NCBI GenBank assembly: GCA_002687745.1
Contig: NZBE01000011.1
Location: 87,352-151,351 of the forward strand
DNA: 64,000 nucleotides
Source: Acidimicrobiaceae bacterium
GTDB lineage: Bacteria; Actinomycetota; Acidimicrobiia; Acidimicrobiales; MedAcidi-G1
Direction: 5' to 3'
The translations under genes and the position numbers were made by a program. Below, in pieces: positions 1-64,000 of the stretch (position 1 is the first letter of the stretch; each line of letters starts with the position of its first letter). The notes beneath the pieces were generated by a model. It did no database searches. It had not been told where the DNA came from and saw nothing but the letters and a program-made list of their open reading frames with translations.

Positions 1-2
1 CC

Positions 3-266
3 GACGACGGTCTCGAGCGGCTCGTGGACGTGTTCGAACGGTTTGAGGAGATGACAAGGGACGGTCGTCGCATCATCGTGCACCGCGACGAGTTGAACGA
101 TGTTGTCTGCGGCCTCATGGCGGCCTTCCTTCTCTGGCGGGGGCTGGTTCCGACGGGGCCGAGGGCCATCTCCATAACTGAGCAGCTTCTCAGCCGACCA
201 CTCGGCAACCCGGGGCGTCGCATTGTGGCCCTTGTCGTCGAGTCTTCTCCCGACGCCCGGCAATGA
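3..266 (+). CDS. C-terminal fragment of a protein truncated by the window start, DUF429-like
   Basis: Frame 3 is open from the window start to the TGA at 264-266. The peptide VHRDELNDVVCGLMAAFLLWRG resembles DUF429 C-termini. Overlaps the folB start. Confidence 0.35.
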   Translation, partial: DDGLERLVDVFERFEEMTRDGRRIIVHRDELNDVVCGLMAAFLLWRGLVPTGPRAISITEQLLSRPLGNPGRRIVALVVESSPDARQ

Positions 267-622
267 GCGATGTGATCGAGTTGCGAGGCCTCCGGGTGCG
301 GGCACTCTGTGGCGTACTCCCGGAAGAGAAGGGTCGCCTCCAGCCGTTCGGGTTCGATATTGATGTGCACACAGACCTGGTTGCCGCGGCTGCCAGCGAC
401 GACCTGTCGGACACCGTCGACTACGGGTCCCTCTGCGCAGTCGTGTCGGGAATCGCCGACAACGAGCAGTTCGACCTGCTCGAGCGGTTCGCAGGGCGGG
501 TGGCGGAGGCACTGCTGGAGGTGGATTCGGTCGACGCAGTGACCGTGGTCGTACACAAGCTCCGGCCCCCGGTTCCCGAGGACCTCGCCAGTGGTGGGGT
601 CCGTATCCACCGCACTTCATGA
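263..622 (+). CDS. folB: dihydroneopterin aldolase
   Basis: MSDVIELRGLRVRALCGVLPEEKGRLQPFGFDI...DTVDYGSLC is FolB-like. Followed by folK. Confidence 0.93.
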   Translation: MSDVIELRGLRVRALCGVLPEEKGRLQPFGFDIDVHTDLVAAAASDDLSDTVDYGSLCAVVSGIADNEQFDLLERFAGRVAEALLEVDSVDAVTVVVHKLRPPVPEDLASGGVRIHRTS

Positions 623-1113
623 ACGGTGGTGTTCGCTGCGATGGAGTGCGACGGGCGTTCCTGGGTCTCGGATCCAATGTCGGTGACCGTTGGGAGCACC
701 TTCGTGGGGCGGTCGCCGGCATGCCTGATGTCGTCGAGGTGTCAACCGTCTACGAGACGGCACCCGTAGGTGGTCCAGAGCAGGGGCCCTACCTGAACTG
801 TGTCGTCCGCCTCGACACAGGCCTTTCCCCGAGGGCCCTGCTGGAACTCTGTCGTGAGCGTGAGAAGGCCGCCGGCCGGCTGCGTCGGGTGCGTTGGGGT
901 CCCCGGACCCTCGACGTGGACGTCCTCTGGGTTGACGGCGAGAGTGTCGACGAGGAGGACCTGACCGTGCCACATCCACGCATGTACGAGCGGGCCTTCG
1001 TGCTGGTCCCACTGCGCGACGTCGCCCCGGACCTGGTCGATGAGATCCCGGGTGACACGGTGGCCGACGACGTTGTGCCCGTTGGCCCGTTGACGGGTAC
1101 CACAGGGGCCTGA
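619..1113 (+). CDS. folK: 2-amino-4-hydroxy-6-hydroxymethyldihydropteridine diphosphokinase
   Basis: FLGLGSNVGDRWEHLRGAV, YETAPVGGPEQGPYLNCVV and GPRTLDVDVLW motifs. Confidence 0.95.
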   Translation: MNGGVRCDGVRRAFLGLGSNVGDRWEHLRGAVAGMPDVVEVSTVYETAPVGGPEQGPYLNCVVRLDTGLSPRALLELCREREKAAGRLRRVRWGPRTLDVDVLWVDGESVDEEDLTVPHPRMYERAFVLVPLRDVAPDLVDEIPGDTVADDVVPVGPLTGTTGA

Positions 1114-1116
1114 GCC

Positions 1117-1839
1117 GTGACATGTCGGGTACGTGTCATCGGCCCCGGTCGGGCGGGGACGGCAATGGCCAGGGCAATGGAGAAGTCCGGATGGACGGTG
1201 GCCGATGTGTTGGGACGCCACGATGCACAGGACCGTGCTGCCGACGGAGTCGACCTGCTACTGATTGCCACTCCTGACCGTGATGTCGTCGACACCGCCC
1301 TGGCAGTAGCCCCGGTGGAGGACACGGTGGTTGCCCATCTGTCTGGCGTTCTGGGCCTGGAGGTGCTGGCTCCACACGCTCGACGGGCAAGCCTGCATCC
1401 GCTCGTCTCCCTTCCAGGTGACGACGCCGGGACCGGTGCTGTGTTCACCGGCTCATGGTTTGCCGTAGCCGGTGATCCGCTGGCACGACGCCTGGTTGAG
1501 GACCTCGGGGGGAGGCCTGTGGTCGTCTCCGCTGAGAATCGGGCTGCCTACCATGCGGCGGCGGTAGTCGCCTCCAACCACCTCGTGGCGCTGCTGGGCC
1601 AGACCGAGCGGATCGCCGCATCGGTCGGGGTTCCCCTCGAGGCCTTCCTGGAGTTGGCGGCGGCATCGGTCGACAACGTGCGGAGGTTGGGTGCCGCCGG
1701 TGCGCTGACCGGGCCGGCGGCGCGAGGTGACGAGGACACGATCCGTGCCCATCTGGAAGCGCTGGAGCCTGCCGAACGCGACTCCTATTCGGCTGTGGCG
1801 GAGTTGGCACGCCGGTTGGCTGGACGGAGCTCCCGGTGA
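1117..1839 (+). CDS. Rossmann-like and DUF2520 domain protein
   Basis: N-terminal VRVIGPGRAGTAMARAMEKSGW, HPLVSLPGDD and a DUF2520-like C-terminus. Sits just before panC, as in mycobacteria. GTG start. Confidence 0.85.
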   Translation: MTCRVRVIGPGRAGTAMARAMEKSGWTVADVLGRHDAQDRAADGVDLLLIATPDRDVVDTALAVAPVEDTVVAHLSGVLGLEVLAPHARRASLHPLVSLPGDDAGTGAVFTGSWFAVAGDPLARRLVEDLGGRPVVVSAENRAAYHAAAVVASNHLVALLGQTERIAASVGVPLEAFLELAAASVDNVRRLGAAGALTGPAARGDEDTIRAHLEALEPAERDSYSAVAELARRLAGRSSR

Positions 1840-2696
1840 CCGGTGTCGAGGTGATTACGGCTGCGGATCCACTGCGTTCAAGGTTGGACGCGGAGCGGGC
1901 CGCCGGAAGGCGGGTTGGCCTTGTGCCCACGATGGGCTTTCTGCACGCCGGCCATGCCTCGCTGATCGACGCTGCCGTGGCAGGCAACGATGTGACTGTC
2001 GTGTCGGTGTTCGTGAACCCCCTGCAGTTCGCTCCCGATGAGGACCTGACCGACTACCCGAGGGACCATGAAGCAGACATGCAGGTGTGTGGGCGCCACG
2101 GTGCCGACCTGGTGTTCGCCCCGTCGGTCACGCAGATGTACCCCGAACAGGACCTCCCCGAGGTCGAGGTCGGTGACCTGGCATCACGCTTTGAGGGCGC
2201 CAGCAGGCCGACTCACTTCGGTGGTGTCGCCAGGGCCGTGTCCAGGCTGTTCGACATCGCCGGTCCCTGCCGCGCCTACTTCGGCGAGAAGGACTTCCAG
2301 CAGTTGACCGTGGTTCGACAGATGGTGGCCGACCGCGGCATTCCCGTCGAGGTTGTCGGCTGCCCGACGGTACGTGAGCGCGACGGGCTGGCACTGTCCA
2401 GCCGCAACGCCTACCTGACCGCCGTCGAGCGCAGGGAGGCTCCGGTGCTGTTTCGGGCCCTCTCGGCCGGGGCGGCGGCGGTTGCCGACGGCGAAGCCGA
2501 CCCTGACACCGTGTCCACGCTGATGGCCGAGATTGTTGGCAGCGCAACTACCGGTGAACTGGACTACGCGGCGGTCATCGACCCTGACACCTTCGAGGTG
2601 CCGCCCCGGATCGCCCGTGCCGGGGTGCGCCTGCTGGTCGCATGCCGGTTCGGGCGGGCGAGGCTCATCGACAACATGGCAGCCGTGTCGGCATGA
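1836..2696 (+). CDS. panC: pantoate--beta-alanine ligase
   Basis: VGLVPTMGFLHAGHASLIDAA, VSVFVNPLQFAPDEDLTDYPR, FGEKDFQQLTVVRQMVADR, LALSSRNAYL. Confidence 0.97.
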   Translation: MTGVEVITAADPLRSRLDAERAAGRRVGLVPTMGFLHAGHASLIDAAVAGNDVTVVSVFVNPLQFAPDEDLTDYPRDHEADMQVCGRHGADLVFAPSVTQMYPEQDLPEVEVGDLASRFEGASRPTHFGGVARAVSRLFDIAGPCRAYFGEKDFQQLTVVRQMVADRGIPVEVVGCPTVRERDGLALSSRNAYLTAVERREAPVLFRALSAGAAAVADGEADPDTVSTLMAEIVGSATTGELDYAAVIDPDTFEVPPRIARAGVRLLVACRFGRARLIDNMAAVSA

Positions 2697-2741
2697 CGCG
2701 GCCGACTGTCGGGTTGGCTCGCCGAAGGCCCGGGGGCAGGC

Positions 2742-3683
2742 TTGGTGACCATGGGTGCTGATGCACGAGACAGGGTGGGAACGATCGATGCCCGTCTCGG
2801 TCGACATGCCGGAACCTCTGCCACCCCGCCACCGGATGTAGTGGCGGAGTGTGTGGAGCGGGCGCTCGACGAGGACCTCAGGCCCGACGGAGACCTGACA
2901 GCGGGCCTCCTGCCGGAGGGTGCTGTGGTGACCGCAGGCATTGGTGCCCGCAGCGCAGGTGTCCTGGCCGGCTCCGACTGTGCCACCGAGGCGTTCAGAC
3001 AGGTTGATCCGGATATACGTGTCGACTGGCGGCGGGCCGACGGCGACGTGCTGGCTGCGGGCGAGGTGATTGCAACGGTGACAGGCCCCCTGTCGTCGGT
3101 GCTCACGGCGGAACGGACGGCCCTCAACTTCGTCGGCCACCTCTCGGGTATCGCCACCCTGGTTGCCCGCTGGGTTGACGTGGCAGGTGATGGTGCCGTC
3201 GTCTGGGATACCCGCAAGACCACGCCGGGTCTGCGGGTTCTCGAGAAGGCTGCGGTCCGGGCCGGCGGAGGTGCCAACCACAGGGCCAACCTGGGTGAGT
3301 GGGTGATGATCAAGGACAACCACCTCTTCGGCACCGACATTGTGTCCGCCGTGCAGGCGGCCAGGTCACGGTGGCCCGACCGCATCGTCCACGTGGAGTG
3401 CGACGAGATCAGCCAGGTTGCCCGGGCGTCTGATGCGGGCGCCGATGCCATCCTGCTCGACAACATGGATCCGGCCGAGGTGCGAGCGTGTGTGGACCTG
3501 GTAGCCGGGCTGGAGGGGGAGAAGCCCCTCCTGGAGGCGTCCGGTGGCATTACCCTCGACGTTCTGGCCGACTACGCGGCGACCGGGGTCGACTGCATTT
3601 CCAGTGGGACGTTGACCAACTCGGCCCCTATCCTCGACGTGGGCCTCGACATGGGCCCGGATCTGGAAGGCTTGTCCGGATGA
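2742..3683 (+). CDS. nadC: carboxylating nicotinate-nucleotide diphosphorylase
   Basis: LTAERTALNFVGHLSGIAT, WDTRKTTPGLRVLEKAAVRAGGGANHR, MIKDNHL, ILLDNM, EASGGITL, DCISSGTLT. Exact start uncertain. Confidence 0.96.
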   Translation: MVTMGADARDRVGTIDARLGRHAGTSATPPPDVVAECVERALDEDLRPDGDLTAGLLPEGAVVTAGIGARSAGVLAGSDCATEAFRQVDPDIRVDWRRADGDVLAAGEVIATVTGPLSSVLTAERTALNFVGHLSGIATLVARWVDVAGDGAVVWDTRKTTPGLRVLEKAAVRAGGGANHRANLGEWVMIKDNHLFGTDIVSAVQAARSRWPDRIVHVECDEISQVARASDAGADAILLDNMDPAEVRACVDLVAGLEGEKPLLEASGGITLDVLADYAATGVDCISSGTLTNSAPILDVGLDMGPDLEGLSG

Positions 3684-3711
3684 CCCCTACAACCGGGCCG
3701 GGAGGCCCCTG

Positions 3712-4500
3712 ATGCTGCTGACCGTCGACGTGGGTAACACCCAGACCGTCATCGGCCTCTACGACGACGCCGACGACAGGTCCACGGCCGAGGTCGGCCT
3801 CCTGGAGCACTGGCGCATCGCCACCGACGACGCCCGCACGGCCGACGAGCATGCCGTGGTGATCGGAAACCTCCTGGGGTCGGCCGGCTACGACCTGGAC
3901 GTACCGGGCGTGAGCGTCTGCTCGGGCGTGCCCCGGGTGCTGGCCAGCCTCAGGGAGATGATCGACCGTTACACCGACGCTGTTCCCGTGGTGATCGAGC
4001 CCGGTGTGCGGACCGGCATGCCCATCCTCTACGACAACCCGAAAGAGGTCGGAGCCGACCGGATCGCCAACGCCGTGGGTGCGTACGCCCTCTACGGGGG
4101 CCCCACCGTTGTCGTCGACTTCGGTACGGGAAACAACTTCGACGTCATCTCAGCCGACGGTGAGTTCATCGGCGGCGCCATCGCCCCCGGAATCGAGATC
4201 AGCCTCGATGCCCTGTTCGGCCGGGCCGCCGCACTGCGGGCGATCGATCTGGTCGAGCCTCGGAGCGTCATCGGAAAGAGCACGGTCGAATCGCTGCAGT
4301 CGGGGGCTCTCTACGGCTTCGCAGCCCAGATCGACGGCATGGTCGAGAGGTTCCGTGGCGAGTTGGGCGACTGCACGGTCATCGCCCCCGGCGGCCTGGC
4401 GTCGTTGATCTCGCCGGTAGCCACGTCGATCCAGCATGTCGAGCCGTTCCTGACCCTCCACGGGCTGCGCCTGGTCTACGACCTGAACCGGGAGGGCTGA
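3712..4500 (+). CDS. coaX: type III pantothenate kinase
   Basis: LLTVDVGNTQTVIGLYD, GADRIANAVGAYALYGGPTVVVDFGTGNNFDVI, GGAIAPGIEIS. Confidence 0.96.
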   Translation: MLLTVDVGNTQTVIGLYDDADDRSTAEVGLLEHWRIATDDARTADEHAVVIGNLLGSAGYDLDVPGVSVCSGVPRVLASLREMIDRYTDAVPVVIEPGVRTGMPILYDNPKEVGADRIANAVGAYALYGGPTVVVDFGTGNNFDVISADGEFIGGAIAPGIEISLDALFGRAAALRAIDLVEPRSVIGKSTVESLQSGALYGFAAQIDGMVERFRGELGDCTVIAPGGLASLISPVATSIQHVEPFLTLHGLRLVYDLNREG

Positions 4501-4505
4501 TCGCT

Positions 4506-5942
4506 GTGACCACCCCGACCGAGGACAACACGCCCTACCGCTTCGAGCCCACCTCCTCGGTGGCGGACCTCCTCGAGGGCTACGGCCATCTTGAGGACGG
4601 CGAGGAGACCGGTGTCGAGGTGACCGTTGCCGGTCGCCTGATGCTGCGACGCGACCAGGGCAAGTTGGCATTTGGCGTGCTCGCCGACCAGACCGGCCGC
4701 ATCCAGCTGTTTGCCACCCAGGCCGCGACACCTGACTTCGACAGTTTCACCGGCCTCCACATCGGCGACTGGCTGGGGGTCACCGGCGAGGTCATCAGGA
4801 CACGGCGGGGCGAGCTCTCGGTCCGTGTCGGTTCGTGGGTGCGCCTGGCCGAGGCCCGCCTCCCGTTCCCCGACAAGTGGCACGGCATCTCTGATCCCGA
4901 TACACGGTTTCGTCAGCGCTACGTGGACCTGTGGGTGACCGACGAGGCCCGTCGGGTGTTCACGCTGCGCAGCCGGGCCGTGTCGCTGATGCGCCGCTGG
5001 CTCGAGGATCGGGACTTCATCGAGGTCGAGACCCCCGTGTTCCACCCGATTCCGGGTGGTGCCGCCGCAAGCCCGTTCACCACCCACCACAACGCCCTCG
5101 ACGTTGACCTGTACCTGCGCATCGCCCCTGAGCTGTACCTCAAGAGGCTTACCGTGGGTGGCTTTGAGCGGGTGTTCGAGATTGCCCGGGTGTTTCGCAA
5201 CGAGGGGCTGTCGACCCGCCACAACCCCGAGTTCACGATGCTCGAGCTCTACCAGGCGTATGCCGACTACGGCGACATCATGGTGCTTGTCGAGGAACTC
5301 GTGGACCACCTGGCCCAGGAGCTCCTGGGCACCACCTCGGTCGTCTATGACGGACGCGAGCTTGACCTCTCGGCACCGTGGAGGCGTGCCACCATGTTCG
5401 ACCTCCTCGAGGAGCACAGCGGTCTCCGGGTCGACATGGACACGCCGCGTGCTGAGCTGGTCGGCTATTGCGAGGAGCGTGGCATACCCGTCGAGGACCA
5501 TCACGGCGTGGGAAAGCTGATCCTGGAGCTCTACGAGAAGACGACCGAAGCCGAGCTCTGGGGTCCGGTATTCGTGACCGACTATCCCAAGGAGGTCTCG
5601 CCGCTGGCACGCGACCACCGTACGAACCCGGGGCTGGTTGAGAGGTTCGAGGGGATCGTGGCCGGACGAGAGATCTGCAACGCCTTCAGCGAGCTTGTGG
5701 ACCCCGATGAGCAGAGGGCACGCTTCGGGGCCCAGGAGGCCGACAGGGCCGCCGGCGACGACGAGGCAATGGTCGTCGACGAGGACTACCTCCGTGCCCT
5801 CGAGTACGGCCTGCCCCCGACCGGCGGCCTGGGGATAGGCGTGGACCGGCTGGTGATGCTGCTTGGCGGGGTCTCTGCGATCCGCGACGTGATCCTGTTT
5901 CCGACGCTGCGGCCAGAGCAGGGTTTCCCAGAGAAGGGCTGA
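4506..5942 (+). CDS. lysS: lysine--tRNA ligase (class II)
   Basis: OB fold, FRQRYVDLWV, RNEGLSTRHNPEFTMLELYQAYADY, GLGIGVDRLVMLL. Confidence 0.97.
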   Translation: MTTPTEDNTPYRFEPTSSVADLLEGYGHLEDGEETGVEVTVAGRLMLRRDQGKLAFGVLADQTGRIQLFATQAATPDFDSFTGLHIGDWLGVTGEVIRTRRGELSVRVGSWVRLAEARLPFPDKWHGISDPDTRFRQRYVDLWVTDEARRVFTLRSRAVSLMRRWLEDRDFIEVETPVFHPIPGGAAASPFTTHHNALDVDLYLRIAPELYLKRLTVGGFERVFEIARVFRNEGLSTRHNPEFTMLELYQAYADYGDIMVLVEELVDHLAQELLGTTSVVYDGRELDLSAPWRRATMFDLLEEHSGLRVDMDTPRAELVGYCEERGIPVEDHHGVGKLILELYEKTTEAELWGPVFVTDYPKEVSPLARDHRTNPGLVERFEGIVAGREICNAFSELVDPDEQRARFGAQEADRAAGDDEAMVVDEDYLRALEYGLPPTGGLGIGVDRLVMLLGGVSAIRDVILFPTLRPEQGFPEKG

Positions 5943-5958
5943 CCCGCCGGCTGGCCTC

Positions 5959-6951
5959 TCAGTGGGACAGGTCAGCCACCCGTGCCAGGAGAAGGTCGCA
6001 GGTTGAGCGCAGAGTCGATACAGCCGGTGTGTCCGGCAGGTCGTCGAGCGAGGCGCGTGCGCTGTCGGTGAAGTCCATGGCGGTCCTGGTGGCGGCGTCG
6101 ATGGCTGCGTCGGAGCGCACGATCATGCGGGCACGGTCCCGGGCGGCGTCATCGATTGGGCCGCCCAGCAGCCCGCGCAGGTCGTCGCCCGAGGGGCCGC
6201 CCAGCGCCAGGATCACCGGAAGGGTGTAGACGCCTTCGACGAGGTCGTTGCCTGCCGGCTTGCCCAGCTGTTCGTCGGTGGCGACCACGTCGAGGATGTC
6301 GTCGATCACCTGGAATGCCATTCCGTAGTGGTAGCCGAAGTCGGTGACCGCGCTGACCATCTGACGCGGGTGGCCTGCCACGATTGCGCCTACGCGTGCC
6401 GAGGTGGCGAGCAGGGCGGCGGTCTTTCCGGAGATCGAGGTGAGGTAGGCGTCGCGGGAGCGGTCCACGTCGAATGCATGTTGCATCTCGCGGATCTGGC
6501 CTTCACAGAGGGACGCGATCGTGGAAGCCAGCAGGCCTGCCACCTCGGTTCCCAACCTGGCGGCTATCTCCGAGGCACGTGCCAGCAGGTAGTCACCGGC
6601 GAGTATGGCTTCGAGGTTGCCCCACCGGGCATTGACACTCTCGACGGTGCGCCTGGTGTCGGCACCGTCCATGACGTCGTCGTGGTAGAGCGAGCCCTGG
6701 TGCACCAGCTCGACGGCGATGCCGCCGTAGATGACGTCGTCGGTGGCGCTGACCGGTTCCGTGCTCGTGACGAGTGAGGCGGTGATGGCCAGTGCCGGCC
6801 TGATCCGCTTTCCGCCGGCGTCTATGAGGTGCCTGGCCACCTCGGTCAGGAAGGGGTCGTCAGCCTCGACGACGTGTCGGAGCCCGGCTTCAATCCTGGC
6901 CAGGTCGGCCGCCATGCCGGGTGGATCGAGGAGGGGTGTCGGGTTCGCCAC
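5959..6951 (-). CDS. polyprenyl synthetase family protein (trans-isoprenyl diphosphate synthase)
   Basis: [23 protein letters not shown] (first DDxxD), [25 protein letters not shown] (second DDxxD). The track ORF extends to 7104, but GTG 6951 has TATCCT 6 nt upstream. Confidence 0.9.
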
Positions 6952-6957
6952 CCGGGG

Positions 6958-6963
6958 AGGATA
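6958..6963 (-). promoter_or_regulatory. candidate leaderless -10 element TATCCT, 6 nt before GTG 6951 (polyprenyl synthase)
   Basis: TANNNT close to the start; no Shine-Dalgarno seen. Confidence 0.5.
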
Positions 6964-7142
6964 GGGCGTGGGGTGGGTTGGCCGAAACTGCCGGTCTCCA
7001 GAGCCGGCGGGTCGACCGGTTGTTGACACACCGGTACAGGTACACTTTGTGGACGAGTCCGGTGTTGGCGGGTCGCTCAGGCGGTTCGGCGGGCACCGGC
7101 CCACACATTTCGCAAGGAACCAGACAGGACAGGAGAAACCGG

Positions 7143-9680
7143 TTGTTCGAGCGGTTTACCGACAGGGCACGCAGGGTCGTGGTACTGGCCCAGGAAGAAG
7201 CGCGCCTCCTGAACCACAACTACATCGGTACCGAGCACATCCTGCTGGGGCTCATCCACGAGGGCGAGGGCGTCGCAGCCAAGGCCCTGGAATCCCTCGG
7301 CATCTCGCTTGAGGCCGTGCGCAGCCAGGTCGAGGACCTGATCGGCCAGGGCGGCAGTTCTCCGAGCGGCCACATTCCGTTCACCCCGCGTGCCAAGAAG
7401 GTGCTTGAGCTTTCGCTGCGCGAGGCACTGCAGCTGGGGCACAACTACATCGGTACCGAGCACATCCTGCTCGGGCTCATCCGCGAGGGTGAGGGCGTCG
7501 CTGCCCAGGTTCTCGTCAAGCTGGGAGCCGACCTGTCACGGGTGCGCCAACAGGTCATACAGCTGCTGTCTGGCTATTCGGGTGCCGGACCGGGTCAGGG
7601 CCCGGGCGAGAAGGCCGGTGCGAGCACCGGTGGCAGCAGCGGAGACTCGGCTTCGGGCTCGCTGGTGCTTGACCAGTTCGGGCGCAACCTCACCCAGGCC
7701 GCCCGCGACAAACAGCTTGATCCAGTTATCGGGCGGGCGAGCGAGACCGAACGCGTGATGCAGGTCCTGTCACGTCGCACCAAGAACAACCCGGTGCTGA
7801 TCGGTGAGCCGGGCGTCGGCAAGACGGCCATAGTCGAGGGCCTGGCCCAGCTGATCGCCAACAATGATGTGCCGGAGACCATTGCCGACCGGCAGGTCTA
7901 CACCCTCGACCTGGGCGCACTGGTTGCCGGCAGCCGCTACCGGGGTGACTTCGAGGAACGTCTCAAGAAGGTCCTCAAGGAGATCATGACCCGTGGCGAC
8001 ATAGTCCTGTTCATCGACGAGATCCACACCCTTGTCGGTGCCGGTGCAGCTGAGGGCGCTATCGACGCGGCTTCGATCCTGAAGCCCATGCTGGCCCGCG
8101 GCGAGTTGCAGACCATCGGCGCCACCACGCTCGATGAGTACCGCAAGCACTTCGAGAAGGATGCCGCCCTTGAGAGGCGATTCCAGCCGGTCAGGGTCGA
8201 GGAGCCGACGGTCACGCACACGATCGAGATACTCAAGGGCCTTCGCGAGCGCTATGAGACCCACCACCGGGTGACCATCACCGACCAGGCCCTCGTGGCT
8301 TCAGCCAACCTGGCCGACCGTTACATCTCAGACCGTTTTCTCCCTGACAAGGCCATTGACCTCATCGACGAGGCCGGCTCGCGGCTGCGTATCAGGCGCA
8401 TGCACACCCCCGAGGACCTGCGCGACCTCGAGGTGGCGTTGGCCGAGGTGGTAATGCAGAAGAAGGCTGCCGTCGAGGCCCAGGACTTCGAGGAGGCCGG
8501 GGGTCTGCGAGACCGCGAGAAGGAGATTCTGACGGCGAAGGAGACCAAGGAGGCCGAGATCCGTTCGTCCGGTGTCGACCTGTTCGACGAGGTCGACGAG
8601 GAGGCCATCGCAGAGGTTCTCTCTCTCTGGACGGGTATCCCGGTGTACAAGCTCACCGAGGAGGAGACCCAGAAGTTGCTCCGCATGGAAGACGATCTCC
8701 ACAAGAGGGTCATAGGCCAGGAGGACGCCATCAGGGCGGTCAGCCAGGCCATCCGCCGTACGCGTGCCGGCCTCAAGGACCCCAAGCGGCCATCGGGTTC
8801 GTTTGTATTCCTCGGTCCGTCGGGTGTCGGCAAGACCGAGTTGGCCAAGACCCTCGCCGAGTTTCTATTCGGCGATGAGGAGGCCCTTGTCTCGCTCGAC
8901 ATGTCCGAGTACATGGAGAAGCACACTGTGAGCAGGCTGGTGGGTTCACCTCCCGGCTATGTCGGCTACGACGAGGGGGGACAGTTGACCGAGGCTGTCC
9001 GGCGGCGTCCGTTCTCTGTGGTTTTGTTCGACGAGGTCGAAAAGGCCCATCCCGATGTGTTCAACACGCTGCTCCAGATTCTCGAGGAGGGCCGTCTGAC
9101 CGACGCGCAGGGCCGATCCGTCGACTTCCGCAACACGGTCCTGATCATGACCTCCAACCTCGGTACGGCCGACCTGCGCAAGGCCAGTCTGGGCTTCACC
9201 AAGTCCGATGAGGCGGTCTCCTACGAGCGCATGAAGGTCAAGGTGAACGATGCCCTCAAGGACCACTTCAGGCCCGAGTTCCTGAACCGCATCGACGACA
9301 CCATCGTCTTCCACGAGCTGACCGTTCCCGAGGTGACCCGTATCGTCGACCTCATGATCCGCCGTGTGTCGGCCCAGTTGGCCGGCCAGGGCCTGGGCCT
9401 CGAGTTGACCGATTCCGCCAAGGCTCATCTGGCACGTGAGGGCTACGACCCCACGATGGGTGCGAGACCGTTGCGGCGGGCCATTCAGCACCTTGTCGAG
9501 GATCCCCTCAGCGAGCGTCTGTTGAACAAGGAGTTCACGGCAGGCCAGATCGTCATTGTCGATGTGGCCACCGACGAGGAGAAGGCCGAGGCCTCCGCTG
9601 ATGCCCCGGTCCTGGTGTTCCGCTCCATTGAGGGCTTCGAGCCACCGACGGTCGAGATGGCCGTAGAGGGCGCTGAGTAG
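7143..9680 (+). CDS. clpC: ATP-dependent Clp protease ATP-binding subunit ClpC
   Basis: TTG start giving [37 protein letters not shown]; two Clp_N repeats; Walker A sites GEPGVGKT and [11 protein letters not shown]-like M domain. AGGAGA at 7131-7136 lies 6 nt upstream of TTG. Confidence 0.97.
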
Positions 9681-9682
9681 AC

Positions 9683-9703
9683 CAGCGGCCGGCAGCACCG
9701 CTG
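9683..9703 (+). terminator. possible stem-loop after clpC (CAGCGG-N9-CCGCTG)
   Basis: Perfect 6-bp inverted repeat just after the clpC stop; no U-tract, so weak. Confidence 0.2.
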
Positions 9704-9735
9704 TCGCACCGTTCCCACGCGCGTGTCCTGCTGGC

Positions 9736-9741
9736 TAGCGT
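9736..9741 (+). promoter_or_regulatory. candidate leaderless -10 element TAGCGT, 7 nt before ATG 9749
   Basis: TANNNT close to the start. Confidence 0.5.
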
Positions 9742-9748
9742 CGTGACC

Positions 9749-11311
9749 ATGTCCCTGCTGCTGCTCCGTCCGCCGTCGCGGCCAGGGCTGGCCCCGGTGC
9801 GGCGCCACCTCTTTCGACTCCTGGTCCCGATGGTGCTCGTTGTCGTTTCGGCGTCGGCCTGTCGGGCTGATGCGACCGTGTCGGTTCGACTCGGTGAGGA
9901 CGGCTCGGGCGTGGTCGAGGTCTCCCTGGCGCTTGATGACGAGGCGGTGGAGGCCGTTGGTGGAATCGACCACCAGATACGCCTCGAGGACCTTGAGGAT
10001 GCGGGATGGGAGGTCGATGGGCCGGAGCGGTCCCCTGATGACGGTCTTACCTCGGTGGTTGCGACCAAGGGCTTTGAGGTGCCCGACAGGCTTCCACCGA
10101 TCCTGGATGAGATCGCCGGGCCGGGGGTGTTCACCGACATGGGTCTCGTGCGGAATCGGTCGTTTGCACGTACGACGTGGAGCCTGTCGGGAAGGGTCGA
10201 CCTGTCGGGCGGCCTTGAGGCCTTCAGCGACCCGGCCCTCAGCGAAACCCTGTCGGGTCTGCCGTTGGGTCGCACGCGGGAGGAGTTGGCGGAACTGGCC
10301 GGTTGTGTCGGCTGCGACCCGGCTGACATGTTCAGCCTGGACCTGGTCGTTGCACTGCCCGGTGAGGTTGTCGCCAACGCCGACAGGGTTGATGAAGGTT
10401 CAGCCGTGTGGGTCGTGGCGTTGGGGGACTCGACGGCGACGTCTGTCGACGTGTCGGGGTCTGTCGCCGACCGGGCCCCACGACTCTGGTTGGGGGCGTC
10501 GCTGACCCTGGCCTCGCTGCTGGTTGCGCTGGGCCTGTTCCGCCTGGTTCGCCGCAACCTGGGCCACAACCCACCTGGCCGACGGGTGCGGCACCTGCCC
10601 AGGCCGAGCCGAAGGCGCGGACGTCCTGCCGAGATCATCGAGCAGAGGCCGCCCGGCCCCGAGGAGCCCGTCGAGCAGCGCCTGGAGCTCGTCGTGCTCG
10701 GGGGGATCGGGGTGGTCTGGGACGGAGGAACCGACCCGGAGGGCCTGCTCGTCTCGTTTGTAAGGGAACACGGGGGCATAGCCGACCCGCGCGAGGTTGC
10801 CGACCGGTACCGTGCCGCCAGCCTGGGCCAGGTCTCAGCGGCGGAGTTCTGGTCCGCTGTCGGGGTGGCCGGTGATGTAGCGGACCTCGACGCGGGGTAC
10901 CTGTCCGGTGTCAGGTTGCGGCCCGATGTCCCCGCGTTCCTCGACCAGATGCTCAAACGGGAGATGACGGTTGCATGCCTGACGAACGCTGTGCTCCCGT
11001 GGACCGTGCTGCTGCGGAGCAGGTTCAACCTTGATGGCCTGATCAGCCACTGGGTGGTCAGCGGTGAGGTGGGGGCACGCAAGCCCGGTCAGGCAATGTT
11101 CGAGGCACTCCGCCGCATGTCCGGGGTGCCTTTTTCAAACATGCTGCTGATCGATTCTGAGATTGCGACGCTCGAGGCGGCCCGAACCATGGGCATGTCG
11201 ACGGTTCTGATGACCGGTACGGCGCTGGTGCCTGAGGGCTTCGCACACCCGACCATCGACTCGTTCTCGGGTCTCTTCCGCAGGACGGCTGATGAGCCCC
11301 CGGGCCGGTAG
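9749..11311 (+). CDS. LppM-like lipoprotein domain with TM helix, fused to a C-terminal HAD-like domain
   Basis: Signal peptide and lipobox-like VSASAC; LppM-like layout (VALPGEVVANADRV...VVALGDSTA then TM WLGASLTLASLLVALGLFRLV); then HAD-like LTNAVLPW, VGARKPGQAMFEAL, MLLIDSEIATLEAARTMGM. Confidence 0.75.
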   Translation: MSLLLLRPPSRPGLAPVRRHLFRLLVPMVLVVVSASACRADATVSVRLGEDGSGVVEVSLALDDEAVEAVGGIDHQIRLEDLEDAGWEVDGPERSPDDGLTSVVATKGFEVPDRLPPILDEIAGPGVFTDMGLVRNRSFARTTWSLSGRVDLSGGLEAFSDPALSETLSGLPLGRTREELAELAGCVGCDPADMFSLDLVVALPGEVVANADRVDEGSAVWVVALGDSTATSVDVSGSVADRAPRLWLGASLTLASLLVALGLFRLVRRNLGHNPPGRRVRHLPRPSRRRGRPAEIIEQRPPGPEEPVEQRLELVVLGGIGVVWDGGTDPEGLLVSFVREHGGIADPREVADRYRAASLGQVSAAEFWSAVGVAGDVADLDAGYLSGVRLRPDVPAFLDQMLKREMTVACLTNAVLPWTVLLRSRFNLDGLISHWVVSGEVGARKPGQAMFEALRRMSGVPFSNMLLIDSEIATLEAARTMGMSTVLMTGTALVPEGFAHPTIDSFSGLFRRTADEPPGR

Positions 11312-11355
11312 GGGGTCCGGGCCGGTATTCCCCTGACCCTGTCACAGGCCTTCTC

Positions 11356-11361
11356 TAGGGT
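11356..11361 (+). promoter_or_regulatory. candidate leaderless -10 element TAGGGT, 7 nt before radA ATG
   Basis: CTGACC at 11333-11338, 17-nt spacer, TAGGGT, 7 nt, ATG 11369. Confidence 0.6.
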
Positions 11362-11368
11362 CGCCGAC

Positions 11369-12847
11369 ATGTCGATTGATGTGACCCGATCAGGCAGCAC
11401 ACGGAGTGCCGGCAGGTCTCCCAGCGGGGCTGCCGGTCGTGGCGGCCGAACCTCGTTCGTGTGCTCCGGATGTGGGGCCTCCCAGCCAAAGTGGGTCGGT
11501 TGCTGCCCGGGGTGTGGCGAGTGGAACACGCTCGAGGAGGCCCCTGTGGGCGGCTCGACGGTGCTGCACACAGTTGATGCCGTGCCGCTGGCACGGGTGC
11601 CTCCCACGTCGTTCCGGGCGGTTCCCACCGGGATCAGCGAGCTCGACAGGGCCCTCGGTGGTGGTCTTGTTCCGGGGTCGGTGACCCTCGTGGGCGGAGA
11701 GCCCGGCATCGGAAAGTCGACGCTGACGCTGCAGTTGGCGGCTGAGCAGGTGCGTTGCGGCCGGAGCGTCCTGATGGTCTGCGCCGAGGAGTCGACCACC
11801 CAGGTGAGAGGACGTGCAGAGAGGCTGGGTGGCCTCCACGATGACCTGCTGGTCACCTCTGTTTCCTCGATCGACGGAGTCGTCGATCTCGTCGACCGGC
11901 ACCGGCCCGACCTGTTGGTCGTGGATTCCATCCAGACCGTCCACCTGGCATCGGCCACCGGTGGAGCGCCGGGAAGCGCCGGTCAGGTCAGGGCCTGTGC
12001 CCAGCGCCTCGTGGTCGAGGCCAAGGCCCGTGGTCTGGCGACCGTTCTCGTCGGGCACCTGACCAAGGACGGCTCGCTGGCCGGGCCCAAGGTGCTCGAG
12101 CACGTGGTTGACACCGTTACCGAGCTGGCCGGCGACCGCCACCACGCGCTGCGCCTGCTGCGGGTCTCCAAGCACCGCTTCGGTCCCACCGACGAGTTGG
12201 GCCTGTTCGAGATGGCCTCCGCTGGACTGGTGCCGGTCGACGACCCCAGCGGCCTGTTCCTGGCCGACCGGTCCGTCGGTACGTCCGGCTCGGTCGTGCT
12301 CCCGGCCATGGAGGGGCACCGGACCCTCCTTGTCGAGTTGCAGGCACTCGTGGCAAGGTCAACCACGCCCCACCCCCGGCGTTCCTCACAGGGTGTCGAC
12401 CAGCGTCGCCTGGCGCTGCTGCTGGCGGTCCTCGAGCGCCGGGTCGGTCTGGACCTGTCCGGCGTCGATGTCTACGCCACCGCCGTCGGGGGTGTGCAGG
12501 TGACCGAACCCGGTTCCGACCTGCCTCTTGCTCTGGCGGTCGTGTCGGCGGCCACCAACCGGTGTCTGGTCGCTCAGGTGGTGGCATGTGGCGAGGTCGG
12601 CCTGGGGGGAGAGGTTCGCCAGGTGGCGGGTCTCGAGCGGCGCCTGCACGAGGCCCACCGCCTGGGGTTCAACCGGGCGATCCTCCCCGCGTCGGCTCCT
12701 GAGCCACCGGCGGGCATGACCGCAGTGCGGGTGGACACCCTTGCCGACGCCGTTGTGGCCGCCGGCCTCTCCCCCGGGCCTGCCGGGTCCGGAGTGGTGG
12801 TGTCGGCTGACCCTGTGGTGTCGACGGAGCCGCCACCCATGGGCTAG
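11369..12847 (+). CDS. radA: DNA repair protein RadA
   Basis: Zinc finger FVCSGCGASQPKWVGCCPGCGEWNTLEE; Walker A GGEPGIGKSTL; KNRFG-type KHRFGPTDELGLFEM; Lon-like C-terminus. Confidence 0.96.
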   Translation: MSIDVTRSGSTRSAGRSPSGAAGRGGRTSFVCSGCGASQPKWVGCCPGCGEWNTLEEAPVGGSTVLHTVDAVPLARVPPTSFRAVPTGISELDRALGGGLVPGSVTLVGGEPGIGKSTLTLQLAAEQVRCGRSVLMVCAEESTTQVRGRAERLGGLHDDLLVTSVSSIDGVVDLVDRHRPDLLVVDSIQTVHLASATGGAPGSAGQVRACAQRLVVEAKARGLATVLVGHLTKDGSLAGPKVLEHVVDTVTELAGDRHHALRLLRVSKHRFGPTDELGLFEMASAGLVPVDDPSGLFLADRSVGTSGSVVLPAMEGHRTLLVELQALVARSTTPHPRRSSQGVDQRRLALLLAVLERRVGLDLSGVDVYATAVGGVQVTEPGSDLPLALAVVSAATNRCLVAQVVACGEVGLGGEVRQVAGLERRLHEAHRLGFNRAILPASAPEPPAGMTAVRVDTLADAVVAAGLSPGPAGSGVVVSADPVVSTEPPPMG

Positions 12848-12856
12848 GCAGGGGCC

Positions 12857-13513
12857 ATGAGAATCAATCTGCCTTCCGGTACTGCTGCTGAACGGGTGTG
12901 TCCGGCAACTGGTTCAGCAAGCCGTGGTCTGGTCGTTGTTCCCGACATCATGGGCCTGCGGCCCCTGTGCGACGGCATCGTGGCGGACGTGTCAGCTGCG
13001 ACCGGCTGGTCGGTGTGTGCATTCGAGCTCTATCCGGGTCAGGAGCACCTGGACCTCGAAGGGCGTCACGAGGCTGCAGGTGCTCTGAGCGATGAGCGGG
13101 TGCTCGGCGATGCCATCGCCGCAGCCGATGCCACGGGTGCCGAAACCGTCGGAATCCTGGGCTTCTGCATGGGCGGCATGTACGTGATGAAGGCCGTGAC
13201 CACGGGGCGGTTCGACCGGCACTGCCCCTTCTACGGCATGATCAGGGTGCCTGAGCGCTGGTACGGCGTTGGCCAGGGTGAGCCCCTCGCCGCGCTGTCA
13301 GAGGGCGACGCCTCGTCGGTGCTGGCGATCATCGGGTGCGATGACCCGTACACCCCTCCGGTCGATGTCGATGACCTCGAGGCAACCGGTGCCACCGTGG
13401 TGCGCTACGAGGACGCCGGCCACGGTTTCGTCCATGATCCTTCCCGGCCTTCGCACCGGGCAGCCGATGCAGCCGATGCCTGGAAGCGGGTCCTCGAGTG
13501 GATGGGTGCCTGA
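12857..13513 (+). CDS. dienelactone hydrolase family protein
   Basis: VVVPDIMGLRPLCDGIV, GILGFCMGGMYV (nucleophile elbow GFCMGG), DAGHGFVHDPSRPSH. Confidence 0.85.
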   Translation: MRINLPSGTAAERVCPATGSASRGLVVVPDIMGLRPLCDGIVADVSAATGWSVCAFELYPGQEHLDLEGRHEAAGALSDERVLGDAIAAADATGAETVGILGFCMGGMYVMKAVTTGRFDRHCPFYGMIRVPERWYGVGQGEPLAALSEGDASSVLAIIGCDDPYTPPVDVDDLEATGATVVRYEDAGHGFVHDPSRPSHRAADAADAWKRVLEWMGA

Positions 13514-13532
13514 GCAGACAGGTCAGCTCAGG

Positions 13533-14192
13533 TCAGCGGGCCCTGATGGTCAGCTGTTCGCGGTTGGTGACGCGGTAGGTCCGGTCGATCTGTTCGATCC
13601 ATCCGAGCCTGATGAACGAGGCGATTGCCTTGTTGACACGTTCCCGCGAGGCCCCGACCATGCCGGCCAACTCCTCCTGGGTGATCGGGAGGAGGAATTC
13701 GTCTGACTCTCCGGCCAGTTCCAGGAGCCGCTTGGCGGTGCGGCCCGTTACGTCGAGGAACACGGAGTCGGCCAGGGCTTCGTCCATATTGCGTAGCCGT
13801 CTGGCGAGCATCTCGACCACGGGCCAGAGCAGGGAGGGGTCTGACTGGTAGAGGTTGTTCAGCGGCTCGTAGGGGACCGCGGTGATCACCGACACTTCGA
13901 GGGCACGGGCCTCGGCGGATCTGCCCCGCCCGCTGAACAGGCCCATCTCGCCGAACAGGTCACCGGGCTCCATCAGGGCCACCATTGATTCGCGGCCATC
14001 GATCGACTTGTTGGCAATGGCGATTCGGCCCGAGACGACCACGTAGAGCTCATCGGGGGTGTCTCCCTCTTCGAAGATGACGTCTCCGCGTTGCAGGTCA
14101 CGGTCAGTCGACACCGCTGCGATGGCGTCGAGGTCGGCTGGGCCGAGGCCGGAAAAGAGCGTTGTTTCGCTGAGGAGGGTGGTGTCTGGCAT
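13533..14192 (-). CDS. Crp/Fnr family transcriptional regulator
   Basis: cNMP-binding domain with GDLFGEMGLFSGRGRSAEARALE; winged HTH ITQEELAGMVGASRERVNKAIASF. Confidence 0.93.
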   Translation of the reverse strand: MPDTTLLSETTLFSGLGPADLDAIAAVSTDRDLQRGDVIFEEGDTPDELYVVVSGRIAIANKSIDGRESMVALMEPGDLFGEMGLFSGRGRSAEARALEVSVITAVPYEPLNNLYQSDPSLLWPVVEMLARRLRNMDEALADSVFLDVTGRTAKRLLELAGESDEFLLPITQEELAGMVGASRERVNKAIASFIRLGWIEQIDRTYRVTNREQLTIRAR

Positions 14193-14282
14193 GTCGGTTG
14201 GCCATGCTAGTTAGGTGCACGACCGTCAATCAGCATCGACCGCAACCAGAGGGGTGTCCCGGCTGCCATCCGGGTGTTCGCC

Positions 14283-14936
14283 ATGAGCGTGTGGACCGTT
14301 GTTGTGGCCGCCGGGGAGGGCCGCAGGTTCGGCTCCGACAAGCAGTCGGCTGACCTGGGGGGAGTGTCTGTGCTCGGTCGTTCGGTCGCTACTGCGTCTG
14401 CGGTCTCGGACGGGGGGGTTGTCGTTGTCGGAGAGAGCCGGGTCGAAGGGGTCCGGGCGCTCATGGCCGGTGTTGTCGGTGTTGTCGAGGTGGTCGGCGG
14501 TGGAGCCACCCGTTCTGCATCGGTGAGGGCGGGTCTTGCGTCGGTTCCCGGTTCTGTCGAGGTGGTGCTCGTGCACGACGGTGCCCGGCCCCTCGCTACC
14601 GAGGCCGTCTACGGGCGTGTGATCGCCGCCGTGAGAGCCGGAGCCGATGCCGTGGTTCCGGCTGTAGCCGTTTCCGACTCGCTGCGGTCCACATCGGGTG
14701 GCGTCGTCGACCGCGAGTCGGTTGTGGCGGTGCAGACCCCTCAGGGATTTCGGACCGCTGCGATCAGGGCCGCCCATGCCGCTGGAGGAGATGCCAGCGA
14801 CGACGCCACGTTGGTGGATGTCAACGGTGGCAGAGTGGTGGTCGTGGAGGGTGAGACAGACAACGTGAAGATCACCCGACCGGTCGACCTCGAGGTCGCC
14901 AGGTGCCTGTTGGCGGAAGGATTCCAGGATGCCTGA
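14283..14936 (+). CDS. ispD: 2-C-methyl-D-erythritol 4-phosphate cytidylyltransferase
   Basis: VVVAAGEGRRFGSDKQ, VLVHDGARPLAT, VQTPQGFRTAAIRAAH, DDATLVD, GETDNVKITRPVDLEVA. Confidence 0.94.
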   Translation: MSVWTVVVAAGEGRRFGSDKQSADLGGVSVLGRSVATASAVSDGGVVVVGESRVEGVRALMAGVVGVVEVVGGGATRSASVRAGLASVPGSVEVVLVHDGARPLATEAVYGRVIAAVRAGADAVVPAVAVSDSLRSTSGGVVDRESVVAVQTPQGFRTAAIRAAHAAGGDASDDATLVDVNGGRVVVVEGETDNVKITRPVDLEVARCLLAEGFQDA

Positions 14937-15405
14937 GATGCGGGTGGGGCAGGGATTCGACGTCCACCCGTTCTCCGAGGATCCGGCCCGGCAGCTGGTG
15001 CTGGGCGGAGTGGTGCTGGAGGGCCCTGGCCTCGTTGGGCACAGCGACTCCGACCCGGTCTCACACGCCTGCATCGATGCCCTGCTGGGTGCAGCAGGTA
15101 TGGGCGACATCGGGGAGCGCTACCCCGATACGGATCCGGCCCTTTCCGGTGCCGACAGCGTCAGCCTTTTGGCCGACACCATCGCCGCACTGGATTCCGA
15201 GGGCTGGCGGGTGGTCAACCTGGACTGCACGGTTGTGCTCGAGGCACCGAGGCTGGCACCGCACCGGGCTGCGATTCGGGATCGCCTGGGTTCGGTGGTC
15301 GGTGCACCTGTATCGGTGAAGGCCAGGCGGGCCGAGGGCCTCGGCGCCCTGGGTCGCCGTGAGGGGATCGCTGCAATGGCAGTGGTCCTGTTGGAGCGAG
15401 GGTGA
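14929..15405 (+). CDS. ispF: 2-C-methyl-D-erythritol 2,4-cyclodiphosphate synthase
   Basis: VGQGFDVHPF, GHSDSDPVSHACIDALLGAAGMGDIG, EGLGALGRREGIAAMAVVLL. Confidence 0.95.
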   Translation: MPEMRVGQGFDVHPFSEDPARQLVLGGVVLEGPGLVGHSDSDPVSHACIDALLGAAGMGDIGERYPDTDPALSGADSVSLLADTIAALDSEGWRVVNLDCTVVLEAPRLAPHRAAIRDRLGSVVGAPVSVKARRAEGLGALGRREGIAAMAVVLLERG

Positions 15406-16328
15406 GCGCGCCCAGGGGCCGACGTGGGCCTGCTCGGGGTGGCGGCGGTGCCGGTGGTCGTGGTGGTGGACGCGGGCGCGGCCCGGGACGTGACACAAGG
15501 TCACGGGGCGGTGGTGGCCAACGCGGATCCACCCCCGTTCGGGGACGTTCCACAGAGCCCCCGAAGGGCCTCGGCGGCGACCAGGTTGAGGGCAGGCACG
15601 CCGTTCGTGAGCTGCTGCTGGCTGGTACCCGTCGCACGAGGGAGGTGGTGCTGGCTGCCGAGATGGATTCGGCTCCGATCCTCGATGACATAATCGACCT
15701 GGCCGACGAGGCGAGGGTCACGATCCGTGAGTTGCCGCGTTCCAAGTTCGAGTCGATGGCCAGGACCGATGCCCCTCAGGGCGTGCTGGCAATGGCTGCA
15801 CCTCTTCGGGACCACGGGTTGGAGGAGCTGGTGCACCGTGATGCCTCGGGTGCCGATCCGTTCCTGTTGATGCTCGACGGGATCACCGACCCGGGGAACC
15901 TGGGGGCGATCCTGCGTTCCGCCGAGTGCGCCGGCGTGACCGGTGTGATCATGCCGAGGCACCGTGCCGCCAGGGTCTCACCCACGGCTGCCAAGGCTGC
16001 AGCCGGGGCAGTCGAGCACCTGCGCATGGCGAGCGTGTCCGGCCTGCCCAAGGCCATGGGCCGCCTCGCCGACGCCGGCATCTGGTCGGTTGGGCTCGAC
16101 GTCGGTGGTGACCAGCTGATCCACGACCTGAAGGTGGCCGACCAGCCGTTGGCCCTGGTGATGGGTGCCGAGGGTGCGGGTCTTTCGCGCCTCGTCAGGG
16201 AGCGCTGTGACGCCCTGGCGCACATCCCGCTACGGGGGGTGCTGGGGTCCATGAACGTGTCGGCTGCGGCTGCCGTGGCCCTGTTCGAGGTTGCACGCCA
16301 CAGGACCATGCCCGGCGGGGAGAGCTGA
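15402..16328 (+). CDS. rlmB: TrmH/SpoU family 23S rRNA (guanosine-2'-O)-methyltransferase
   Basis: Gly/Arg-rich N-terminus, then LLMLDGITDPGNLGAILRSAECAGVTGVI, LVMGAEGAGLSRLVRERCD, HIPLRGVLGSMNVSAAAAVALFE. Confidence 0.92.
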   Translation: MSAPRGRRGPARGGGGAGGRGGGRGRGPGRDTRSRGGGGQRGSTPVRGRSTEPPKGLGGDQVEGRHAVRELLLAGTRRTREVVLAAEMDSAPILDDIIDLADEARVTIRELPRSKFESMARTDAPQGVLAMAAPLRDHGLEELVHRDASGADPFLLMLDGITDPGNLGAILRSAECAGVTGVIMPRHRAARVSPTAAKAAAGAVEHLRMASVSGLPKAMGRLADAGIWSVGLDVGGDQLIHDLKVADQPLALVMGAEGAGLSRLVRERCDALAHIPLRGVLGSMNVSAAAAVALFEVARHRTMPGGES

Positions 16329-16402
16329 GCCCGAGGTCGGATTCGAACCGACGACCTGACGCTTACAAGGCGCCTGCTCTGACCAACTGAGCTACTCGGG
16401 CG
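16329..16402 (-). tRNA. tRNA-Thr (anticodon UGU)
   Basis: Minus strand GCCCGAG TA GCTC AGTTGGTCA GAGC A GGCGC CTTGTAA GCGTC A GGTCG TCGG TTCGAAT CCGA CCTCGGGC folds as a cloverleaf with loop CU-UGU-AA; CCA not encoded. Confidence 0.96.
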
Positions 16403-16551
16403 GGATGGCGCGAAACGTGGTGCGTAATGGCCTCACGCCGCGATTCCCTCGGCCCTAAGGGTACTTAGGTCGCCCGGCAGTGGGGTTCTCCGGATCGAGG
16501 GCAGCAATAGACAGGCCACGGGTCATCAGTGGCCTTGGCAGCTACCACCTC

Positions 16552-16561
16552 CAGGTACCTG
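16552..16561. promoter_or_regulatory. perfect 10-bp palindrome CAGGTACCTG upstream of a TACCCT -10-like box; operator candidate
   Basis: CAGGTACCTG is self-complementary; TACCCT at 16565-16570; gene starts at 16605 with GGGGAGGAG upstream. Confidence 0.3.
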
Positions 16562-16604
16562 AACTACCCTTCGCGTACCACTGCAGCCGGGGAGGAGTGG
16601 TCCG

Positions 16605-17360
16605 ATGACAGCCGATGAGAGCACTGCTGCCGATCTGGATGAGGACCAGATCCGCGTGGATCTGGCCGCAGCCTTCCGGCTCGCCGCCAGGATGGATCTC
16701 CACGAGTCGGTTGCCAACCACTTCAGCGCAACCGTCTCACCGGACGGCAAGCGGTTCCTCTGCAACCCCAGGTGGCGGCACTTCGCCCTGGTGAAGGCCA
16801 GCGAACTGCTGCTCCTGGATGCCGACGACCCGACGACCATGGACCGGCCGGATGCACCTGATGCCTCCGCCTGGTGCATCCACGGTGCGATCCATGCCCG
16901 CATTCCGACCGCCAGGGCTGTGTTGCACTGCCACCCCCCCTATGCCACGGCCGTGTGTGGCCTGGCCGACCCGACCATTCCGCCGATCGACCAGGCCACG
17001 GCACGCTTCTGGGGCCGCACTGTCTACGACATGGAGATCAGCGGTCCGCCAGACGATCCGGTCGAGGGCACCCGGGTGGCTGAGGCCATGGTGGGTAACA
17101 CGGTGATGATGATGGGCAACCACGGCGTGACGGTGGTGGGCGAGACGGTCGCCCACGCCTTCGAGGAGCTCTACTACCTGGAGCGGGCCTGTCGGAACGT
17201 GGTGCTTGCCCTCAGTTCGGGCAGGCCGTTACGCGTCATGGATGATGCCCTGGCGGCGAGCGTGGTCCGGATGTGGTCACGCTTCACCGACCAGGGTGTG
17301 GCCCACTTCAACGAACAGAAGGCACTCCTGGACCTCGAGGATTCCAGTTACCGGGACTGA
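16605..17360 (+). CDS. class II aldolase/adducin family protein
   Basis: HIPTARAVLHCHPPYATAVCGL-type metal site, MMMGNHGVTVVGETVAHAFEELYYLERAC. Confidence 0.9.
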   Translation: MTADESTAADLDEDQIRVDLAAAFRLAARMDLHESVANHFSATVSPDGKRFLCNPRWRHFALVKASELLLLDADDPTTMDRPDAPDASAWCIHGAIHARIPTARAVLHCHPPYATAVCGLADPTIPPIDQATARFWGRTVYDMEISGPPDDPVEGTRVAEAMVGNTVMMMGNHGVTVVGETVAHAFEELYYLERACRNVVLALSSGRPLRVMDDALAASVVRMWSRFTDQGVAHFNEQKALLDLEDSSYRD

Positions 17361-17464
17361 CAGGGGGTGGTGTGCCTCCAACCGGTACGGATAGGTCGGC
17401 GCCACGGAGGCAATGCCCAGGGGGGGTGCTTGTAAAGGCCTTCCTGCTGGGTGATGATCACCAC

Positions 17465-17719
17465 ATGGCCCTGACCCAGCGAGACCGGGAGATCCTGGAC
17501 TTCGAGCGCACCTGGTGGGATTCCCCTGCCCCGAAGGATGTCCAGATACTGGAACGCTTCGAGTTGTCGGCCACCCGCTACCAGCAGCTGTTGACCACCC
17601 TGCTCGAGGACGAGGAGGCGATGGCCTACGACCCGCTCGTCGTCCGACGGCTCCAACGGCAGCGCGAGAGGCGCCGCCGCGCACGCTTCGAGAGCCCGGT
17701 GGTCGAGGACACCAAGTGA
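17465..17719 (+). CDS. DUF3263 domain-containing protein
   Basis: LTQRDREILDFERTWWDSPAPKDVQILERFELSATRYQQLLTTLLEDEEAMAYDPLVVRRLQRQRERRRRAR. Confidence 0.88.
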   Translation: MALTQRDREILDFERTWWDSPAPKDVQILERFELSATRYQQLLTTLLEDEEAMAYDPLVVRRLQRQRERRRRARFESPVVEDTK

Positions 17720-18348
17720 ACGTCCGGCGGCGCGGGCGCAACGTCGGGCTGGGCCCCAGCAACCCGGCAGCAGCGCCCAGGGCGTTCCTCCTGATAGCCG
17801 TGGCGCTGGTAATCGGCCTGGTCCTGTTGTGGAAGGCGGTGGACAGCGATGTCGGCACCGTGGCCGTAACCGGGCCGGCCGGTGACGATGACCAGGTTCA
17901 GGTCGACGAGGACCCTGATGTGGTCGAGACAGTTGCCCCTGACGACTCCGCTGATGTGGCACCCACCACCGAGGCCCCCGTTGTGACGACCACCACCGCA
18001 GTGGTCCTGTTCCCGAGCCGGTCACCCAGCGAGGTGAAGGTCCTCGTGGCAAACGGTTCAGGCATAGGCGGCGCAGCCGGAGCTGTAACCGACATCTTGA
18101 ACCCCAGGGGCTACGCCCTTGAATCGCCGGCCAACGCCAACCGCACCGACGTGTCGGGCATCTTCTACCGGTCCGGCTTTGCCGACGATGCCCGGATGGT
18201 CATGGAGGTCGTCGCGCCGGGCAACCCGGACCTGTTGTCCCAGATGCCCACAGGGGGACTGTCGGTTCCCGACGGCACCCTTGAGCGCCTGGCCAATGCC
18301 GACGTCGTAGTCGTACTCGGCGCTGATGGAATCATCTACTCGGGCTGA
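17716..18348 (+). CDS. membrane-anchored LytR_C (LytR C-terminal) domain protein, VirR-like
   Basis: Single N-terminal TM, acidic/T-rich linker, then VKVLVANGSGIGGAAGAVTDILNPRGYAL... GTG start overlaps the DUF3263 stop. Confidence 0.82.
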   Translation: MNVRRRGRNVGLGPSNPAAAPRAFLLIAVALVIGLVLLWKAVDSDVGTVAVTGPAGDDDQVQVDEDPDVVETVAPDDSADVAPTTEAPVVTTTTAVVLFPSRSPSEVKVLVANGSGIGGAAGAVTDILNPRGYALESPANANRTDVSGIFYRSGFADDARMVMEVVAPGNPDLLSQMPTGGLSVPDGTLERLANADVVVVLGADGIIYSG

Positions 18349-18358
18349 GGTTTCGCCG

Positions 18359-19354
18359 GTGCGGGTGGTGGCCGCACCTGACAAGTTCAGGGGAACCGGA
18401 TCCGCTCAGCAGGTCGCCGACGCCATCGAAGGTGCGGTCTCGTCGTTGGGTGGAGGCACCGACAAGGTCCCCATGGCCGACGGCGGAGAGGGAACTCTCG
18501 ACGTCCTGGGAGGACCCAACAGGTCGAGCATCGTGACCGGACCGCTGGGTGAGCCGGTCGAGGCGCAGTGGCGGCTCGACGGCAGCACCGCCGTCATAGA
18601 GATGGCGCGGGCCTCCGGCCTCGAGTTGGCCGGAGGGCAGGTGGGCAACAGCCCTCTGGATGCCACCACGGCCGGCACCGGTGAGCTGATCCTGGCTGCC
18701 GTTGAGAAGGGAGCGCGGCGGGTAGTCATCGGTCTGGGCGGTTCGGCAACGACCGACGGTGGGCTGGGTGCGCTCAGGGCAATGGGTTTGCCGGCGCGGT
18801 ATCGTGGCATTGAGTTGCTCGTCGCCTGCGACGTGAGGACACGCTTCGTGGATGCGGCCGAGGTGTTCGGTCCCCAGAAGGGTGCCAGCCCGGCGCAGGT
18901 GGCGATGTTGCACGGTCGCCTCGAGAGGCTCGCCCAGGTCTATGTAGAGGAGCACGGTGTCGATGTGGCGGGCCTGGACAGGTCGGGAGCCGCCGGTGGC
19001 CTGGCCGGCGGTCTGGCGGCGTTTGGTGCAAGCCTTGTCGACGGTGTCGACCTGGTCGCCGAGGAGGTGGCACTCGACGAGGTTGTGGCAGGTGCCGACC
19101 TGGTCGTCACCGGAGAGGGGCGCCTCGACGAGGCGTCGTTTGAGGGCAAGGTGGTGGGTGGCGTCGCCGCCCATGCGGCGGCGGCAGGCGTTCCCCTGCT
19201 GGTGGTTGCAGGACAGGTGGATCAGGGTGTGGCCGGTCGGGTTGAGGCGATCTCGCTGGTCGAGGAGTTCGGTGAGGTACGGGCGACCACCGACACCCTC
19301 GCCTGTGTGGAGGAGGCGGTTGTGTCCAACCTGAGCTGGCGCTGGTCGGCTTGA
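18359..19354 (+). CDS. glycerate kinase (GlxK/GckA type I family)
   Basis: VVAAPDKFRGTGSAQQVADAIEGAV, PMADGGEGTLDVL, VIGLGGSATTDGGLGALRAMG, VVTGEGRLDEASFEGKVVGGVAAHA. GTG start. Confidence 0.93.
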   Translation: MRVVAAPDKFRGTGSAQQVADAIEGAVSSLGGGTDKVPMADGGEGTLDVLGGPNRSSIVTGPLGEPVEAQWRLDGSTAVIEMARASGLELAGGQVGNSPLDATTAGTGELILAAVEKGARRVVIGLGGSATTDGGLGALRAMGLPARYRGIELLVACDVRTRFVDAAEVFGPQKGASPAQVAMLHGRLERLAQVYVEEHGVDVAGLDRSGAAGGLAGGLAAFGASLVDGVDLVAEEVALDEVVAGADLVVTGEGRLDEASFEGKVVGGVAAHAAAAGVPLLVVAGQVDQGVAGRVEAISLVEEFGEVRATTDTLACVEEAVVSNLSWRWSA

Positions 19355-19395
19355 GCCGGATTTCCCCTGATGGTGCGGAATCCTGACCGCTTTGG

Positions 19396-19401
19396 TAGGG
19401 T
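19396..19401 (+). promoter_or_regulatory. candidate -10 element TAGGGT, 9 nt before ATG 19411
   Basis: TANNNT close to the first in-frame ATG. Confidence 0.45.
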
Positions 19402-19410
19402 TTATCTCTG

Positions 19411-19740
19411 ATGAGGCGGTCGCCGTTCAGCCCGCCCCCCCGGAACGACGAACAGGTGGAACCAATGGCTGTAACCGTACGAATCCCGACGACGCTTCGA
19501 CCTCTCACCGGTGGGGCACCCGAGGTGGCTGTCGATGCTGCAACCGTGGGCGAGGCACTGACTGCTCTCGACCAGTCACATCCCGGCTTCGGTGAGCGCA
19601 TCCTCGACGAGGCCGGTGCACTGCGACGCTTCGTGAACGTCTTCGTCAGCGACGACGACGTGCGCTTCCTCGACGGTCTCGCAACACAGGTGCCCGACGG
19701 CGACACTGTCGCCATCGTCCCGGCTGTAGCCGGCGGCTGA
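19411..19740 (+). CDS. MoaD/ThiS family sulfur carrier protein, CysO-like
   Basis: VTVRIPTTLRPLTGGAPEV...LRRFVNVFVSDDDVRFLDGLATQVPDGDTVAIVPAVAGG with terminal GG; closely resembles mycobacterial CysO as recalled. ATG 19465 is an alternative start. Confidence 0.88.
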   Translation: MRRSPFSPPPRNDEQVEPMAVTVRIPTTLRPLTGGAPEVAVDAATVGEALTALDQSHPGFGERILDEAGALRRFVNVFVSDDDVRFLDGLATQVPDGDTVAIVPAVAGG

Positions 19741-19829
19741 ACCCGGGCCGGCTGCGACCGGCCTCAGACGGTTTCGCGCCACGGGTTGGCGCCCTGACAG
19801 GTTGTGATTCACCGCTGCTGCTGGTTGGA

Positions 19830-19856
19830 TTGGCACTCGCACCATGAGAGTGCCAA
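19830..19856. promoter_or_regulatory. CIRCE element (HrcA operator)
   Basis: TTGGCACTC-GCACCATGA-GAGTGCCAA: perfect 9-N9-9 inverted repeat matching TTAGCACTC-N9-GAGTGCTAA with one symmetric change per arm. Confidence 0.95.
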
Positions 19857-19909
19857 CGGCGTGGCGTACCCCGCCCCCGGGCCATCTCACACACCACGGG
19901 TCTGCGTGA

Positions 19910-21553
<1,644 letters not shown>

Positions 21554-21596
21554 TCCGGCCGGCCCACCCGGCCAGGTCCACCGGACCGATCTGTTG

Positions 21597-21620
21597 CGGA
21601 GCGCCCTGCGGGGCGCTCCG
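21597..21620 (+). terminator. strong hairpin downstream of groEL
   Basis: CGGAGCGCCC-TGCG-GGGCGCTCCG: perfect 10-bp stem, 4-nt loop, followed by TGGCGTTTTG. Confidence 0.75.
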
Positions 21621-21673
21621 TGGCGTTTTGGGGCCACAGGCGTGTTCACTGGTGGCCGTGAGAGCACGATGCC

Positions 21674-22483
21674 GTGTCGGGGGAGGTTGAGGTGGCGGCC
21701 AGGGGACGTACGTCGCGGGCCCTGACCCGTCGTATTGACGGAGATCGGAGCAGGCGGACCCCCGACGACCTGATCGTCGAGGAGCCGATGTCGATCCGTG
21801 TCGACGGCAACCTCGTTGCCACGACCATGCGTACGCCCGGCGACGACTTCGACCTTGCGGTCGGATTCTGCGTGACAGACGGTGTGCTGGCCGGAGTCCC
21901 GGTAAGGGGTGTGCGCTACTGCGGTGACGGGTCGGTGGCGGAGTCGGAGTTCAACGACGTAACGGTCGAGACCGGCGGCCTCGCACCGGAGCCCACGCCA
22001 CGCATCGGTCCGGCCTCGTCATCGTGTGGCCTGTGCGGATCCCTGGCACTTGAGGAACTCTCCGAACGTCTGGCACCCCTCGAGGTCGAGCCGTTCGACC
22101 TCGACATCCTTTCCGGACTGTCCGACCGAATCGGTGCTGGGCAGCCGCTGTTCGGCGCAACCGGAGCCGTTCACTCGGCGGTCGCATTTGACCGCTCCGG
22201 CGAGCCGGTGGTGGCACGCGAGGACATCGGCCGCCACAACGCAGTCGACAAGGTTGTCGGCCACCTCCACCTCAACGGGCTCCTACCTGTCACGGACCTC
22301 GGCCTCTGGGTGAGCGGACGTGCTTCCTTTGAGATTGCGCAGAAGGCGTGGGCCGCCGGGTTTGCAGCCCTCGTCGCCGTCAGCGCCCCTTCATCCCTGG
22401 CTGTGGAGACCGCCCGGACAGCAGGATTCCAGCTGGGCGGCTTCGCAAGGGGCCGACGCCTGAACCTCTACACGGGGGACTGA
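21674..22483 (+). CDS. fdhD: formate dehydrogenase accessory sulfurtransferase FdhD
   Basis: EEPMSIRVDGNLVATTMRTPGDDFDLAVGFC, SSCGLCG (CxxC), EDIGRHNAVDKVVGHL, SGRASFEIAQKAWAAG. Confidence 0.95.
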   Translation: MSGEVEVAARGRTSRALTRRIDGDRSRRTPDDLIVEEPMSIRVDGNLVATTMRTPGDDFDLAVGFCVTDGVLAGVPVRGVRYCGDGSVAESEFNDVTVETGGLAPEPTPRIGPASSSCGLCGSLALEELSERLAPLEVEPFDLDILSGLSDRIGAGQPLFGATGAVHSAVAFDRSGEPVVAREDIGRHNAVDKVVGHLHLNGLLPVTDLGLWVSGRASFEIAQKAWAAGFAALVAVSAPSSLAVETARTAGFQLGGFARGRRLNLYTGD

Positions 22484-22529
22484 ACCGGTTCCTGAGGTTT
22501 CCGGGGTACCGGGTGGGCTCGGCGCTACC

Positions 22530-22535
22530 TAGAAT
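22530..22535 (+). promoter_or_regulatory. candidate leaderless -10 element TAGAAT, 8 nt before ATG 22544
   Basis: TANNNT close to the start. Confidence 0.55.
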
Positions 22536-22543
22536 CCGCTGCA

Positions 22544-23227
22544 ATGACCGAACCAGTCTCCCCCTCTGATGGCCTCTGTGTCATTCACCTGTTCCTCCGG
22601 GTCAGGGCGAACACAGATGCAGACGCCGTGTGTGCAGCGGTGGCTTCTGCTGGTGCGGCTGGCGACCAGGTGGTTCCGGTTGCCGTTCTCGGGCACAAGG
22701 CCGACATGGCCCTCATGGCACTCGGCGACGACCTCTGGAGGCTCCGCGACCTCCAGACGGCCGTGGTGGCCGCAGGCCTTGAGGTGGTCGAGAGCTACGT
22801 GTCAATGACCGAGGTCTCCGAGTACTCAGCCGGGGTGCCCGATGAGATGAAGCAGGCCCGCCTCTATCCGCAACTTCCCCCCGAGGGAAAGCCGGCGTGG
22901 TGCTTCTACCCGATGTCAAAGAGCCGGACAGTCGGGGCCAACTGGTTCACCCTGCCCTTCGACGAGCGGATGGAGCTGATGCTCGAGCACGGTGCCTCCG
23001 GCCGTGCCTTTGCCGGCCGGATCCTCCAGGTGGTCACCGGCTCGACCGGCGTCGACGACTACGAGTGGGGGGTGACCCTGTTCGGAGAACACCCCGACGA
23101 CCTCAAGGAGGTCGTCTACACGATGCGCTACGACAGGGCCTCAGCCATATACGCAGAGTTCGGATCCTTCTACACGGGAATGGTCGACGACATCGACGTG
23201 GTGCTGCGCCGAGTCGGCTGCCGTTGA
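22544..23227 (+). CDS. hemQ: coproheme decarboxylase (HemQ/ChdC, chlorite dismutase family)
   Basis: FYPMSKSRTVGANWFTLPFDERMELMLEHG, GRILQVVTGSTGVDDYEWGVTLFGEHPDDLKEVVYTMRYDRASAIYAEFGSFYTGM. Confidence 0.93.
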   Translation: MTEPVSPSDGLCVIHLFLRVRANTDADAVCAAVASAGAAGDQVVPVAVLGHKADMALMALGDDLWRLRDLQTAVVAAGLEVVESYVSMTEVSEYSAGVPDEMKQARLYPQLPPEGKPAWCFYPMSKSRTVGANWFTLPFDERMELMLEHGASGRAFAGRILQVVTGSTGVDDYEWGVTLFGEHPDDLKEVVYTMRYDRASAIYAEFGSFYTGMVDDIDVVLRRVGCR

Positions 23228-23248
23228 CGGTTCCCGGCAGCAGGGCAC

Positions 23249-25561
23249 GTGAACGCCTCCACCTTCAGCGCCGCCGACCTGCTGGCTGATCGGACCCTGA
23301 CGGGTTCTGAGTTCTGCCGGGCTCTCACCGAGCGCACCGACGCCTATCTTGGGGATGTGTTCGAGGCCGGTGACCCGCCGGACTCAACGGCACTGGTGGC
23401 GGTAGGTGGATACGGCCGGCGGGAGCTCTGCCCCGGCAGCGACATCGACGTGGTTCTGCTCACCGGCCCGGGCGTCGATGTCTCAGACCTTGCGCAGGGC
23501 ATCTGGTATCCGCTGTGGGACGCGGGCTTCAAACTCGGCCACCAGGTGGGGACGGTTGAGCAGATTCTGGCTGTCGCCGACGGCGACCTGGACACGGCCA
23601 CCAGCCTCCTTGCAGCCCGACACGTCGCCGGCGACATAGGTCTGGCAACTGAGCTGGCCGACGGGGGTCGAGACCAGTGGATGGGCAGCGCCGAAGCGAA
23701 CCTGGAGGCGCTGACCACCAGGGTCGCAGAGAGACACGGGCTGCACGGCGAAGTTGCATTTCGTCTGGAACCCGAGTTGAAGGAGGGCCGTGGCGGCCTC
23801 CGCGATGTCCACTCGCTGGCATGGGCCGAAGCCACCGAACCGGTGTTGCACTCCTCTGAGGCGGCGGGCCTGTCACATGCCTTCGAGGTGCTCCTTGCCG
23901 TCCGGGTGGAGTTGCACCGGGTAACCGGTGGGCGTTCAGACAGGCTTCTCCTCGAGTTGCAGGACGAGGTGGCCGAGAGGCTCGGCCATCACGATGCCGA
24001 CCGGCTCATGGCCGACGTAGCGGCGGCGGCCGCCGCCATCACATGGGTGGGCGATGGCGCCTACCGGCGGATACGCCGGGCTCCCCGGGGCAGACGCTGG
24101 AGTTGGTCGACAGGCCGCTCCAGGCCCGAGCTGGTCGAGCTCGGCTATGGAATCATGTTGGATGACGACCGGCTGTTCCTGGCCGAAGATGTCCCGGTCG
24201 GCGATGACCCGGTTCTCCCCCTGCGTGTAGCGGCCGCGGCCGCGGCCCGGGGGGCCTACATGGACCGCCTGATGTTGCAGCGCCTCACCGCAGGCTCCCC
24301 ACCCATTCCCGATCCCTGGCCCGACGAGGCCCGTTACCTGCTGGAGGGTCTGCTTCTGGCCGGCCCCAGCCTGGTGCAGGTTGTCGAAGACCTTGACCAG
24401 GTTGGGTTGTTCGTCCGCCTCATTCCTGAGTGGGAGCCGTGTCGACACAGACCACAGCGCAACGCATACCACCGTTTCACAGTCGACCGTCACCTGCTGG
24501 AGGCGACAGCCGAGGCCGGGCGTCTCAGCCATGCGGTTGACCGACCCGACCTGTTGGTCGTGGGAGCCCTGCTGCACGACATCGGCAAGGGCTATCCCGG
24601 TGACCACACCGAGGTGGGGATAGGCCTTGTGCGAACAATCGCCACGCGAATGGGGTATCCCGGCGACGACGTGGACCTCCTTGTGGCAATGGTCGAACAC
24701 CACCTGCTCCTGCCGGACGTGGCGACGAGGCGCGACCTTGACGACTCCGGGACAATTCTGGCTGTCGCCCAGTCGGTGCAGAGCCAGAGTCTGCTCGGCC
24801 TGTTGGCGGCCCTCACCGAGGCCGATTCCCTGGCTACCGGCCCCTCGGCATGGAGTCGATGGAAAGCCAACCTGGTTGGTGACCTGGTGGCGCGGGTCGA
24901 CTACGTGCTTGCCGGAGGCGACGTATCCGAACTGGTCGTCGGGGTGTTTCCCAGCATCGAACAGCGTGCCCTGCTCAACGCTGGCGAGGATCTGGTCTGG
25001 GGCGAGGGGCCAACCCTCACGGTCGTCACCACCGACATGCCTGGTGTGTTCTCCAAGGTTGCCGGGGTGCTCGCCCTCAACGGCCTCGACGTGCTGGATG
25101 CCTCGGCACACTCCGAGGGGGGCCGTGCCCTGTCGGTGTTCAGGGTGACGGGCGTGTTCGGACAGGACCCTGACTGGGATCAGGTGGCACGGCAGGTGGA
25201 GCGGGCCCTGACAGATCGCCTGGCAATAGTGGCCCGTCTGGGGGAGAGGTCCCGGACCTACCGCCAGTCCCCGACCTCCGCACGACCCGTCAGCCCGCGG
25301 GTGACCGTGGACAACGAGGCCTCAACCGTGGCGACCGTGCTCGAGGTGAGCTGCCCAGACAGCATCGGTGTGCTCTACCAGATCACCAGCGCATTTGCGG
25401 AGCTTGGCCTCGACATCGTGAGTGCACGGGTCCAGACGATCGGGTCCGATGTGGTCGACGCCTTCTACCTTCGTGACGGGTCAGGGGAGAAGATCACCGA
25501 CTCCGACCGCCTCGCTGAGATCGAGTCGTCGGTGCTGGGCTGGGTGAAGGTGGACCTCTGA
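23249..25561 (+). CDS. glnD: [protein-PII] uridylyltransferase
   Basis: NTase motif VAVGGYGRRELCPGSDIDVVLL; HD motif VVGALLHDIGKGYPGDHTEVG; two C-terminal ACT-like domains. Confidence 0.93.
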   Translation: MNASTFSAADLLADRTLTGSEFCRALTERTDAYLGDVFEAGDPPDSTALVAVGGYGRRELCPGSDIDVVLLTGPGVDVSDLAQGIWYPLWDAGFKLGHQVGTVEQILAVADGDLDTATSLLAARHVAGDIGLATELADGGRDQWMGSAEANLEALTTRVAERHGLHGEVAFRLEPELKEGRGGLRDVHSLAWAEATEPVLHSSEAAGLSHAFEVLLAVRVELHRVTGGRSDRLLLELQDEVAERLGHHDADRLMADVAAAAAAITWVGDGAYRRIRRAPRGRRWSWSTGRSRPELVELGYGIMLDDDRLFLAEDVPVGDDPVLPLRVAAAAAARGAYMDRLMLQRLTAGSPPIPDPWPDEARYLLEGLLLAGPSLVQVVEDLDQVGLFVRLIPEWEPCRHRPQRNAYHRFTVDRHLLEATAEAGRLSHAVDRPDLLVVGALLHDIGKGYPGDHTEVGIGLVRTIATRMGYPGDDVDLLVAMVEHHLLLPDVATRRDLDDSGTILAVAQSVQSQSLLGLLAALTEADSLATGPSAWSRWKANLVGDLVARVDYVLAGGDVSELVVGVFPSIEQRALLNAGEDLVWGEGPTLTVVTTDMPGVFSKVAGVLALNGLDVLDASAHSEGGRALSVFRVTGVFGQDPDWDQVARQVERALTDRLAIVARLGERSRTYRQSPTSARPVSPRVTVDNEASTVATVLEVSCPDSIGVLYQITSAFAELGLDIVSARVQTIGSDVVDAFYLRDGSGEKITDSDRLAEIESSVLGWVKVDL

Positions 25562-25586
25562 GCCGGTGTCTCCGGTTGTTGTCGCC

Positions 25587-25592
25587 TACGGT
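25587..25592 (+). promoter_or_regulatory. candidate leaderless -10 element TACGGT, 8 nt before ATG 25601
   Basis: TANNNT close to the start. Confidence 0.5.
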
Positions 25593-25600
25593 CCGGTGGC

Positions 25601-26305
25601 ATGAACGAACCGGGCCACGCTCCGCCGACCCGTCAGGAACTTCTCCGGTGGGCTGAGTCGTTGTCGGCAATCGCGCGCACCGGCCTCGGCTTCACCGAGG
25701 TCCTCTACGAACAGGAACGCTTCGAGGAGGTTCTCAGGGTGGCTGCCGACATCCGTGTGCGGGCCGAGTCAGGTGGGGACACCCCGGACGTCGGTGAGTT
25801 GATGGACGGGTGGCTGGCGTCGGTTGGCGACGGGGTTCCCGGCTACGTGACCCCCAAGTCGACTGTGGCGGCGGTGGTCGGGAATGAGGACGGAGAACTG
25901 CTGCTCGTGCAGCGGGCCGAGTCCGGGCTGTGGCTCTACCCGACCGGCTGGGCCGACGTCGGCTACTCCCCGGCCGAGGTCGTCATGAAGGAGGTCCTCG
26001 AGGAGACCGGCATCCACTGTGAGGTGGTCAGGCCCATCGCCATCCTGGACGGCTTCCGGCTGGGCTTCACCGGTATCCCGCTCTACTCGCTGGTCTTCCA
26101 CTGCCGCATGACGGGTGGCGAGTTGAAGGCGCATCCGCTCGAGTGCCGCGATGTCGGGTTCTTCGCCGAGGGCAGCCTCCCCGATGACACGATCCTGCCC
26201 GACGAGTGGGCCGACGAGGCGTTCAGGGCCATCCGCGGCGAACACGTGGACGTCCGCTTCGATGCGCCCCGTGACCCACCGTGGCGGGAGGATGAGCCGG
26301 CCTGA
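25601..26305 (+). CDS. NUDIX hydrolase with N-terminal NUDIX_N2-like domain
   Basis: N-terminal LSAIARTGLGFTEVLYEQERFEEVLRVAADI; degenerate Nudix box GWADVGYSPAEVVMKEVLEETGI. Confidence 0.87.
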   Translation: MNEPGHAPPTRQELLRWAESLSAIARTGLGFTEVLYEQERFEEVLRVAADIRVRAESGGDTPDVGELMDGWLASVGDGVPGYVTPKSTVAAVVGNEDGELLLVQRAESGLWLYPTGWADVGYSPAEVVMKEVLEETGIHCEVVRPIAILDGFRLGFTGIPLYSLVFHCRMTGGELKAHPLECRDVGFFAEGSLPDDTILPDEWADEAFRAIRGEHVDVRFDAPRDPPWREDEPA

Positions 26306-26308
26306 CCG

Positions 26309-27181
26309 TCAGGACTTACCGGGCTGGTTCCGCAGGAAGTCCTCGATGTCGGCCACCAGGCGGTCCGGGTTGCTGTCGGGCTCCTCGTCGAAGTCCGCCT
26401 CGAGGCGCTCGACGTACTCCGCGGTGTCCTCGTCCTCGGCCACCAGGTCGCTCACCTGGCGCTCGTATGCCGCTGCGGCGATCTCGAGGTCGGTACAGGG
26501 AATGGTCGTTCCCAGCACGGTGCTCAGGCCCTCTACCAGGGCCAGGGCGGCCTTGGGGGAGGGGGCGCTCGAAACGTAGGCCGGCACGCTCGCCCACAGC
26601 GAAGCCGTCGGTATCCCCGCTGAGCGCAGCCCCGTTCCCAGCACACCGACTATGCCCGTGGGTCCCTCGTAGGTGGACGGCGAGAGGTTCAGGTGCTCGG
26701 CGATCGTCTCGTCGTCGGAGGTTCCGTACACCTGCACGGGTCGCGTGTGGGGCACGTCGGTCAACAGGGCGCCGAGGGTGACGGCGAGGCTGGCACCCAC
26801 CTCGTTGGCGGTGGTGACCACGTGGTCGACGAAGGTCCGCCAGCGCAGCTGAGGCTCGTGTCCGGTGAGGACGACCAGGTCGTGTCCGGTTCCGGGGATG
26901 TGTGCGGCGTACACGCTCGTTGAGGGCCAGGCAATGTGGCGAGAACCCTCGTCGTCGAGGTGGACGTTCGGCCGTGCCACGGTGAAGTCGAAGAAGTCCT
27001 CAGCGTCGATGGTTGCCACCTCCGCCGACTGGAAGTGGTCGCGCACGTAGCGGGCAGCCGTTGACGACGCCTCGCCGGCGTCGTTCCAGCCTTCAAAGGC
27101 TGCAACAAGAATCGGCGATTCGAGGTCGCTGATCCTCGCTGCGTCGGTCCAGTGCAGGTGGGGTGCCGGAGAGCCAACCAT
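26309..27181 (-). CDS. PAC2 family protein
   Basis: LESPILVAAFEGWNDAGEASSTAARYVRDHF, LVVLTGHEPQLRWRTFVDHVV, ALLTDVPHTRPVQV, GIVGVLGTGLRSAGIPTASLWASVPAYVS. Confidence 0.9.
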   Translation of the reverse strand: MVGSPAPHLHWTDAARISDLESPILVAAFEGWNDAGEASSTAARYVRDHFQSAEVATIDAEDFFDFTVARPNVHLDDEGSRHIAWPSTSVYAAHIPGTGHDLVVLTGHEPQLRWRTFVDHVVTTANEVGASLAVTLGALLTDVPHTRPVQVYGTSDDETIAEHLNLSPSTYEGPTGIVGVLGTGLRSAGIPTASLWASVPAYVSSAPSPKAALALVEGLSTVLGTTIPCTDLEIAAAAYERQVSDLVAEDEDTAEYVERLEADFDEEPDSNPDRLVADIEDFLRNQPGKS

Positions 27182-27187
27182 CATCGG

Positions 27188-27193
27188 AGGCTA
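27188..27193 (-). promoter_or_regulatory. candidate leaderless -10 element TAGCCT, 6 nt before ATG 27181
   Basis: TANNNT close to the start, minus strand. Confidence 0.4.
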
Positions 27194-27255
27194 CCGGTAG
27201 CCGGTGCAGCCCGCGCCGGACAGGTGGGCGATCCGGTCGGCAGGCCGGGGCCTCC

Positions 27256-27261
27256 TACAAT
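27256..27261 (+). promoter_or_regulatory. candidate leaderless -10 element TACAAT, 8 nt before ATG 27270
   Basis: TANNNT close to the start. Confidence 0.55.
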
Positions 27262-27269
27262 CTGTCCGG

Positions 27270-27710
27270 ATGGATGATTCGATGGTCGAGATTCGTGAAG
27301 CCACCGAGGTGGATGACGCCCTGCTGGAGGCGATGGCCCGGCTGGTTCCACAGTTGTCAGGCTCCAGTCCCGCTCCAGACCGTGGAGAGCTCGCCACGAT
27401 CGTGGACTCGGAGGCATCGATCCTGCTCCTGGCTGAGGAACACGGTGAGATCCTGGGGGCAATGACGCTCGTGGTCTTCCGTATTCCAACAGGTGTGCGG
27501 GCCTGGATCGAGGACGTCGTCGTGGACGAGGCAGCCCGTGGCCGAGGCGTGGGCGAGGCCCTCAACCGGGCCGCCATCCAGCGTGCCACCGAGGCCGGTG
27601 CCAGGACCGTGGACCTGACGTCGCGCCCGTCAAGGGAGGCCGCCAACCGCCTCTACAGCCGCCTCGGCTTCGAACAGCGTGACACCAACGTCTACCGCCT
27701 GAAGCCGTAG
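27270..27710 (+). CDS. GNAT family N-acetyltransferase
   Basis: IEDVVVDEAARGRGVGEALNRAAIQRA...NRLYSRLGFEQRDTNVYRL. Confidence 0.9.
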   Translation: MDDSMVEIREATEVDDALLEAMARLVPQLSGSSPAPDRGELATIVDSEASILLLAEEHGEILGAMTLVVFRIPTGVRAWIEDVVVDEAARGRGVGEALNRAAIQRATEAGARTVDLTSRPSREAANRLYSRLGFEQRDTNVYRLKP

Positions 27711-27779
27711 CGCCACCCGGGATGTTCCTCCTGAGCTCGAATCCTGTGAAATCCCTGCCGAATGGGGCACCATGGTGGG

Positions 27780-28184
27780 ATGGACGCTGAGCCTGAGATC
27801 GACTGGCGGGCACTTCGCTCGGTGGCTGCCGAGGCCGCTGCCAACGCCTACGCCCCCTATTCCCGCTTCCCGGTGGGTGCAGCCGGCCTGACAGACGACG
27901 GTCGCATCGTCTCGGGCTGCAACGTCGAGAACGCCTCCTACGGCCTAACCCTGTGTGCCGAGTGCGGCATGGTCTCAGACATGCACCTGACAGGTGGTGG
28001 TCGCCTCGTGGCCGTGGTCGCCACCAACCCCGAGGGGGAACCGCTTGCTCCCTGTGGCCGGTGTCGACAGCTCCTGCTTGAGGCCGGAGGCACCGACCTC
28101 CTGGTCGACGGCCGTAACGGGCCCCGCACCATCGTCGATCTCCTGGCCGATCCGTTCTCCCCAGAGGATCTCACCCCGGACTGA
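27780..28184 (+). CDS. cdd: cytidine deaminase
   Basis: YAPYSRFPVGAAGLTDDGRIVSGCNVENASYGLTLCAE and PCGRCRQLLLE zinc motifs. Confidence 0.96.
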   Translation: MDAEPEIDWRALRSVAAEAAANAYAPYSRFPVGAAGLTDDGRIVSGCNVENASYGLTLCAECGMVSDMHLTGGGRLVAVVATNPEGEPLAPCGRCRQLLLEAGGTDLLVDGRNGPRTIVDLLADPFSPEDLTPD

Positions 28185-28187
28185 ACC

Positions 28188-29462
28188 TTGGACACCGTCG
28201 AGATCATCAGGGCCAAGCGTGACGGCCATCGCCTCAGCGACGAACAGATCACGTGGTTCATCCACAACTACGCCGCGGGTGGGGTCATCGCCGACGAGCA
28301 GGCAGCTGCACTCGCGATGGCGATCTTCTTTCGCGGCATGGAGTTCGACGAGTTGGCCGTCTGGACCGCAGCGATGGTCGACTCCGGGAGTCGCCTGGAC
28401 CTCGGCGGAGTGGGCCTGCCCACGGTCGACAAGCACTCCACCGGAGGTGTCGGAGACAAGGTCTCGCTGATCCTCGTACCCCTTGTGGCCGCATGTGGTG
28501 CAGCGGTCCCACAGTTGTCGGGCAGGGGCCTCGGCCACAGTGGTGGCACGCTCGACAAGATGGAGGCGATCTCCGGGTGGAAGGCATCGCTGAGCGTCGA
28601 CGAGATGGTCGAACAGATGCGCCGTGTAGGTGGCGTGATAGCCGGCGCCACCGCGGACATCAGTCCCGCCGACCGTCGCCTCTACGCACTGCGGGACGTG
28701 ACAGCCACCGTCGACTCCATTCCGCTCATAGCAAGCTCCATCATGTCCAAGAAGATCGCGGAGGGAACTGAGTCGCTGGTGCTCGACGTCAAGTTCGGTT
28801 CCGGTGCGTTCATGCCCGAACTGGACCGGGCCAGGGATCTGGCCCGAACGATGGTGGGCCTGGGGGAGAGCAACGGGGTACGCACCGTCGCCCTGATCAC
28901 AGCCATGCACACCGTCCTTGGCCGCACTGCCGGAAACGCCCTGGAGGTGGTCGAGAGCCTCGAGGTCCTCGAGGGAGGCGGCCCCGCCGACCTCGTCGAG
29001 GTCACTCTGGCCCTGGCAGGCGAGATGGTCGCCCTGGCAGGCCTGGATGCCGATCCGGCGGCGGTTCTGGCATCTGGTCGGCCCCGTGAGGTGTTCGAGG
29101 AGATGGTCAGCGCGCAGGGAGGTGACCTGTCGGTCGACCTGCCGACCGCACCACACGTCGAGGTGGTCACGGCAGACGAGGCCGGCTGGCTGGGTCGCCT
29201 CGACTGCCTGTCGGTGGGGGTTGCAGCGTGGCGCCTGGGGGCTGGGCGTGCCCGCAAGGAGGACACCGTGAGCGCCTCAGCGGGTGTTGTCTGCCTGGCC
29301 AAGCCCGGCGATGTCGTAGAGGCCGGTCAGCCGGTCCTGGAACTGCACGCAGAAGATCCCGACCTGTTCGCCGGAGCCCGTCACGCCCTCGACGGCGCAA
29401 TTGAGGTGGTCGAAGAGGCGCCCGCCTCGATGTCGCTGGTCGTGGACCGGATAGGGGCCTGA
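28188..29462 (+). CDS. deoA: thymidine/pyrimidine-nucleoside phosphorylase
   Basis: DKHSTGGVGDKVSLILVPLVAACG, MISGRGLGHSGGTLDKMEAI-like segment, DVKFGSGAFM. TTG start. Confidence 0.95.
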   Translation: MDTVEIIRAKRDGHRLSDEQITWFIHNYAAGGVIADEQAAALAMAIFFRGMEFDELAVWTAAMVDSGSRLDLGGVGLPTVDKHSTGGVGDKVSLILVPLVAACGAAVPQLSGRGLGHSGGTLDKMEAISGWKASLSVDEMVEQMRRVGGVIAGATADISPADRRLYALRDVTATVDSIPLIASSIMSKKIAEGTESLVLDVKFGSGAFMPELDRARDLARTMVGLGESNGVRTVALITAMHTVLGRTAGNALEVVESLEVLEGGGPADLVEVTLALAGEMVALAGLDADPAAVLASGRPREVFEEMVSAQGGDLSVDLPTAPHVEVVTADEAGWLGRLDCLSVGVAAWRLGAGRARKEDTVSASAGVVCLAKPGDVVEAGQPVLELHAEDPDLFAGARHALDGAIEVVEEAPASMSLVVDRIGA

Positions 29463-29469
29463 GGCCGCC

Positions 29470-30315
29470 TCAGCGCCCGATCGGGTGCCAGACGGTCTTC
29501 ATCTCCAGGAAGTCGCCGATCATGTACGGGCTGGCACCTGCGGGGTCGGCCCTCACGATGCGCTTCACGTTGTCGGCGGCCGCTGCCACAGCCTCATCCT
29601 CGAGGCCGTCAGGTGCACCGGTCAGGTCCACAGAGTTGACGTCCATGTGGCCGAGGGCCCACGGCAGCAGTTCGCCCTTCTCGCCCGTGAGGATGTTGAC
29701 CACCCCACCCGGCACGTCGGAGGTCGCAAGAACCTCGGCCAGGGTCACAGCTGCCAGAGTCGAGGGACCTCCGGTGGCCACCACTGCCGTGTTGCCCGAG
29801 ACGATCACCGGGGCGATTCGTGAGAGCATTCCGAGCAGTGGTGGGTCATCGGGTGCGGCAACGACCACCACGCCGGTCGGTTCCGGGAAGGTGAAGTTGA
29901 AGTAGGGGCCTACGACCGGGTTGACCGTGCCGAGCACGTGGTGGAGCTTGTCGGCCCATCCCGCATACCAGACCCAGCGGTCGATTGACCGGTCAACCTC
30001 GGCTGTGGCGTCACCCGGGGAGTGGCCCATGTCGGTCAGCACCGAGGTGAACTCGGCCCTGCGGGACTCCATGATCTCAGCCACCCGGTAGAGAACCTGG
30101 CCGCGGTTGTAGGCGGTCCGGTCGGCCCATCCGGTCTGGGCACTGCGTGCCGCCCTGACCGCTTCGCGCAGGTCCTTGCGGGAGGCCTTCGCCGCGTTGG
30201 CCAGCAGGCCCCCGTCGGCCGAGTGGACCTGGAACGTCCTTCCCGACTCGGAGCGGGGGAACGCCCCGCCGATGAACAGCTTGAAGGTCTTGTCGACCGG
30301 GATGTGCTCGGCCAT
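29470..30315 (-). CDS. truncated aldehyde dehydrogenase-like protein (NAD-binding half only, pseudo-ALDH)
   Basis: FKLFIGGAFPRSESGRTFQVHSADGGLLANAAKASRKDLREAVRAAR...GNTAVVATGGPSTLAAVTLAEVLATSDVPGGVVNILTG; ends before the Glu/Cys region. ATG overlaps the upstream ALDH stop (TGATG). Confidence 0.85.
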   Translation of the reverse strand: MAEHIPVDKTFKLFIGGAFPRSESGRTFQVHSADGGLLANAAKASRKDLREAVRAARSAQTGWADRTAYNRGQVLYRVAEIMESRRAEFTSVLTDMGHSPGDATAEVDRSIDRWVWYAGWADKLHHVLGTVNPVVGPYFNFTFPEPTGVVVVAAPDDPPLLGMLSRIAPVIVSGNTAVVATGGPSTLAAVTLAEVLATSDVPGGVVNILTGEKGELLPWALGHMDVNSVDLTGAPDGLEDEAVAAAADNVKRIVRADPAGASPYMIGDFLEMKTVWHPIGR

Positions 30316-31805
30316 CACGCACCTCCCCCCGTGACGTCGGCTCGTTCGTGCAGGTACGGCGCCAGGCCGTGCATGCCACCCTCGCGGCCGAAGCCGCTCT
30401 CCTTGTAGCCACCGAAGGGGCTGGCCGGGTCGAACCGGTTGTAGGTGTTGGCCCACACCACGCCAGCCCGCAGCTTCTCGGTCATCCAGAGGATCTTGGA
30501 GCCCTTCTCGGTCCAGATGCCGGCCGACAGGCCGTAGGGCGTGTTGTTTGCCTTCTCCACGGCCTCCTCGGCGGTGCGGAAGGTCTGGACGGTGAGCACG
30601 GGTCCCAAGATCTCCTCGCGGGCGACCGTGTGGCTCTGCTGCACGCCGGTGAACACCGAAGGTGGGAACCAGTAGCCCTTGTCGGGGAGGTCGCACTCGG
30701 GCTGGAAGAGGTCGGCGCCCTCGGAAACCCCGGTTGCGACCATGTCCGTGATGCGCTGCAGCTGGTCGGCCGAGTTGATCGCCCCCACGTCGGTGTTCTT
30801 GTCGAGCGGGTCACCCAGGCGCAGCGTCGAGATCCGGCGCCTCAGGCGCTCGACGAAGCTGTCGGCAATCGATTCCTCGACGAGCAGGCGCGAGCCGGCG
30901 CAGCAGACGTGGCCCTGGTTGGAGTAGATGCCGGTCACCACGCCTTCCACTGCCTGGTCGACTGCCGAGTCCTCGAACACGATGTGGGCTGCCTTGCCGC
31001 CGAGTTCCAGGGTGAGGGGGATCCGTCGGGTTGAAGCGACCCGCTGGATGGCCTTGCCGACCTCGGTCGACCCGGTGAAGGCCAGCTTGTCGATTCCGCG
31101 GTTGTCGACGATGGCTGCGCCCGTGGCGCCTGCACCGGTCACGATGTTCACGACCCCGGGCGGCAGATCAATGTCCTGCAGCACGTCGGCCAACAGGAGG
31201 GCTGTCAGCGGTGTGGTCTCTGCAGGCTTGAGGACCACCGTGTTGCCAGCGGCGAGGGCCGGTGCCAACTTCCAGGCGGCCATCATGAGTGGGAAGTTCC
31301 AGGGAACGATCTGGCCCGCCACCCCGTGGGGGGCCACCGCCCTGTTCGGGAACGCGTACTCCAGCTTGTCGGCCCAGCCTGCGTAGTAGAAGAACCATGC
31401 TGCCGACAGCGGAAGGTCCAGGTCCCGGCTCTCCCTGATGGGCTTGCCTCCGTCGAGAGTCTCCAGCACGGCGAACTCACGGGAACGCTCCTGGAGTTGG
31501 CGGGCGATCCGGAACAGGTACCTACCCCTCTCGCTCCCCGGCATCTGGCCCCAGGGTCCCTCGAAGGCACCGCGTGCAGCGGTGACGGCACGGTCGACGT
31601 CCTCGGCTGAGCCGTCGGCGATGTTGGCCAGGTGTGTCTCGGTGGCCGGATTGACGGTCGGGAACGTGGCCCCGGAAGAGGGTTCGACGAAGTCACCGTT
31701 GATGAAGTGGCCGTAGGTGTCGGCGATGTTGACCACCGCAGTGGATTCCGGCGCCGGGGCGTAGTCGATGCCGAACGGCTTGTGGGGGTTGTCAGTTGGG
31801 GCCAT
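30315..31805 (-). CDS. aldehyde dehydrogenase (full length)
   Basis: IVPWNFPLMMAAWKLAPALAAGNTVVLKPAE, LELGGKAAHIVFEDSAVDQAVEG, NQGHVCCAGSRLLVEESI with catalytic Cys. Confidence 0.96.
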   Translation of the reverse strand: MAPTDNPHKPFGIDYAPAPESTAVVNIADTYGHFINGDFVEPSSGATFPTVNPATETHLANIADGSAEDVDRAVTAARGAFEGPWGQMPGSERGRYLFRIARQLQERSREFAVLETLDGGKPIRESRDLDLPLSAAWFFYYAGWADKLEYAFPNRAVAPHGVAGQIVPWNFPLMMAAWKLAPALAAGNTVVLKPAETTPLTALLLADVLQDIDLPPGVVNIVTGAGATGAAIVDNRGIDKLAFTGSTEVGKAIQRVASTRRIPLTLELGGKAAHIVFEDSAVDQAVEGVVTGIYSNQGHVCCAGSRLLVEESIADSFVERLRRRISTLRLGDPLDKNTDVGAINSADQLQRITDMVATGVSEGADLFQPECDLPDKGYWFPPSVFTGVQQSHTVAREEILGPVLTVQTFRTAEEAVEKANNTPYGLSAGIWTEKGSKILWMTEKLRAGVVWANTYNRFDPASPFGGYKESGFGREGGMHGLAPYLHERADVTGGGA

Positions 31806-31809
31806 GGTC

Positions 31810-32736
31810 TCAGTCCACCGTGACGTAGTCGGGGCCGCTGTAGCGGCCTGTGTCGAGTTTCTGGATCTGCATCAGGACATCGTTGAGCAGGCTGGAGGCT
31901 CCCAGGCGGAACAGATCCGGGGTCAGCCATTCGGAGCCGAGGGTCTCACCGACGATCACCAGGTGGTGCCACGCCTGCTTGGCGGTACGGATTCCACCGG
32001 CTCCCTTGAGGCCCACGACCACACCGGTCTGGTCCGCGTAGTCGCGGATTGCCTCGGCCATGTTGAGCACCATGGGATGTGTGGCAGCCTTCGGGATCTT
32101 GCCCGTGGACGTCTTGATGAAGTCGGCGCCCGCTGCCATTGCAAGCATCGAGGCCCGCCGGACCTGGTCGTACGATCCCAGCTCGCCGGTCTCCAGGATG
32201 ACCTTCAGGTGCGCTGCACCGCAGGCCTCCCTGGCGGCGGCGATCTCGTCGTGGGCACGCCCCAGGTCGCCCGACATGAACGCAGAACGGTTCAGGACGA
32301 TGTCGATCTCATCGGCTCCCCGTCCCACGGCATCGGCGATGTCGGCGACCCTCACGGCCGGCGCGGACATGCCCGCCGGGAATGCGCCGGCCACGCTTGC
32401 CACCGCTACGCCGCTACCGGCTACAGCCGCCACGGCGTGTTCCACCATCTCGGGGTAGACGCACACGGCAGCCACCGAAGGAATCGCCGGGTTGGCCGGG
32501 TCGGGCCTGACCGCCTTCCGGCACAGTGACGCCACCTTGCCCGGGGTGTCGATGCCCTCGAGGGTGGTCAGGTCGATGCACCTGATCGTGGTGTGGAGGG
32601 CCGCCCGCTTGCTGGTGGTCTTGATGGACCGTGTGCACAGGGCAGCTGCCCGTGCCTCGAGAGACACAGCGTCGACAGGTGTCGTGCTCACGGGACCACC
32701 GCCCGTGGTCGGAACAAACACGGTCGAGGTCGTCAA
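31810..32736 (-). CDS. deoC: deoxyribose-phosphate aldolase
   Basis: CVYPEMV, ADEIDIVLNRSAF, LKVILETGEL, GADFIKTSTGK (Schiff-base Lys), VVVGLKGAGGIRT. Confidence 0.95.
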   Translation of the reverse strand: MTTSTVFVPTTGGGPVSTTPVDAVSLEARAAALCTRSIKTTSKRAALHTTIRCIDLTTLEGIDTPGKVASLCRKAVRPDPANPAIPSVAAVCVYPEMVEHAVAAVAGSGVAVASVAGAFPAGMSAPAVRVADIADAVGRGADEIDIVLNRSAFMSGDLGRAHDEIAAAREACGAAHLKVILETGELGSYDQVRRASMLAMAAGADFIKTSTGKIPKAATHPMVLNMAEAIRDYADQTGVVVGLKGAGGIRTAKQAWHHLVIVGETLGSEWLTPDLFRLGASSLLNDVLMQIQKLDTGRYSGPDYVTVD

Positions 32737-34448
32737 GTGACCGCCCCTGTCAACATGAGGCCTGCGCCGTCCAAAAGGTGGTCCAGGAGGCGGGTTGCAG
32801 CCGCCTCGACCTCACCGAGGTCGTCACCTGGAGAGGTGTCGACCACCTCGGCGTAGGCCTTCAGCATCGGTTCGGTTCCACTGGGTCGGACCACGAGGCG
32901 TCCACCGTCCAGGTCGAAGATGATGGCGTCTGTCGATGGCAGCGCCGAACCGGGTTCGGCCAGGTCGGTAACCGACACCACACCCATTCCCGAGATCGCT
33001 TCGGGAGGACTGGTCCGAAGGTCGTCCATCAGTTCCGCCATTCGCGATGCGCCGCCCGGATCCTCGAAGCGAATGGTCCGCAGACCGGTCCTGTGCAGTC
33101 CGTGGCGCTGCCACAGGTCGTGTAGCCGGTCGATGACGGTTCTGCCTGCCGCCTTTTCGGTTGCGGTCAACTCGGCGAAGGCCAGGGCTGCCGTGATGCC
33201 GTCCTTGTCTCGTACGAGGTCGCCCACGGCGAATCCGGCTGCCTCCTCGTAACCGAACACGAAGTCGGCGGACGGGTCGAGCAGGCCGGGCCTGACAATC
33301 CACTTGAAGCCTGTGAGGGTCTCGGCGTGGCGAACCCCGTGGTGGGCCGCGATCGACTCGAGCATCCTGGAGGAGACAACGGTGGTGGCGACGAGGCGGT
33401 TGTGGCCAGAGCCCCCGGTGAGCACATGGTCGGCGAGGAGCACCCCGACGTCGTCGCCGGTGAGGGTGCGCCAGGACGACCCGTCGGGGACCGCAACTGC
33501 AAGGCGGTCGGCATCGGGGTCGTTGGCGATCACGATGTCGGCACCGGCGTCGGAGGCCAGTGCGATGGCCAGGTCCAGGGCACCGGGGACCTCGGGGTTC
33601 GGGTACTCCACGGTCGGGAAGTCGGGGTCGGGGTCACCCTGCTCGGGTACCACCAGGGGTTCGTTGAAGCCCGCATTCTCAAAGACCCCGAGCAGGGTGT
33701 CACGGCCCACCCCGTGCAGGGGCGTGTAGACGATAGAGAGGTCCCGGGGCGAATCGACCTGTACGACCGAGGCTGTCGCCTCGACGTAGCGAAGAACCTC
33801 TTCCTGCCCAGCCCGCCTGATGAGAGGGCTGTCCGCATCGGTGAGGTCGTTGTCGGTGGGCAGGGGTGCCTCATCGATCAGGGCCGAGATCTCGGAGTCG
33901 ATCGGAGAGATGATCTGGGCACCATCTGACCAGTAGACCTTGTAGCCGTTGTCAGCACGTGGGTTGTGGCTGGCGGTGACCATGATTCCGGCGTCAGCCC
34001 CCAGGTCGCGCAGGGTGAACGCCAGCACAGGAGTCGGAAGTGGCCCCGGGAGCAGGACACTTGCTACCCCCCGGGCTGCAAGCACCCTCACGGTGTCCTC
34101 GGCGAACACGTCGCTCATGTGACGTGCGTCAAAGCAGACGACGACCACGGGTGTCGTTTCGGGGTCGGCCGGGGCGCCGTTCGGACCATTTCCGGTCAGC
34201 AGGTGCCTGGCTATGGCTGCGGCCGTCATCCGTATCATCACACGGTTCATCCGCATCGGGCCTGCGCCCAGCGCTCCCCTGAGGCCAGCCGTGCCGAACA
34301 CCAGCCTGCCTCCGAAGCGCTCCTGTACGGCGTTCCCTGCACCTGCCAGCAGCGCCTCGGTCTCGGCACGCGTGTCCGGGTCGGGGTCAACCTGCAGCCA
34401 TCTCCGTGCGGTGTCAGCCGAGTGGTCCGTGGCGGTGACCGTCCTCAC
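32733..34448 (-). CDS. phospho-sugar mutase (PGM2-like phosphopentomutase/phosphomannomutase family)
   Basis: FGTAGLRGALGAGPMRMN, GIMVTASHNPRADNGYKVYWSDGAQI (phosphoserine loop), NDPDADRLAVAV, RPSGTEPMLKAYAE. Confidence 0.93.
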   Translation of the reverse strand: MRTVTATDHSADTARRWLQVDPDPDTRAETEALLAGAGNAVQERFGGRLVFGTAGLRGALGAGPMRMNRVMIRMTAAAIARHLLTGNGPNGAPADPETTPVVVVCFDARHMSDVFAEDTVRVLAARGVASVLLPGPLPTPVLAFTLRDLGADAGIMVTASHNPRADNGYKVYWSDGAQIISPIDSEISALIDEAPLPTDNDLTDADSPLIRRAGQEEVLRYVEATASVVQVDSPRDLSIVYTPLHGVGRDTLLGVFENAGFNEPLVVPEQGDPDPDFPTVEYPNPEVPGALDLAIALASDAGADIVIANDPDADRLAVAVPDGSSWRTLTGDDVGVLLADHVLTGGSGHNRLVATTVVSSRMLESIAAHHGVRHAETLTGFKWIVRPGLLDPSADFVFGYEEAAGFAVGDLVRDKDGITAALAFAELTATEKAAGRTVIDRLHDLWQRHGLHRTGLRTIRFEDPGGASRMAELMDDLRTSPPEAISGMGVVSVTDLAEPGSALPSTDAIIFDLDGGRLVVRPSGTEPMLKAYAEVVDTSPGDDLGEVEAAATRLLDHLLDGAGLMLTGAVT

Positions 34449-35275
34449 AGCCTCTCCAGCACGCCGCGCAGGAGCGCCAGCATGCGGGGTCCCGCTGCCC
34501 TGGCGGCCTCCAGGACCTCGGCGTGGTCCAGGTTCTCATTGCCCATTCCGGCGGCGGCGTTGGTCACGAGGGAGATTCCGAGCACCTCGGTTCCGAGGTG
34601 CCTTGCGGCGATGGTCTCGAGCACCGTCGACATGCCGACAAGGTCTGCGCCAAGGCCGCCGAGCATCCGTACCTCGGCCGGGGTCTCGTAGGCGCCGCCG
34701 AGCAGGCCCGCGTAGATGCCCTCGGGCAGCGAACTGTCCACCTCGTGTGCGAGCTTCCTCAGCCTCATGGAATAGGCCTCGGTCAGGTCGACGAAGCGGG
34801 CCGGCCTGTCGGATGGCGGAGGTGGTCCGGCCATGGGTGATGTACCGGTCAGGTTCAGCTGGTCGCACAGGACCACCGGCTGGCCGACAGGCCACGCAGG
34901 GTTGAGGCCTCCTGCGGCGTTCGTGAGAATCGCCACCCTGCAACCGACCGCGACTGCGGTACGCACCCCGTGCACGACCGTGGACACCGGGTGGCCCTCG
35001 TATAGGTGGCTACGGCCTCCGAGCACAAGGGTCGTGGTGTCGCCCACCTTGACCGACAGGGCGCTGTTGCGGTGCCCGGCAACGGTAGGCGCCGGAAAGC
35101 CCGGAAGGTCATCGAGAGCCACATCGGCCAGGACCTCGCCCAGGCCGTCGGCTGCCGCCGCCCAGCCAGAGCCCAGAACGACCACGGCGTCATGGGTCGC
35201 CTGCCCTGTGCGTTCGGCAAGGGCGGCTGCGGCCTCGTCGGCCAGCGAGAAGGGGTCTGTGTGGGGGCTGTTCAT
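34445..35275 (-). CDS. purine-nucleoside phosphorylase
   Basis: VVVLGSGWAAAADGLG, GRSHLYEGHPVSTVVHGVR, ILTNAAGGLNPAW, GAYETPAEVRML, GADLVGMSTVLETIAARHLG, VTNAAAGMGNENLDHAEV. Confidence 0.95.
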   Translation of the reverse strand: MNSPHTDPFSLADEAAAALAERTGQATHDAVVVLGSGWAAAADGLGEVLADVALDDLPGFPAPTVAGHRNSALSVKVGDTTTLVLGGRSHLYEGHPVSTVVHGVRTAVAVGCRVAILTNAAGGLNPAWPVGQPVVLCDQLNLTGTSPMAGPPPPSDRPARFVDLTEAYSMRLRKLAHEVDSSLPEGIYAGLLGGAYETPAEVRMLGGLGADLVGMSTVLETIAARHLGTEVLGISLVTNAAAGMGNENLDHAEVLEAARAAGPRMLALLRGVLERL

Positions 35276-35382
35276 CGTGGTGGGTCGGCACGGACCGGGG
35301 ATCTCCCCGGCTCTCGGTGCCCACGGGAACGGTAGCGGTTCACCAGCGCCGGCTGCACCGTTTGGCGCCACCGGGTTGGTGT

Positions 35383-35583
35383 CTAGGCCTCGTCGCCGCG
35401 GGCCTCCTGGCGTTCGGCCAGGCGTGCTGCGAGGCGCCTGTCGTTGCGGTCGACGGCGGCCCGGGCACCGATCATCACCAGCTGAACGGTCACGAAGATC
35501 GCCGAGAGCGCCACCAGAACCGGCCAGCCGACGAGCAGGCCGACCACCAGTACGCCAATGGCTACGAACGTGGTAACGACCAT
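35383..35583 (-). CDS. small membrane protein of unknown function
   Basis: VVTTFVAIGVLVVGLLVGWPVLVALSAIFVTVQLVMIGARAAVDRNDRRLAARLAERQEARG; two hydrophobic segments and a charged tail. TAGGGT lies 7 nt before ATG 35583. Confidence 0.65.
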   Translation of the reverse strand: MVVTTFVAIGVLVVGLLVGWPVLVALSAIFVTVQLVMIGARAAVDRNDRRLAARLAERQEARGDEA

Positions 35584-35590
35584 GGTCATG

Positions 35591-35596
35591 ACCCTA
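35591..35596 (-). promoter_or_regulatory. candidate leaderless -10 element TAGGGT, 7 nt before ATG 35583
   Basis: TANNNT close to the start, minus strand. Confidence 0.5.
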
Positions 35597-35656
35597 CGGC
35601 CACGCGGCACACACGAGGTGCCGGCGACCGGTGGGGTGGGGATTCCGGGCCATAGT

Positions 35657-35662
35657 TAGGGT
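35657..35662 (+). promoter_or_regulatory. candidate leaderless -10 element TAGGGT, 6 nt before ATG 35669
   Basis: TANNNT close to the start. Confidence 0.55.
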
Positions 35663-35668
35663 GTCAGC

Positions 35669-37246
35669 ATGGATGACCCCCGTTCAACCCTGTCGGGCAT
35701 TCCCCTCTCGCCGGTCTACGGCGCAGGACCGCTGCCGGGGGAGTACCCCTACACCCGCGGTGTGCACTCCGACATGTACAGGTCACGCCTGTGGACGATG
35801 CGCATGTTCGCCGGGTTCGGCACGGCCACCGACACCAACGGCCGCTTCAGGGAACTGCTCCGCTCCGGCAGCACGGGCCTGTCCACCGCATTCGACATGC
35901 CCACCCTCATGGGCCGTGACTCGGACCACCCCTGGTCGCTCGGCGAGGTCGGCCGGGCCGGAGTGGCCGTCGACACCGTCGAGGACATGGCAGACCTCTT
36001 CGCCGACATCGACCTTGGTGGGGTGTCCACCTCGATGACCATCAACGGACCGGCAGCGATCCTGCTGGCCATGTATGTGGTGGTCGCCGAACAGGGTGGT
36101 GTCGAAAGGGGGCAGCTGGCGGGAACCCTCCAGAACGACATCCTCAAGGAGTACCAGGCCCAGAAGGAGTACATCTTCCCTCCCCGCCCGTCGGTGCGCC
36201 TCGTCACCGACGTGATCCGGTTCACCGCCGCGGAGATGCCCCGCTGGAACCCGGTCTCGGTCTCCGGCTACCACATCAGGGAGGCCGGCTCCACGGCCGT
36301 TCAGGAACTGGCGTTCACACTCGCCAACGGTTTCGCCTACGTAGAGGCCGCCGTCGCAGCCGGCCTCGACGTTGACGCCTTTGCACCACGCCTCAGCTTC
36401 TTCTTCAACAGCCACGTCGACTTCTTCGAGGAGATCGGCAAGTTCAGGGCTGCCCGACGGATCTGGGCCAGGTGGCTGCGCGACCGCTACGGCGCAGTCG
36501 ATGAACGCAGCCTCAAGCTGCGCTTCCACACCCAGACAGCAGGAGTGTCCCTTACTGCACAACAGCCTGAGACCAACATCGCCCGCGTGGCCATCCAGGC
36601 CCTTGCAGGCGTGCTGGGTGGCACCCAGAGCCTCCACACCGACAGCCACGACGAGGCCCTGGCGCTGCCAAGTGAAGCTGCCGCGCGTACCGCCCTGCGA
36701 ACCCAGCAGGTCATCGCCCACGAGACGGGAGTGACCGGGGTAGCCGACCCACTGGGGGGCTCGGCCTACGTGGAGTGGATGACAGACGAGGTCGAGCGAC
36801 GTGCCGAGGAGGTCTTTGCCCACCTCGACGAGATCGGCGCAGGGTCGATCCTGGAGGGTGTCCACGAGGGCATCGAGAGTGGCTGGTTCATGGGTGAGAT
36901 CGCCGAGTCGGCCTACCGATTCGAACGCGAGGTCAACGCCGGTGAGCGAATCGTGGTCGGGGTCAACGCATTCACCGAGGGCAACGGCTCGCCTGGAACC
37001 GAGTTGCTGAGGGTCGGTCAGGAGACCGAAGACGACCAACTCGCCCGCCTGGCCGCCGTACGGGCGGCACGAGACAGCACAGCGGTCACAGCATCCCTGA
37101 GGCGGGTCGCAGCCGATGCAACAGATCCCGAGGCCAACATGATGCCATCGCTCATCGCAGCGGTCGGGGCGCGTGCCACAGTGGGTGAGATCGTCGAGGC
37201 ACTCGAGGGAGTGTTCGGCACCTACGTCGAGACGGTAGTCGTCTGA
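35669..37246 (+). CDS. acyl-CoA mutase large subunit (methylmalonyl-/isobutyryl-CoA mutase family)
   Basis: [105 protein letters not shown]. Confidence 0.93.
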
Positions 37247-37659
37247 TGGTCGATTCCGGCCTCCCGATCAGGGTGGTCCTCGCCAAGCTGGGGCTGGACG
37301 GCCACGACCGTGGCCTGAAGGTGGTGGCACGAATGCTCCGCGATGCCGGGATGGAGGTGGTCTACCTGGGACTCCGCCAGACCACCGACAACATCGTGGC
37401 CGCTGTCGAGCAGGAGGACGCCGATGTGGTCGGAATCTCCATGCACAACGCCGGGCACCTCACCCTCGGGCCGCTGATTGTCAGGGCACTCGGTGAGGCG
37501 GGTCTGGCCGTACCGGTCGTGATCGGTGGCATCGTGCCCGACACCGACCTTGCCGAGTTGGAGGCCGCCGGGGTCGCGGCGGTGCTCGGACCCGGCGCAT
37601 CCGTCGAAGAGGTCGTAACCACTGTCAGGTCAGCGGCAGGTCGAGATGGAAGCACCTGA
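37246..37659 (+). CDS. acyl-CoA mutase small subunit, cobalamin-binding
   Basis: VVLAKLGLDGHDRGLKVVARMLRDAGMEVVYLG (DxHxxG) and GGIVPDTDLAELEAAGVAAVLGPG. Confidence 0.95.
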   Translation: MVDSGLPIRVVLAKLGLDGHDRGLKVVARMLRDAGMEVVYLGLRQTTDNIVAAVEQEDADVVGISMHNAGHLTLGPLIVRALGEAGLAVPVVIGGIVPDTDLAELEAAGVAAVLGPGASVEEVVTTVRSAAGRDGST

Positions 37660-38611
37660 ACCCGGTGCCGGGTCGTCGGCAGTTGCCGAACTGGCCGAGG
37701 CCTCACGCTCGGGTGACCGCAGGGCCACTGCCCGTCTCCTCAGCCTCGTTGAGCGGGGCGGCGATCCGGCAGACGAGGTGGCGTCGGCCACCCAGGCCCA
37801 TGTCGGGGAAGCACACGTGGTGGGCATCACCGGTGCACCCGGGTCGGGCAAGTCCACCATCACCAACTCGCTGACAACGCTGCTGGCCGAGGCGGGCCAC
37901 CGGCCCGCCGTGCTGGCCGTCGACCCGTCGTCGCCCCTGACCGGCGGTGCGATACTCGGAGACCGGGTACGTATGAGCGGCGCCTCCGGTGCAGGTGTGT
38001 TCATCCGCTCCATGGCTACCCGCGGACATGCCGGAGGTCTGGCGCTGGCGGTCCCCGGGGCGGTCAGGGTGCTCGACGCTGCCGGCTTCGACCCGGTAGT
38101 GGTGGAGACTGTCGGTGTGGGTCAGGTGGAGGTCGATGTGACCGATGCCGCCGATACCACCGTCGTCGTCGTCGCTCCCGGCTGGGGTGATGCCGTCCAG
38201 GCCAACAAGGCGGGCCTGCTCGAGGTTGCCGACCTGTTCGTGGTCAACAAGGCCGACAGGCCCGGAGCCACAGATGCCCGTCGGGACCTGGATCTGATGC
38301 TCGACCTGTCGACGGTCGTCACCCGGCCTGGAACTGGCAGGCCGTCGATAACGATGACCACGGCCACAGAGGGGGACGGGATCGGCGAGCTTGCTGCCGC
38401 TGTCACCGGTCACCTGGATCTTCTGTGTGAGGGGGGTGAACTTGATCAGCGCCGGGAGAAACGCAGGATCGCCGAGGTGCGGGCCCACCTGGAGCACCTG
38501 TTGGCCGGTGCCGCCGACGAGGCGCTCGCAACCGAGGGTCTGCAGCCCGTTCAGGCCTCCGAATCTCCCATGATGGCTGCCAGGAGGCTGGCCCGGAAGA
38601 TCCTGGGCTGA
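37646..38611 (+). CDS. meaB: methylmalonyl-CoA mutase-associated GTPase MeaB (ArgK family)
   Basis: VVGITGAPGSGKSTITNSL, VLAVDPSSPLTGGAILGDRVRM, FIRSMATRGHAGGL, VVETVGVGQVEVDV, VNKADRPGA. Confidence 0.95.
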   Translation: MEAPEPGAGSSAVAELAEASRSGDRRATARLLSLVERGGDPADEVASATQAHVGEAHVVGITGAPGSGKSTITNSLTTLLAEAGHRPAVLAVDPSSPLTGGAILGDRVRMSGASGAGVFIRSMATRGHAGGLALAVPGAVRVLDAAGFDPVVVETVGVGQVEVDVTDAADTTVVVVAPGWGDAVQANKAGLLEVADLFVVNKADRPGATDARRDLDLMLDLSTVVTRPGTGRPSITMTTATEGDGIGELAAAVTGHLDLLCEGGELDQRREKRRIAEVRAHLEHLLAGAADEALATEGLQPVQASESPMMAARRLARKILG

Positions 38612-38655
38612 TCCGGTACGTGACCGCAGGCACGGCCCAAATGCAACCACACCGG

Positions 38656-38661
38656 TAGGCT
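38656..38661 (+). promoter_or_regulatory. candidate leaderless -10 element TAGGCT, 8 nt before ATG 38670
   Basis: TANNNT close to the start. Confidence 0.45.
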
Positions 38662-38669
38662 GCCTCGTC

Positions 38670-39131
38670 ATGATCCCCCGCATCATCACGCTTCCTGCGC
38701 GCCTGTGGCGCGAGTACGGCCAGAAGCTGCTGCGTTTCGCCGGGGTTTCAGTCGTGAACGTCCTCACGGGCCAGACCCTGCTGGTGGTCCTCTACGGCCG
38801 CCTCGGCTGGTCCGGCATGGCAGCCAATGTGGTGGCGGTCGCCGTCGGGAGTATCCCGGCCTATCTGCTCAGCCGTCACTATGTCTGGGAGAGGAACAAG
38901 GGTGACCACAAGATGGGCGAGATCCTCCCCTTCTGGTCGCTGGCGTTCGTGGGCCTCGTCCTGTCAACCGCCCTCGTGGGCGTCGTCGACAGCTTCAGCG
39001 ACAGGACCATCGCGGTGCAGGCGGCAAATGCGATCGCCTTCGGCATGCTGTGGCTTGTCCGCTTTGCCGTCCTCGAACATCTGCTCTGGGGCGACCGGGC
39101 CGACGACGAGCTGGTCGGAACCTCAGGCTGA
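38670..39131 (+). CDS. GtrA family membrane protein
   Basis: LLRFAGVSVVNVLTGQTLLVVLY...YLLSRHYVWERNK...LWLVRFAVLEHLLW; four hydrophobic segments. Confidence 0.85.
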   Translation: MIPRIITLPARLWREYGQKLLRFAGVSVVNVLTGQTLLVVLYGRLGWSGMAANVVAVAVGSIPAYLLSRHYVWERNKGDHKMGEILPFWSLAFVGLVLSTALVGVVDSFSDRTIAVQAANAIAFGMLWLVRFAVLEHLLWGDRADDELVGTSG

Positions 39132-39134
39132 CTG

Positions 39135-39785
39135 GTGGACCTGCCGGTGGACGAACGCCTCCGGGACCTAATCATCCGGGCCGAGGAGGCCAGGGGCTTC
39201 ATGCCGGCCGACGAGGGTCTGGCCCTGCACCGCCACGCATCAGAGGTAACCGTGGACGGACCGTTCCTCGAGGTCGGAAGCTACTGCGGCAAGTCGGCGC
39301 TCTACCTGGGAGCAGCCGCCGAGGCACGTGGTCGGATCCTCTACTCAGTCGACCACCACCGTGGCTCGGAGGAGAACCAGCCGGGGTGGGAATGGCACGA
39401 GCCGGACCTGGTCGACCCGGCAACCGGCCTGATGGACACCCTTCCGTTCTTTCGACAGGCGATCCACGGGGCCTCCCTCGAGGGGACCGTGGTGGCCGTG
39501 GTCGGCGAGTCGACGGCGGTGGCGGCTTCGTGGGTGACCCCGTTGGCGCTGCTGTTCATCGACGGCGGCCACGGAAGTGGGCCAGCACACGCAGACTACG
39601 AGGGGTGGGTGCCCCATGTGGCTCCCGGAGGCATCCTCCTGATCCACGACGTGTTTCCAGACCCTGCCGACGGTGGCCGGCCACCGTTTGAGATCTACAA
39701 CAGGGCCCTCGACTCCGGTGCCTTCACCGAGGTGGCGGCCACGGGCTCGCTGCGTGGGCTCCAGAGGACGGGCCGGGGCACCTGA
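39135..39785 (+). CDS. class I SAM-dependent methyltransferase (Methyltransf_24-like)
   Basis: FLEVGSYCGKSALYLGAAAEARGRILYSVDHHRGSEENQPG, LLFIDGGHGSGPAHADYEGWVPHVAPGGILLIHDVF. GTG start. Confidence 0.85.
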   Translation: MDLPVDERLRDLIIRAEEARGFMPADEGLALHRHASEVTVDGPFLEVGSYCGKSALYLGAAAEARGRILYSVDHHRGSEENQPGWEWHEPDLVDPATGLMDTLPFFRQAIHGASLEGTVVAVVGESTAVAASWVTPLALLFIDGGHGSGPAHADYEGWVPHVAPGGILLIHDVFPDPADGGRPPFEIYNRALDSGAFTEVAATGSLRGLQRTGRGT

Positions 39786-39797
39786 GCCCGACCATCC

Positions 39798-40862
39798 TCA
39801 GTCCGATTCGTGTACGGGTGCCCCTGTGGAGATGATGTCAGGCAGCCCCGTGTGTTCGGTGAACAGGCCCGAGGCCGGGCTGGCACCTGAGAGGGCATCG
39901 GCGGCCAGGACCACTGCCGCTGCCGAGTAGGTGGTTCGCTCACCGTCGGGGAAGGTCACCTCCCCGGGGTGGACCAGTCCGGTCATGTACCTGCCGTCAT
40001 CGCAGCGCATCGCCTGGATCCACGAAAACATCTGTTCAGCGGTAGCCCGGTCGCCGGCGAACAGGTGGGCGATTGCGCACTCACAGGTCTCGGCGGCTGT
40101 AACCCACGGTCGGTTGCTCACACAGCGCACGCCGAGGCCTTCCATCACGAACCTGTCATAGCGTCCGGCCAGGTGCGAGACGGCATCGTCGCCGTCGACG
40201 GTGCCTGAGAGGACCGGGTAGTACCAGTCCATCGCCCACCGGTCCTTCGGGGCGAAGGCACCATCCGGCCTGGTTCTCACCGTGTGTGCCAGGTAGGCCA
40301 GCGAGAGTTCCCAGTCGGGTCGCTCGTGGCCCAGTTCCTCGGCCACTGCGATGGCGCAGCGGAGGCTGTGGGAGATGCTGGCCGAGCCGGTCAGCAGGGC
40401 GAACGACCACGGGGTGCCGTCGGGGTGACGGGCCCAGAGGATCTCTCCCCGGGGGGTCTGAAGGTCCAGCACGAAGTCGATGGCCGGCTCAACCCCCGGC
40501 CACATCGCCTCGAGGAACCCGCGGTCGTGGGTCATCAGCCAGTGGTGCCACGCTCCCGTAGCCACGTAGGCGATGACGTTGGCGTCGTGCTTGTGGTCCT
40601 CGACGCCCTCGGCCGTGTAGTACTGGTGCCAGGCTCCGCTGTGGAGTTGCGTGTCGGCCAGCCAGCGGTAGGCGGTCTCTGCTTCGTCGAGGTGGCCGGT
40701 GACTGCCAGTGCCATGGCGGCCTCGACGTGGTTCCACGGGTCGGCGTGGCCGCCCGGGAACCAGGGGATCATGCCGTTGGGTAGCTGCCATTCGGCGATG
40801 CCCGCAGCGGTGCGATGCACCTGGGCGACGTCCAGCACCCCGGGGACCTCAGGCAGGGACAT
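39798..40862 (-). CDS. alpha/alpha-toroid protein (prenyltransferase/glycoside hydrolase-like), function unknown
   Basis: LPNGMIPWFPGGHADPWNHVEAAMALAVTGHLDEAETAYRWLADTQLHSGAWHQYY; AMDWYYPVLSGTV; NRPWVTAAETCECAIAHLFAG helical repeats. Confidence 0.7.
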   Translation of the reverse strand: MSLPEVPGVLDVAQVHRTAAGIAEWQLPNGMIPWFPGGHADPWNHVEAAMALAVTGHLDEAETAYRWLADTQLHSGAWHQYYTAEGVEDHKHDANVIAYVATGAWHHWLMTHDRGFLEAMWPGVEPAIDFVLDLQTPRGEILWARHPDGTPWSFALLTGSASISHSLRCAIAVAEELGHERPDWELSLAYLAHTVRTRPDGAFAPKDRWAMDWYYPVLSGTVDGDDAVSHLAGRYDRFVMEGLGVRCVSNRPWVTAAETCECAIAHLFAGDRATAEQMFSWIQAMRCDDGRYMTGLVHPGEVTFPDGERTTYSAAAVVLAADALSGASPASGLFTEHTGLPDIISTGAPVHESD

Positions 40863-41631
40863 GTGACAACTCCCCGGCCTGCCCTGTCGAATCGGTGGTC
40901 GCGGCGGGCACCGGCTTGGTTGCATACACCACGAGGCTCTTCCCGAGTACGGGGTTCAGGATGCGTTCGGTCAGCCGGGTCAGCCTGGGCGCCTTCACGA
41001 TGTCCCATGTCAGCAGACGGTGGTAGAGGCCGACGAGCCGGCTGTCCTCAACCGGTAGGTTCGGGCCGACGGCGCAGCGCAGCCACCAGTACGGGCTGTG
41101 GAGGGCGTGTGCACGGTGTGAGCCGACGGGCACCAGGCCGGCGGTGGTCATCTTGGAGTCGAGCTCTGAGCGTCGGTAGATGCGGACGTGGCCACCGACG
41201 ACGTTGGGGGCGTGGTAGTCCTCAGAGAGCGCCCAGCAGATCCGCTCGGGCAGCGCCGCCGGCACGGTCACCGCCAGGGTTCCGCCGGGCCGCAGGACGC
41301 GGGCCAACTCCGTGAGGGCGCCGTCGTCGTCGTGGATGTGTTCGAGAACCTCCGAGGCGATGACATGGTCGAATGAGCCGTCGTCAAAGGGCATCGACGT
41401 TGCGTCGCCGACGGCTGTTCCAACCGATGACGCTGCGGGAATCTCGTCGTTCAGGTACATGGCAGCCACCACGCCGCGGACCTGTCTCAACTCGTCGGTC
41501 CCGAGGTCGCAGGCGACCACTGCGGCACCCCTGCGGAGGACCTCGTAGGCGTGTCTGCCGAATCCGCATCCCAGGTCAAGGACCCTGTCGCCCGGTTTCA
41601 GGCCGAGGTGTCCGTAGTCGACGGTGAGCAC
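40849..41631 (-). CDS. class I SAM-dependent methyltransferase (Methyltransf_11-like)
   Basis: PGDRVLDLGCGFGRHAYEVLRRGAAVVACDLG, FDHVIASEVLEHIHDDDGALTELARVLRPGGTLAVTVPA. Confidence 0.9.
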   Translation of the reverse strand: MLTVDYGHLGLKPGDRVLDLGCGFGRHAYEVLRRGAAVVACDLGTDELRQVRGVVAAMYLNDEIPAASSVGTAVGDATSMPFDDGSFDHVIASEVLEHIHDDDGALTELARVLRPGGTLAVTVPAALPERICWALSEDYHAPNVVGGHVRIYRRSELDSKMTTAGLVPVGSHRAHALHSPYWWLRCAVGPNLPVEDSRLVGLYHRLLTWDIVKAPRLTRLTERILNPVLGKSLVVYATKPVPAATTDSTGQAGELSHVPA

Positions 41632-41645
41632 TGCGACAGGGCTCC

Positions 41646-42920
41646 TCAGGTGTCCTGCCCGGCCAGAAGGGCCCGGTACTGGTCAACGGTTCGAACGGCC
41701 GTGTGACGCCAACTCCAGTTGTCGATGACCCGGCGACGGCCGGCTGCCCCGATCCGGGCGCGGGAGTCGGGGTCGTCAAGTGCCGTACGGAGCATGGTCG
41801 CGAGGGCTTCGGAGTCGCCCGGTGGAACCTGGTAGCAGGTCTCGGCGTGGGTGCCGGTCACCTCTGGCAGGGCGCCACCGGTGGTGGTGACGAGTGGAAC
41901 GCCACATGACATGGCCTCGATGGCCGGAAGCGAGAAACCCTCGTAGAGCGACGGCACCACCGCCACCTCGGCCTCGCTGTAGAGCTCGACGATGCGCTCG
42001 TCGGGTACGCCGTGCACGTAGCTGACACAGTCGGTGAGGCCCATCCGTTCGAAGGCGTCGGTGGACTCGCTGTCCTCCCTCGGCCTTCCGATGATGACCA
42101 GCTCGACCTGACGTTCGGTTCGCAGCTTGGCCACTGCCTCGAGGAGGAACCTGAGGCCCTTCATCGCCACGTCGGCACTCGCGGTGGTGACGATGCGGCC
42201 GGGAACCCTCTCTACATGGTCCAGTGGTCGGAACAGGTCGGGATCGACGCCGACTGGAACCACATGCAGGCGATCGGGGGCGACGCCGTGGTCGGCGACA
42301 ATGTCGCCCCTCGACGACTCGGAGACCGTCATGACACGCTCCATGCGGCTCGCCACCCTCGTCTGCATGCGTGTGAAGGAGTACCAGCGACGCTTCCCCA
42401 CGTTTTCGACCAGTGACCTGGCGTGTTGGATCTCGAGTCGGCGGTCGACGGTGATCGGGTGGTGGATGGTGGACAGGACAGGAAAGTGCTCGCGGTTCTG
42501 GAGCAGCAGCAGGCCCCAGCCGAGGCACTGGTTGTCGTGGATCAGGTCGAAGTCGTTGCGGCGATTCCGTAGATGGTCCCAGGCCCGCATGCTGAACGCC
42601 ATCGGCTCTGAGAAGTTGCCGGTGGCGAACGACATGGCCTCGGCGACGTCCCACCGGGTCTTCAACTCCCAGATGCGGGGTTTGCGCATCGGGAAGTGGT
42701 CGTTGTAGAGGTCGAGGCTGGGAAGCCGCACCATCGGGACCCGTTCGTCTAGCTCGGGGTACGGCTGGCCGGCCAGCACCTCGACGTGGTGGCCCAGATC
42801 GACCAGTGCCTTCGTGAGGTGCCTCGTGTAGACCCCCTGGCCACCGCAGTGTGGCTTTCCCCGGTACGCGAGGTAGGCGATGCGCAGTGCTCCGTCATCG
42901 GGGGTGGCGGGGTCGGGCAT
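41646..42920 (-). CDS. glycosyltransferase family 4 protein
   Basis: IAYLAYRGKPHCGGQGVYTRHLTKALVDLGHHVEVLAG, VVPVGVDPDLFRPL, VVPSLYEGFSLPAIEAMSCGVPLVTTTGGALPEV. The track ORF extends to 43778 through dtd; start set at ATG 42920. Confidence 0.94.
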   Translation of the reverse strand: MPDPATPDDGALRIAYLAYRGKPHCGGQGVYTRHLTKALVDLGHHVEVLAGQPYPELDERVPMVRLPSLDLYNDHFPMRKPRIWELKTRWDVAEAMSFATGNFSEPMAFSMRAWDHLRNRRNDFDLIHDNQCLGWGLLLLQNREHFPVLSTIHHPITVDRRLEIQHARSLVENVGKRRWYSFTRMQTRVASRMERVMTVSESSRGDIVADHGVAPDRLHVVPVGVDPDLFRPLDHVERVPGRIVTTASADVAMKGLRFLLEAVAKLRTERQVELVIIGRPREDSESTDAFERMGLTDCVSYVHGVPDERIVELYSEAEVAVVPSLYEGFSLPAIEAMSCGVPLVTTTGGALPEVTGTHAETCYQVPPGDSEALATMLRTALDDPDSRARIGAAGRRRVIDNWSWRHTAVRTVDQYRALLAGQDT

Positions 42921-42948
42921 CCGACAAGTCTGGCCGCGTGCAGGGCGA

Positions 42949-42976
42949 TTACCACCCGGTAACAGGTGAGACCTGT
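42949..42976. promoter_or_regulatory. two abutting inverted repeats between GT4 and dtd (TTACC-N4-GGTAA and ACAGGT-N3-ACCTGT)
   Basis: Sequence TTACCACCCGGTAACAGGTGAGACCTGT; both repeats are perfect. Confidence 0.35.
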
Positions 42977-43004
42977 CGAGCCCGGCCGTCACGTGGGCCC
43001 CAGA

Positions 43005-43010
43005 TAGGGT
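43005..43010 (+). promoter_or_regulatory. candidate leaderless -10 element TAGGGT, 6 nt before GTG 43017
   Basis: TANNNT close to the start. Confidence 0.55.
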
Positions 43011-43016
43011 CGGTCC

Positions 43017-43454
43017 GTGCGAGCGCTGGTGCAGAGGGTGGAGCGGGCGTCGGTGGCTGTCGACGGGGAGGTGGTCGGCTCGATCGGCGCGGGCCTGTGT
43101 GTCTTCGTCGGCGTAACCCACGATGACGGTGCGGCTGAGGCCGACAGGATCGCCGACCGTCTGGCCGGAATCCGGATCATGGACGACGACGAGGGTGTGA
43201 TGAACCGGTCTGTCATCGACGTGGGCGGCGAAGTCCTCGTGGTCAGCCAGTTCACCCTCTACGGCGACGCCAGCAGGGGCCGTCGACCCACCTGGTCGGC
43301 CGCAGCCCGCCCCGAGCAGGCCGAGCCTCTCGTCGAACGCGTGGTCTCGGGCCTGAGGGACAGGGGACTGGGCGTGGCGACCGGTCGGTTCCGGGAGAAC
43401 ATGTCGGTGGACCTCGTGAACGACGGGCCGGTGACGGTCATGGTCGAGGCCTGA
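43017..43454 (+). CDS. dtd: D-aminoacyl-tRNA deacylase
   Basis: MRALVQRVERASVAVDGEVVGSIGAGLCVFVGV, LVVSQFTLYGDASRGRRPTW, NDGPVTVMVE. Confidence 0.95.
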   Translation: MRALVQRVERASVAVDGEVVGSIGAGLCVFVGVTHDDGAAEADRIADRLAGIRIMDDDEGVMNRSVIDVGGEVLVVSQFTLYGDASRGRRPTWSAAARPEQAEPLVERVVSGLRDRGLGVATGRFRENMSVDLVNDGPVTVMVEA

Positions 43455-43456
43455 GC

Positions 43457-44236
43457 GTGCCGGGGGTGCCGGGTGACAGGTTCGGGGCCGCTGCCGCGGA
43501 CTACGCCAGGTACCGGAAGGGCTTTCCGCCCGAGACCCTCGATCGCCTGGAGGCACACGGCATCGGCCTGTCGGGCCAGCGGGTACTTGACCTCGGCTGC
43601 GGTACGGGGACCATTGCGCGTCAGATGGCCGCCCGAGGCTGCACCGTCGTCGGGCTCGACGTCGACTCCCGGATGTTGGAGGCCGCCGGCGAGATGGCTC
43701 TTGTCGATGGTGTCGAGGTCGACTGGGTGGAGGCACCGGCAGAGTCGACGGGCCTGCCCGACGGGTCGTTCGACTCAATAGTCGCCGGGCAGAGCTGGCA
43801 CTGGTTCAGCCAGGACGAGGCAATCGCCGAGGTCGGTCGCCTGCTGGCACCAGATGGCAGGTTCGCTGTCTGCGGCTTCGACTGGCTTCCGCTGCCCGAC
43901 ACCGTCCCCGGAGCCACCGAGGCCCTGATAGAGGCCTACAACCCGGCATGGGACCTGGGGGGAATCCGCAACTACGAGCCGAGCCTCCTGCCCCTGTTTG
44001 ACAGGGTCGGCTTCAAGGTGCTCGTCACCTTCCGGTTCGATCTGGATGTCGTATATGCAGAGTCGGCCTGGCGGCGTCGAATCGCAGCCAGTGCGGGCAT
44101 TGTGAACCTGCCGCACGAGGAGGCCGCGGCGTTCGACCGGGAACTGGCCGCGATGCTGGCTCAGAGGTTCCCGGGACCCGACGTGCACACGACCCACCGG
44201 GTCTGGGCGATAGTGGCCACCCCACCGGTGGCCTGA
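43457..44236 (+). CDS. class I SAM-dependent methyltransferase
   Basis: FGAAAADYARYRKGFPPETLDRL, VLDLGCGTGTIARQMAARGCTVVGLDVDSRMLEAA, FDSIVAGQSWHWF. Confidence 0.92.
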   Translation: MPGVPGDRFGAAAADYARYRKGFPPETLDRLEAHGIGLSGQRVLDLGCGTGTIARQMAARGCTVVGLDVDSRMLEAAGEMALVDGVEVDWVEAPAESTGLPDGSFDSIVAGQSWHWFSQDEAIAEVGRLLAPDGRFAVCGFDWLPLPDTVPGATEALIEAYNPAWDLGGIRNYEPSLLPLFDRVGFKVLVTFRFDLDVVYAESAWRRRIAASAGIVNLPHEEAAAFDRELAAMLAQRFPGPDVHTTHRVWAIVATPPVA

Positions 44237-44239
44237 GGC

Positions 44240-45154
44240 TCAGCCGGCTGTCCGCTCCACCAGGTTGGTAATGGAGTCGAGGATCTGCGGCCAGGCTCCC
44301 TCGGGCCACTCGTGGCCCATGCCGTCGATGAGGACCAGCTCTGCACCCGGCACGGCGTCGGCGGTGCGCCTACCGCACTTCGGCAGGATGAGCCGGTCGT
44401 CGGTCCCGTGGATCACGGTCGTGGGCACTCTCAGGCTGGCAAGTGCAGGTCCGCGGTCGCCGTCGGCCATGATCGCCGCCATCTGACGGTTGGTCCCCAC
44501 CGGGTGCCACGCCCTGTCAGCGGCGGTGGTGGCCACCTCCAGCAGGAGGTCCTCGTCGAGGTCGAAACCGTTTCCGGCGATCAGGCGGAACGTCTCCATC
44601 CCGACCCCGATCCGCCCCTCCCTGGAATCAGGATTCTGTTCCATCCTCATCAATTTCATCGTGAGGCCGACCGAACCGACCGGCTGCCCGGGGCTGGACA
44701 TGATGGAGCAGAGGGAGAGAACCCGGTCAGGGTGCTCGGTTGCCAGGCGCTGGGAGATCATGCCCCCCATCGAGACACCCACGACGTGGGCCGCCTCGAT
44801 ACCGAGGGCATCGAGCACCCCGGCGGCGTCGTCGGCCATGTCGGAGAGTGTGTAGGCGACCTTCGGCCTGATGCCGAACTTGGAGCGCAGCCAGACAGTC
44901 GCCATGTTCGGATCAGGCTCCTCGTCGAACCAGGTGGAAAGGCCGACATCGCGGTTGTCGAACCGGATCACGTGAAAGCCACGTGCCGCCAACTGGTTGA
45001 CGAGGCCATCCGTCCAGTGGATCAACTGGAAGCCGAGGCCCATGATGAGGAGCACCGCGGGATCGGCCGGATCTCCGGTGGTTTCGACCTCGATGCCTAT
45101 TCCGTTGGACTCAACCTGTGGCATCGGTTCTGTTTCGGTGGGTGCGGTCGACAC
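44240..45154 (-). CDS. alpha/beta hydrolase
   Basis: AVLLIMGLGFQLIHWTDGLVNQLAARGFHVIRFDNRDVGLS, HVVGVSMGGMISQRLATEHPDRVLSLCSIMSS. Start may be an internal ATG (PQVESNGIGIE) because of the overlap with lnt. Confidence 0.9.
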   Translation of the reverse strand: MSTAPTETEPMPQVESNGIGIEVETTGDPADPAVLLIMGLGFQLIHWTDGLVNQLAARGFHVIRFDNRDVGLSTWFDEEPDPNMATVWLRSKFGIRPKVAYTLSDMADDAAGVLDALGIEAAHVVGVSMGGMISQRLATEHPDRVLSLCSIMSSPGQPVGSVGLTMKLMRMEQNPDSREGRIGVGMETFRLIAGNGFDLDEDLLLEVATTAADRAWHPVGTNRQMAAIMADGDRGPALASLRVPTTVIHGTDDRLILPKCGRRTADAVPGAELVLIDGMGHEWPEGAWPQILDSITNLVERTAG

Positions 45155-46649
45155 CGGGAGTCTGCCAGAGGGCGGCGCAGTGGGCTGCTGCCACCAGCAG
45201 CACCGACAGAATCAGCATCGGAACCGGACCGAGCCTCGTGGCCCACGTGAGGCCCTCCCGGAGTTCGACAGTTCCCTGAAGTACCGCCTGTTCGCCCACG
45301 CCGGTGCGCTCAACGAGGCTCCCGTCGGCATCGATGATGGCGCTGAAGCCCGTAGGAGCGGCCTGGACCATCCAGCGGCCGGTCTCGAGCGCCCGTAGGC
45401 GGCTTGAGGCGACCTGCTGGGTCTGGACCTGGGTCAGCCAGTAGCTGGCCCCGTTGGTCGGGTTCAACATGACCTGTGCCCCGTCGAGCACGGGGTCACG
45501 GGTGCGATGGTCGAAGAAGACCTCCCATGAGATGGTCACGCCGAGGCGCCCTGCCGATGTGTCGAGCACCGCGTCGCCGGTTCCGGGAAGGAGATCACGC
45601 GCCGGCAGGATGTCGCCGGCGATGGGATCCAGCATCCACCGGAGCGGTACGAACTCACCGAAGGGGACGGTACGAACCTTGTCGTAGCGGTCCACGACGG
45701 TGCCATCGGGTTCAATGGCGGTGGAGTAGTTGACGTTGGCCCTCGGGTCGCTGGGTGAACGGTGGAACCATCCCGGGACCAGCACCGCACCGAGCCTCTG
45801 AGCCTCGGCTGTGAGCGCCAGGTCGGCATCGTCGGGGTAGAGCCTGTCCGCACGGCGGTTGCCCGAAGAGGGAAGGGGCGCCGGGTTGACGACGTTCTCG
45901 GGCCAGAGGACCACGTCGACGGGGCCCTCCACGAGCCGGGATGCGGCCATCTGGTTGGCGAACACGATTGCCGCACCGGTCGGCGAAGCCCTGGTTCGCT
46001 GCGGACCGCCGCCCTGCACCGCAGCCAGATCCAGGCTGTCGACCACGTGGCCGGTCGGGGCCACGGCTGCAAGGACAGCGGCCAGGAGTACGACCCCGCC
46101 ACCGGCCACCGCATCTCGGAGGGACCGGCGGTCGCCCCTCCACACGTCGACGAGGGCACTCAGCGACATTCCCACAGCCACCACAACGGCAACCAGAAGG
46201 AGCGACCCTGCGACGCGAACGACCGGTGCCAGCGGACCGGCTGCCTGGCCCATCGGGATGGTTGCAAGCGGAACGCCCCCGAAGGGCACGCTCCAGCGGG
46301 CGAACTCGGCCACGGTGAACGAGCCGACGAGGCCCAGTCTGCGCCAGCGCTCCGAGGGGACGACACAGGCCGCCAGGCCGAAGAAGGTGGCGTGGAGAAG
46401 CCCGGCGAACACCCACCCGGGTGGTGTCAGGTCGAGCATCCAGAGGGTTGCGGGAAGGCTCCACGCTGCGGTGGCAGGCACCGTACGGCGGAACCGGACG
46501 ATGGCCGGCTGCCCTGCGAGGAGTTGATCCAGAAGGGCGATGCCGACGAACGCCGTGGGCCACCAACCCCACGGTGGAACTGCCGCAGCAATGAGCAGGC
46601 CGGCGCCGACTGCGGTCAGCCCTGTGCGCAGAGACGGAGGTCCAGGCAT
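45111..46649 (-). CDS. lnt: apolipoprotein N-acyltransferase-like protein with Ser at the catalytic Cys position
   Basis: Multi-TM N-terminus; nitrilase domain with VVLWPENVVNP, VDRYDKVRTVPFGEFVPLR, VTISWEVFFDHRTRD, LNPTNGASYWLTQVQTQQVASSRLRALETGRWMVQAAPTGFSAII. Confidence 0.85.
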   Translation of the reverse strand: MPGPPSLRTGLTAVGAGLLIAAAVPPWGWWPTAFVGIALLDQLLAGQPAIVRFRRTVPATAAWSLPATLWMLDLTPPGWVFAGLLHATFFGLAACVVPSERWRRLGLVGSFTVAEFARWSVPFGGVPLATIPMGQAAGPLAPVVRVAGSLLLVAVVVAVGMSLSALVDVWRGDRRSLRDAVAGGGVVLLAAVLAAVAPTGHVVDSLDLAAVQGGGPQRTRASPTGAAIVFANQMAASRLVEGPVDVVLWPENVVNPAPLPSSGNRRADRLYPDDADLALTAEAQRLGAVLVPGWFHRSPSDPRANVNYSTAIEPDGTVVDRYDKVRTVPFGEFVPLRWMLDPIAGDILPARDLLPGTGDAVLDTSAGRLGVTISWEVFFDHRTRDPVLDGAQVMLNPTNGASYWLTQVQTQQVASSRLRALETGRWMVQAAPTGFSAIIDADGSLVERTGVGEQAVLQGTVELREGLTWATRLGPVPMLILSVLLVAAAHCAALWQTPGVDRTHRNRTDATG

Positions 46650-46667
46650 CAGGGCAGTGGTGGGACC

Positions 46668-48062
46668 TCAGCCCAGGAGTTCGGACACGGCCGCAGCCGC
46701 GTCGTTGCCTGAACGGACACATGCGGGGATGCCGACCCCGTTGTGGGCCGAACCGGTCACGAACAAACCTGGTGCGTCGTGGCTCAGGGCAAGGAGCATC
46801 TCGGCCATCTGACGCCTGTGGCCCACCGGAAACTGTGCCAGCGAGTCGGGCCAGCGCGTAACCCGCACAGCCGTCGGATCAGCCTCGATGCCGAGGGTGG
46901 TGGACAGCTCGCGTCGCAGGGTGGATACGAGGGTGTCGTCGTCCATGTGGCTGGAGCGGTCATCGTCGATACGTCCTGCCGAGACCCGCAGGATCGTGTG
47001 CTCTCCGTCGTCGAGGTGGCTCCACTTGCTGCCGGCGAACGAGCAGGCGGTCATCAACATGTCAGACCCCCTGGGAACGAGGAAACCACTCTGGTCTGCA
47101 GGTACCTCCAGGTCGGAGCGTCGGTAGGCGACTGCCGCGAGGGAGACCGAGGCGTGTCTTATCCCCCTGAGGGTGGTGGCGGCCTCGGGGCAGGCAGCAT
47201 TGACGAGCCCGGCCGCCACGGGCGCAGGAGTGGCCACGACGACGGCGTCTGCCATCTCGGTTCCGTTGTCGAGACCTATGCGCCAGGTGTCTCCGTCGGC
47301 CGCAATGGTGAGAACGCGCCGGCTTGTGCGTATGCGCTCACCCAGGCGCCCCACAAGGGTTGCGACCAGGTGGGCCATGCCTGCCGGATGGGCGGCGAAG
47401 ACAGGTGTGGTCGGGTCGGCCTCCGCGACTGCCAGCCGGAGGGTCGCCAGCAACCCCTCGTCACTGCGTGCCGCCCTGAGGAACTGCGGTGCCATCAGGG
47501 CGCAGCTCATCTCATCTGTCATGCCGGCGTTGACGCCACCCAGCAGAGGGTCGACAAGCCGTTCGAGGACCCCGGGACCGGCACATGACCTGATCACCTC
47601 ACCGATGCTCAGATCGCCCGCCGGGCCGTCTCCGGCGGGAAGGGGCCTGTCAGGTACCCCGGGGCCTGCCAGGCGCTCCAGGTCGGCCTCGGAGAGGAGG
47701 CCCGGCTGGACCGTTGCCGGGTCGAGCGGTAGCCCGAGGACGCTGCCGGTTGGAATCGGCCTCAACTGTTCATCAAGCCAGAGCGACGCCGACCGTGCAC
47801 TGGGAGAGACCAGTTCGTCGGACAGGCCCAGTTCGGCACACAGGTCTGTGGCCCACGGTACGCGCGTCAGAAATGAGTCGGCGCCCTCGTCGACGGGAAG
47901 CCCGGCAAACGGCGTCGTTACCAGCCGTCCGCCCGCCACGGGTGCTGACTCCATAACCGTTGTCTCCAGACCGGGGCGGTCGACCATGAGCCTGTGGGCT
48001 GTGGTGAGGCCGGTAATTCCTGCGCCGACCACCACCACGCGCCTGCCTGCTCCCGTGTTCAC
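46668..48062 (-). CDS. hemY: protoporphyrinogen/coproporphyrinogen oxidase (HemY/CgoX-type)
   Basis: VVVVGAGITGLTTAHRLMVDRPGLETTVMESAPVAGGRLVTTPFAGLPVDEGADSFL; LFVTGSAHNGVGIPACVRSGNDAAAAV. Confidence 0.93.
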   Translation of the reverse strand: MNTGAGRRVVVVGAGITGLTTAHRLMVDRPGLETTVMESAPVAGGRLVTTPFAGLPVDEGADSFLTRVPWATDLCAELGLSDELVSPSARSASLWLDEQLRPIPTGSVLGLPLDPATVQPGLLSEADLERLAGPGVPDRPLPAGDGPAGDLSIGEVIRSCAGPGVLERLVDPLLGGVNAGMTDEMSCALMAPQFLRAARSDEGLLATLRLAVAEADPTTPVFAAHPAGMAHLVATLVGRLGERIRTSRRVLTIAADGDTWRIGLDNGTEMADAVVVATPAPVAAGLVNAACPEAATTLRGIRHASVSLAAVAYRRSDLEVPADQSGFLVPRGSDMLMTACSFAGSKWSHLDDGEHTILRVSAGRIDDDRSSHMDDDTLVSTLRRELSTTLGIEADPTAVRVTRWPDSLAQFPVGHRRQMAEMLLALSHDAPGLFVTGSAHNGVGIPACVRSGNDAAAAVSELLG

Positions 48063-48066
48063 AAGG

Positions 48067-49113
48067 TCATCCTCGATCCTGTTGGCTGTTCAGGTTGGGT
48101 GATACCTCGTGCACCTGGTGGACCACCTGTTCGAGCACGGCCGGGTCGGTCTCCGGCAGCACGCCGTGGCCCAGGTTGAACACATGGCCCGGATGCCCGT
48201 TGTTGCGACGGAGGATGTCTGCCACCTCGGCCTCGACCACGTCTATCGGCCCCAGGCATACGGCAGGGTCCAGGTTGCCCTGGAGCACCGTGTCGGGGCC
48301 GAGGCGGTCACGGGCGACGTCGATGGGGATCCGCCAGTCGACACCGACGACGTCGCAGCCCGTGTCGGCCATGAGGTGGAGGATCTCGCCGGTGCCGACC
48401 CCGAAGTGGATGCGGGGCACGTCCGGTATGGCCTCGAATACGCGCCTGGTTGCCGGTTGCACGAAACGCTCGTAGGCGGCCGGGCTGAGGGCTCCGGCCC
48501 AACTGTCGAACAACTGCACAGCTGCGGCACCGGCGTCGATCTGGGAACGAAGCGACGAGATCGCCAGGTCCGTCAGGCGGTCGATCAGCCTGAACCACAG
48601 GTCGGGGTTGCCGGACATCAGGGCCTTCGTGCGTCCGTAGGTGCGTGAGGGTGACCCCTCGATCAGGTAGGAGGCCACGGTGAACGGGGCCCCTGCAAAG
48701 CCGATCACCGGCACGGGAGACTCGTCGACCAGGATCTTCAGGGCCTCGACCACATACGGGGTGTCGACCTCGGGCTCCAGTGGGCGGAGCCTCTCAAGGT
48801 CTGACTGGTCGGCAAAGGGCTGTTCCACCACCGGGCCGACGCCGGGCCTCACGTCGACGCCGAATCCGATGGCGCTCACCGGAACAACGATGTCGGAATA
48901 GAGGATCGCAGCATCGACTCCGTACCGGAGGACCGGCTGGAGCGTCAACTCGGCGGCCAGGGAAGGGTCGGCGATGGCATCCAGGATGCTTCCCTCACCC
49001 CGGACAGCCCGGTACTCGGGCAGCGACCTGCCGGCCTGCCTCATGAACCAGACCGGAGTGCGGCCATGGGGAAGCCCCCGACAGGCTGCAAGGAACGGGT
49101 CGGTGCTGGTCAC
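48067..49113 (-). CDS. hemE: uroporphyrinogen decarboxylase
   Basis: PVWFMRQAGRSLPEYRAVRG, AAILYSDIVVP, GFAGAPFTVASYLIEG, FNLGHGVLPETDP. GTG start. Confidence 0.96.
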   Translation of the reverse strand: MTSTDPFLAACRGLPHGRTPVWFMRQAGRSLPEYRAVRGEGSILDAIADPSLAAELTLQPVLRYGVDAAILYSDIVVPVSAIGFGVDVRPGVGPVVEQPFADQSDLERLRPLEPEVDTPYVVEALKILVDESPVPVIGFAGAPFTVASYLIEGSPSRTYGRTKALMSGNPDLWFRLIDRLTDLAISSLRSQIDAGAAAVQLFDSWAGALSPAAYERFVQPATRRVFEAIPDVPRIHFGVGTGEILHLMADTGCDVVGVDWRIPIDVARDRLGPDTVLQGNLDPAVCLGPIDVVEAEVADILRRNNGHPGHVFNLGHGVLPETDPAVLEQVVHQVHEVSPNLNSQQDRG

Positions 49114-49119
49114 GTGCCG

Positions 49120-49125
49120 ACGCTA
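49120..49125 (-). promoter_or_regulatory. candidate leaderless -10 element TAGCGT, 6 nt before hemE GTG 49113
   Basis: TANNNT close to the start, minus strand. Confidence 0.5.
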
Positions 49126-50100
49126 CCGAGGCGCACTCTTCGCCGCCTGTTCCAGGAGGCCACGAGCCGTGGCCGAGCGTGGATGTGAAAGGCATGCCCG
49201 GGCCGACAGCGCCGCACCCTCGCAGATGTCGCCCATTGAGGCACGGTCCATGTCGCCACCGTTGCGAACCTCGAGGTCGATGGCGGTTGGCTGCACGACC
49301 AGCACGGTCGTGTTCCTGGAGCGGATCGCCTCGACCTCGCGGCGGAGTGTTCGGCTGTGCCATGCCCGACCGGCCGGTCCGTCGGGCCATGCCGAGGCAC
49401 TCGGAACGGCGGTCATCGACGAGGAGACGACCACCAGGTCCAGCCCCAGCATGGACAGCAGGTCGGCGTTGGTGGTCGAGTGCGAGCCGCCGTCAACGTA
49501 GCGGTCGCCATCGATGGCAACAGGGGCGAGGTGGCCTGGAACCGCCGACGAGGCCTGTACCGCCTCGCCGATCCCGGCGTCGACGTCGTCGCGGCCGAAC
49601 ACCACCCGCTTACCGGAATCGAGGTCGACGGCACAGATCCAGGTCGCATCCCGGGGCCACGGGCCGGGGTGCACCTGGTCGGCGCGCTCAGCGATGGTCG
49701 CACCCGAGATGGTCCCCTCGGGAAGGAGACCGGCGATGGCCACCACGGGTCTGGGCCTCCTGGAACTGAGCAACTCCCGGATGGGGAGCATCGGGTTGAC
49801 CGGCCACCACGCACCGGTCCGGTCGATCGCTGGTGGGATGTCGAGCCTGGTGGTGACCCGTCCGGCGATGTCCTGGCCCTCGGAGCTGAGCGGTGAACCC
49901 GTGCAGTTCGCAGCCAGGTCCGTGGCGGCGAGGCCGGCCCTCAGCGAGATGGCGGTGGATGCACCGGCCGAGGTGCCCACTATGACATCGGCGGTGCGGG
50001 GATCCCAGGCGGTGGCCTCCGAGATGGCAGCCAGCACCCCGGCGTGGAATGCGGCGGCGTGCATGCCGCCGGCGCTCAGGACAAGGCCGATGCTCGTCAC
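49123..50100 (-). CDS. patatin-like phospholipase family protein
   Basis: GLVLSAGGMHAAAFHAGVLAAI, VIVGTSAGAS (GxSxG), DRYVDGGSHS (DGG). Confidence 0.88.
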   Translation of the reverse strand: MTSIGLVLSAGGMHAAAFHAGVLAAISEATAWDPRTADVIVGTSAGASTAISLRAGLAATDLAANCTGSPLSSEGQDIAGRVTTRLDIPPAIDRTGAWWPVNPMLPIRELLSSRRPRPVVAIAGLLPEGTISGATIAERADQVHPGPWPRDATWICAVDLDSGKRVVFGRDDVDAGIGEAVQASSAVPGHLAPVAIDGDRYVDGGSHSTTNADLLSMLGLDLVVVSSSMTAVPSASAWPDGPAGRAWHSRTLRREVEAIRSRNTTVLVVQPTAIDLEVRNGGDMDRASMGDICEGAALSARACLSHPRSATARGLLEQAAKSAPR

Positions 50101-50264
50101 GGGTTGGACCTCATTGCCGCCATCGTCGCATGCAAATTCGGGTTTTCCTGCCCTCAGGTGGCATATCTGTCCCGCTGGTTCGGTCGGTCACAGACGCTGT
50201 AGAATCAATCTTCGGCCGGATTCGGGATACGCGCTCTCCGGGGAGACCGCAGCGGCCGATCACG

Positions 50265-52343
50265 GTGCAGGAGGTTGTAGCGATCCATCCGGAACTCGAG
50301 GCCGAACAGGCCTTTGTCGACAACGCATACCGGTGCCTCGACGAGGCGCGCGACCGTGCCCTCGAGTTGGTGTCGATGGTCGAGGTCGGTAGTGGCGGCA
50401 CAAACCAGGCCAGGTTCGAGCGCGAGGCCATCTGGGGCTCCGTGGCGCTCCGTCTGGAGCAGTTGGACCTCGGTGACGCGTCCCTCGTCTTTGGCCGGAT
50501 CGACCAGGAACCCGAGGTCGGCGAAGGCAGCTTCCACATCGGACGTGTAGGTGTCTGGGACGACAACCAGGAACCGGTCGTTGTCGACTGGCGTGCTCCC
50601 GTCGCCGAGGCCTTCTACAGGGCAACCGGTCCGGTTCCGATGGGCCTGCGCCGGCGCCGTCACTTTGTGAGCCGGGGCCGCACGATCGTCGGCCTCGAAG
50701 ATGAGCTCTTCGGTGACCTTGAGCGATTCCGCACCGGTGACGGCGGTGGACTTCGCGGCGAGGGTGCCCTGATCGCAGCCCTCGAATCGGCCCGGACAGG
50801 TCGACTCGGAGACATCGTCGGAACGATCCAGGCCGAACAGGACCAGATCATCCGATCGCCGCTGCCGGGTGTGATTGCCGTCCAGGGTGGCCCCGGAACG
50901 GGCAAGACGGTCGTGGCTCTCCACCGGGCTGCCTACCTGCTCTACACGCACCGGTTCCCGCTTGAGGGCCAGGGTGTGCTGGTGGTGGGGCCCAATCGCC
51001 TGTTCCTCGCGTACATCGAGCAGGTGCTTCCCTCTCTCGGTGAGGCCGGGGTGCAGCTCGCCACCCTCGGGGACATGGTCGGCGGTGTTCGTATCTCCGA
51101 CACCCGTGACGACGAGGACGTGTCCCGCCTGAAGGGCGACCTCCGGATGGTCCGCACGGTCGCCCGGGCGGCACGCACCCGCCAGCAGCCGCTTCGTGAC
51201 GATGTCCGCGTTGGCCATGGCCTGCAGTGGCTCACGGTTCCCGCTGCTGCCACCGCACCGATCATCGCCGAGGCCAGGCGCCGCTTCCGGACCCACAACG
51301 CCGCCAGACGCTTTGTCGAGGCCGAGTTCTTCGCGGTGATGGCAGAGGGCGGCCGTGGCGACCTGGACCCCGAGGGCCTGCGTGAGCGCCTGCGTGGTGA
51401 GCTGGCGGTACGCGAGGCCCTTGAGTGGATGTGGCCTGTTCTGACACCTGCCCAACTCCTGAACGACCTCTTCGGTTCCCATGCGCTGCTCCGCGCCGCT
51501 GACCCGTCCCTGACCGACGCAGAGGTTGATTCCCTGTACAGGCCCAGGGAGCAGGCACCCGGGGATCTCCTCTGGTCCGCCTCGGATGCCCCGCTCCTCG
51601 ACGAGGCCCGAGCCGTTCTGGGGCCGCGACCCGGACGTAGGGAGGAGGACATGGTGCGCACCTATGGGCACATCGTGGTCGATGAGATCCAGGACATGTC
51701 GCCCATGGACCTGCGCATGCTGGACCGTCGTTCCCTCAACGGTTCGATGACGGTCGTGGGTGACATTGCCCAGGCCACCGGTGCGTGGGCACACCACGAC
51801 TGGGACAGCATCCTCGACCACCTCCCTGACCGACGTCCGGCCCGTCGTAACGAGTTGACCGTCGGCTACAGGATTCCTGCACCTCTCATAGATGTCGCCG
51901 CACGGGTGCTCAGCAGGGCGGCGCCAGACCTGGCTCCGCCAGTGTCGGTAAGGTCCGACGGCGACCCACCCAGGTTCGTCAAGGTCGTCGACATGGCTGC
52001 CGATCTGGCCGCAGCGGTGCTGGCCGAACTGGAGGCCGTCGGGACGGGCAACCTGGCCGTCGTCGTCGCCCGTTCGCAGGTGGCCGAGGTGGAACAGGTC
52101 CTTGTTGGTGCAGGCATCGAGTTCGGCCGGCCGACCCGGAGGGGTCTGGACGAGAGGGGGGCGGTCGTGCCGGTGTCGCTGGTCAAGGGTCTCGAGGTGG
52201 ATGCCGCCCTGGTCGTCGAACCGGCGCGCATCGTACGTGAGCAGGACCAGGGGATGCGGGCCCTCTACGTGGCCCTCACCCGTGCCACAAGGCGGCTCAC
52301 GATCCTCCACACCGAGCCGTTGCCCCCGGTTCTGTCCACCTGA
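50265..52343 (+). CDS. helD: HelD-like UvrD/Rep superfamily helicase (RNA polymerase recycling factor family)
   Basis: N-terminal coiled-coil FVDNAYRCLDEARDRALEL; VGVWDDNQEPVVVDWRAPVAEAFYRAT; Walker A VQGGPGTGKTVVALHRAAYLLYTHR; VVDEIQDMSPMDLRML; GMRALYVALTRATRRLTIL. Start uncertain; the track ORF from 50049 runs into patatin. Confidence 0.88.
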   Translation: MQEVVAIHPELEAEQAFVDNAYRCLDEARDRALELVSMVEVGSGGTNQARFEREAIWGSVALRLEQLDLGDASLVFGRIDQEPEVGEGSFHIGRVGVWDDNQEPVVVDWRAPVAEAFYRATGPVPMGLRRRRHFVSRGRTIVGLEDELFGDLERFRTGDGGGLRGEGALIAALESARTGRLGDIVGTIQAEQDQIIRSPLPGVIAVQGGPGTGKTVVALHRAAYLLYTHRFPLEGQGVLVVGPNRLFLAYIEQVLPSLGEAGVQLATLGDMVGGVRISDTRDDEDVSRLKGDLRMVRTVARAARTRQQPLRDDVRVGHGLQWLTVPAAATAPIIAEARRRFRTHNAARRFVEAEFFAVMAEGGRGDLDPEGLRERLRGELAVREALEWMWPVLTPAQLLNDLFGSHALLRAADPSLTDAEVDSLYRPREQAPGDLLWSASDAPLLDEARAVLGPRPGRREEDMVRTYGHIVVDEIQDMSPMDLRMLDRRSLNGSMTVVGDIAQATGAWAHHDWDSILDHLPDRRPARRNELTVGYRIPAPLIDVAARVLSRAAPDLAPPVSVRSDGDPPRFVKVVDMAADLAAAVLAELEAVGTGNLAVVVARSQVAEVEQVLVGAGIEFGRPTRRGLDERGAVVPVSLVKGLEVDAALVVEPARIVREQDQGMRALYVALTRATRRLTILHTEPLPPVLST

Positions 52344-52377
52344 GCTCGCAGCCCTCGGGTTCGCCTGACCGGGGGGC

Positions 52378-55077
52378 CTACTCGTAGCCGATTGCGTCGA
52401 GCACGTTCAGGCGAGATGCCCGACGGGCGGGGAAGATCGCCGCCAGCATGCCGAACGCCCCTGAGACCAGCAGGTAGAAGCCCAGCCTCTGCACCGGTAT
52501 CGAGATGATGTCGACGAACGTCTCCGGAATGGCGGCGATTGCCGCCAGGCCGAACAGCACCCCCATGCCAACCCCCAGCAGGCCTCCGAACAGGGCGATG
52601 ATCACGGCCTCCCACCTGACCATGCGGCGCAGTTGGCGCCGGGTCATTCCGATGGCCCGGAGCAGGCCCAGCTCACGGGTTCGCTCGAAGATCGACAGCG
52701 CCAACGTGTTGGTGATTCCCAGCACGGCGATGAACAGCGACAACCCCAGGAACACCGTGATCACCGCCAGCAGCTGGTTCAGCTGGGCCTCGGTCGATGC
52801 CCGGAGCTCTGCCTTGTCCTCGACGGTCAGCTGCGGGTAGGCGTCGGTGATCTCCTCGACAGCCGTCCTTGCCTCGTCCATGTCGGCCGTCGGTGCGTAC
52901 ACGACCGAGACGAAGCTGTCGGGGGCATCGGGAAGGAACCGGTCGAAGGTTGCAGTGTCAAGCACCCAGTTCCCGAGCATTGAGGAGTCGGCGATGATCG
53001 CCGCCACCGTGAACGTGGCCCGTCGCCCACCCGGGAACGTGCCATTGACGGTGGAGCCGATGCCAAGGGCCAGGTCCTCGGCGGGGTCCACGTGTACCAG
53101 GACCGTCCCGTCGGTGCCGACAGCCGCCGACCCGGTGGTTGAGCCCTCTACCACCTGCAGGTCCATGTGGTCGTCGAGTACCGCCAGGTCGGCGCTCACG
53201 ATGTCCCTGTCGATTCCGTCGACCTCGAGTCCGCCGAGGCCGAAGCGGTAGCGGACCGTGGACTCGACCAGATCGGGCCTGTCGGCGCCGAGGAGGTCCA
53301 GGTCGGCTGCGAGCTGTCCGGAGAAGCCTGCAGTGGGGTCAAAGGCGTTGGTGTAGATGAACAGGTCCGACTCGACGCTGTCGTCAAGCGCCTGTACGAA
53401 CGTCGCCTTCATGGAGTCGCTCACCACGGCGGCCAGGCTGACCAGTGCAAGGCCCACCGTCAGGGCCGCAGCTGTGGCGGCCGTGCGCCTGGGGGCCCTG
53501 GCTGCGTTCTCGCGGGCCAGCCGGCCGGGCACCTTGTAGACGCGTTCGATGGGTCGGCCCACCAGGTTGGCCAGAGGGCGCGCCACGGCCGGGCTGAGCA
53601 GGTAGATGCCCATGAATGTCCCAAGTGCCCCGCCGCCGAGGGACAGGAGCAGCGGGCGCGTGTCCAACTCGGCGGTCATGCCGAGCGCCAGCAGCGCCAC
53701 GCCTGCCAGGGCTACGCCGCTGCCTACCCAGATTCGCCTGCGGAGGCCCGTGGGCGTGAGCCTGGCCTGGTCACGCAGGGCGGCGACCGGTGGGATGCTC
53801 CGTACCCGTCGCGATGGCCCCAGCGACGACAACACCGTGGCTCCCACCCCGACAACGGCTGCCACGATGATCGTGCGCGGCCTGATCGGGATGGCCCCCG
53901 GGAGGTTTCCGAAGTCGATGGTCACGAGCACCCATCGGAGGAATGCAGCCAGGAGGTAGCCGCCGATGAGGCCCAGGACGGTTGCGACGGCGCCGATTAC
54001 CACTGCCTCGAGCCGGACCGACCTGCTGACCTGGCGACCGGTCGCCCCCAGTGACCTGAGCAGGGCCAACTCGCGCACCCTCTGGCCCAGGACGATTGAG
54101 AACGTGTTGTTGATGATGAAGGCGCTGACGACGACGGCGATGATGGCGAAGGCCAACAGGACGTTCGACAGCACCGTGACGATCTGGTCGAAGTCGGCCC
54201 TGTCCTCTTCGGTGGTGGTGGCGGCCGTGACCACCTCTATCTGGGCTTCGGCGAAGGGTGCCAGCATCGCCAGCTGTTCGGCGGGGAGCGCCTGTAGTTC
54301 AGAGCGGAGTACGTCCATGGCGGCGTCGAGCCGTTGCTGGATGTCGGCCATCACCTCGGCCTCGTCGGCGTCGCTCGTAAGCGATACGGCGATCGTGTCG
54401 TAGAGGCCCTCCCGCCCGAGGAACTCCTGGGCTGTGGCCTCGTCGAAGGCACTGATGATTGCGCCCGGGGACTTGTTCTCGTCGGGCGACCCGAAGTACA
54501 CGAGGCCGACGAGGTTGAACTCCCGATTGCCGCCCGTGGCACTGACGACGTATCTCTCCCCAACCTCGAATCCGAAGAGGGAGGCTGTTCGGGTGTCGAG
54601 GACGAACTCACCGACGGTGTCCGGGTCGGAAAGGGAGCCTGTCCGGGTCGGAGCGCGGCCCTCTGCGATGTAGAGCTGGCTGAGCGTCTCATCGCCGGAG
54701 AAGTTCATCCCGAACTTGGGTCCGTTGGATGAGACGGCTGCGGGCTCACCCTCGTCGTCGATGTAGATGGGAACGACGTTGAAGGCCCTGATGCGTGGCT
54801 CGACGGCTGCGACACCGGGTATGTCGGTGGTTATGGATCGGGTCAGGTCGGCTGGGACAGGGAGGCGGTTGACCCGTTCACCTTCTCCTACTGATGTCCT
54901 GATCTCGAGGTCAAGGTCGCCGGTGATCTCGACAGCCAGCTCGTCGAAGGTGTCCCGGATGCGGTCCGTGAGGAAGAACGCCGTCGACAGGAACGCCACG
55001 CCGAGCACCACCGCCAGCGTTGTCAGTGCGTACCGGAGCTTCTGCCGGCTGATGTTGCGCAGGGTCAGGCGGAACAC
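52378..55077 (-). CDS. ABC transporter permease (FtsX/MacB-like, two FtsX domains)
   Basis: N-terminal LRNISRQKLRYALTTLAVVLGVAFLSTAFFLTDRI; VRELALLRSLGATGRQVSRSVRLEAVVIGAVATVLGLIGG and TRELGLLRAIGMTRRQLRRMVRWEAVIIALFGGLLGVGMG. Confidence 0.93.
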   Translation of the reverse strand: MFRLTLRNISRQKLRYALTTLAVVLGVAFLSTAFFLTDRIRDTFDELAVEITGDLDLEIRTSVGEGERVNRLPVPADLTRSITTDIPGVAAVEPRIRAFNVVPIYIDDEGEPAAVSSNGPKFGMNFSGDETLSQLYIAEGRAPTRTGSLSDPDTVGEFVLDTRTASLFGFEVGERYVVSATGGNREFNLVGLVYFGSPDENKSPGAIISAFDEATAQEFLGREGLYDTIAVSLTSDADEAEVMADIQQRLDAAMDVLRSELQALPAEQLAMLAPFAEAQIEVVTAATTTEEDRADFDQIVTVLSNVLLAFAIIAVVVSAFIINNTFSIVLGQRVRELALLRSLGATGRQVSRSVRLEAVVIGAVATVLGLIGGYLLAAFLRWVLVTIDFGNLPGAIPIRPRTIIVAAVVGVGATVLSSLGPSRRVRSIPPVAALRDQARLTPTGLRRRIWVGSGVALAGVALLALGMTAELDTRPLLLSLGGGALGTFMGIYLLSPAVARPLANLVGRPIERVYKVPGRLARENAARAPRRTAATAAALTVGLALVSLAAVVSDSMKATFVQALDDSVESDLFIYTNAFDPTAGFSGQLAADLDLLGADRPDLVESTVRYRFGLGGLEVDGIDRDIVSADLAVLDDHMDLQVVEGSTTGSAAVGTDGTVLVHVDPAEDLALGIGSTVNGTFPGGRRATFTVAAIIADSSMLGNWVLDTATFDRFLPDAPDSFVSVVYAPTADMDEARTAVEEITDAYPQLTVEDKAELRASTEAQLNQLLAVITVFLGLSLFIAVLGITNTLALSIFERTRELGLLRAIGMTRRQLRRMVRWEAVIIALFGGLLGVGMGVLFGLAAIAAIPETFVDIISIPVQRLGFYLLVSGAFGMLAAIFPARRASRLNVLDAIGYE

Positions 55078-55081
55078 CGGG

Positions 55082-55858
55082 TCAGCCGCCGAGGTGCTTT
55101 ACGCGGTCCAGGATGGCATCGGCGCTGGGGTCGACCATCTCGGCGACGATCTGTCCGTCGCCGAGGAACAGGACCCTGTTTGCCGTTGCCGCTGCGTTGG
55201 CGTCGTGGGTCACCATGACCATGGTCTGGTCCAGGTCGTCGACAGCCCGTCGAAGGAAGTCCAGTACCTCGCTGCCTGTCGTGGAGTCAAGGTTCCCCGT
55301 GGGTTCGTCGGCGAACACGATTGACGGTTTGCCGACGAGCGCCCGGCCAATGGCAACCCTCTGCTGCTGGCCACCGGACAACTCATCGGGCCGGTGGCCC
55401 AGGCGGTCACCGATACCGAGAGAGGAGACGAGGTTGTCCATCCAGTCGCGGTCCGGCCTGCGGCCCGCCAGGTCCAGAGGCAGCGTCAGGTTCTCGGCTG
55501 CGGTGAGGGTGGGGATCAGGTTGAAGGACTGGAAGACAAAGCCGACCTGGTCGCGACGCAGGAGGGTGAGCTCCCGGTCGGACAGGTTGCCCAGTTCCGT
55601 GTCGCCGATGAACACGCTGCCCGAGGACAGGTCGTCGAGGCCGGCAACACAGTGCATGAGCGTCGACTTGCCGGATCCCGACGGGCCCATTATCGCAGTG
55701 AAGCACCCTGCCTCGAAGCCGACGCTGACGCCGTCGAGAGCCCGGACCTCGGTGTCTCCTGTCCCGTAGACCTTCGTGCCTTCTTCCATCCTTGCAGCAG
55801 CAGGTGGTGGGCTGGAGGGGTTCGTTCCGGATGCAGATGCCTCGCTCGGGTCGTTCAT
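55082..55858 (-). CDS. ABC transporter ATP-binding protein (LolD/MacB-like)
   Basis: GPSGSGKSTLMHCVAGLD (Walker A), LSGGQQQRVAIGRALVGKPSIVFADEPTGNLDS. Confidence 0.96.
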   Translation of the reverse strand: MNDPSEASASGTNPSSPPPAAARMEEGTKVYGTGDTEVRALDGVSVGFEAGCFTAIMGPSGSGKSTLMHCVAGLDDLSSGSVFIGDTELGNLSDRELTLLRRDQVGFVFQSFNLIPTLTAAENLTLPLDLAGRRPDRDWMDNLVSSLGIGDRLGHRPDELSGGQQQRVAIGRALVGKPSIVFADEPTGNLDSTTGSEVLDFLRRAVDDLDQTMVMVTHDANAAATANRVLFLGDGQIVAEMVDPSADAILDRVKHLGG

Positions 55859-55864
55859 GCCGTC

Positions 55865-55870
55865 AGACTA
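55865..55870 (-). promoter_or_regulatory. candidate leaderless -10 element TAGTCT, 6 nt before ATG 55858
   Basis: TANNNT close to the start, minus strand. Confidence 0.5.
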
Positions 55871-55913
55871 GGTGTTCGTCCATTGGGAACCATCCGCGGA
55901 ACCGGGAGAACAG

Positions 55914-56414
55914 ATGTTGACTGAGGCGTTGCTGCGACCGGTGGAGCCGGCCGACCTGTCGACCGTGCTGGCCATTAACAACGATGCTGTGCCGGCGGTC
56001 AACCACCTCGATGCCGATGACCTGTCCTGGTTCTCAGGAGTCGCACACACCTTCCTGGTGGCATGTCATTCAGACACCGGCGACCCCGCCGGGTTCCTGA
56101 TCGGCCTGGAGGGTCCGGGGCTCGGGTACCGGAGCGACAACTACAGGTGGTTCTGCGAGCGCTACGAGCGTTTCGTCTATGTGGATCGCGTCGTGGTGGC
56201 ACCCGATGCGTGGGGTGCGGGAATAGGCAGGGCCCTGTACACCGGGTTCGTGTCGGCGGCGGACAACTATCCGGTTCTGTGCGCCGAGGTGAACCTCCTG
56301 CCCCGAAACGACCGCTCGCTGGCCTTCCATGAGGCATTCGGCTTTGTGCCGGTGGGCGAACAGGACACCGAGGGTGGATCAAGGCGGGTCCAGATGCTGG
56401 CCCTGGATCTGTGA
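55914..56414 (+). CDS. GNAT family N-acetyltransferase
   Basis: VDRVVVAPDAWGAGIGRALYTGFVSAA...NDRSLAFHEAFGFVPVGEQ. GGGAGAA lies just upstream of ATG 55914. Confidence 0.87.
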   Translation: MLTEALLRPVEPADLSTVLAINNDAVPAVNHLDADDLSWFSGVAHTFLVACHSDTGDPAGFLIGLEGPGLGYRSDNYRWFCERYERFVYVDRVVVAPDAWGAGIGRALYTGFVSAADNYPVLCAEVNLLPRNDRSLAFHEAFGFVPVGEQDTEGGSRRVQMLALDL

Positions 56415-56452
56415 CCGGTGCCTGGCGCGGAGTGTCCCGGCGCCGAGACGGT

Positions 56453-56707
56453 TCAGTCGTGGACCAGTGTGGTGCCTGCCGGGCGTAGACCCGGTTCGCC
56501 ACACGACCAGCACGGCTCGGACATGCGTCCGTGCCAGGTCACCTCACAGCGCCCACAGGTGAGGGTCACGTGGTGGGCAGGTACCCGATCCGGAACGACG
56601 GTGGTGGTTGCAGAGAGCATCGGCTGCGATGAAGGTCCTGTCGACGGGCCCGGGTGAGTGGTCGGCTGGGGGGTCCCCTGTCCGTTCAGGTGCGGCACCG
56701 GTGCCAT
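56453..56707 (-). CDS. small zinc-ribbon-like protein
   Basis: LTCGRCEVTWHGRMSEPCWSCGEPG with two CxxC pairs. TAGGGT lies 7 nt before ATG 56707. Confidence 0.6.
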   Translation of the reverse strand: MAPVPHLNGQGTPQPTTHPGPSTGPSSQPMLSATTTVVPDRVPAHHVTLTCGRCEVTWHGRMSEPCWSCGEPGLRPAGTTLVHD

Positions 56708-56714
56708 GCGCGGC

Positions 56715-56720
56715 ACCCTA
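56715..56720 (-). promoter_or_regulatory. candidate leaderless -10 element TAGGGT, 7 nt before ATG 56707
   Basis: TANNNT close to the start, minus strand. Confidence 0.5.
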
Positions 56721-56835
56721 ACCAGACCCCGCGCGTGTGGGGGTGACCCCCGAAACTTCCCGTAGCCTCTCCTTGTCAGGAGTGCCGGTTGCGATTGCCT
56801 GTCGTTTCGGTGCCCCACCAGACTGGAGACCCCAA

Positions 56836-57393
56836 GTGACAGACAACACGCCCGCGGCCGATTCGTCGGGAGAGCGTCGGACATCCTTTGACGGCCCGCC
56901 CCCGATGACCATCGACCCTGACAGGACCTACACGGCCGAGATGGTCACCTCGCTTGGGTCGATGACGATCCACCTGGATCCCAGGAGGGCGCCGAAGACC
57001 GTCAACAACTTCGTGTTTCTGGCAGGCTGCCGGTACTACGACAGCATCGTGTTCCACCGGGTGATCAACGGCTTCATGATCCAGGGCGGTGACCCGGAGG
57101 GGAGTGGAAGGGGTGGACCCGGCTACAGGTTCGAAGACGAGCTGCCGGCGCCGGGACGCTACGAGATCGGATCCCTCGCCATGGCCAACGCCGGACCCGA
57201 CACCAACGGAAGCCAGTTCTTCATCGTCACCGGAGCCAGCGGCGTGGGCCTGCCACCCAGCTACTCGCTCTTCGGACAGGTGGTAGCCGGCCTTGAGGTC
57301 GCCGATGCCATCCAGAACGTGGCAACCGGCCCCGGCGACCGACCGCTGACCGACGTGGTGATCGAGTCGGTGACCGTAACCGTCGGCGACTGA
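56836..57393 (+). CDS. peptidylprolyl isomerase (cyclophilin type)
   Basis: KTVNNFVFLAGCRYYDSIVFHRVINGFMIQGGDPEGSGRGGPGYRFEDE, ANAGPDTNGSQFFIV. GTG start proposed. Confidence 0.94.
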   Translation: MTDNTPAADSSGERRTSFDGPPPMTIDPDRTYTAEMVTSLGSMTIHLDPRRAPKTVNNFVFLAGCRYYDSIVFHRVINGFMIQGGDPEGSGRGGPGYRFEDELPAPGRYEIGSLAMANAGPDTNGSQFFIVTGASGVGLPPSYSLFGQVVAGLEVADAIQNVATGPGDRPLTDVVIESVTVTVGD

Positions 57394-57433
57394 CCACAGG
57401 ATCGAACCAGCAGATCAGACAGAGGGAGCAACA

Positions 57434-58291
57434 GTGGCAATCGAGCGAGTTGGAGTTGTCGGTGGTGGACAGATGGGCGGCGGCGTAGCCGAGGTCACGG
57501 CCAGGTCGGGCCTGGCGACAGTGGTACGCGAGGTCAGCCCCGAGGCTGCGGAGAGGAGTCGATCGGGGATAGAGCGGTCGCTCGGAAGGGCTCTCGACCG
57601 TGGCAAGATCGACGAGGCGGCCCATCAGGCGATCCTCGACAACCTCACGTTCACCACGGAACTGGCAGACCTGTCCGACTGCGACCTTGTCGTGGAGGCG
57701 GTCGTCGAGTCGTTCGACCTGAAGGCTGCGATCTTCTCTGAACTGGACTCCGTCGTCACCTCGTCCGATGCGATTCTGGCCACGAACACGTCGTCGATAC
57801 CCATCATCGACATTGCAATGGCCACCGGTCGGCCTGATCACGTCGTGGGCCTCCACTTCTTCAACCCGGCGCCGGTCATGGCGCTGGTCGAGGTGATCCC
57901 GTCGGTGAGGACCGCCCCCGAGGTGACCGGGCAGGTCACAGCCTTCGCGACCGACGTGCTCGGCAAGACCGTCGTGGCAGCAAAGGACCGGGCCGGCTTT
58001 GTGGTGAACATGCTGCTCGTGCCGTACCTGCTCGGCGCCATGCGGATGTTCGAGGACGGTCATGCCACCGCCGAGGACATCGACACCGGCATGACCCTGG
58101 GTGCGGGCCACCCGATGGGCCCTCTGACCCTCAGCGACCTGATCGGCCTCGACACGATGCTCCTCGTGGGCGAGACCCTCCAGGCCGAGTACGGCGACCC
58201 GGCCTATGCCCCTCCGGCGCTGCTGCGGCGAATGGTCGCCGCCGGCCATCTGGGCCGCAAGACCGGTAAGGGCTTCTACGACTACTCCTGA
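57434..58291 (+). CDS. 3-hydroxybutyryl-CoA dehydrogenase
   Basis: VGVVGGGQMGGGVAEVTARSGL, ATNTSSIPIIDIAMATGRPDHVVGLHFFNPAPVMALVEVI, DRAGFVVNMLLVPYL, GHPMGPLTLSDLIGLD. Confidence 0.95.
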   Translation: MAIERVGVVGGGQMGGGVAEVTARSGLATVVREVSPEAAERSRSGIERSLGRALDRGKIDEAAHQAILDNLTFTTELADLSDCDLVVEAVVESFDLKAAIFSELDSVVTSSDAILATNTSSIPIIDIAMATGRPDHVVGLHFFNPAPVMALVEVIPSVRTAPEVTGQVTAFATDVLGKTVVAAKDRAGFVVNMLLVPYLLGAMRMFEDGHATAEDIDTGMTLGAGHPMGPLTLSDLIGLDTMLLVGETLQAEYGDPAYAPPALLRRMVAAGHLGRKTGKGFYDYS

Positions 58292-59691
58292 TGCAGCGTG
58301 CCGCCCATCCGTGAGGCCAGGCTGGCTGCCACGATTGCGAGGGCAGCGGCCAGCAGGTGGAGCATGAGGAACCTGGTTCCGCTCACCGAGTCGCCCATCA
58401 GCGAGGTCAGCACGGTGATGCCGACGGCTGCACCAATTTGTTGGAGCATGTTCAGCGACCCACCGGCGATGCCGAGGTCGTCGTCGCCCGCCGCGAGCGT
58501 CACCGAGTTGGCGACGGCCGGCCGGATATAGCCGCTTCCGGCGCCGGCCACCGCTGCGCCCAGGATGAACACGGGAAGCCATCGCTGCTGAGCCCCGATC
58601 CCAGCGAGGACCATCGCCGCGGCAAAGGTCAACATCCCGGTGATCACGACTCGACGGGCTCCGTGGCGGGGATCGTGAATTCCCCCGATCCTGGCCGAGA
58701 AGGCGAACATCAGGGGCCTCGGAAGCATCAGAAGTCCGATGACCGTTGGGCGAGAGCCCCAGCGCCTCTCGAGCAGGAACGGTGCCATGACCATGGCCCC
58801 CATGTAGCCCGACTGCAGGACCGCCTGGGCGGCCATCGGAAGGATGAACGCCCGTCGCCGCAACAGCCGCGGTGCGATCAACGGGTTGGCGACGCGTCGC
58901 TCGACACCGACGAAGGCAATGAGGGCGATGGGTGAGACGGCGAGACAGATGAGGACGAGGGGGCTGTCCCAGCCCGAGTTGAGACCCCTGCTGACGGCGG
59001 TGAGCAGGCTGGCGGTGCCGGTACCGAGGAGGACCGAGCCCGGTATGTCAAAGCGGGTGTCCGGGCGGGCCCGGGTCTCCGGCAGGATCTGGACTCCCGC
59101 AACTAGGGCGATCACGACCGTTGTGCCCTGCACCACGAACAGGGCCCTCCAACCGACCCATTCGATGAGCGGTCCTCCTGAGACCACACCGACTGCGGGC
59201 GAGAGCGCCACGACGGCCGCCCAGATTCCGAGAGCACGCGGTCGGTCCCGCTTCGGGTAGATGGAGAGGATCATGGCCATCGCCGATGGTCCCGAGACGG
59301 CGATCGCTGTCTGCGCGAGGGTCCGGAGCACGATGAGCGACGTCACATCCCATGCCAGGGCGGTTGCGTAGGACAGCAGGCACCCGGCCATGAAACCTGA
59401 GAGGTAGATGCGTCGGTGGCCGTGGAGGTCACCCATCTTTCCGGCGATCGGGGTCGCCAACGCAAAGGCCAACAGCGGTGCGGCGATTACCCACGTAATC
59501 GTGTTATCGCTGGTACCGAGGCCCTCTGCGATCGTCGGTAGCGAGGCCGAGAGCACGGTGACCGGGTAGCTACCGGCCGCAGCACCGAACAGGGCCACCG
59601 TCAGGACGAGCCTCGGGTAGTCGGGTCTCCGCCTGAGCGCTTCCCGTCGTGCCCCGGGGCCGGTGTCAGGCCTGTCGGTGTCATCGGTCAT
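58282..59691 (-). CDS. MFS transporter (DHA2-like, multi-TM)
   Basis: VLSASLPTIAEGLGTSDNTITWVIAAPLLAFALATPIAGKMGDLHGHRRIYLSGF; about 14 hydrophobic segments. Confidence 0.93.
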   Translation of the reverse strand: MTDDTDRPDTGPGARREALRRRPDYPRLVLTVALFGAAAGSYPVTVLSASLPTIAEGLGTSDNTITWVIAAPLLAFALATPIAGKMGDLHGHRRIYLSGFMAGCLLSYATALAWDVTSLIVLRTLAQTAIAVSGPSAMAMILSIYPKRDRPRALGIWAAVVALSPAVGVVSGGPLIEWVGWRALFVVQGTTVVIALVAGVQILPETRARPDTRFDIPGSVLLGTGTASLLTAVSRGLNSGWDSPLVLICLAVSPIALIAFVGVERRVANPLIAPRLLRRRAFILPMAAQAVLQSGYMGAMVMAPFLLERRWGSRPTVIGLLMLPRPLMFAFSARIGGIHDPRHGARRVVITGMLTFAAAMVLAGIGAQQRWLPVFILGAAVAGAGSGYIRPAVANSVTLAAGDDDLGIAGGSLNMLQQIGAAVGITVLTSLMGDSVSGTRFLMLHLLAAALAIVAASLASRMGGTLHQE

Positions 59692-59700
59692 CTGACGGTG

Positions 59701-59706
59701 AACCTA
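59701..59706 (-). promoter_or_regulatory. candidate -10 element TAGGTT, 9 nt before MFS ATG 59691
   Basis: TANNNT close to the start, minus strand. Confidence 0.4.
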
Positions 59707-59742
59707 TTGCGGGCCCGCTACGAGCCCAGCAGTGGCTGCCGG

Positions 59743-59748
59743 TACGGT
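59743..59748 (+). promoter_or_regulatory. candidate leaderless -10 element TACGGT, 8 nt before GTG 59757
   Basis: TANNNT close to the start. Confidence 0.5.
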
Positions 59749-59756
59749 CGTTGGCC

Positions 59757-60767
59757 GTGTCGTCTGGATGTGCGCCCATTGGAATTGTCGTGAACCCCCG
59801 TGCAGGTACCGATGTGCGCCGGGCCGTGTCGGCGGCAGCCAACGTGACCGTCGAGGCCAAGGCCAACGTCGTCCGCAGGGTCGTATTGGGTGCGGTGGAG
59901 GCAGGAGCTGGCTGTTTCCTGGTGCAGGAGGACCCACACGGAATTGTGCGGCGGGCCACGGAGACGATCCGGGGTATCACCCTCGACTGGGTGGATGGGC
60001 CGAGGGTCTTCACCGAGGAGGACACCGTCTCGGCTGTCTCCGCCATGAGGGACAGCGGTGCCGCCGTGGTAGTCGTGCTGGGTGGTGACGGAACCAACAG
60101 GGCGGCTGCGAGGGCCTGGCGGGACATCCCCGTGATCCCAGTGTCCACGGGAACCAACAACGCCTTTCCCGTGTTCGTCGAGGCGACGGTCGCCGGTTCG
60201 GCCGCAGGACACCTGGCCAGCGGTGTGTGCGACGTCGACGAGGTCTCGACACCCGCAAAGGTGGTGCGCCTCACGGTCGATGGTCCGGGTGCAGAACCGC
60301 CGCTCAACGACATGGCCCTGATCGACGCTCTCGCCGTCGATGACCCGTACGTGGGTTCGTTCGAGTTGTTCGACCCGGCGACCCTGGTGCTGGCGGTTCT
60401 CACCAGGGCGGACCCGATGTCGATCGGCTTCGCCGGCGTCGGTGGCCGGGTGTGCCCGGTGTCTCCATCGGATGATGCTGGGTTGCTGATCGGGTTCGGT
60501 TCGGTCCGGGACTGTCCGACTGTCGTGCGGGCGCCGACCGCTCCCGGCTACTTCGACAATCTCGGCCTTGCTGAGGTCCGCCGACTGGATCTGGGTGAGG
60601 AGGTCCGTGTTGACGGGCCCGTCCTGTTGGCTTTCGATGGCGAACGCAAGCGCCGTCTGGGGGATGGGGCCTACGCGGTCCTGACGGTGCGGCGGGACGG
60701 CCCACGGGTCGTAGACGTTGGCGCCGTGATGGAGGCTGCCGTGTCGGTAGGCGCCTACATCAGGTGA
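59757..60767 (+). CDS. ATP-NAD kinase family protein, AcoX-like
   Basis: IGIVVNPRAGTDVRR, VVVVLGGDGTNRAAARAWRDIPVIPVSTGTNNAFPV. The track ORF starts at 59649 inside the MFS gene. Confidence 0.8.
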   Translation: MSSGCAPIGIVVNPRAGTDVRRAVSAAANVTVEAKANVVRRVVLGAVEAGAGCFLVQEDPHGIVRRATETIRGITLDWVDGPRVFTEEDTVSAVSAMRDSGAAVVVVLGGDGTNRAAARAWRDIPVIPVSTGTNNAFPVFVEATVAGSAAGHLASGVCDVDEVSTPAKVVRLTVDGPGAEPPLNDMALIDALAVDDPYVGSFELFDPATLVLAVLTRADPMSIGFAGVGGRVCPVSPSDDAGLLIGFGSVRDCPTVVRAPTAPGYFDNLGLAEVRRLDLGEEVRVDGPVLLAFDGERKRRLGDGAYAVLTVRRDGPRVVDVGAVMEAAVSVGAYIR

Positions 60768-60832
60768 TCGGTCAGGTCGCAGGGACCGCCGCCGGGTCGC
60801 TGGGTGTCCCCGATCCGTCGGGTTCGCGGAAC

Positions 60833-60838
60833 TACCGT
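60833..60838 (+). promoter_or_regulatory. candidate leaderless -10 element TACCGT, 7 nt before ATG 60846
   Basis: TANNNT close to the start. Confidence 0.5.
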
Positions 60839-60845
60839 TTCGTAC

Positions 60846-61388
60846 ATGCGGCACCTGTGTATGCGGTCCGCCTGCACGGGCTCTGCCTCCGTGCTGGTCG
60901 AGATGAACGTAGTCGAACTCAGTTTCACCATCCGTGACCTCGCCGAGGTCGATGGGCCCGGTCGGGTTGTGCTCTGTGCGGTCCACATGGAGCGCATGCG
61001 TGCACCCAGGGGTTGGGCCCTGATCGACGAGCGTTCCGATGCCAGCCTTCTGGTATTCCCGGATCGGCCACCTCCAGAAGAATCCGAGCCTGCTCGTACT
61101 GCTCAACGGGTCCGGTCGGTCGACGCCGCCGTACACCCCCTGGACCTGGCCAGACCCGACAGGCCCGATGTGTCCGAGCCGGCCGAGATGCCGCTGCTGG
61201 CCCGCGCCTTTCTCGGAGTCGACCGTCACCCCTCGATCTCGGAGTCTCCTGCCGGCGACCGGGGTGGTGCCGACGTGGTCGACGCGTTCCCGTCCGATGA
61301 CACAGACTGGGACCAGCGTGACCGCCTCGACGAGTACGACGACGAGCAACTGTCGCTCGGGCCCCACGAGCCCGAACACATCGCCTGA
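60846..61388 (+). CDS. DUF3499-like protein
   Basis: MRHLCMRSACTGSASVLVEMNVVELSFTIRDLAEVDGPGRVVLCAVHMERMRAPRGWALIDER; acidic C-terminal tail. Confidence 0.75.
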   Translation: MRHLCMRSACTGSASVLVEMNVVELSFTIRDLAEVDGPGRVVLCAVHMERMRAPRGWALIDERSDASLLVFPDRPPPEESEPARTAQRVRSVDAAVHPLDLARPDRPDVSEPAEMPLLARAFLGVDRHPSISESPAGDRGGADVVDAFPSDDTDWDQRDRLDEYDDEQLSLGPHEPEHIA

Positions 61389-61424
61389 ACCTCCTCTCAG
61401 GCCTGACAGGGCGCCCGGACCGGG

Positions 61425-63074
61425 GTGCCTGACATGACCAGATCCCGGTGGCTGCTGCCTGCGGTTGGCATTGCCCTGTTCGCCCTGTTGCTGGGAACAA
61501 CGCTGATCTGGCCGACCTCGACCACTCCGCCTGTGGAGAACGCTGCCAGCACGGTCACCCTGGCCCAGGCTCCGCCTCTGTCAGCGGCACCGACAGCGGT
61601 CACGGTCGGGGCACTGCCGCCGACCACCACGAGTGCGCCGTCGCCGACCACCGCCACCGCGCCGTCGCCGACCACCGTCACCGCGGCACCTCCCGCCACG
61701 ACCCCGGTGGCCACGTCGGTTCCCCGGGCCCCGTACGACGGATGGGTTGACCCGGCATCGATGGGTGGCCCCTGGGGTGACATCGTGCCAGGAGTGCTGA
61801 CCTTCAGGGGTTCCCCGACGCGTCGTTGGCACGGCAGCGGTCCGGTGCCGACTGAGCCGGTTGTGGCCTGGCGCTTTCCGGCCGAGGCACAGATGTGCTC
61901 CATGTCGAGCGTCGCCGGGGTGGAACAGGAGTGGTGCGGCATGGGCTGGACCGGCCAACCTGCGGTCTTTGAGAGGCAGGGCCGCACTTGGGTCGTGTTC
62001 GGGGCATTCGACGCCAGGGTCCACTTCCTCGACGGTGCAACCGGTGAGAAGATCATCCCCGACTTCGCAGTGGCAGATATCATCAAGGGGTCGGTGACCG
62101 CGGATCCCGACGGCTATCCGCTCGTGTACGTGGGCTCACGTGATGGCAGGTTGAGGATCCTTGCGATCGACCGGGCGAGACCCACCGAGTTGTGGGGCCT
62201 CGACGCCGACGAGACTGGGCCCAGAATGTGGAACAACGACTGGGACGCCTCACCCCTTGTGCTCGATGACCACCTCTTCGAGGGGGGTGAGAACAGCCGC
62301 TTCCACGTGGTTCGCCTGAACCGTTCCTACGACGACGACGGCCTCGTCGCTGTAGACCCGGAACTGGTGTGGGACGTAGCCGGCTGGGACGATGACCTCC
62401 TGGCCGAGGTCGACTCCAACGTCTCGATCGAGAACTCGCCCCTGATCGTGGGGAACACCCTCTACTTCGCCAACTCCGGTGGACTTGTGCAGGGCTGGGA
62501 CATCGCCGGTCTGGCTGATGGCGTCGAACCGACGCGTGTGTTCCGTTTCTGGGCGGGAGACGACGTGGACGCGACGCTCATTCCCGACGAAGACGGGATG
62601 CTCTACGTCGGAGTCGAGTACGAGCGGGAAACCCTGCGGTCGTTGGAACTTGGACAGATCCTGAAGTTGGACCCGTCGAGGCCCGACGACCCGCTGGTCT
62701 GGGCTGTGGAGGCCCGCACGAAGGTCGGCACGGGTGTGTGGGCCACCCCGGCCATCTACCGTGACCTCGTGGTCGTTCCGACGGCCGACGGAGAGGTGCT
62801 CGGGATATCACGTGCAGGCGGAGGGGTTCGCTGGAAGCTGGAGATCCCCGGCCCTGTCTGGTCGTCTCCCACCATTGTCGACGACGTGATGGTCATAGGT
62901 GACTGCACCGGCCGTGTGCGTGCCTTCGACCTCCATGTCGACGGGACCCGGCCAACGCAGATCTGGGAGGTTCCCACGGGCATCTGCGTGGAGGCGTCGG
63001 CTGCAATCTGGGACGGAACCGTCTACATCGGCTCACGCGACGGACACCTCTACGCACTCCGCGACCCATCCTGA
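61425..63074 (+). CDS. membrane-anchored PQQ-like beta-propeller protein
   Basis: N-terminal TM, Pro/Thr-rich linker, repeated blades (VFGAFDARVHFLDGATG, VYVGSRDGRLRILAID, VYIGSRDGHLYALRD). Confidence 0.87.
   Translation: MPDMTRSRWLLPAVGIALFALLLGTTLIWPTSTTPPVENAASTVTLAQAPPLSAAPTAVTVGALPPTTTSAPSPTTATAPSPTTVTAAPPATTPVATSVPRAPYDGWVDPASMGGPWGDIVPGVLTFRGSPTRRWHGSGPVPTEPVVAWRFPAEAQMCSMSSVAGVEQEWCGMGWTGQPAVFERQGRTWVVFGAFDARVHFLDGATGEKIIPDFAVADIIKGSVTADPDGYPLVYVGSRDGRLRILAIDRARPTELWGLDADETGPRMWNNDWDASPLVLDDHLFEGGENSRFHVVRLNRSYDDDGLVAVDPELVWDVAGWDDDLLAEVDSNVSIENSPLIVGNTLYFANSGGLVQGWDIAGLADGVEPTRVFRFWAGDDVDATLIPDEDGMLYVGVEYERETLRSLELGQILKLDPSRPDDPLVWAVEARTKVGTGVWATPAIYRDLVVVPTADGEVLGISRAGGGVRWKLEIPGPVWSSPTIVDDVMVIGDCTGRVRAFDLHVDGTRPTQIWEVPTGICVEASAAIWDGTVYIGSRDGHLYALRDPS
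61635..61682 (+). repeat. two tandem 24-nt units encoding APSPTTAT/APSPTTVT in the linker
   Basis: GCGCCGTCGCCGACCACCGCCACC then GCGCCGTCGCCGACCACCGTCACC (one mismatch). Confidence 0.85.
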
Positions 63075-63171
63075 GGTCGTTGCGGTCGACCTGCCCCGGA
63101 TTCTCCCCGACGACGGCCTCTTGGTAGGTTGCCCTTCGGCCCACAGACCCTGAACCGGAGAGCAGCCACAG

Positions 63172-64000
63172 ATGCCTGAACTGACAGAAGCAGAGGTCCG
63201 AGCGCTTGCAGGGCAACTGGTCGAGGATGTGCCCCCCGATCAGGTGGACCAGTTCGAGTTCAGGGGTGCACAGTTCGACCGGGGCCTCGCCATGGTCCAG
63301 TTCCCAGAGGGTCTCGGTGGGCTGGGTCTCTCAAGCCGGCGCCTCCAGACGGCAGTCGACTCCGAGTTGCGTTCCGCCGGGGTCACCTACAACGACCTGC
63401 TCATCAACCCGATCGGCATCGGAATGGGTGGTCCGGTGGTTCTCACGTATGCGACCGATGAGCAAAAGCAGCGCCTGCTCCGGCCGATGTTCACCGGTGA
63501 GGAGATCTGGTGCCAGATGTTCAGCGAACCCGGCTCGGGTTCCGACGTCGCCGGCCTGTCAACCCGTGCAGAACGGGACGGCGACGAGTGGATCGTGAAC
63601 GGCCAGAAGGTCTGGACGACCCTCGCCCATGTATCCCGGTGGGGAATGCTCGTTGCCAGGACCAACCCCGACCAGCCCAAGCACAAGGGCCTCACCTACT
63701 TCCTCCTCGACATGGAATCGCCCGGCGTCGAGGTTCGGCCGCTGCACCAGATAACCGGGGAGGCCGAGTTCAACGAGGTGTTCCTGTCCGATGTCCGCAT
63801 CCCCCACGAAAACGTCTTCGGCGACGTTGGTGGCGGCTGGGGCGCAGCGGTCACCACGCTCATGAACGAGAGGGTGGCTCTCGGTGGCGGTGTGCCCAAG
63901 AAGGGCTCGGGTCCCATCCAGGACCTCGTCAACATCTGGAATGAGACACGGGACAGCCTGGATCCTGTGACAGCGGCGGTACTGAGGGACCGGGTTGTGG
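63172..64000 (+). CDS. acyl-CoA dehydrogenase family protein (truncated by window end)
   Basis: MFTGEEIWCQMFSEPGSGSDVAGLSTRAERDGDEWIVNGQKVWTTLAHVSRWGMLVART. Open to the window end, so absent from the ORF track. Confidence 0.94.
   Translation, partial: MPELTEAEVRALAGQLVEDVPPDQVDQFEFRGAQFDRGLAMVQFPEGLGGLGLSSRRLQTAVDSELRSAGVTYNDLLINPIGIGMGGPVVLTYATDEQKQRLLRPMFTGEEIWCQMFSEPGSGSDVAGLSTRAERDGDEWIVNGQKVWTTLAHVSRWGMLVARTNPDQPKHKGLTYFLLDMESPGVEVRPLHQITGEAEFNEVFLSDVRIPHENVFGDVGGGWGAAVTTLMNERVALGGGVPKKGSGPIQDLVNIWNETRDSLDPVTAAVLRDRVV

Follow-up and report, generated by a model that had tools for sequence, protein, structure and literature searches.

A natural serine-for-cysteine replacement in apolipoprotein N-acyltransferase homologues of Acidimicrobiia

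Enzymes of the nitrilase superfamily are described as thiol enzymes with a Glu-Lys-Cys triad. In apolipoprotein N-acyltransferase (Lnt) the cysteine of this triad, Cys387, is described as essential, as is Tyr388 in the E. coli enzyme. The structure of E. coli Lnt places His425 next to Cys387 (PMC5500888). When Cys387 is mutated to serine (C387S; PDB 5VRH, 8B0M), E. coli Lnt forms an oxygen-ester acyl-enzyme from which transfer was undetectable in one assay (PMC6828757), and the Ser mutant has been described as a low-activity enzyme (PMC10313180). The experimentally proven mycobacterial Lnt is of the Cys type (MSMEG_3860, the N-terminal domain of Rv2051c, and BCG_2070c) and is followed downstream by a Ppm1-like gene (PMC3850990). 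M. bovis BCG has a second Lnt homologue, BCG_2279c (Rv2262c-Rv2261c), which carries Ser in place of Cys387. With four lipoproteins it failed to take over the role of the Cys-type Lnt, and the authors deem it unlikely to be an N-acylating Lnt (PMC3850990). This failure of BCG_2279c to replace BCG_2070c is the only experiment on a natural Ser-type Lnt that we found in the literature. Glu-Lys-Ser triads, mostly with an aromatic residue after the Ser, also arose several times within the nitrilase superfamily in cephalopod symplectin/vanin-like proteins (PMC5541922). They have the same triad as the protein described below; unlike it, they are animal, pantetheinase-like proteins and not Lnts, and no function is given there for the Ser forms. 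PMC3850990 and PMC5541922 were the only reports that we found on a natural Ser-type Lnt or on a replaced nitrilase Cys.

An Lnt homologue with serine at the Cys387 position

The window analysed here is a stretch of 64,000 nucleotides from an Acidimicrobiaceae bacterium. On its minus strand, an intact open reading frame with an ATG start (45111-46649) encodes an lnt homologue of 512 residues. The protein scores 173.4 bits against the TIGR00546 lnt model, above the equivalog cut-off of 132.9, and contains the LNT_N membrane domain (PF20154, 38.4 bits; residues 16-160, positions 46170-46604) followed by the CN_hydrolase (nitrilase) domain (PF00795, 80.6 bits; residues 234-464, positions 45258-45950). 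An alpha/beta hydrolase gene on the same strand (44240-45154) begins with a GTG codon inside the last part of lnt, the two genes sharing 44 bases; the closest relatives (L008-L011) are the only ones in which it adjoins lnt.

A sequence-only reading of the window had noted ISWE in place of the ICYE motif of E. coli Lnt, with the surrounding catalytic residues intact. Both observations were borne out by alignment with the E. coli protein. The minus-strand codons ATC TCA TGG GAG encode Ile373-Ser374-Trp375-Glu376. Ser374, the proposed nucleophile, is encoded by TCA at 45528-45530, as had been read, and aligns with Cys387, while Trp375 (45525-45527) aligns with Tyr388 and Glu376 (45522-45524) with Glu389. 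Upstream in the protein, the triad base Glu251 (45897-45899) corresponds to Glu267, the triad lysine Lys324 (45678-45680) to Lys335 and Glu332 (45654-45656) to Glu343. The equivalents of Glu267, Lys335, Glu343 and Glu389, and also those of Pro346, Gly145 and Gly447, are invariant in all Ser clades identified below. With Cys387 replaced, the window protein is, by its sequence, a Ser-type (Glu-Lys-Ser) variant within the Lnt family and not a canonical Lnt.

The AF2 model of the protein, computed with 25 aligned sequences as input, has a pLDDT of 83.8 and a pTM of 0.85. A Foldseek search of the PDB with this model returned Lnt chains at ranks 1 to 24 (query-normalised TM of about 0.73-0.80), showing that the protein has the Lnt fold; the next match was a soluble carbamoylase. 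The active-site loop is modelled with low confidence (residues 375-379 below 50), and the placement of Ser374 consequently rests on the sequence alignment.

The Lnts of E. coli and P. aeruginosa (TIGR00546) thus resemble the window protein in their two domains, the Glu and Lys of the triad, Glu343, Glu389 and the fold. The window protein differs from them by Ser for Cys387, Trp for Tyr388, Gln for His425 and Leu for Trp148. The Trp had been considered part of the oddity together with the Ser. This part did not stand: CWE occurs in Cys-type Lnts of the sister group of the window's clade (clade A), and the position is occupied by Trp, Tyr or Phe in clade A itself and by Phe, Tyr or Trp in Cys-type Lnts. 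Conversely, two Cys-type Lnts (L247 and L252, families f71 and f57) have Ser at the Tyr388 position (ICSE). Trp237 of E. coli Lnt is also missing from the window protein, but this is no clade-specific loss, as it is missing in sampled actinobacterial Lnts generally.

The position of the active-site His425 is occupied in the window protein by Gln412 (45414-45416). Clade A has Gln or Glu there, clade B has Leu or Phe, a second-copy Lnt (L199) has Leu and clade C has His; most other Cys types have His, and the Cys types of clade A's sister group have Gln. Since this sister group shares the Gln, the change from His425 to Gln probably preceded the Ser swap in the clade A lineage. Loss of His425 as a simple adaptation to Ser is unsupported, given the Gln of the Cys-type sister group and the His kept by clade C. 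In the lid of clade A, Trp148 (L1) is replaced by Leu or Ile, whereas clades B, C and D keep it. Arg382 is nearly invariant in clade A and specific to it.

Fixation and recurrence of the serine

The motif [IV]SWEVFF was found in 35/35 relatives from named contigs, all from Acidimicrobiia and 46-95% identical to the window protein. As one of the six search peptides used in this first survey included the Ser, the survey was redone with a profile on 296 sampled genomes of the class. All 77 best-scoring clade-profile loci, one per genome, nearly all from the same order and including the window's own, carry Ser with Trp, Tyr or Phe as the next residue, and the Ser is invariant in 49 clade A representatives. 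All six Ser codons are in use at the site, AGY occurring in 13 of the 112 clade A sequences counted. The use of both TCN and AGY indicates that Ser itself is under selection and that what is conserved is the residue and not a DNA motif. A sequencing error or decay is ruled out by this fixation with every Ser codon in use; the initial argument against simple decay thus held, for the frame is intact and the Ser fixed across the clade. A displaced Cys acting as a substitute for Cys387 is also rejected, since no Cys is conserved throughout the clade A alignment and, in the sequence alignment, none takes the place of Cys387. One Ser-type lnt (L032:5001-6470) is broken into two open frames by a frameshift, a stop or an assembly error.

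What had been noticed in a single gene proved to be much wider, extending across the order as sampled and into three more clades of the phylum. For the phylum survey, we searched with the TIGR00546 model and then inspected about 110 additional loci. Ser stood at the position of Cys387 in three groups: the ISFEGAF-type Lnts from further families of the class (f26, f29, f31, f34, f37, f40, f42, f45 and f46); family f56, which lies elsewhere in the phylum (13/13 members sampled); and two second-copy Lnts of family f78 (L199 and L200).

The sister group of clade A includes Cys-type Lnts encoded directly upstream of a Ppm1-like gene. Because of this adjacent gene, as in the proven mycobacterial system (PMC3850990), we assigned these sequences to the mycobacterial Lnt family. 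Mycobacterial Cys-type Lnt resembles the window protein in having Gln at the His425 position and, in part, Trp at the Tyr388 position, but has kept the catalytic Cys. Family f78 genomes likewise encode a Cys-type Lnt (TCWE) with a Ppm1-like gene after it, the arrangement reported from M. smegmatis. We infer that their second copies L199 and L200 are of the BCG_2279c type. BCG_2279c has Ser at the Cys387 position like the window protein; however, it accompanies a Cys-type Lnt as a second copy and belongs to a different clade, whereas the window protein is the sole Lnt of its genome. Indeed, L199 falls in a separate starred clade together with Cys-type paralogues, and the window protein is not grouped there.

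We counted the changes between Cys and Ser on an 83-sequence tree that has E. coli Lnt as its root and was built with the Cys387/Tyr388 and His425 columns removed. Five state changes were needed (bootstrap 5-95% range 5-5), and five were also obtained from a 139-sequence tree. The simplest reading is probably four changes from Cys to Ser and one from Ser to Cys. Placing all Ser sequences in one clade was rejected (p-AU 4e-52), which rules out a single origin. Forcing the two largest Ser clades together gave a borderline result (p-AU 0.0502), so that three origins is the cautious count. The change back to Cys concerns L066 and L071 (genomes G062 and G038, family f40), which are Cys-type Lnts (SVICFEAAF, codon TGC) nested inside a Ser clade, while L163 from another f40 genome carries Ser. 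From their sequences, these two genes represent an apparent natural reversal. A further contrast was seen within one genus (f36 g80), where L101 (G028:C8:30618-32012) is a window-type ISWE Lnt scoring 569 bits and L055 (G076) a Cys-type ICFE Lnt; it may reflect a gene replacement or a binning error.

Genome context and lipoprotein pathway

We searched the window's genome, which is 89% complete, for a second lnt, Cys-type included, and none scored over the TIGR00546 cut-off; the other CN_hydrolase loci touched by the model scored 22-46 bits. In the phylum sample, genomes of the same order that have any lnt match have one, and none of the genomes sampled from clades A, B and C was found to have a Cys-type partner Lnt. 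The upstream steps of the pathway are represented in the window's genome by lgt (G000:C30:9855-10577) and lspA (G000:C31:56144-56545). Clear lipoprotein signal peptides were few in the part of the genome scanned (L268:8229-9122 and L272:18742-19608). A full Lnt is absent from several nearly complete genomes of the same order, in f3 and f5 (genus g14), of which the members tested retain lgt and lspA. This shows that Lnt is dispensable in this lineage, with a possible lineage-specific loss of N-acylation.

The gene order hemE-hemG-lnt-(D-Tyr-tRNA deacylase)-glycosyltransferase is conserved, which indicates vertical inheritance of lnt. As a functional clue the neighbourhood was set aside: the heme and tRNA-editing genes and the glycosyltransferase are conserved but say little about the substrate.

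Proposed mechanism and alternative explanations

We consider it likely that the window protein is an active apolipoprotein N-acyltransferase that uses Ser374, not Cys, as its nucleophile. Glu251 would act as the general base and Lys324 would stabilise the oxyanion, while Ser374 would be acylated to give an oxyester acyl-enzyme instead of a thioester. E. coli Lnt C387S has a Glu-Lys-Ser site like that of the window protein, but is a laboratory mutant of a Cys-adapted enzyme. The activity of the Ser mutant in this unadapted background indicates that Ser is able to carry out the first step, and its oxyester and low activity suggest that a Ser-adapted enzyme could run the same ping-pong reaction through the oxyester, presumably with a lipoprotein as acceptor. 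Among the three options put forward by the sequence-only reading, namely a Ser-nucleophile Lnt, an altered reaction and a non-catalytic homologue, the first appears to fit best. Fixation, recurrence and apparent reversal of the Ser, the invariant Glu, Lys and Glu around it, and the status of sole Lnt are best explained by an active Ser-type Lnt. Several points count against activity as an Lnt: the failure of transfer by C387S in one assay, the case of BCG_2279c, the divergence of Trp148 and His425 in clade A, the low confidence of loop residues 375-379 and the few clear lipoprotein signal peptides.

Oxyesters react less readily with amines than thioesters do. The Ser could thus be an active nucleophile in a changed reaction, in which the acyl group would be passed to another acceptor, such as a glycolipid or sugar hydroxyl, or to water. 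The lid and pocket shifts specific to clade A (loss of Trp148, Gln or Glu for His425, the near-invariant Arg382) and the glycosyltransferase gene near most clade A loci are in line with such a change. However, the same swap took place on the Trp148-keeping backgrounds of clades B, C and D, the remaining neighbours of lnt are heme and tRNA-editing genes in a synteny weakly informative on substrate, and the window protein passes the equivalog cut-off as the only Lnt to do so in a genome that retains lgt and lspA. We regard a changed reaction as unlikely. Loss of catalysis altogether, leaving a pseudoenzyme or a helper comparable to the contributive role proposed for mycobacterial BCG_2279c, would agree with the essential Cys387 of E. 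coli Lnt and with the inability of BCG_2279c to substitute for the main Lnt. We find this still less probable: a helper would have no Cys-type partner to assist in the genomes sampled from clades A, B and C, the replacement recurs and apparently reverts in one case, and Glu, Lys and Ser of the triad are invariant across very divergent sequences, which would be unneeded without catalysis. It seems highly improbable that the true nucleophile is some other Cys or a nearby Ser or Thr. The low confidence of the active-site loop leaves the geometry taken from the model coarse, but the clade alignment contains no invariant Cys and Ser374 aligns ungapped with Cys387 in a conserved strand-to-elbow motif.

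Beyond the window protein, we are inclined to see in these sequences an active Glu-Lys-Ser class of Lnt that would have arisen about four times in Actinomycetota and reverted once, an oxyester replacing the thioester. As part of the same reading, and with similar reserve, the nucleophile of this membrane enzyme of the nitrilase superfamily would be exchangeable in nature. As the Ser-type Lnts are mostly the sole Lnt of their genome, they make the role of the thiol testable by comparison of natural Ser and Cys enzymes, for which close relatives on both sides of the apparent reversal could be used. They also call for care in annotation, as the curated lnt model accepts Ser-type proteins despite the missing catalytic Cys. 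Finally, the replacement bears on which actinobacteria make triacylated lipoproteins, and thiol-directed Lnt inhibitors should fail on the Ser types.
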